The notes below the pieces were generated by a model that was given only the letters and a program-made list of their open reading frames with translations, was not told the DNA's origin and did no database searches. Shown here piece after piece: positions 1 to 33,350 of a DNA stretch of 33,350 bases. This stretch comes from Rhodospirillales bacterium (lineage in GTDB: Bacteria; Pseudomonadota; Alphaproteobacteria; QKFK01; SZUA-500). The position numbers and the translations under genes are program-made. Positions within the stretch are counted from its first letter, which is position 1. Every line of letters starts with the position of its first letter. The stretch is taken from NCBI GenBank assembly GCA_003252195.1, contig QKFK01000186.1, positions 1-33,350 on the forward strand, given 5' to 3'.

Positions 1-1
1 T

Positions 2-1486
2 GACTTAATTCGTTGCATTCAACCAATTTATATTGAAGAAGCAACCACAGCTGATGCTCTTAATATTGTAATGGGGGTTAAAGATGTGTACGAAAAATTC
101 TACAACATCACAATCCCAGAAGAACCTTTAAAAGCCGTTGTTGCCCTATCTGGTCGTTATATTAAACAAAAACCATTTCCAGAAAAAGCCATCGACTTAC
201 TTGATGAAGCATGTAGTTATTTGGTTATGCAACTAACTGCTGGTAAAATTCCTAACAATGAGCGGGTACTAAAAACTGAACATGTTTCTCATATTATTTT
301 CATATGGACGGGAATTCCAACAGATAAAGTTGAGGTAGAAGATAAAAAACGCCTTATTAATATGGAAGAATTTATCGCGAAACGAGTGATTGGCCAACCA
401 GAAGCCGTTGAAGTGGTTTGTAACGCGGTTAAAATATCCAGAGCAGGATTACAAGACCCTAACCGACCAATCGGAAGCTATATGTTTGTTGGTACAACTG
501 GTGTTGGTAAAACAGAGTTAGCCAAAGCGTTGGCCGAATTTGTTTTTGATGATGACACTGCATTATTGCGTATTGATATGTCAGAATACATGGAACGCCA
601 GAGTATTTCACGTTTGCTCGGCCCTCCTCCAGGTTCTCCAGGTTATGAAGAAGGTGGATTATTAACAGAAGCAGTTAGACGCAAACCATATCAAGTAGTT
701 CTATTCGATGAGATTGAAAAAGCTAATATAGAAATATTAAACCTATTTCTGCAAATTCTCGATGAAGGTCGCTTAACCGATACTAAAGGTATTACGGTTG
801 ACTTTAGAAACACAATCGTGATTTTAACCTCAAACCTTGGTGCTGGTTTACCTGGTTATAAGATGATGGATTTCTTAAAACAAAAATTAAAACCAGAAAT
901 TTTAGCACGTATTGACGATATCGTACCATTTAATGACTTAGGCATGAACTCTTTATCACAAATTGTGGCATTGCACTTAAATAAATTAGTACGTCTAGTT
1001 GCCGCACAAGGAATCACACTAGAATTACCAGATTCTGCTATCTTATGGTTAGCAGAAAAGGTTTACTCAGCTAAGAACGGTGTTCGTGAAATCAGAACTT
1101 TGATGAAAAAGCACCTACAAAGCACATTATCTGAAATGATATTGCATGAATATATAACAGCAGGTGATACTGTAGTTGCTTATGAGGGAGAATCTCATAC
1201 CAAGCCAATGCGTCTTTATAAAATGGATAAAGAAACAGGCGAGCTAATTGACGAAGATTTTAAGGCGACGCTCCCATCATTCATGCAAGAGCAAGCTGAA
1301 GAGGAATATGTTTACGAAGAAGCTGCGGCAGAAGAAGAGCAAGAATATTATGAAGAAGGAGCCGAAGCGACAGAAGGCGAAGAAGAGGAAGTTTACTTAG
1401 AGCCAGAGTTTGATGATGTTGATGAAAATGGTAACCCTGTGGATGAAGAATTTATCCCTTCACCACCACCAGAAGAAGAAAAATAA
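2..1486 (+). CDS. Clp/Hsp100 two-ring AAA+ ATPase, C-terminal part (5' end outside window)
   Basis: Frame is open from base 2 (DLIRCIQPIYIEEA...). End of D1 (KAIDLLDEA), D2 Walker A GTTGVGKT, Walker B VVLFDEIEKA, sensor 1 ILTSNLGA, Arg finger PEILARIDDIV and sensor 2 GVREIR are all visible. About 64-residue Glu/Asp-rich tail. Confidence 0.9.
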   Translation, partial: DLIRCIQPIYIEEATTADALNIVMGVKDVYEKFYNITIPEEPLKAVVALSGRYIKQKPFPEKAIDLLDEACSYLVMQLTAGKIPNNERVLKTEHVSHIIFIWTGIPTDKVEVEDKKRLINMEEFIAKRVIGQPEAVEVVCNAVKISRAGLQDPNRPIGSYMFVGTTGVGKTELAKALAEFVFDDDTALLRIDMSEYMERQSISRLLGPPPGSPGYEEGGLLTEAVRRKPYQVVLFDEIEKANIEILNLFLQILDEGRLTDTKGITVDFRNTIVILTSNLGAGLPGYKMMDFLKQKLKPEILARIDDIVPFNDLGMNSLSQIVALHLNKLVRLVAAQGITLELPDSAILWLAEKVYSAKNGVREIRTLMKKHLQSTLSEMILHEYITAGDTVVAYEGESHTKPMRLYKMDKETGELIDEDFKATLPSFMQEQAEEEYVYEEAAAEEEQEYYEEGAEATEGEEEEVYLEPEFDDVDENGNPVDEEFIPSPPPEEEK

Positions 1487-1496
1487 TTAATTAACC

Positions 1497-1526
1497 AACC
1501 GCTCTTAAATGGGCGGTTTGTTATTT
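1497..1526 (+). terminator. putative intrinsic terminator after the clp-like gene
   Basis: AACCGCTC-ttaaat-GGGCGGTT stem followed by a T-rich stretch (tgttatttt). Confidence 0.6.
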
Positions 1527-1688
1527 TAAATACAATGGAAAGCACTATTGCACCCAACAAAAAACCATTTGAGGTTTTTAGACAAGAGATAGCAGGAGTG
1601 CAAATATTTTTTAGCGGAGTGTATATTAAATACATGAGTATAAAAAATATGCAGTTACGACGAACTAGCTATCTCTAAAAAACTCAAA

Positions 1689-2804
1689 TTACAGGAGTTT
1701 GGAAGGCTTATGAATAGCCCCTCCCGACGATGGCTGATTTATACCTGTTGTTGCAGGGAAACTAATTGGCAAACCGAACAAGCTTCTTGCTGCCATATAG
1801 GCAAAAGCTTGGGCTTCAAAGGCGTCTATATTCCAACCAACATCTTTAACTGTTATTATTTCGGTTTGTGGTAGGCGCATTCTTAGCATACGCATCATAG
1901 TTGGGTTATGACAACCACCGCCACAAACAATACATTTTGCAGGCATTGCTGGTAGATGTTCTTCAATTCCTTGAGCAATTGATTCTACAGTAAATGAGGT
2001 TAAAGTTGCGGCTCCATCTACGACTGATAAATCGTCAGTTAATTTGCAAGACTGAACAAAATCATCTCTATCTAATGATTTTGGAGGCTTAATATTAAAA
2101 TATGGATTTTGCATTAATTCTTGCAATATCTCTTTATTCACCTGACCTTTTACGGCAAGCATCCCATCTAAATCGATATTCACACCTGTGTGACGCAAAG
2201 CCCAATCATCTATCATTGCGTTGCCAGTTCCTGTGTCAAAAGCTATTAGCTCGCCGTTATCGCCAATCCATGTAACATTAGCAACACCGCCAATATTTAA
2301 CACAATAACAGGCTTATCAATATCTTTGCACATAGCCTGATGGAACACTGGGGCTAAAGGTGCACCCTGCCCGCCTGATGCAACATCTACATTACGAAAA
2401 CGATTTACCACTTGTATTCCCAATTGATCGGCGAGTAATTTACCATCACCAATTTGACAAGTATATTTTTGCTCTGGGCGATGCAAAATGGTATGCCCAT
2501 GGAAACCAATTATATCAACATCTTCAGAATCTAACTGAGCGAACGATAGCAACTCACGGCAAACATCTGCATGAAACAAGGTCATATCTCTTTCAACCTT
2601 TTTAATTTCATCGTGAGCTTCATCGATGCTTTTGCCCAATATAGCACGAATAGAATCTTTTATAACATCTGGATACGGGCGGGTTATAGAAGCACCCATT
2701 TCAAAAACATCTATACCATCTGTAATAATCAAGGCAGCATCAACACCATCAAGTGACGTACCACTCATAAGGCCCAAAGCTGTCATTGGTCTAAGAATTT
2801 CCAT
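1689..2804 (-). CDS. anmK: anhydro-N-acetylmuramic acid kinase
   Basis: MTALGLMSGTSLDGVDAAL N-terminus, GFHGHTILHRP, NIGGVANVTWI, DTGTGNAMIDDW, VCGGGCHNPTMMRML are AnmK family signatures. Confidence 0.95.
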   Translation of the reverse strand: MEILRPMTALGLMSGTSLDGVDAALIITDGIDVFEMGASITRPYPDVIKDSIRAILGKSIDEAHDEIKKVERDMTLFHADVCRELLSFAQLDSEDVDIIGFHGHTILHRPEQKYTCQIGDGKLLADQLGIQVVNRFRNVDVASGGQGAPLAPVFHQAMCKDIDKPVIVLNIGGVANVTWIGDNGELIAFDTGTGNAMIDDWALRHTGVNIDLDGMLAVKGQVNKEILQELMQNPYFNIKPPKSLDRDDFVQSCKLTDDLSVVDGAATLTSFTVESIAQGIEEHLPAMPAKCIVCGGGCHNPTMMRMLRMRLPQTEIITVKDVGWNIDAFEAQAFAYMAARSLFGLPISFPATTGINQPSSGGAIHKPSKLL

Positions 2805-2918
2805 TAATACCCCGATTTGTGCTATGTATTTTAAAAACCCTCTTGTAATAGCACATTATGTGGTTTAAAAATAGAGCAAAATTCGATTCAGCCACAGCAA
2901 ATTAAGATAGGGAAAATT

Positions 2919-4175
2919 ATGAAATCACAGTTTCTAAATATTATGAAAGAAAGAGGCTTTTGGAATCAATGCACCAATGAAGAAGGTTTAGACGATTTTC
3001 TTTATGAGCATGAAAAAAATGGAACCTCAGCTGTTGGCTATCTAGGATCTGACCCTACTGCTGATTCTCTTCATGTTGGTCACTTAGTGCCAGTTATGAT
3101 TATGCGCTGGTTTCAAAAATGTGGTCACAAGCCAATTATGCTAGTTGGTGGTGCAACCGCCAGAATTGGAGACCCTAGCGGTAAAGATGCTTTACGTCCA
3201 TTTTTGAGTGATGAATTAATTGCTCAAAATTGCGAAGGCTTAAAAGAATCATACTCATATTTCATAAAATTTGGCGAAGGCAAAAGTGATTCAATCATGG
3301 TTGACAATTATGATTGGTTCAAAGATGTAAATTACATTGAGTTTTTGCGCGATATTGGAACTCACTATTCCGTTAATCGCATGCTCACTATGGAAAGCGT
3401 AAAACAACGCCTCGAGAGAGAACAACCAATGTCTTTCTTAGAGTTTAACTATCAATTATTCCAAGGATATGATTTTTGCGTATTAAACCAAAAATATGGC
3501 TGCAAAATCCAGTTAGCTGGCGCTGACCAATGGGGTAATATGATTTCTGGCATTGAACTCGGCAGACGTAAATATGCAACAGAATTATTCGGCTTTACAT
3601 CTCCATTATTAACCGATGCTAATGGTAAAAAAATGGGTAAATCTGAAGGCAATGCTATATGGGTTAGAAAAGACAAATTATCTTCATATGATTATTACCA
3701 ATATTTCCGTAATGCCAATGATGCAGATGTTGGCAAATTGCTCCGCGTGTTTACCGAGCTACCAATGGACGAAGTAACCCGCCTCGAAGCATTAAAAGAC
3801 CAAGAAATTAATGAAGCTAAAAAGATTTTGGCCTTTGAAGCTACAAAATTATGCCGTGGTGAAGCTGAAGCAATAGCAGCACAAGAAACTGCGATAAAAA
3901 CTTTTGAGCAAGGCTTAAGCGGTGATGATTTACCATCTATAACAGTAAACCAAACTGAGCTAGATGCTGGTATTAGCGTTATAGAAGCTTTTAAAAACCT
4001 TGGCTTGTGTGAAAGCAACGGTGAGGTAAGACGCTTAATCAAACAAGGTGGCGCAAAAATCAATGGTGAAAAAGTTGATGATGAGAATTTGCTCATCAAT
4101 TCATCATTCTTACAGAATGGAGAAATCAAGCTATCTTCTGGTAAAAAGAAGCACGCACTGGTCAAGATAGCTTAA
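2919..4175 (+). CDS. tyrS: tyrosyl-tRNA synthetase
   Basis: HIGH-type motif DPTADSLHVGHL, KMSKS-type motif KKMGKSEGN, AGADQWGNMISGIEL, C-terminal S4-like domain (EVRRLIKQGGAKINGEKV). Confidence 0.96.
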   Translation: MKSQFLNIMKERGFWNQCTNEEGLDDFLYEHEKNGTSAVGYLGSDPTADSLHVGHLVPVMIMRWFQKCGHKPIMLVGGATARIGDPSGKDALRPFLSDELIAQNCEGLKESYSYFIKFGEGKSDSIMVDNYDWFKDVNYIEFLRDIGTHYSVNRMLTMESVKQRLEREQPMSFLEFNYQLFQGYDFCVLNQKYGCKIQLAGADQWGNMISGIELGRRKYATELFGFTSPLLTDANGKKMGKSEGNAIWVRKDKLSSYDYYQYFRNANDADVGKLLRVFTELPMDEVTRLEALKDQEINEAKKILAFEATKLCRGEAEAIAAQETAIKTFEQGLSGDDLPSITVNQTELDAGISVIEAFKNLGLCESNGEVRRLIKQGGAKINGEKVDDENLLINSSFLQNGEIKLSSGKKKHALVKIA

Positions 4176-4198
4176 GCTTTTAAGCTAACAAACAAACA

Positions 4199-4234
4199 AG
4201 CAGAATATTGAGCAATCAATATTCTGCTTTTTAT
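4199..4234 (+). terminator. intrinsic terminator after tyrS
   Basis: Perfect 12-bp stem AGCAGAATATTG-agcaat-CAATATTCTGCT followed by T-run. Confidence 0.85.
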
Positions 4235-4406
4235 ATAATAACAATCCGTTCAATATAAATAACTACTCAACAAATTAAAATCCACAGCAAAATAGCTATT
4301 TAATCACTTATCCATCCCAATCAGCACAGTCATTTTATATACAGAATTATGAAACATATATTAAGCACACACCCCTCTTAGTAAATAATATAATTACTTC
4401 AAATAC

Positions 4407-4444
4407 AAAAAAAAACCGCTGAAAATCACCAGCGGTTTTTTATA
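4407..4444 (-). terminator. intrinsic terminator downstream of the Cys-rich gene (possibly bidirectional)
   Basis: ACCGCTG...CAGCGGT stem flanked by an A-run and a T-run; lies just 3' of the minus-strand Cys-rich gene. Confidence 0.75.
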
Positions 4445-4460
4445 GTAATATTAATATCTT

Positions 4461-4711
4461 TTATATAGCTGACATCAAACATGTTCCTGTTATACATTGC
4501 TTATATGTAGCATCAAACGGACATTCACATAGGTTTTTAGTACCTGTACATGTTGTAATGCTTGTAGAATAGCCCGATGATATACAGCTTGCTGCGGCAG
4601 TATCTGTATGACACGCAGCAGCGTTTGAATAGCAAGAAAAACCACTCATAAAGATTGCTGGCTTACCTGTAGTTGCAACGCAACTTGCAGCTTTTGCTGT
4701 AGCAATAGCAC
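4461..4711 (-). pseudogene. displaced C-terminal segment of the Cys-rich protein (out of frame)
   Basis: Alternative frame encodes AKAASCVATTGKPAIFMSGFSCYSNAAACHTDTAAASCISSGYSTSITTCTGTKNLCECPFDATYKQCITGTCLMSAI, matching the module style of the upstream ORF. Deleting one 14-bp copy joins it in frame. Confidence 0.75.
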
Positions 4712-6046
4712 TGTAGCAATAGCACTTTCTACATTTGTTAAAGCAGCTGACATTGTTGAATAAGCTGTACAAGCACTCATTGCTACTGTAGTAGCTAATG
4801 ATGTAGTTCTACAATAAGCTCCAGAAATAGTCACGTTAGTAGTAGCTGTATATGTAAATCTTCTATCATAATATGTAGTAGCTGTACTCTCAGAATGGCA
4901 GTTAGTATGACATGTACATTTAACATATCTACTATCACCTGAGCATATAGTTGTAGTATAACCAGTTGAACATGTCATAATATCATAGCCATCATTTTGA
5001 CAACCACAATAATCATAATATCCCTCAGGTGGCAGACATTTGGCGTAAGAGTTATTAATCACAAACAATGATTTAATTTTTTCTATCAAGCCGCCATTAT
5101 TATCTGCCATACCAGAAATTGTGGCGCTAGACATTGCACTCATAGCTGCCAACCCATAAGTAGCAACGTTAGAAAGATAACTATCACAGTTATTATCATG
5201 GCAGTTTGAGAAGTGCCCACCAAATGAAACTTTACCCTCTGTTGCTGCACATGACGCATAATTGTTCATTGCTGTTTGTAATGTGGTTGTTGATGGGAAA
5301 TTTGTTGTCCAAGTTGAATTGATAGTATTATATCTAAAGAAACCAGAATATGACCAAGACGTAGTCATCGCATCACTAAACACAGTATAACCCAAGCTTC
5401 CAAAAGAAAGCGCGGCATTATTACAAGTTTCATCAGTACCATAATCAACACATGATGGAACAGATGCCCTATAAGTAGCCACAGCATTAGTTAAGGCTGT
5501 TTTTAAACCAGGGCATGAATCTGTATGACAAGAACACGTCCAATAACTAGTACTTGTTGGGCAATAACTCTTTGTATAGCCAGTACTACAAGCTGTTGTT
5601 CCAAATCCCTGATCCACACAATCCTGATGGCAAGTTGTAATACATTCTTTGTAATAAATTCCGCCACCTGATACAGGACATTGTTGGCTCAACGCATATC
5701 CTGTAGGACAAGATGTTTGCTCATAACCTTTGCTAGCACATTCAATAGCAACATCATAAGCATGACAGTTAGAATAACAGCCATCATCAAGACTTGTAGC
5801 CCCACTTGATGAATTTGCAGAAGAACCTATCATGCCTGTAAGCGGTTGCACCCTAGCATAATTAGTCCCAACTACATCTGCTTTCAAATTCAAATTCTTA
5901 ATAAGATTATTATTTGATAATGTATCAAGCGAGTTATCTGAAGCATTGTCAGCGGATGATAACACCCCTCCGCTTCCAGAAACCAATGCACCACCAGCCA
6001 AACACAAAACCGACAGTGACATTTTAGATAAATCTTTTTTGCTCAT
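4646..6046 (-). CDS. Cys-rich repeat, putatively secreted protein (reading frame prematurely ended by a 14-bp duplication)
   Basis: Start MSKKDLSKMSLSVLCLAGG with SD-like ggagag upstream; hydrophobic N-terminus; several modules of type CHxxC..GY....C..GY....C....Y..C.CH. Last ~20 codons (LLLQQKLQVALQLQVSQQSL) are an out-of-frame readout. Confidence 0.75.
   Translation of the reverse strand: MSKKDLSKMSLSVLCLAGGALVSGSGGVLSSADNASDNSLDTLSNNNLIKNLNLKADVVGTNYARVQPLTGMIGSSANSSSGATSLDDGCYSNCHAYDVAIECASKGYEQTSCPTGYALSQQCPVSGGGIYYKECITTCHQDCVDQGFGTTACSTGYTKSYCPTSTSYWTCSCHTDSCPGLKTALTNAVATYRASVPSCVDYGTDETCNNAALSFGSLGYTVFSDAMTTSWSYSGFFRYNTINSTWTTNFPSTTTLQTAMNNYASCAATEGKVSFGGHFSNCHDNNCDSYLSNVATYGLAAMSAMSSATISGMADNNGGLIEKIKSLFVINNSYAKCLPPEGYYDYCGCQNDGYDIMTCSTGYTTTICSGDSRYVKCTCHTNCHSESTATTYYDRRFTYTATTNVTISGAYCRTTSLATTVAMSACTAYSTMSAALTNVESAIATVLLLQQKLQVALQLQVSQQSL
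4697..4725. repeat. 14-bp perfect tandem duplication
   Basis: tgtagcaatagcac at 4698-4711 repeated exactly at 4712-4725. Confidence 0.97.
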
Positions 6047-6272
6047 AGTTACTCTCCGCCCTAATTTTTGTTGCAATATGTCTCAGCACTTGCGTATTTT
6101 TGTAATAATAAACGAAGAATATGGCAAAAATATGGCAAACAAAACAGCAATCGTTGCAAACATGTGTTTTTTATCACATATCAACAAAAAAAACAAGCAT
6201 ATACACATGATAGTACGCACTAACAATCAAAAAATAATATTATCATAACCACAAGACGTACGAATCGCATTA

Positions 6273-6440
6273 TCATTTAGAGAAAGTGAATACATCTCTC
6301 AGAAAACCAGGAGCAAGTACCGACAATGGATTAAAACTAATCTCAGGATTGTCATATGTCCCCTTAACACCATAAGTAGCAGCAAACAGACCACCACCTT
6401 CTTTACCAGAAAAGACTTTACCAACCACAGGGATTTTACC
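6273..6440 (-). pseudogene. displaced C-terminal end of the AsmA-like protein
   Basis: GKIPVVGKVFSGKEGGGLFAATYGVKGTYDNPEISFNPLSVLAPGFLRDVFTFSK is the usual end of the AsmA-like C-terminal domain, here in a different frame from the main ORF. Confidence 0.8.
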
Positions 6441-9400
6441 CAAAACTATTAATGGTATAAGCAGGAACAATATCTCCATTAATATTAATTTGCTTCTTTT
6501 CTAAATCTATTCTGCCATTTGCGGTTAAGCCAATAGCACTACCTGCGGTTCTACCTTTATCAATATTTAAAACAGAGTTTTTTGATGAAAATTCAGCGGC
6601 TAAATTATCAAAAGAGATACCCTCACCGCCTAGCAAATCTACAATACCACTAAACGATGCCACAGTTAAAAGTTTAGCCAACACTGGCGCATTAACAATC
6701 TTATAGTTACTAACAGTAAGATCACCTTTTAAAACTCCAGACGTATCCTCATATCCTTTTATCTCTAGAGCCCCTCCAACCATATTATCATAAACGCCCA
6801 ATGACTTAAGAGCTGCGCCAGCATCAGGAGAGCTTATATATAATCTTTTTGTTTTATTTTCTTGGGGTGTAAGTTTAATTGTAATGTTACCATTTCCAGC
6901 AACACCTTCCATCTTCAAAAAGTCTATCTTATCGCCATTTTTGCCTAAAGATGCCGTAACATTAGTAACTTTACCGCTCTTACTAAGCCACAAATTATCA
7001 ACCTGCAAATCTACTTTAAATTTTTCTTGGTTAGCATTAATTGGCTCTGCATCTTTAGCTTCATTTTTTTGTGATGGATCAACAAGTTTAACGATTGTTT
7101 CTTTTTTATAAGCTTCAAACTCTTCTGTATTCAAAAGCTTATACAAATCATAATCTTTACCTTTAACGTCTATATTATCAATAGCCCCATTTACAAAGCC
7201 AACAACAGCCTCAGCATCTGTTCTATCTGCTTTTACTTCTGATAAAGTTATAAGAGATGGCAACCCATTTGAATCCATAGCCACGTTACCAAGGATAGAA
7301 ACATTATTGCCAGTTACTCTAATTCCAGAGATGTTAGTAATCTTACCATTAGCATAATTAGCAGATACCGTAGCAGATGCCACTTCACCCTTTTTCTTTT
7401 GCCAACCAATCATCGGTAAGTCAATTATAGAATTGGTAAAATCGAACCTTATCCCAACATTTCCCTGACCTTCTGTTGTCTCTGTTGCCACCACATCAGC
7501 AACACAAATATCGTTCATATAGGCATCAGAGAAAGGCAAGAAATTTAATCCGAGCAATTTACGAGCATCTTCATCTAAACTTGCTTTTACACGATACTTA
7601 CTTCTAGAATTTGCAAAATTCTCATTAATCTCTAGCTCTAGCGGAATATTTTTTATAACCCCAGTTCCTGATAAAATCATTTTTTTATCTTTTATAGCAA
7701 GAGTAAGATCTCCATTACTAAAATCATCACCTTTGAATATTTTAGGAATAAAAGCATCTTTAATTTTAGCATCAACCCCAACCGCAATTTTATCAGCCGT
7801 GGTTAACCTATCTAAAGCAAAGTTCAAGCTCAAATTAACATTACCTTGCCCCTTAACTTCAGATACATTATTAAGCCCAAAAGCCTTGGCAAAACCAAGA
7901 GGCTCCGCATCTATAATTTTTAATACATTTTTAAGCTCAGCATCTGCGCTAGCTTCTATCAAAGCTCTGCTTTCATACATTCCTAAATTGTATAAAAGAA
8001 CCCTGCCCTTATGTATTGTAGCTCCTTCAATAATTCCTTTAGCAACATCTATATCAATTGCTGTTTTTGAAAACTTTGCCACACCATCAACATTAGTGAC
8101 CTTAGGCATCGTATCTATATAATTTACCGTAGCACCTTTAACCGTTACGCTACCTTTTAGCACTTTATTAATTACGTGTTTTCCATCTTCATCTGCTGCA
8201 AAAACAAAATTAAAATTGCTATCAGTTACAGTACCAACTGTTAAGTTGTCTTTACACCATTGCCATGCAACATGACCTATATTCTCAGGCCAATATTTGT
8301 ATAAATTATCTAGAACAAGACCTCTAGCACGAGTAGAAATATCAATATTCAAATCTTTAATATCACCACTATCTAATAAAGGACCTAAACCAGAAACATT
8401 AATCAAAGCATCTACTTTTGCATCGCCAACATCAACATTGATTTTCTTTAACGAAATTGAGTTATTAACAGATGAGTACCCGCCATTAATCTTAAAACCA
8501 TAAACAGAATAATGATTAGGAACATCTTCTGGAGGATAGATAGTTCCAACACCACCGCTTACTGTAAAATCAAACTTAGTTACGTTTTTTAAAGTAAATG
8601 GCAACATCTTATTTTGCATTTTTGCTTGCTCTTGACCATTTACAAAAGCACCTAAGTCAAAACCAAAATCGACTGCAATATCAATTGGCGCATCAACTTT
8701 CTTTAAAAACTCTACTGAATCGCTCATATTTGCATAATCATACGGTCTAAAACCAGCCACGCCAATCTGACCTTTAATTAAACTATTCTCATGCCAATAT
8801 TCAGCATCTATTTCTAATTCAGCAGGTTTGTTATCAGTATCGATATTAAAGAACGTGTGAGCTTTTATATATTCACCTTCATCTTTAAACCCAATATCAA
8901 AATCTGGGATATTAATCACTCTGTCATTTACGTAATCGTTAATGGTTAAATTAGCATCAATCACTTTTACTTCTGACAGATATTTTAGCCCATCTAACTT
9001 GTTCTTATTTTTTATTACTTCGGCAATTTCAGATAATTCAACAGTATCATCATCTATAACAGCTTGCGTCTTATTGTTTTCATCTAAAGTTTTTTCCTGA
9101 GCAGGCTCAAATACTTCGTTTGTTGTTAAAGCACCCACCTCTGCTCCCATAACAACATTACTCAACTCAGATAAATCTTTATTCAAGTCAGCTTTCTTTT
9201 CTGCTTCATCAACAATCTGAGTTTCATTATCTTCATCTGGCTCACCACCGATGCCCCAATCATTGCCTTTTTTATGATATAGATTAATCACAGGCCTATA
9301 AATATTTACAGATTTTGGGGCTATATCACCATCTAAAATAGCCTTAAAACTAAACTCTAAAGAAAGCTCTGGAATATTTGCAATTACATCATCATCGTCT

Positions 9401-9642
9401 TTGCGAGAAACACTAATATCAATTGCTTTTAAATCAATCGGCTTCAAACCTTTTGCTAATTCAATCTGCACTTTATCTAAAGAAATCTGAAAATTACTAG
9501 CCTCATTGTTCAACGCCTTAAGAATATATGGTTTTAAAAAAGGCACGCGTACGGGGCCTTGATAAAGGCGAACGCCCAAATACAACACGGCACATAATAG
9601 CACCACGCCAATCACATCTAATATTTTGCTTAATTTATGCAA
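6436..9642 (-). CDS. AsmA-like / DUF3971-type large inner-membrane-anchored protein
   Basis: N-terminal TM segment (ILDVIGVVLLCAVLYLGVRLYQG), long beta-rich body, C-terminal AsmA-like region (GLTANGRIDLEKKQININGDIVPAYTINS). Truncated by a frameshift relative to the 6273-6440 extension. Confidence 0.8.
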   Translation of the reverse strand: MHKLSKILDVIGVVLLCAVLYLGVRLYQGPVRVPFLKPYILKALNNEASNFQISLDKVQIELAKGLKPIDLKAIDISVSRKDDDDVIANIPELSLEFSFKAILDGDIAPKSVNIYRPVINLYHKKGNDWGIGGEPDEDNETQIVDEAEKKADLNKDLSELSNVVMGAEVGALTTNEVFEPAQEKTLDENNKTQAVIDDDTVELSEIAEVIKNKNKLDGLKYLSEVKVIDANLTINDYVNDRVINIPDFDIGFKDEGEYIKAHTFFNIDTDNKPAELEIDAEYWHENSLIKGQIGVAGFRPYDYANMSDSVEFLKKVDAPIDIAVDFGFDLGAFVNGQEQAKMQNKMLPFTLKNVTKFDFTVSGGVGTIYPPEDVPNHYSVYGFKINGGYSSVNNSISLKKINVDVGDAKVDALINVSGLGPLLDSGDIKDLNIDISTRARGLVLDNLYKYWPENIGHVAWQWCKDNLTVGTVTDSNFNFVFAADEDGKHVINKVLKGSVTVKGATVNYIDTMPKVTNVDGVAKFSKTAIDIDVAKGIIEGATIHKGRVLLYNLGMYESRALIEASADAELKNVLKIIDAEPLGFAKAFGLNNVSEVKGQGNVNLSLNFALDRLTTADKIAVGVDAKIKDAFIPKIFKGDDFSNGDLTLAIKDKKMILSGTGVIKNIPLELEINENFANSRSKYRVKASLDEDARKLLGLNFLPFSDAYMNDICVADVVATETTEGQGNVGIRFDFTNSIIDLPMIGWQKKKGEVASATVSANYANGKITNISGIRVTGNNVSILGNVAMDSNGLPSLITLSEVKADRTDAEAVVGFVNGAIDNIDVKGKDYDLYKLLNTEEFEAYKKETIVKLVDPSQKNEAKDAEPINANQEKFKVDLQVDNLWLSKSGKVTNVTASLGKNGDKIDFLKMEGVAGNGNITIKLTPQENKTKRLYISSPDAGAALKSLGVYDNMVGGALEIKGYEDTSGVLKGDLTVSNYKIVNAPVLAKLLTVASFSGIVDLLGGEGISFDNLAAEFSSKNSVLNIDKGRTAGSAIGLTANGRIDLEKKQININGDIVPAYTINSFG

Positions 9643-9748
9643 AATTTTATATTCCCAATATATTAAAGCTATATTTTCAATTAAATATATGTAACCTTAT
9701 TATATGCTTTTGTAAAATAACTTTAGGTAGATTCACACAATTTTCACC

Positions 9749-12640
9749 ATGAATAACATAATTGAAACAGATATATCAAAAAACAATTGGGACAAGCTAA
9801 ACGAGGCAATATCTGAGCATGTCCAAAAAGATGTTTTACAAAATCATATCAACCAAGAAACTAAAGCCAGTCTTAACAAGATTTTTTTATATAGCCCCTA
9901 TTTAAGCAGTGTTATACATAAGTTTCCAGAGTTGCTAATAGATATAAAATCAAATGCATATGATAAAACTATCGATAATTTGTTACTGCAATGCATAAAT
10001 AAAAACCATCTCCAAACTGATGTATCTGCTTTAATGAAAGATTTAAGAATATTAAAGCAAAAGGTTTCTTTTATTATTGCATATGCAGACATTAACAATG
10101 ACTGGAATTTAGATAGCGTAACATCGTATCTTACCAAGCTCGCAGAAACATGCCTAAAGCTTGCCGTAGATTATATTATGCTCAGCTCTGCAATGCTTAA
10201 TAAAATAAAATTAAAGCACGGAAAGAACCCTAGTCTAGATTGTGGATACACAGTCATTGCCATGGGCAAACTTGGTTCAAAAGAGCTTAATTATTCATCA
10301 GATATAGATTTAATTGTTCTTTATGATGAAAGCAAAATTAATTATATCGGCAGAAATGACACTCGTGATTTTTGCATTAGAGCCACTCAAGAGCTGATTA
10401 AAATAATTGAAAGCCGAACCGAAGATGGCTACGTTTTTAGAACAGATTTAAGACTAAGACCAGACCCAGCATCAACCCCAATTGCTGTATCTATTGAAAC
10501 AGCAGAAAATTATTATGAAACCATGGGAATGAACTGGGAAAGAGCCGCTATGATAAAGGCTCGGAGTGTGGCTGGAGATATATCTCTAGGTAGTGACTTT
10601 ATAAAATATATTCGCCCCTTTATCTGGAGACGCAATTTAGATTTGCGCGCCATAAAAGATATATATGCAATTAAAAATCAGATTAAAAATCAACATAGCA
10701 ATAATCTTGATAACAGCTTAATGGGTCACAACATAAAGCTTGGCACTGGAGGCATTCGCTTTATTGAGTTTTATGCACAAATTCAGCAACTAATCTGGGG
10801 TGGCAAAAAACCTATATTAAGAGAACAACAAACATTAAAAGCATTAGAGCTACTTTATAATGATGGCTTAATCAGCAAGGCCGATTTAGATAAATTAACA
10901 TCAGCCTATATTTACTTACGCAACTTAGAGCATCGCCTACAAATGGTAGAAGATGAACAAACTCAAACCTTGCCAAAATCTAGTGATGAATATGCTAAAA
11001 TAGCCTATTTTAGCAATTATAATAATTCTGATGATTTTTCAAAAGAACTTATAAGTCACCTTAAGAATGTTGATAATATTTTTAACAAATTATTCCCTGA
11101 CATTAATGGTGATGCAAACCATATATCATTTACTTCTGAAACAGCCTCACCTGATAATTTAGAACTATTGCGCTCGTTGTCTTTTACAAATGCAGAGGCT
11201 GTTTATGAGATAATACGCAAATGGCAAAGTGGTTACCCTAAAATATTAAGAACCCAAAAGGCCAGAGATATCTTTGATGAGCTAATTCCTTATATTTTAG
11301 AAAAACTTAGCAAAAGTGATAACCCTGATAGCGCATTAATTCAGTTTGATACTTTTATATCTAAATTACCTGCTAGCGAACAGATTATTAACCTACTTGG
11401 CTCAAGCAAAAGCATAATAGATTTAATAATTGAGGTTATCTCAACTGCCCCTAAACTTGGCAGTTATTTATCTTCGCACCCATCTGTAATGGATAATGTT
11501 TTATCACCAAGCTTCTTTTCAGCTATACCTGATTACAAAACACTTTCATCTGAGCTAAAAATTGCCTTAGAGAATTCTCTAAACTTAGAAGATTGCTTAC
11601 ATGCTTGCCGAAATTGGTTTAAGGGCAAAGAATTTCAACTTGGAATTCAAATGTTAAAAGGCTTTATATCTGGCATAGACGCGGGTAAAAAACTTGCAGA
11701 AATAACCGACATAACCATAGGCTTATTATTACCATATGTGCGAGATGACTTAAGAAAGAGATATGGCTATTTTGACAATGTAAGCCTTGCGTTAGTTGCC
11801 TTTGGAAAACTCGGGTCAAGAGAGATGAGTTTTGATTCTGACCTAGATTTAATGTTTATATATGACATGCCTAACCTTGATGTACAAAGCAATGGCGGAA
11901 CCAGCTCCATTGCCCCTAGCACTTATTTTACTAAACTTGTACAAAGATTTTCTAGCGCTGTAACCCTAGAAACATATGAAGGTAAATTATGGGAAATTGA
12001 TATGCGTTTACGCCCATCTGGAAACGCAGGCCCTCTTGCAACATCGCTTGAAGGGTTTAGAAATTATCAGTTAAATGAAGCTTGGGTATGGGAACATCAA
12101 GCTCTAACTAAGGCAAGAGTAATTTATGGCAATGAGGCCATAAAAACAAAAATTGAAACCATTATTAAATCCGTCTTATCTCGTCGCAGAAATAACGAAG
12201 AACTAGCTCAAGAAATCTTAAAAATGCGCGAAAGGATTGCAGGACAATTTACCCCATCTTCTATTTTAGATATTAAATACACAGATGGTGGAATGATTGA
12301 TATTGAGTTTTTTGTTCAATATATGATACTTGCCAATGCTCATCAATATCCAGACAAACTGATTGGTAACAGCACCAAAGATACAATAATTGAGCTAAGC
12401 AATACTGGTATAATAACGAAAGAACAAGCCGAGGTGCTAAGCCAAACTTATTCATTATTAATAAGCTTAAAAGCGCTATTTAGCCAAACAATTGAAGGCA
12501 AGGTAACTATTGATAATATCCCCGAAGCATGTCAACAAAAGATTACCCAAATCACCAAACAAAATAGCTTTGCTGATGCGATAGTATTTATAGAAAAGAG
12601 TTTATCTACTGCTAAAAATATCTGCTCTAAATATTACTAA
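9749..12640 (+). CDS. glnE: bifunctional glutamine synthetase adenylyltransferase/deadenylyltransferase
   Basis: Two nucleotidyltransferase motifs (AMGKLGSKELNYSSDIDLIVLYDE; AFGKLGSREMSFDSDLDLMFIYD), RLRPDPASTPIAVS, RLRPSGNAGPLATS, GGMIDIEFFVQY. Confidence 0.95.
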   Translation: MNNIIETDISKNNWDKLNEAISEHVQKDVLQNHINQETKASLNKIFLYSPYLSSVIHKFPELLIDIKSNAYDKTIDNLLLQCINKNHLQTDVSALMKDLRILKQKVSFIIAYADINNDWNLDSVTSYLTKLAETCLKLAVDYIMLSSAMLNKIKLKHGKNPSLDCGYTVIAMGKLGSKELNYSSDIDLIVLYDESKINYIGRNDTRDFCIRATQELIKIIESRTEDGYVFRTDLRLRPDPASTPIAVSIETAENYYETMGMNWERAAMIKARSVAGDISLGSDFIKYIRPFIWRRNLDLRAIKDIYAIKNQIKNQHSNNLDNSLMGHNIKLGTGGIRFIEFYAQIQQLIWGGKKPILREQQTLKALELLYNDGLISKADLDKLTSAYIYLRNLEHRLQMVEDEQTQTLPKSSDEYAKIAYFSNYNNSDDFSKELISHLKNVDNIFNKLFPDINGDANHISFTSETASPDNLELLRSLSFTNAEAVYEIIRKWQSGYPKILRTQKARDIFDELIPYILEKLSKSDNPDSALIQFDTFISKLPASEQIINLLGSSKSIIDLIIEVISTAPKLGSYLSSHPSVMDNVLSPSFFSAIPDYKTLSSELKIALENSLNLEDCLHACRNWFKGKEFQLGIQMLKGFISGIDAGKKLAEITDITIGLLLPYVRDDLRKRYGYFDNVSLALVAFGKLGSREMSFDSDLDLMFIYDMPNLDVQSNGGTSSIAPSTYFTKLVQRFSSAVTLETYEGKLWEIDMRLRPSGNAGPLATSLEGFRNYQLNEAWVWEHQALTKARVIYGNEAIKTKIETIIKSVLSRRRNNEELAQEILKMRERIAGQFTPSSILDIKYTDGGMIDIEFFVQYMILANAHQYPDKLIGNSTKDTIIELSNTGIITKEQAEVLSQTYSLLISLKALFSQTIEGKVTIDNIPEACQQKITQITKQNSFADAIVFIEKSLSTAKNICSKYY

Positions 12641-12881
12641 GCCACCTATTGTAAGCACGCGATATTGATAAACTATAAAACTTATATCATATAGCAAGTT
12701 AAACCGTGTAAAGATAGCTTCCTACTTATTTTGAGTATTGGCACTCACTGCCATACAATCAAAATAATCTACATATGTTAGATTAAAACTTATAATAATA
12801 AAATTATACCACCATCGTAATCGTAAATATCAATATCTACCCATGCACTGGTTTAGCATTTCACTATAAAATATAAAAACT

Positions 12882-13995
12882 TTATTCTTCGTCTGAAGTT
12901 TTTACTCTCGCTGCCAAACTTGCCGTTAAAAATAAGTCTAAATCGCCGTCTAGCACGCCCTTAGTGTCAGATGTTTCTGCCTCTGTGCGCAAGTCTTTAA
13001 CCAATTGATATGGTTGCAACACATATGAACGAATTTGATGTCCCCAACCGATATCCGATTTTGTATCTTCAAGTTCTTTAGACTTTTCTTCACGCTTTTG
13101 CAACTCAGCTTCATATAATCTAGCACGAAGCATCGCCCAAGCAGAAGTTCTGTTTTGCAACTGCGAACGTTGGCTCTGACATTGAACTACAATTCCAGTT
13201 GGAATGTGAGTAATACGCACAGCAGAGTCCGTTTTATTAACATGTTGCCCACCAGCACCAGATGCACGGTAAGTATCGATACGGCAGTCTTTTTCTTCAA
13301 TGTTTATTTCAATATTATCATCTACCTCAGGATAAACCCATATTGAAGCAAAGCTAGTATGACGACGAGCAGATGAGTCAAAAGGAGAAATACGAACTAA
13401 ACGATGCACACCACTTTCAGTCTTTAACCAACCATAAGCATTAAAACCACTGACCTTAATTGTCGCAGATTTAATACCTGCAACATCGCCTTCACTTTCT
13501 TCTATATATTCAAGCTTATAATCATGTGCTTCGGCCCACCTAACATACATACGCATAAGCATTTCAGCCCAATCTTGGGCTTCTGTACCGCCCGAACCTG
13601 CATGTACTTCAATAAAGCAATTATTTTGGTCTGCCTCACCAGATAATAATGCTAATAATTCTTGCTTTGCCGCTGTTTCTTCTAGCAAAGCCAAATTAGA
13701 AATAGCCTCTTCTATAATAGCTTCATCACCTTCAATCTCGCCCAACTCGGCAATCTCCAAGGTGTCATTTAAGTCTTTTTCTAGTTTTTTATAATTATCT
13801 ATTGCATCTTCTAAATGCGTACGCTCTTGCATTAGCTTTTGTGCTTGTTCTTGGTTATCCCACAAATTTGGAGATTCTGCTAATGCGTTTAATTCTTCTA
13901 GGCGGATAATAGAATTATCCCAGTCAAAGATGCCTCCTTAGCAGTAGCATTGACCGCTTAATCTGATTACTTTTTTCAGCTATTTCTGCACGCAA
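12882..13995 (-). CDS. prfB: peptide chain release factor 2 (programmed +1 frameshift at 13924-13929)
   Basis: RF2 GGQ motif ([19 protein letters not shown]), RF2-type [20 protein letters not shown]. Upstream in the 0 frame: TTG-start [23 protein letters not shown] followed by CTT TGA C, continuing in +1 as [27 protein letters not shown]. Confidence 0.93.
13921..13940 (-). promoter_or_regulatory. RF2 programmed +1 ribosomal frameshift site
   Basis: Minus strand reads AGGAGG CAT CTT TGA CTG: SD-like hexamer, 3-nt spacer, CUU slip codon, in-frame UGA followed by C. Confidence 0.93.
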
Positions 13996-14014
13996 GAGAT
14001 TATTCCTTAAAAAA

Positions 14015-16441
14015 TTAATATTCAACGCCAAGTTTAACGCTAGCAGAAGCATCTTCTTCAACGTTAGCACCATAACCACCAATAACGTCTTTAATCACAT
14101 TAACATCAGTGTCTGGCTTAAAGGCTTCTAATATAACACCCTTTGTTTCGTTAGATTTTGCAGGGCGACCATTTTCATAATTAACCCTCACAAGTTTAAT
14201 ACCAGATGGAATACGGAATGGTGTATCTGACGTATCTTTTAGAGCGTTTTTCATAAAATCTACAAATATTGGAGACGCAGCTTTTGAACCTGTTTCATCT
14301 TTACCAATTGTGCGAGGATTGTCATATCCAACAAATACAGCAACAACCAAATCTGGAGAAAAGCCAACAAACCATGCGTCATAATTGTTGTTAGTTGTAC
14401 CTGTTTTACCAGCCAAGGTTTTTTTAACCTGACGAACTCTAAAAGCAGTTCCTCTTTCAACCACACCATGCAAAATACTAACCATCTGATATGCACTCAA
14501 AGGGCTTGTTAATTGTTCTCTATTATCAGGAATAGTTGGAACTGCTTGGTTCACCCAGAACACATCATCGCCAGAGCATTTCTCACAGGCACGAGCATCA
14601 CTCTTATAAACAGTTTTACCCTGTCTATTTTGAATTCTATCAACCATTGTTGGTTCAATTTTTTTGCCACCATTAACCAACTCACCATAAGCAGCAGCAA
14701 GCTTTAACACAGTAGTCTCACCTGCGCCTAAAGCCATAGAAAGAACTGGCGGTAAATTAGATGAAACGCCAAATTTATCAGCATATTCAACCACCTTGTT
14801 CATGCCAATTGCTTGAGCTAAACGTATAGTCATTAAGTTACGAGAATGCTCTACGCCCACACGTAATGTGGTTGGCCCATAAAATCTGGTGCTATAGTTT
14901 TCTGGTTTCCATTTATCTTGCCCAGGACCTTGATCTAAAACAATCGGAGCATCTAAAATCAAATCAGCAGGTGTGTAACCATTATCAAGCGCTGCTAAAT
15001 AAACAAAAGGCTTAAATGCTGAACCTGGTTGTCTTTTTGCTTGAATAGCACGGTTAAATTCTGAACGCTCGAATGAATAACCACCAGACATTGCAAGCAC
15101 ACGACCTGTATGAGGATCCATAGCAACAAGAGCACCTTCCACCTTAGGTTCTTGGCGTAAAGCATAAATTTTAGCACCATCAACCGCAGAAATATTCTCA
15201 ACCAGCACCACATCACCAATTACCAAAATATCTGATGGTTTTTTAGTTGTAATGAGTTTGCCTTCATCATTTGCCTTTTTTGCCCATGACATATCCGCAA
15301 AATTCATAGTAGCCTTAACTTCTTCTGCCAATCCTAATGTCACAACAGCCTTCGCATCATCAATATCTAAGACAACTGCTTTTTGCCATTTAGAATTTGC
15401 CCCAGCAGGAATTTTAACATCTGCCAAGTTTGTAGCCCAATCATCACTACCAACATCAACACGAGCAAGCACACCTTTCCACTCACTACGCATAGCAATG
15501 TCTTCTAATCCTTTGCGCAAAGCAGAACTTGCATAAACCTGCAGTTGTGGGTCAATGGTAGTTCTAACAAGCATACCATTTTCATAAAGCTCTTTTTCAC
15601 CATATTTCTCAACCATTTCACGGCGAACAGCTTCTGTAAAATACTCTCCAGCTTTTACAAATTCTTCTTTTTGATCAACAACATCTATATCATCTTTTTT
15701 GGCTTCAGCAGCTTCAAAATCTGTAATATAGCCTTCTTCTGCCATTCTATCTAACACCCAGTCTCTACGACCAATTGCATAGTTTTTGCGGGTATATGGG
15801 TTGTAGTTATTAGGCCCTTTTGGCAGAGCTGCTAAAAATGCCATTTCAGATAATTTGAGCTCAGATAACGATTTACCAAAATAATTCAAAGCAGCGGCAC
15901 CCACACCATAAGAGCGGAAACCCAAATAAATTTCATTAAGGTAAAGCTCTAATATGTGCTCTTTCGTATAAGCTTTTTCAATTCTATAAGCTAATATAGC
16001 TTCTTTAATTTTACGGCGGAAAGAAACTTCATTGGTAAGCAAAAAGTTTTTAGCAACCTGTTGAGTAATAGTTGAAGCACCAACCATTCTCTTTCCTGTT
16101 GCCACATTTTTAATATTCACTAAAATTGCTCTAGCAATACCGCTATAATCTACACCATTGTGAATAAGAAAATTTTTATCTTCTGCCGACATAAATGCAT
16201 ATTTAAGTTTTTCTGGCATTGCATCTACAGGCACAAACACACGTTTTTCACGAGCAAATTCAGCTAATATCTGACCATTACCAGCATAAAAACGAGTTGT
16301 AATTGGAGGCTCATAAACTGCTAATTGGCGATAATCAGGCAAGTCTCTACCATATTGATTAAACACATACACAGCTGCGAATAAACCAACTATCAAAAAT
16401 AATATAGATGTACTTATAAATGAACCGATTGCTTTTAACAT
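14015..16441 (-). CDS. mrcA: penicillin-binding protein 1A (bifunctional transglycosylase/transpeptidase)
   Basis: Transglycosylase motifs (SAEDKNFLIHNGVD, GASTITQQVAKN, KEAILAYRIEKAYTKEHILELYLNEIYLG), transpeptidase SXXK (QPGSAFKPFVY), SRN (EHSRNLMT), KTGT (AGKTGTTNNNYDAWFVG). Confidence 0.95.
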   Translation of the reverse strand: MLKAIGSFISTSILFLIVGLFAAVYVFNQYGRDLPDYRQLAVYEPPITTRFYAGNGQILAEFAREKRVFVPVDAMPEKLKYAFMSAEDKNFLIHNGVDYSGIARAILVNIKNVATGKRMVGASTITQQVAKNFLLTNEVSFRRKIKEAILAYRIEKAYTKEHILELYLNEIYLGFRSYGVGAAALNYFGKSLSELKLSEMAFLAALPKGPNNYNPYTRKNYAIGRRDWVLDRMAEEGYITDFEAAEAKKDDIDVVDQKEEFVKAGEYFTEAVRREMVEKYGEKELYENGMLVRTTIDPQLQVYASSALRKGLEDIAMRSEWKGVLARVDVGSDDWATNLADVKIPAGANSKWQKAVVLDIDDAKAVVTLGLAEEVKATMNFADMSWAKKANDEGKLITTKKPSDILVIGDVVLVENISAVDGAKIYALRQEPKVEGALVAMDPHTGRVLAMSGGYSFERSEFNRAIQAKRQPGSAFKPFVYLAALDNGYTPADLILDAPIVLDQGPGQDKWKPENYSTRFYGPTTLRVGVEHSRNLMTIRLAQAIGMNKVVEYADKFGVSSNLPPVLSMALGAGETTVLKLAAAYGELVNGGKKIEPTMVDRIQNRQGKTVYKSDARACEKCSGDDVFWVNQAVPTIPDNREQLTSPLSAYQMVSILHGVVERGTAFRVRQVKKTLAGKTGTTNNNYDAWFVGFSPDLVVAVFVGYDNPRTIGKDETGSKAASPIFVDFMKNALKDTSDTPFRIPSGIKLVRVNYENGRPAKSNETKGVILEAFKPDTDVNVIKDVIGGYGANVEEDASASVKLGVEY

Positions 16442-16506
16442 AATAATCTTTCCGTAAGCGCCTGCTCAAAACATATTAAAATTTAGGCAATTTAACAAGA
16501 GCTTAT

Positions 16507-17784
16507 TTAAAATAAACTAGCTTTTTGTTCTGCGGAAAAATAATCATCTATAGATGTCAACACCGCATTGGCTAATTTACGGCGATAAGAACGCTCTCTT
16601 AATAATTTCTCTTCGGTTTTATTTGAAAGATAACCCATTTCTAACAACACAGATGGAATATCTGGTGCTTTTAGCACTGCAAAACCAGCGAATCTATGTG
16701 TATTTTTCAATATTCTAACTGCTTTTTGCACTTCACCAACCATCAAACTTGCAAAATGCGCTGAGCGATTCATGGTTTCTCTTTGAGCCAAATCAATCAA
16801 AATACCAGCAACTTCAGGGGTTTCACCGCCCAAGTCAATACCAGCAATAATATCGGCCTTGTTTTCTCTATCAGCTAACGCACCAGCCTCTTTATCCGAT
16901 GCATTTTCAGACAAGGTATAAACAGAAAGACCCATTACTTTTTTGTTTTTTGTACTATCTGCATGAAGTGAAATAAACAAATCACCTTCTAACTCTCGTG
17001 CTTTTTTAACCCTACCACGGAGCGAAACAATATGGTCGCTATTTCTGGTTAAATGAACATCGTATTTACCAGTTCTTTCACAAATCTTTTTAAGCTCTTG
17101 CCCCATAGCAAGTGTGATGTTTTTTTCATAAACACCACTATAACCAATTGCCCCTGGGTCTCTACCTCCATGACCTGGGTCTAAGATAATTTTCTTCTTT
17201 CTTGGAGGAGTAGCAACTACAGGAGCCGCTTCTATTTCTTTTGGCTTTGTTGTAATTTGCGATTTCGGAACTGCATTAACATCTTTCATCGAAGAAACCG
17301 CATGACCAATGCCAACAAGTTGTGCAAAATCTGCCTCAGATGTTTTTTCTAAATCAACTACTAAACGCCAGTTAAACTTGCCACTTGGAGATAAAGAGAA
17401 AGCTTTTTTCACCTTTAATGGAGAAGAAATATCCACGACTATTCTTGAGCCACCACCAGTAGCGCCCGAACCCAAGCGCACATCACTCACATGACCTGTT
17501 GCATCTTTTTCAATAGTTGCTTTGTTACAAGTAACATCGGTTAAATCTAAAACAACACGTGACGGGTTAGACAGTAAAAATATGTTGTAAGCACTATTTT
17601 CAGACAAATCCACCACCATTCTAACCCCATCAGGATTAGAACCAAAGCGAATACCATTAGCGCAACCTTCTGCATTTGCTTTAACAGAAGACATCATCAA
17701 ACCAGCCGTAGCCATTGACGCCGCAGATAAAAACTCTCTGCGAGCCATTCGTCTTAAAATATAATTTCTTACTCTCTTTTTCAT
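16507..17784 (-). CDS. N-acetylmuramoyl-L-alanine amidase (AMIN + Amidase_3), probable Tat signal
   Basis: KKIILDPGHGGRDPGAIGYSGVYEKNITLAMGQELKKI, LFISLHADS, SVLLEMGYLSN; N-terminal AMIN-like region; twin-arginine MARREFLSAASMATAGL. ATG at 17784 preferred over the TTG at 17793 used by the ORF track. Confidence 0.93.
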   Translation of the reverse strand: MKKRVRNYILRRMARREFLSAASMATAGLMMSSVKANAEGCANGIRFGSNPDGVRMVVDLSENSAYNIFLLSNPSRVVLDLTDVTCNKATIEKDATGHVSDVRLGSGATGGGSRIVVDISSPLKVKKAFSLSPSGKFNWRLVVDLEKTSEADFAQLVGIGHAVSSMKDVNAVPKSQITTKPKEIEAAPVVATPPRKKKIILDPGHGGRDPGAIGYSGVYEKNITLAMGQELKKICERTGKYDVHLTRNSDHIVSLRGRVKKARELEGDLFISLHADSTKNKKVMGLSVYTLSENASDKEAGALADRENKADIIAGIDLGGETPEVAGILIDLAQRETMNRSAHFASLMVGEVQKAVRILKNTHRFAGFAVLKAPDIPSVLLEMGYLSNKTEEKLLRERSYRRKLANAVLTSIDDYFSAEQKASLF

Positions 17785-18279
17785 CTCATACAATTTTTGT
17801 TAGTTGTTTTATCTTCTATATCAAACAAAACAAAGTGAGCAAAACCGCCGTTTATAATAAGAATAACTATAGTTATGTAAAAATTTGTTTAATAGTTCAA
17901 CAAATAAATATTGTTCTTTTTATTCTTAATGGTTATTCTCATGCTACCGTTTAAGGTAATAGCGTGTTGGGCTATGTGTTTTTTTACTTAATTTATTTAG
18001 CACACAATTCAATACCAGCAACAAAAGATGCGTTATCTTATCTGGTGGCAAAAAAGTTTTTATGGGGTGATGCCCGCTTGGAACGCTGTATATTAAGTTT
18101 TTAACAAGTCGACATAAATTTGACTTGAGTTGCGATAAAGATATTGACGGCAAGCGTGCGATGCAAACATCTGGCTCCCCCGATGTTAATAATAAGATTT
18201 ATCTCGAGCTTTTATTTAACTATAGGCTTAGTTTATTTATATAGTTAGATTGGGGCACGGGTGTTGGAGTTTATAAAAT

Positions 18280-20910
18280 ATGGTAAAAAGAATGCTCATC
18301 GATGATACGCATCGTGAAGAGACGCGTGTTGTTGTAATGAATGGTACTAAATTAGAAGATTTTGAAATAGAAACTTCTAGAAGAAAACAACTCAAAGGCA
18401 ATATCTACTTAGCAAAAGTAATCAGAGTAGAACCTTCTTTGCAAGCAGCCTTTGTTGATTATGGCGGAAACCGTCACGGCTTTTTAGCTTTTAGCGAAAT
18501 TCACCCAGATTATTATCAAATCCCAGTATCTGACCGTGAAGCTTTAATGGCAGAAGTAAACCGCATTGCCGAAGAAAATGCTAAAGAATTTGAAGCTGAA
18601 TTTGCAGAAGACGAAGCTCAATCACAAGAAATAACTGCTGAATATACAGAAGTAGAAGCAACCGAAGAGCAGAACGGCATAGAAGCTTCTGAGAATACAG
18701 ATACTGATACTCATGAAGACAACAAAGAAATGGCTTTAGAAGCTAAAGATGATAGCGAAGTTATCACCGAAGAAGCTCCTAAAGAAGAAGTTGTAGAAAG
18801 CGAAGTAACAGAAACATCTGAAGAAACTTCTGAAACAACATCAGAAGATACAATTGCCACAGAAGAAAGCTCTGAAACAGAAGAACCTGTGTCAACAGAA
18901 AGCAACAATGAAGAGCCAAAAGAGCAAAGACGCAAAGAAAGAAATGCTCGCAATATCTTCAGAAGATACAAAATCCAAGAAGTTATTAAAAAGAATCAAA
19001 TCTTGCTCATCCAAATTACCAAAGAAGAACGTGGTAACAAAGGTGCTGCTCTTACTACATATTTATCATTAGCTGGTAGATATTGCGTGTTAATGCCAAA
19101 CAGCCCTAACAGTGGTGGTGTTTCTCGTAAAATCACCAACATGGGCGATAGACGTAAGTTAAAAAGTATTTTATCAGACCTTCCAACAAGTTTGGATATG
19201 TCTATTATTATACGCACAGCTGGTTTAGAGCGTAACAAAGCAGAAATCACAAGAGATTATAACTACTTAATTCGCACATGGAATCAAATTAGAGACACAG
19301 CGTTAAAAGCTACTGCTCCATCATTGATACATGAAGAAGGTAACTTAATTTTACGCGCGATTCGTGATATTTGCGATACAGATATTGATGAAATCCTTGT
19401 TGAAGGTAAAGACGGCTACAAAAACGCTAAAGAATTCATGAAATTGATTACACCTAGCTATGCCCGTAAAGTTAAGGAATATAAAGACAAGAACATGCCT
19501 TTATTCCACCGTTTCCAAGTTGAACTACAATTAGAGAGCTTACATAGCTCTGTTGTTCAGCTAGAATCTGGCGGATATTTGGTAATCAACCCAACCGAAG
19601 CATTAGTTGCAATTGACGTTAACTCAGGCCGTTCAACCAAAGAACGCAACATTGAGGAAACAGCTCTTAATACTAACTTAGAAGCAGCCGATGAAGTTGC
19701 TAGACAATTGCGTCTACGTAATCTTGCTGGTTTAGTGGTGATTGACTTTATTGATATGGAAGAACAATCTCATAACCATGCTGTTGAACGCAGAATGAGA
19801 GAAGCTCTTAAACTTGACCGTTCACGTGTTCAAGTTGGTAAAATCAGTGGCTTTGGCTTAATGGAGCTTTCTCGCCAGAGAATGCACTCAAGCTTCTTAG
19901 AAATGAGCTATCAACTTTGCCCTCACTGTAAAGGTAAAGGATTAATCCGCTCTATCGAAAACAGCGCTATTTATGTTCTTCGTATTATTGAAAGTGAAGG
20001 CATTAGAGATCGCTCAAGCAAAATCAGCATTACAGTTCCAACTGATATTGCTCTTTATATCTTGAACAAGAAACGCGATAGAATTTCTGAGATTGAAGAA
20101 CGTTATGGCTTAAAAGTTATTATTAACGGTAGCGATGAAATGCTCTTTAACACAGATTATCAACTTGAGCGCATCAAAAAAGATAGCGAAAGCGATGAAG
20201 AAATTGTTGTAGTTGAAGAACAAACTGAAGAAAACAACAACTCTAATAATAATCGCAATAGAAACAGAAGAGATAACAGAAACCACAGAGACAATCGTAA
20301 AGAAGCTAGAAAACCAGCTGAAGAAGACGACGAAATAGTTTCTGGAGAAGAACACCAAGAAGAAACTTCTGAGGACGAAGAAAAGAGAGACGATAAAAAG
20401 CGTTCAAGACGTAGAGGCTCTCGTGGAAACAACCGCAGAAGAAAAGATCGCTACAAAAACAGAGAAGAGAGATCTGCAGAAGAATCATCTGAAAATAAAG
20501 ATGAGGCAGAGCACCAACCAGAGCAAAACGAAAATGTTTCTGAAAATGCATCTTCAACTGAAGACAGACAAGAAGTAGCACCTTCTGAAAATTCAGAAAC
20601 ATCTGAAAATGCAGAAAAATCTGAAGGTTCTAACAACAAGCGTAAATTTGACAAGAGACGTGGCAAGAAACGCAAATTTAACGATCGTCGCAAACCTCGT
20701 GATAACAAAGAGCAACCAGCTCGCGAACAAGCAAAACCAGCTGGTGGACAACAAACACAAATTATCACATTGTTTAGCAATCACGTTAAACCAGAAGATA
20801 AAGCATCGTCTCATGCTGAAAAAGCTCCAGCACGCGCAGCAGCAAACGAGGCTGGCGATGACGGCAAAGAAGAAAAGAAAAAAGGATGGCTAAAACGCCT
20901 TCTTGACTAA
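18280..20910 (+). CDS. rne: ribonuclease E
   Basis: S1 region (GNIYLAKVIRVEPSLQAAFVDYGGNRHGFLAFSEI), VAIDVNSGRST, LAGLVVIDFIDM, Zn-link CPHCKGKG, Arg/Glu-rich C-terminal half. Confidence 0.96.
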   Translation: MVKRMLIDDTHREETRVVVMNGTKLEDFEIETSRRKQLKGNIYLAKVIRVEPSLQAAFVDYGGNRHGFLAFSEIHPDYYQIPVSDREALMAEVNRIAEENAKEFEAEFAEDEAQSQEITAEYTEVEATEEQNGIEASENTDTDTHEDNKEMALEAKDDSEVITEEAPKEEVVESEVTETSEETSETTSEDTIATEESSETEEPVSTESNNEEPKEQRRKERNARNIFRRYKIQEVIKKNQILLIQITKEERGNKGAALTTYLSLAGRYCVLMPNSPNSGGVSRKITNMGDRRKLKSILSDLPTSLDMSIIIRTAGLERNKAEITRDYNYLIRTWNQIRDTALKATAPSLIHEEGNLILRAIRDICDTDIDEILVEGKDGYKNAKEFMKLITPSYARKVKEYKDKNMPLFHRFQVELQLESLHSSVVQLESGGYLVINPTEALVAIDVNSGRSTKERNIEETALNTNLEAADEVARQLRLRNLAGLVVIDFIDMEEQSHNHAVERRMREALKLDRSRVQVGKISGFGLMELSRQRMHSSFLEMSYQLCPHCKGKGLIRSIENSAIYVLRIIESEGIRDRSSKISITVPTDIALYILNKKRDRISEIEERYGLKVIINGSDEMLFNTDYQLERIKKDSESDEEIVVVEEQTEENNNSNNNRNRNRRDNRNHRDNRKEARKPAEEDDEIVSGEEHQEETSEDEEKRDDKKRSRRRGSRGNNRRRKDRYKNREERSAEESSENKDEAEHQPEQNENVSENASSTEDRQEVAPSENSETSENAEKSEGSNNKRKFDKRRGKKRKFNDRRKPRDNKEQPAREQAKPAGGQQTQIITLFSNHVKPEDKASSHAEKAPARAAANEAGDDGKEEKKKGWLKRLLD

Positions 20911-20916
20911 CCAAAC

Positions 20917-20947
20917 AAAAAGCGGCTTTTAATAAGCCGCTTTTTTT
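20917..20947 (+). terminator. intrinsic terminator after rne
   Basis: AGCGGCTT-ttaat-AAGCCGCT followed by TTTTTTT. Confidence 0.88.
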
Positions 20948-21138
20948 ATGTTTCGAGTTCAACACTACCACTACTAATAAGCTGAAAACATGCAGACAAT
21001 CAACCACAGAGGCTCGCGAAGCTAATGGGCCAGCGAACATATCTTCTCAACCGTTAATACCGCCTGCGTAAGCTAGTGGAAGTCTATGTTTTAGACTATT
21101 GTAATGATATGGTTCTAACTTAAGAACCATACAACGCA

Positions 21139-22143
21139 CTAACTTTCACTACTGTTTTTATTTAAGCGAAAAATCAATTCTTCCGCGATTAACTTTGTTT
21201 GATTAAGAGGAGAATGAGACCATTCGTTATCTTCACATGAATTATCGCTTAAATAACGAGCATACCCTAGAGAAACCAATTCCTCGTGTAATTTAGCATG
21301 TTTAGGAGCAACCAAATCTTTAGGAGCATATAAATAAACAGGTCTTGTTGTAGCACATGCCTCACAGCACATAGAGACAGAATCTCCAGTAACAATAATA
21401 TTATCTGCTAATGCTAAATATGCAAAATAAGGATTATCGCCACTGTCACCCCATAAATATTTATAAGAAACATCGCCAATTTTATCTGCTATAATTTTTT
21501 CCTGCTTAGCTCCTGTCCTGCGAGATGAGGTCATTAAAAAACTCCCGCCCTTTTCTTCCTTAATTTTTAGAGCCATAGAAGCTAACTCTTCTGCCATATC
21601 TTCTGTAAACTCTCTATTTTTTGTTGAACCACCTACGATAAGAGCGTGATATGGCTTAGGTAAATGTGATAGCTTTTCTTTCCACTTGCCTGTTTCTTCA
21701 TCTAATTTTACCGTTGTAATTCTATTAGGCGCACCAATTAAGCGCATTATATTGGGTTTATCTTTAACCTTCGTGTCATGAGAAGGAAGTGCTATTAAAT
21801 CACAATCTTTTGCAGAAGCATCTCCTGGGTACATAATTTGGAGAATAAAGCTTCTACCTCCTGACATTTTTTTTATGTAGCCAGCAATAGGAGCAGAACG
21901 CCTACCTGCAGATATGATAATTTTAGGAAATGAGTTGCTAATATCGTCTGAGCTAGATTTATCCATACCTATTAAAGTATTTTGCCTAAATAAGTTAGGT
22001 AACTTAACAAATGAATTATACCTAATCTTTTTTACCTCGTAAGAATATTGAGCCGATAAAAACTCAGCTATTCCTAGAGCTTGACTAACATTCCCTGCTC
22101 TATCATCAGACAGAACCCATATATCAGCAATATTCTGTAACAT
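21139..22143 (-). CDS. mitochondrial fission ELM1-like family protein
   Basis: IWVLSDDRAGNVSQALGIAEFL, IISAGRRSAPIAGYIKK, IMYPG, TSSRRTG, DNIIVTGDSVSMCCEACATTRPVYLY are typical of the ELM1 family. Confidence 0.85.
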   Translation of the reverse strand: MLQNIADIWVLSDDRAGNVSQALGIAEFLSAQYSYEVKKIRYNSFVKLPNLFRQNTLIGMDKSSSDDISNSFPKIIISAGRRSAPIAGYIKKMSGGRSFILQIMYPGDASAKDCDLIALPSHDTKVKDKPNIMRLIGAPNRITTVKLDEETGKWKEKLSHLPKPYHALIVGGSTKNREFTEDMAEELASMALKIKEEKGGSFLMTSSRRTGAKQEKIIADKIGDVSYKYLWGDSGDNPYFAYLALADNIIVTGDSVSMCCEACATTRPVYLYAPKDLVAPKHAKLHEELVSLGYARYLSDNSCEDNEWSHSPLNQTKLIAEELIFRLNKNSSES

Positions 22144-22223
22144 TATAATTTCCTTAAATCATTTAACAAATTATCTAACAATGCTATAATTAACCAAATT
22201 GTTTGTGAATGAAAGGTATAAAT

Positions 22224-22577
22224 ATGTTATCCGTAAAAAAAGTAACATGTCTTTTAATTATCTCGTGTTTGTTTGTGATGTCTAGCAATGCTAACGTATA
22301 TGCACAAACAGCTAATCAAGAGAAAAGTTTTAAAGTAACTAAGTCCGTACCAGACTGGTTTAAGGACTTTAGAATGACATATCTTTTAATGCAAAAAAGA
22401 ATGCAAAAACCTGAATATCAAGAATATATAAACACCCTTCAAACTGACCGAAAATTCCAAAAAGATTTAGCAAAAAACATGGAAGAGGTTGGTGTTGAAA
22501 AGTCAGATAGCTCTTTTGATAAACAGAATGATAAAAAGCTTGAGATCATTAGCAGACAGTATCTGTCAATATATTAA
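22224..22577 (+). CDS. small putative secreted/periplasmic hypothetical protein
   Basis: SD-like gaaaggt before ATG; signal-peptide-like MLSVKKVTCLLIISCLFVMSSNANVYAQ; charged mature part. Confidence 0.6.
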   Translation: MLSVKKVTCLLIISCLFVMSSNANVYAQTANQEKSFKVTKSVPDWFKDFRMTYLLMQKRMQKPEYQEYINTLQTDRKFQKDLAKNMEEVGVEKSDSSFDKQNDKKLEIISRQYLSIY

Positions 22578-22789
22578 CCCTAGCATTCAGAAAGTAGCAT
22601 TATTTAGCATGCAGACCTACAAAATATCACTATATGTAGTATAAACCATACAACACATAGACTAAAGTATTGTTTATTTACACATAGTGTTTATGTTAGT
22701 ATTTGCTTTACTAATTTGCAGGATAATAACGAATTATTTCGTTGATATACATTGGTATATAATTATAAAACTTAGTCAACGGGTGTGAA

Positions 22790-23188
22790 ATGGGCGACAA
22801 ACCAAATGGCTTTGATCAGTTACGTAGAATTTTTAAAATTCATCAGTACAGAAGCAAAGTGATTGCAGAAAAGAAAATGAAAGAAGAAGTTGAGCAAATG
22901 CGACTTCATTCTAATATTGTGCCTACAGCAGTAGCAGAAATGCCTTCCGCAATTATGCCTCATGATATTTCTGCTCTAGTACAAGATCATTTGGCAGAAA
23001 CCACCCGGCTTAATCTTGTTACTATGAATAATAATCTCTACAACCAACCTCCCCAATTATACACACCACCTAACGAAGCTCCTCAAATTTATACACCTAC
23101 AGTTAGTAGCAACCAAAACAATCGCCATAACCCTGTTGCTCCAACCGAATATTACTCACCAGCCATCACAAAAATTTCTCGCGATTAA
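22790..23188 (+). CDS. hypothetical protein with a Pro/Tyr-rich C-terminal half
   Basis: Uninterrupted 132-aa ORF in a gap between same-strand genes; short internal repeat PPQLYTPPNEAPQIYTPTV. Weak SD. Confidence 0.5.
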   Translation: MGDKPNGFDQLRRIFKIHQYRSKVIAEKKMKEEVEQMRLHSNIVPTAVAEMPSAIMPHDISALVQDHLAETTRLNLVTMNNNLYNQPPQLYTPPNEAPQIYTPTVSSNQNNRHNPVAPTEYYSPAITKISRD

Positions 23189-23262
23189 TTTCAAATTTGC
23201 CATTACAAATTTTGTTTTTAATCATATATTAGCGTGAGCATATGGTATAGAGGACGTGAATT

Positions 23263-24468
23263 ATGGATTATTCTTTGTTTTTCAAACAATCCCTAGAGGA
23301 AATAAAACAAAACGGAAATTATAGAGAATTTGCACATATCAAAAGAGAAGTTGGTCAATTACCAAAAGCAAAAATTTTTAGAAACAACCAATGGTCAGAT
23401 ATAACCATATGGTGCTCAAATGATTACCTTGGCATGGGTCATAACAACCAAGTTATCAAGGCTTTTAACCACGCGGCCTCAGAATCTGGCACCGGCGCAG
23501 GCGGAACCCGCAACATCTCTGGCAACAACCACTACCATATAGAGTTAGAAAAAGAATTATCATCTTGGTATAAAAAAGACTCTGCTCTTCTTTTTACATC
23601 TGGTTATGTGGCTAATTTAACAGCCCTTGCAACCCTAGGATCAAAGCTTCCCAATTGTGTTATTTTATCAGATGAGCTAAATCATAATTCTATGATTGCA
23701 GGTATAAAGTATTCAAAAGCTGAAAAAATTATATTTAAACATAATGACTTGAGTGATTTAGAAGAAAAACTCCGCACTCAACCGATAAACCGTCCAAAAA
23801 TTGTAGCCTTTGAATCTGTTTATTCAATGTCAGCTGATATTGCACCCATAAAAGAAATTTGTGAGTTAGCAAAAAAATATAATGCCCTCACATATTTAGA
23901 TGAAGTCCACGCTGTTGGAATGTATGGAACAACAGGCTCTGGAGTTGCAGAAAAGGTAAATTGCCTAGATATGGTTGATGTAATTCAAGGCACATTAGGC
24001 AAGGCAATTGGTGTAATTGGTGGATATATCACAGCAAAATCAGAATTAGTAGATTTTATCAGAAGCTTTGGGCAAGGATTTATTTTTACCACCTCATTAC
24101 CTCCTGCAATAGCAGCTGCGGCGACTACTAGCATTAGGATATTAAAAGAATCTAGCAATTTGCGTATCAAGCACCAACAAAACGCATCTTACCTAAAATC
24201 ACTACTTAAAAAGAACAATATTTCATATATAGATGAAGCTAGTCATATTGTCCCTGTAATGATTGGGGATAGTGTTTTATGCAAACAAACAAGTGATATG
24301 TTACTTGATACATATGGAATATACGTTCAACCTATAAATTATCCTACTGTTGCTAAAGGAACAGAAAGGCTACGCTTCACACCCTCTCCATATCACACCA
24401 AAGAAGATATGGATTATCTAATCTCAGCTATAAAAGCCACTTTGAACGAATATAAAATAGCTTCGTAA
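23263..24468 (+). CDS. hemA: 5-aminolevulinate synthase
   Basis: WCSNDYLGMG, SGTGAGGTRNISGNNHYHIELE, LSDELNHNSMIAGIK, TYLDEVHAVGMYG, QGTLGKAIGVIGGYI match ALAS (C4 pathway). Confidence 0.95.
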   Translation: MDYSLFFKQSLEEIKQNGNYREFAHIKREVGQLPKAKIFRNNQWSDITIWCSNDYLGMGHNNQVIKAFNHAASESGTGAGGTRNISGNNHYHIELEKELSSWYKKDSALLFTSGYVANLTALATLGSKLPNCVILSDELNHNSMIAGIKYSKAEKIIFKHNDLSDLEEKLRTQPINRPKIVAFESVYSMSADIAPIKEICELAKKYNALTYLDEVHAVGMYGTTGSGVAEKVNCLDMVDVIQGTLGKAIGVIGGYITAKSELVDFIRSFGQGFIFTTSLPPAIAAAATTSIRILKESSNLRIKHQQNASYLKSLLKKNNISYIDEASHIVPVMIGDSVLCKQTSDMLLDTYGIYVQPINYPTVAKGTERLRFTPSPYHTKEDMDYLISAIKATLNEYKIAS

Positions 24469-24511
24469 TAAATTGACACATTTGTTTACTTTATTTTTTT
24501 CATTTTATTCA

Positions 24512-24539
24512 TTGACAAACGAATAAAAATGCATAAATT
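24512..24539 (+). promoter_or_regulatory. putative sigma70-type promoter
   Basis: TTGACA (24512-24517), 16-nt spacer, TAAATT (24534-24539), upstream of the short ORF at 24591. Confidence 0.45.
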
Positions 24540-24590
24540 GTGGGGCAGAAACAAAAGATAAAAGTAGTATGCATAACAAAAGAGGAAAAT

Positions 24591-24839
24591 ATGCATAAGG
24601 AATGTAAGTTAACAAGCACAAGAGCTATTCAGCGAAAAAGTTTTATAAAAACTTATTTAGCATCATTCTTTTTGTATGGTGCTTTGTATGGTGCAAATGT
24701 ATCGGAAGCATATGCTTCATCACAAAAAAACAGGAATATATCAACAGCCCTAGTAGGCTGTTTTTTTATGCCTTTTTTTCAAACAAACAAAAACAACCAA
24801 AAAATAATAAAAAAATACCAAACTACGAGGGAAATATAA
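24591..24839 (+). CDS. short secreted-peptide-like ORF containing an internal terminator (possible leader ORF)
   Basis: SD-like AGAGGAAAAT then ATG; MHKECKLTSTRAIQRKSFIKTYLASFFLYGALYGANVSEAYASS resembles a signal peptide. ATG at 24591 preferred over 24540. Confidence 0.45.
   Translation: MHKECKLTSTRAIQRKSFIKTYLASFFLYGALYGANVSEAYASSQKNRNISTALVGCFFMPFFQTNKNNQKIIKKYQTTREI
24743..24769 (+). terminator. intrinsic terminator inside the short ORF
   Basis: AACAGCC-ctagta-GGCTGTT followed by TTTTT. Confidence 0.75.
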
Positions 24840-24840
24840 C

Positions 24841-25761
24841 ATGGAAATAGATTCCAGAAAAAATGACTTGCGCCTAAAACTAGCAAACGATGCCATAAAG
24901 GCAATTGCATTATCTCCAACAGGAAAAGCTTTACTAAATGAACTTCCAAATGGAACAATAAAAAAAATAAAAGACACTGGAGTTTACAAAAGAAATGGAT
25001 CCTTAGATTGGCTTCCAGAAGAATACAGAGTTCCAGATGAAGGCATTCTAGAGCTAATTGAAAATATTGTTGATGATATAAGCCTAGAGCGCAATCCAGA
25101 GCTACTTGAACATAAAAAGCCAAACAACCAGTATTCTTTGCATACATCATTAGTCGCCAGAAGGATCAACCAATCTATAAACAAAACTATAATTAACAAA
25201 ATTGCCAATGAGATTAGCCACAATGGGCATAATTTATATCACTACGACACTTTCATTTCAGACAACAAGAATAAAAATAAAAACAAAAATGACACCGAAA
25301 TTTTCAAATCCTATTTTGAAGATGATAAAATGTATCATTGGTCTGACTTTGGATTATTAGGAACATATAAAAGTGTTTGTGGCAGATTAGAACAACATAA
25401 AAAACACTGTGTTAATAACGATATAAACACTGAAAATGACGTTAAATATTCTAACCTCAATAGGTTTTTAGATAACGCTCTTGCCCCATTCTCTGAAAAA
25501 GACCTAAAAGAGAATTTTGCATCATTAACATGGAGTGGAATCATTAATGTTCCATACCATAGAGAGCAAATTATGCAGAATGCAGCTTCAGTTCCTGAGC
25601 TAATGTCATTAAAAAAAATGATAAAAGCAACTAAACAGATGGAGTTTAAAAAAGAAGCGAAAGAACAAGAGGTTAGCACTAAAAAACCTGAAGAGAATAA
25701 AGACAAAAAGAAGCTAAAATTACCTTTCTCAATCTTTGCAAAGCAACAATACAATAGATAA
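24841..25761 (+). CDS. uncharacterised charged protein (KRNG/WxPEE N-terminal motif)
   Basis: SD-like gaggga then ATG; 306-aa ORF; no signal peptide; N-terminus SPTGKALLNELPNGTIKKIKDTGVYKRNGSLDWLPEEY; Lys/Glu-rich C-terminus. Confidence 0.75.
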   Translation: MEIDSRKNDLRLKLANDAIKAIALSPTGKALLNELPNGTIKKIKDTGVYKRNGSLDWLPEEYRVPDEGILELIENIVDDISLERNPELLEHKKPNNQYSLHTSLVARRINQSINKTIINKIANEISHNGHNLYHYDTFISDNKNKNKNKNDTEIFKSYFEDDKMYHWSDFGLLGTYKSVCGRLEQHKKHCVNNDINTENDVKYSNLNRFLDNALAPFSEKDLKENFASLTWSGIINVPYHREQIMQNAASVPELMSLKKMIKATKQMEFKKEAKEQEVSTKKPEENKDKKKLKLPFSIFAKQQYNR

Positions 25762-25833
25762 ACCTACTGTGTTGTGCTAGAATGTATCTCTTGGGAATTT
25801 ATGAGCAGTAATTAATAAAAATGGAGGGGTAAT

Positions 25834-26139
25834 ATGAGTAAAAAAACCTATGCCTTAGCTATTATTGCGTTATTAACTGCCTGCGCCTCAGATCCAGAAG
25901 TTATTGTAAAAAACGAGCCAATTGACTTAAAACCTGCTGTTGAGCCATTGCCTCAGCCTTATGTGCAAACTGTTATATCAAACACAATTGGGGTTGTTTA
26001 TGAATATGACAATATGAGTCTGCAAGAAATAGCCGATAAAGCAACTATGTATTGTGCTGGAGAAGGCAAAAAAACCTTTATTAAATTTACTTCGGTTCTA
26101 AAAAATGGACATCAAACTGCAAGCTTTGTATGCGAATAA
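25834..26139 (+). CDS. small putative lipoprotein
   Basis: SD ggaggggtaat then ATG; lipobox-like LLTAC at the end of a hydrophobic N-terminus (MSKKTYALAIIALLTACAS). Confidence 0.8.
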   Translation: MSKKTYALAIIALLTACASDPEVIVKNEPIDLKPAVEPLPQPYVQTVISNTIGVVYEYDNMSLQEIADKATMYCAGEGKKTFIKFTSVLKNGHQTASFVCE

Positions 26140-26160
26140 ACTGAGCAATAAAACAAAACA

Positions 26161-26189
26161 AACCGCACTATAACAATGGTGCGGTTTTC
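26161..26189 (+). terminator. intrinsic terminator after the lipoprotein gene
   Basis: AACCGCAC...GTGCGGTT followed by TTC. Confidence 0.7.
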
Positions 26190-26395
26190 TACAATATTGT
26201 ATAGTTTATTTAATATTCTTACTTAAACTTTGTTATATGAACAATTATAATAATATATACTCATTCACAATATTATTATCCCCATCACAGCAAACAACAG
26301 CCTCACAATATGGACAAAAAGATTGACAAAAGTAACTTTTTGTAGTTTTATATAGCTAATGCTTATAAATGTATTTGCAACAAAGGAATTCAGCA

Positions 26396-27364
26396 ATGTC
26401 AGACAAACTAGCAATCACTACAGCAGCTTTAGACTTTCTAAACTCTAACGAAACTGGTGCAACATTCCTTTTAGAATGCTTGCGCTCAAAAGAACGAGGA
26501 AATCTAAAAAGAAATGGAACAACTAATGGCTGGTCTCCAAAAGAAGGAGATGACACCAAATCTGTTGCTATGTCACTTGCTAAACATTTGCTAGAAACAC
26601 GCAAACATAAAGCATTTAACTATATGAGAGAAAATAACGCCCCAAATGAAATGGTGTCAGAAGGTATTATTGTAGTTTCTAATCGATATGCTCTAGCAAA
26701 ACTAAAAGATTCTATTTATGGCACGAATGAATTTAATCAAGGCAACTTTTATAGTGATGTACAAAAATTTGTAGGTACAGAAGCTAAATATCAAACCAAT
26801 ATTGCAAGCAACGAAGTAAAATCATATACAGATTTTGTTGATACATGCAAAAAAGAACGCTTAAATAATGCCGAGCTATATGAAAAAGACCCAACAGAGG
26901 CAGAATTATCAAATATAATCTTATATGAGAAAGAAGCAAAATCTTCTCGTAGCATTGCATCTATTATAGAAAAGCCTTTTGAAGGTCAAAAGATAGAAAA
27001 AGAATTTAACACTATTGCATTAAGCAACTTAACTGGCATTAAATTTAATCAAGATGAAATCAACAAAACAGCCTCCATTGCTGAAGAGAGACTAGAACCA
27101 TATAGAAAAGAGCTAAAAATATTAGATATTAAGTACAATGCAGAAAAAGCCTATATGGATAAAATAATAGAAAAGATTACTCCAGAAGAAAAAGAAAAAT
27201 CACTCGAAAGAAGAATGGATAAATTTGCTTCTCATCTTAATAAACTTGGCGATAAAAAATTTGCCGATGACGTTACAAAAGCAAAAGAAATATTAACAGA
27301 TAAAGGTGACAACCCACTTTCTATTAAAAACCTTTCTGATTATATATATAACAGCAGAAACTAG
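26396..27364 (+). CDS. uncharacterised charged protein (KRNG/WSPKE N-terminal motif), apparent relative of 24841-25761
   Basis: SD aaagga 8 nt before ATG; N-terminus NETGATFLLECLRSKERGNLKRNGTTNGWSPKEGDD resembles the 24841 product. ORF track start 26369 is less likely. Confidence 0.75.
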   Translation: MSDKLAITTAALDFLNSNETGATFLLECLRSKERGNLKRNGTTNGWSPKEGDDTKSVAMSLAKHLLETRKHKAFNYMRENNAPNEMVSEGIIVVSNRYALAKLKDSIYGTNEFNQGNFYSDVQKFVGTEAKYQTNIASNEVKSYTDFVDTCKKERLNNAELYEKDPTEAELSNIILYEKEAKSSRSIASIIEKPFEGQKIEKEFNTIALSNLTGIKFNQDEINKTASIAEERLEPYRKELKILDIKYNAEKAYMDKIIEKITPEEKEKSLERRMDKFASHLNKLGDKKFADDVTKAKEILTDKGDNPLSIKNLSDYIYNSRN

Positions 27365-27384
27365 ACTTAAAATTGTATGCCATA

Positions 27385-27420
27385 AAAAAAACAGCACGTT
27401 CTACATGTGCTGTTTTTTTA
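27385..27420 (+). terminator. intrinsic terminator after 26396-27364
   Basis: AACAGCAC-gttctacat-GTGCTGTT followed by TTTTT. Confidence 0.85.
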
Positions 27421-27620
27421 TTGTAGAGTTTTTATAACTTACAAACATCTTTAGCTTATCAGAACTATGCAATATCATTAACCGACTACACATCAGCTAT
27501 ACTGGCTATATCCAATTACTTAGTTAGCTCTGTTGCATGGTGAGCAAAACATAAAATTAAAACAACCAACATTTAGCTATTTTATTACCCTCAATATAAA
27601 ACACGTAAAATAAAAATGTT

Positions 27621-28448
27621 CTAGTTAACCAAGAACAACGGCATGCTTTGACCTGCCCCTAAAAGCACCTCTTTAGTAACACCGCCTAAGATTAAACGTT
27701 TTAACGAGCTACTTGCATATGCCCCCATAATAATGCCATCAACCTTTTTCTTTTTTGCAATATCTAACAACTCTGCAACATCTTTAATAGAATGAACAGA
27801 AGGCTTCTTTTTATTATAGGTCGCAATGTACTCTACAAGCTCTTCGACCCCGCTTATATGCAAATGATTTTCTTGCATATCGGCAATTTGGAGTTTGTTT
27901 TTCTCTATTATACGATTACTTAATGACAGCGCTTTACCTGCTTGAAAATAATCATTCCACAACAGCATTGGGGATTTAAATTCTAAAGAGGTTACTTTAT
28001 CAGAAACGGCAATTACTGGCTTACCACTTTCTTCTAGCAGATTCTGCATCAGCCATAATGTTTTATCATTATTCTCGATATCATATGGGAAGATAACCAA
28101 ATCAGCGACTCTTGCTCTTAGGCAAAGCACCTCAGCTTCTATTCCATCTAGCACCTTAAAAGAGATTTTAGCTTTAGAAGAAACATCTTTTGACAAGACA
28201 TTAAAAACATCTTCAATTTTATCAGTTTTTTTATTCTCTTGTTCAATATTCTGATCAAGAGTGTCTTGCATCAAAGTAACGGTAGATATTTCTCCATACA
28301 TAGGAACTATGTCAACGGACGGAGAGTTTATCCTTAAAAACTCTAGCTTTGCATATCCATAATTATCTGCAAACGCTATCGCCATAGGAAAAACATGTTT
28401 AAGCTCTGCAACAGATGATACATAACATATAACACTTCCTTTTACCAT
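27621..28448 (-). CDS. universal stress protein-like (tandem Usp-fold) protein
   Basis: C-terminal DGIIMGAYASSSLKRLILGGVTKEVLLGAGQSMPLFLVN matches the UspA C-terminal ATP-binding signature; N-terminal half has DLVIFPYD and SGKPVIAVS. Confidence 0.8.
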   Translation of the reverse strand: MVKGSVICYVSSVAELKHVFPMAIAFADNYGYAKLEFLRINSPSVDIVPMYGEISTVTLMQDTLDQNIEQENKKTDKIEDVFNVLSKDVSSKAKISFKVLDGIEAEVLCLRARVADLVIFPYDIENNDKTLWLMQNLLEESGKPVIAVSDKVTSLEFKSPMLLWNDYFQAGKALSLSNRIIEKNKLQIADMQENHLHISGVEELVEYIATYNKKKPSVHSIKDVAELLDIAKKKKVDGIIMGAYASSSLKRLILGGVTKEVLLGAGQSMPLFLVN

Positions 28449-28471
28449 CACACACCCCCTATTAACGGCTT

Positions 28472-30022
28472 TTAGCAGCCTATTATAGCTCTTGCATCAG
28501 CAAGCGTTTCTTCTCTATCTTTGGCTGTATTAATCTTATTCCACGTAATCTCGCCAACATCAGTATCAAGCTGACGCATAAGCACCTTCATAGATTTAAC
28601 ATCAGATGGATTACGCTCTCTTTTCATTACTCTTTCTGCTCTCACCTCAAGTGGAGCATCCATCCAGAAACCATAGAAAGGAACACCTAAATCTTTAGCG
28701 ATTTGCTCAATATTTTCTCTTTCTTCTTGTGAAGCAAAAATACCGTCTGCTAATGCTACTCTACCACATTTTATCACATTTGTGCATTCATCACGCAATT
28801 TATCATAGGTTTTTTGATTCATTTCTGGAGTATAGCTATCTTTGTGCAAGTGTCCATGAGGAAGCTCTCCACACAATCTTTTACGCAAAATATCTGTACG
28901 CAAAATCATAGCCCCAGGGCTAGTGCCTAAAAATGGTGCAATTTCTCGAGTTAAACGAGACTTACCACTACCAGACAAACCACCACAAGCAACAATGAAT
29001 GGAGCTGGAGGATTGAGTATTTCACGAGCTAGCACAAAATACTCATAGGCTTTTTGACGGTGATAAATTGCCTCACCTTCATCTTCTCTAGTTTCAGATA
29101 AGGTTGCATTTACCAAAGCTCTAACCGCAGATTTACATGATTGGAATAAGCTAAGCAATGGAATCCCCTGCAAATCATCTGAATAAGCCATATAATGGTT
29201 AAACAATATACTACAGAGTCTTCTCTGCCCTCTAAACTCTAAATCTAACAACAAATATGATAAATCATACAATGTATCAATACATGAGAAATCATCATTA
29301 AATTCTATAGGGTCAAACAAAACAGGCTTTTTATCTTTCATACAAATATTACGAAGTTGCAAATCTCCATGACATTCTTTAACCATGCCATTATTACGAC
29401 GTTCTTCTATCAATGGGGCATATTTTTCTAGCTCTTCGATTGCCTTCTTATAATAATCATCAATTTCATGACTTCTAAACAATCTAGGGGCAAAACTCTG
29501 CAAAACCTCACAATTCTGAGTAATAACAGCCTTAAAAGATGCTACCGAACCTTTATCTTTTCTAACCTTGGCTTTTTCGTGTAAATCAACCATCTTCTCG
29601 GCTAAATCCATCATCTCAAAGCGGTCTAGCTCGCCTTCATCTGACAAATGCTGATACACAACAGCCTCTGGGAATCTACGCATCAAAATTACATAATCAG
29701 CAATTTTAGAATATTCATCATCACTTTTACCAATTGAGAAAGTGCCATCTGATAATGCATAAACAGGGCAAACACTTATTGCAATATCATCACCATATGC
29801 CTGCAAAAGCTGAAATTCTTTTTCGCAATAGAGTTTTCTTTTCTCAACAGAAGAATAATCAAGATAAGGATAGCGTACGTCTTTTTTCATTTTATAAGCA
29901 TTATCATCAACCAAAAACACATAAGACATATGAGTTTCTTTTACCAAAACTTCTTGAGCCCCTGCGTATGCTTTGGGAGTTGAAAGATATTTAACTACAT
30001 CTTTTTGAGTAACGCCAACCAC
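28472..30022 (-). CDS. fused aminoglycoside phosphotransferase-like / P-loop AAA kinase protein
   Basis: APH-like ECHGDLQLRNICMKDKKPVLFDPIEFND; P-loop ACGGLSGSGKSRLTREI; SDVKSMKVLMRQ. GTG start at 30022 has SD aaggag and is preferred to the ORF track start. Confidence 0.85.
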   Translation of the reverse strand: MVGVTQKDVVKYLSTPKAYAGAQEVLVKETHMSYVFLVDDNAYKMKKDVRYPYLDYSSVEKRKLYCEKEFQLLQAYGDDIAISVCPVYALSDGTFSIGKSDDEYSKIADYVILMRRFPEAVVYQHLSDEGELDRFEMMDLAEKMVDLHEKAKVRKDKGSVASFKAVITQNCEVLQSFAPRLFRSHEIDDYYKKAIEELEKYAPLIEERRNNGMVKECHGDLQLRNICMKDKKPVLFDPIEFNDDFSCIDTLYDLSYLLLDLEFRGQRRLCSILFNHYMAYSDDLQGIPLLSLFQSCKSAVRALVNATLSETREDEGEAIYHRQKAYEYFVLAREILNPPAPFIVACGGLSGSGKSRLTREIAPFLGTSPGAMILRTDILRKRLCGELPHGHLHKDSYTPEMNQKTYDKLRDECTNVIKCGRVALADGIFASQEERENIEQIAKDLGVPFYGFWMDAPLEVRAERVMKRERNPSDVKSMKVLMRQLDTDVGEITWNKINTAKDREETLADARAIIGC

Positions 30023-30089
30023 GAAAAATCTCCTTGATAAATTTATGATTTTTAACCAATTTATACTAATTAACAAAAAGCCTCAAGGC

Positions 30090-30120
30090 AAAAAAAAGAG
30101 GTCATAATGACCTCTTTTTT
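30090..30120 (-). terminator. intrinsic terminator after guaC (symmetric)
   Basis: AAAAGAGGTCA-taa-TGACCTCTTTT with flanking A- and T-runs. Confidence 0.85.
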
Positions 30121-30128
30121 AATTTTGC

Positions 30129-31184
30129 TTATTTTCTTTCTTTATCAACTAAAGAAGAGTTAAACTGCTGAGTAACCTTGATAAAGGTTGTTCTCTTTGA
30201 AAGCTCGCGCAATGCTTTTGCACCAACATAAGTACAAGTTGAACGAACACCACCAAGAATATCTTGCATAGTTTCTGTAACAGGACCTTTATAATCAACT
30301 TTAACAGTTCTACCTTCACTAGCACGATAGTTAGCAACACCACCAGCATATTTGTTCATTGCTGTAGATGAGCTCATGCCATAGAAACATTTAAATTTGT
30401 TTCCACATTCATCTGTTTCAATTTCACCACCAGATTCATCGTGACCAGCAAGCATTCCACCAAGCATAACAAAATCTGCACCACCGCCAAAAGCTTTTGA
30501 CACATCACCTGGGCAAGTACAACCACCATCGCCAACAATTCTACCACCCAAGCCATGAGCAGCGTCTGAACATTCAATAATTGCAGATAATTGTGGGTAA
30601 CCAACACCAGTTTTAATACGTGTTGTACAAACAGAACCAGGACCAATACCAACTTTAACGATATCTGCACCAGCCAAAATCAATTCTTCTGTCATATCTG
30701 ATGTAACTACGTTACCAGCAACAATAACTTTGCTAGGGTATTTAGCTCTAACCTTTTTCAAATATTCAACAAAATGTTCACTATAACCATTAGCAACGTC
30801 GATACAAATAAACATAATATTGTCTGACAAAGCTAAGATTTGCTCTGTTTTTTCAAAATCAGCATCTGATGTACCGCAAGATACAGTCAAATATTTCAAA
30901 TCTTCTGGCTTAGTTTTTTCAACATGAGCTTTCCACTCTTCAACAGTGTAATGCTTGTGAATACATGTAATAACTTCATATTCTTTAAGTGCGTTGAACA
31001 TTTCAAATGTGCCAACTGTATCCATGTTAGCAGCCATAACAGGCACACCAGACCATGTAACACCAGAATTTTTAAATGTGTAAGTTCTTTGCAAATCAAC
31101 TTCAGAACGTGATTTAAGTGTAGAACGTTTAGGTTTAAACAATACGTCTTTAAAATCGAGCTTAAGCCCTTCTTCTATTCTCAT
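30129..31184 (-). CDS. guaC: GMP reductase
   Basis: [111 protein letters not shown]. Confidence 0.94.
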
Positions 31185-31346
31185 TATATTTTGCTCCTAG
31201 CAAATTTTATTGGACTTATACAAAGTTTACGCAAAAGATGTTCAACAACAAGCTTTTTTTATTTTTTTTAAGATTTATTATATAGATTTGCAAATATTAT
31301 ACATCAACACTATATTGTTTTTTACAAATAAGGTTATGAGGATTAC

Positions 31347-32285
31347 ATGGTTAATAAAAGTTTATATCAGATTTTGGGAGTTAGCAAAACAGCAAGCGAT
31401 GCTGAAATTAAAACAGCATATCGCAAGCTTGCGCGCACCATGCACCCTGACTTAAACCCTAATGACCCCAAAGCTGAAGAAAGATTCAAAGAAGTCTCAT
31501 CAGCTTATGATATTTTATCAGATAAAGAAAAACGCGCTAAATATGACCGTGGCGAAATAGATGAAAATGGTCGAGAGCGCCCAGGATATGGCTTTGGCGG
31601 TTTTGGCGGTTCTTCTGGCTTTGGTGGTGGCGCTGGTCGTTCCCGCAGATACTCAAGCAACGCTGGCTTTGATTTTTCTGATATATTTGGAGAAGATGTT
31701 TTCAGAAACTTTTCTTCTGGCGGTGGCTTTGGCGGTTCTTCACGCTCACGTGGTTCGGCTAAAGGCTCAAACATAAATTATAGCCTAAAGGTATCTTTTG
31801 AAGATGCCGTATTGGGCATAGAAAAAACCTTAAGCCTAGCCAACGCAAAAAAAATTAATGTAAAAATCCCATCAGGGACAATTGATGGTCAAACATTGCG
31901 CCTTAAAGGTCAAGGCAACCCTGGTTATGGCGGAGGAGACAACGGCGACGCTTTAATTGAAATCAAAGTAAACCCTCATCAATTTTTTGAGCTAGACGGC
32001 AAGAATGTAAAATTTGATTTACCAATTACCATAAAAGAAGCGGTTGAAGGTGCTAAAGTTACAGTCCCTACTCTAACAGGTAAAATCAACGTTACAGTTC
32101 CTGCACATTCAAACTCTGGTGATATTCTGCGCATCAAAGGTAAAGGTGTGCCAAACTTAGGCGACTTACTAATCAAATTAAAAATTGTATTACCAGATGG
32201 CAAAGATGACGCATTAGAAAAATTTGTAAAAAAATGGAAACCTGCTGATACTAAAGACCCAAGATCTAAAGCTGGGTTAGCATAA
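31347..32285 (+). CDS. DnaJ/CbpA-type J-domain co-chaperone without zinc-finger region
   Basis: J-domain with HPD (LYQILGVSKTASDAEIKTAYRKLARTMHPDLNP), Gly/Ser-rich linker, DnaJ C-terminal domain; no CxxCxGxG repeats. Confidence 0.93.
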   Translation: MVNKSLYQILGVSKTASDAEIKTAYRKLARTMHPDLNPNDPKAEERFKEVSSAYDILSDKEKRAKYDRGEIDENGRERPGYGFGGFGGSSGFGGGAGRSRRYSSNAGFDFSDIFGEDVFRNFSSGGGFGGSSRSRGSAKGSNINYSLKVSFEDAVLGIEKTLSLANAKKINVKIPSGTIDGQTLRLKGQGNPGYGGGDNGDALIEIKVNPHQFFELDGKNVKFDLPITIKEAVEGAKVTVPTLTGKINVTVPAHSNSGDILRIKGKGVPNLGDLLIKLKIVLPDGKDDALEKFVKKWKPADTKDPRSKAGLA

Positions 32286-32288
32286 AAT

Positions 32289-32317
32289 ACATTTTAGTCT
32301 AATTTGGTCTAAAATGT
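32289..32317. repeat. inverted repeat / hairpin downstream of the dnaJ-like gene
   Basis: ACATTTTAG-tctaatttggt-CTAAAATGT, 9-bp perfect arms. Confidence 0.8.
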
Positions 32318-32378
32318 GCGTGACTCACAATTGCATTTATTATATACTCCTTACAAATAATGTAAGGGTTATATATAA

Positions 32379-33350
32379 ATGACAAAAGAGCACAGCTTAA
32401 GAAAGCTTTTCTTAGGAACAGCGTTAGCCTCCACCTTATTTGCAGGCACAAGCTGTTCTTCAACCAAAAAGCTTACAAATGACAGCGAGTTACTAAAACA
32501 AAAAATTGAACAAATTGATTACAATGAAGATTATCAGTTATTACCTGAGCAATATGCAACAGGCGATATAAAAGAATTCAACCGCATTCACAAAGCTTTG
32601 TCTGTTATCGAATCTGTTAATGACCCAGAAACAAAAGACATGTTAAGAGCGACCAAACGTCGTGGTGTAAAAATTGTATTCTCTGACGGCTTAGAAACAG
32701 AAGACGGCACATATAATAATGTAACAGATATTATCACCATCAGAAGAGGAGTCAGTGATGACAAATTAGTCACCACTCTTTACCACGAGATGGTTCACGT
32801 TGTGCAAAATATGAAAAAAGCCATTGTCCCAATTGGGCTAAAAGATTTAGACCAAGCATTTGTACTAGGCAGATCAATTGAGGCTGATGCCGCCGCCCGC
32901 GCCACCTTACTTGGCTACAAACTAAAACTATTGGGTCACCCAGAATATTTTAACTGCATTCACACTCCAGTTGCTCCAGCTATTGAATTTAGCGCACGCA
33001 AAGATAAAAAGAACATAGAAAATGGCGAAGCTCTAAGAGCTGGTTTTGACGCATGTTTTTCTGATAGCGATTTTAAATCATATTATGATGCTTCAACCAT
33101 AAAACACATATCATCATTTGTACGAGATGATGAAAGCATGTCAAAAATATATTCATGTAGTGAATATAAGCCCCATGATTTTTATAGGGCCCTCGGCATA
33201 TATAACGGAAAAAACTATATTCTAGATTTAAAAGGCAAAGGTGAAATAACTGGCGAATATTATTCCAAAAAAAGCAAAACAAGCGATAAGAGCATCAAAA
33301 AAATGCAAAAGAAACTTAATGATTATATGGCAAGACAAAATAATACCAAG
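32379..33350 (+). CDS. putative lipoprotein with HExxH metallopeptidase motif (3' end outside window)
   Basis: ATG at 32379 opens a frame without stop to the window end: MTKEHSLRKLFLGTALASTLFAGTSCSSTKK (lipobox-like), TTLYHEMVHVVQNMKKA, then GRSIEADAAARATLLGYKL. Confidence 0.8.
   Translation, partial: MTKEHSLRKLFLGTALASTLFAGTSCSSTKKLTNDSELLKQKIEQIDYNEDYQLLPEQYATGDIKEFNRIHKALSVIESVNDPETKDMLRATKRRGVKIVFSDGLETEDGTYNNVTDIITIRRGVSDDKLVTTLYHEMVHVVQNMKKAIVPIGLKDLDQAFVLGRSIEADAAARATLLGYKLKLLGHPEYFNCIHTPVAPAIEFSARKDKKNIENGEALRAGFDACFSDSDFKSYYDASTIKHISSFVRDDESMSKIYSCSEYKPHDFYRALGIYNGKNYILDLKGKGEITGEYYSKKSKTSDKSIKKMQKKLNDYMARQNNTK

Follow-up and report, generated by a model that had tools for sequence, protein, structure and literature searches.

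An exact 14-bp tandem duplication, probably accidental, displaces the last Cys module of a putative exported protein

Hypermutable repeat numbers are the recognition sign of repeat-tract switching, as set out in a review of SSR contingency loci (PMC11868660), and changes in tandem-repeat copy number make promoters of M. tuberculosis phase-variable (PMC12817950). For lrp of Xenorhabdus, phase variation was rejected as the reading of diverse mutations that include duplications of 26–116 bp (PMC6786866). On microhomology-mediated tandem duplications, our literature search yielded nothing beyond a fungal review. Against this background we analyzed a 33,350-nucleotide stretch of DNA, hereafter the window, in which the gene for a Cys-rich protein leaves its reading frame at a short duplication.

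The gene lies on the minus strand and starts with an ATG at 6046 (Table 1). The first-pass annotation had described a 14-bp unit, TGTAGCAATAGCAC, in two exact back-to-back copies (4698–4711 and 4712–4725), and this was confirmed. The period-14 match around the unit reaches 4697–4726, corresponding to 2.1 copies, and is the sole site of this kind in the window; a second occurrence of the unit was absent across the 2.27-Mb genome. None of 100 dinucleotide-preserving shuffles produced a comparable site when up to 3 mismatches were allowed, and the duplication is thus not a product of chance. Since 14 is not divisible by three (remainder 2), it breaks the frame.

Frames A and B were analyzed separately. 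Frame A is native up to the duplication and then runs through 21 out-of-frame residues of no recognizable kind (VLLLQQKLQVALQLQVSQQSL) to a stop codon about 200 bp short of a terminator-like hairpin. The frame-B tail comprises 79 aa with nine Cys (4700–4464) and ends at a stop codon at 4461–4463, about 20 bp upstream of the same hairpin (4441–4410), which is strong and has 13 pairs. When the tail was searched by blastp in a seven-sequence database against the paralogues described below, matches were obtained to C173 (E = 2e-5), C46 (E = 1.4e-4), C191 (E = 3e-4), C10 (E = 4.5e-4) and C117b (E = 1e-3); an example is SCYSNAAACHTD aligned with SCYSNAAICHTD of the C46 protein. The tail homology rests on blastp: a loose-pattern Cys-module profile made from the paralogues recognized three modules in frame A and did not have the tail frame among its matches. 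As the tail matches modules of the paralogues, frame B belongs to the gene, and at the level of predicted protein the homology shows it to be coding and part of the Cys-rich protein. The earlier proposals that the duplication puts the gene out of frame, that the tail in the other frame fits the Cys-module style and that the restored end lies just before a terminator are all borne out by these data.

Table 1 Features of the broken gene, of its neighbour and of the other genes split by exact tandem duplications
Feature	Position	Strand	Basis or detail
Exact tandem duplication, 2 × 14 bp (TGTAGCAATAGCAC)	4698–4725	.	sequence and shuffle test
Frame A, N-terminal 466 aa of exported-type Cys-rich protein	4649–6046	-	stop 4646–4648
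Frame B, displaced C-terminal Cys module plus stop codon, homologue of paralogue modules	4461–4700	-	
Intrinsic-terminator-like hairpin and T tail	4410–4441	-	consensus scan
Displaced C-terminal piece of YhdP-like gene	6276–6446	-	short indel at T run near 6447
Split gene: Cys-rich gene of the window	4698–4725	-	14 bp
Split gene: Cys-rich paralogue L014:1014–1847	L014:1021–1034		7 bp, GCTCTTT twice
Split gene: large DUF7948/SBBP beta-propeller protein	L081:3140–3160		10 bp
Split gene: beta-flower/TrbI, DotG-like type IV secretion gene	L092:9056–9101		23 bp
Split gene: secA	L107:1202–1216		7 bp; SEC-C motif out of frame with the SecA domains

The window gene and seven paralogues, the latter spread over five contigs of the same genome, form a family of eight. 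Its members have in common a signal-type segment at the N-terminus, the invariant motif CYSNC and Cys modules that read CHTDTAQQC-DAGY-TTC-TGYT-C-YNS-YYKC in the paralogue alignment (also written CHTD..QC..GY..TTC..GY...C...YY.C); invariant alignment positions are C90-Y-S-N-C94, C143, C153, G156 and Y157, and several paralogues have a long repetitive C-terminus. The window protein fits in with its hydrophobic N-terminal segment, CYSNC and Cys modules (profile E = 1.6e-98, its own row included), and from its N-terminus we infer that it is exported and located at the surface. Neither the protein nor the paralogues matched Pfam or NCBIfam above curated cut-offs, the family had no match in the PDB, and no relative was found in scans of the genome and viral contig collections or in a tblastn search of plasmids. 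Searches of 58 genomes and of 386 genomes of the class returned no orthologue. They gave weak matches at the level of modules, in the 386-genome search mainly to one family with six loci in genome G266 (E = 6e-8 to 1e-6); the source genome is the sole member of its order among the genomes compared. Single-sequence fold prediction was unusable (mean pLDDT 33.5). The family is best read as a set of lineage-specific, putatively exported Cys-rich proteins. Next to the Cys-rich paralogue on contig C191, four consecutive related genes (L017:370–3567) encode proteins of about 255–270 aa of similar layout. On contig C10 a further Cys-rich paralogue adjoins the ClpA-like gene that is also found in the window.

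Next to the Cys-rich gene, a YhdP-like gene (main ORF 6436–9642) is also frameshifted near its 3' end. Its tail stands here in a frame of 75 aa; among 35 related genomes, the open frames that hold matches to this tail are nearly all long, mostly of at least 900 aa, and a few are of 223–735 aa. The frameshift (6276–9642, minus strand) was missing from the first-pass annotation. Elsewhere in the window, a classical-looking RF2 programmed-frameshift site (AGGAGG CAT CTT TGA C) precedes the ORF listed for prfB (12882–13990, minus strand).

Exact non-triplet tandem duplications that split long open frames were then scanned for in 721 kb, or 32% of the genome. Five clear cases were obtained, one each in the window and in loci L014, L081, L092 and L107 (Table 1); a sixth candidate (L141) was weak. 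Among the genes hit is secA, which is single-copy in this genome, with the copy spread over two overlapping contigs. Where the Cys-rich paralogue of L014 breaks, its neighbour (L014:2715–4364) reads on. Three or four of the five genes encode envelope or secretion proteins. Two of the five belong to the Cys-rich family, whose genes account for 1.8% of the bases in the sample (P = 0.003); with the prompting window case removed P is 0.066, and secA carries the same kind of duplication. The repeat unit and its position differ from gene to gene, and no repeat tract is kept among the paralogues. Exact tandem duplications with 0–2 extra matching bases account for a large share of the frameshifts seen. 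As to controls, 200 kb of the low-GC genome G030 gave one candidate, which was a gene boundary, and the resulting 0 against about 1.4 expected is uninformative; high-GC genomes were of no use because their chance open frames are long. Further irregularities came to light in passing: the DotG/TrbI-like gene of L092, adjoined by a DotB-like ATPase, is apparently split again upstream at about 10295–10302, a gene resembling that of a VirD4-like coupling protein (L045:665–1672, minus strand) is frameshift-split without a tandem duplication, and at L079:1235–1304 a terminator-like hairpin is itself duplicated in tandem, exactly, over 34 bp.

Because conserved housekeeping genes, secA included, are broken likewise in the same draft genome, we infer that the duplication is accidental. 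According to this reading, one accidental head-to-tail copy of a 14-bp stretch would have arisen, through slippage during replication in the cells or through an error in a draft assembly of mixed strains. The duplication shifts the frame and takes away the last Cys module, and it would be an ordinary loss-of-module indel and no dedicated switch. We consider such an accident, in cells or in assembly, in a member of a lineage-specific family of presumably exported Cys-rich proteins, to be the probable explanation.

A narrower version of the same explanation places the event entirely in the assembly or consensus: the cells would have one copy, and the second would stem from joining reads of mixed strains. 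Its share overlaps with that of the broader reading, and we give it somewhat less than an even chance. Strain mixture in the bin follows from contig ends that overlap at 96–98% identity over hundreds of bases; positions 1–915 of the window, for example, align without gaps to L013:3342–4256 on contig C10 at 97.2% identity. Contamination of the bin is 5%. The breaks in conserved genes and the high share of exact duplications with 0–2 extra matching bases among the frameshifts point in the same direction. On the other hand, many contig ends share overlaps of exactly 144 bp and Ns are absent from the sample. These features suggest a graph assembly from read-derived words, with both copies present in reads; this argues against a simple scaffolding error, not against a real mutation. 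Nor does secA prove an error, as its C-terminal SEC-C tail is dispensable in E. coli.

The first-pass annotation had further proposed phase variation by slippage or, as an alternative, a recent inactivating mutation; the latter may apply. In phase variation, slippage between the 14-bp copies would reversibly add and remove the C-terminal Cys module, and other family members and envelope genes would behave likewise. An exact non-triplet unit near the 3' end of a gene for an exported-type protein would suit such a switch, as would the independent exact 7-bp frame break in a family member and the 10-bp duplication in a large DUF7948/SBBP protein, and switching by tandem-repeat copy number has its precedent in the M. 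tuberculosis promoters. However, two copies are a poor substrate for slippage, a multi-copy hypermutable tract is absent, and the bin yielded the two-copy form only, with no one-copy allele. In addition, secA, two type IV secretion genes (one of the secretion core) and the YhdP-like neighbour are broken too and are not expected to switch, and paralogues with different units in different positions do not have a tract in common. Phase variation is therefore unsupported by these data, and we regard it as unlikely. More improbable again would be a diversification of the exported Cys-module and repeat-rich proteins, together with other envelope genes, by recurrent and reversible de novo tandem duplications of 7–23 bp that turn C-terminal modules on and off and need no pre-existing tract.

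The protein could also end naturally at the stop of frame A, and the reading downstream could be a product of chance, given that frame A simply stops at 4646 and that an assembly does not prove translation of frame B. Matches of the tail to several paralogues (E from 1e-3 to 2e-5), its nine Cys in family spacing and its stop just before the hairpin make this very improbable. Least likely is programmed ribosomal frameshifting that joins frames A and B: frame B reads through the junction without a stop, but the stretch scanned around it has no X XXY YYZ heptamer, unlike the clear prfB-type site in the window, and the exact duplication already accounts for the shift.

If the indel is accidental, as we favour, it matters little in itself, as the sign of a single broken gene in a draft genome; frames in this bin need checking before pseudogenes or phase variation are claimed from them. 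Were the duplication real and reversible, it would represent a repeat-tract-free route to the switching of surface proteins.

Compared with known systems, the protein resembles the Cys-module proteins of G266, another family of the same class, in the kind of C/GY/C spacing and in occurring in several copies per genome; unlike the present family, the G266 proteins match weakly and within modules, and the two that were read have no CYSNC or CHTD. With SSR contingency loci (PMC11868660) the locus shares a repeat unit of non-triplet length that lies within the coding sequence for an exported-type protein, whereas its two copies of a long unit, the lack of a tract conserved in paralogues, the conserved genes hit and the absence of allelic variants among the sequences seen set it apart. 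Although its unit is shorter than the 26–116 bp of Xenorhabdus lrp, and although it is known from an assembly, the duplication is like the spontaneous tandem duplications described there (PMC6786866), in that a gene is broken where a short piece of its coding sequence is repeated exactly, head to tail.
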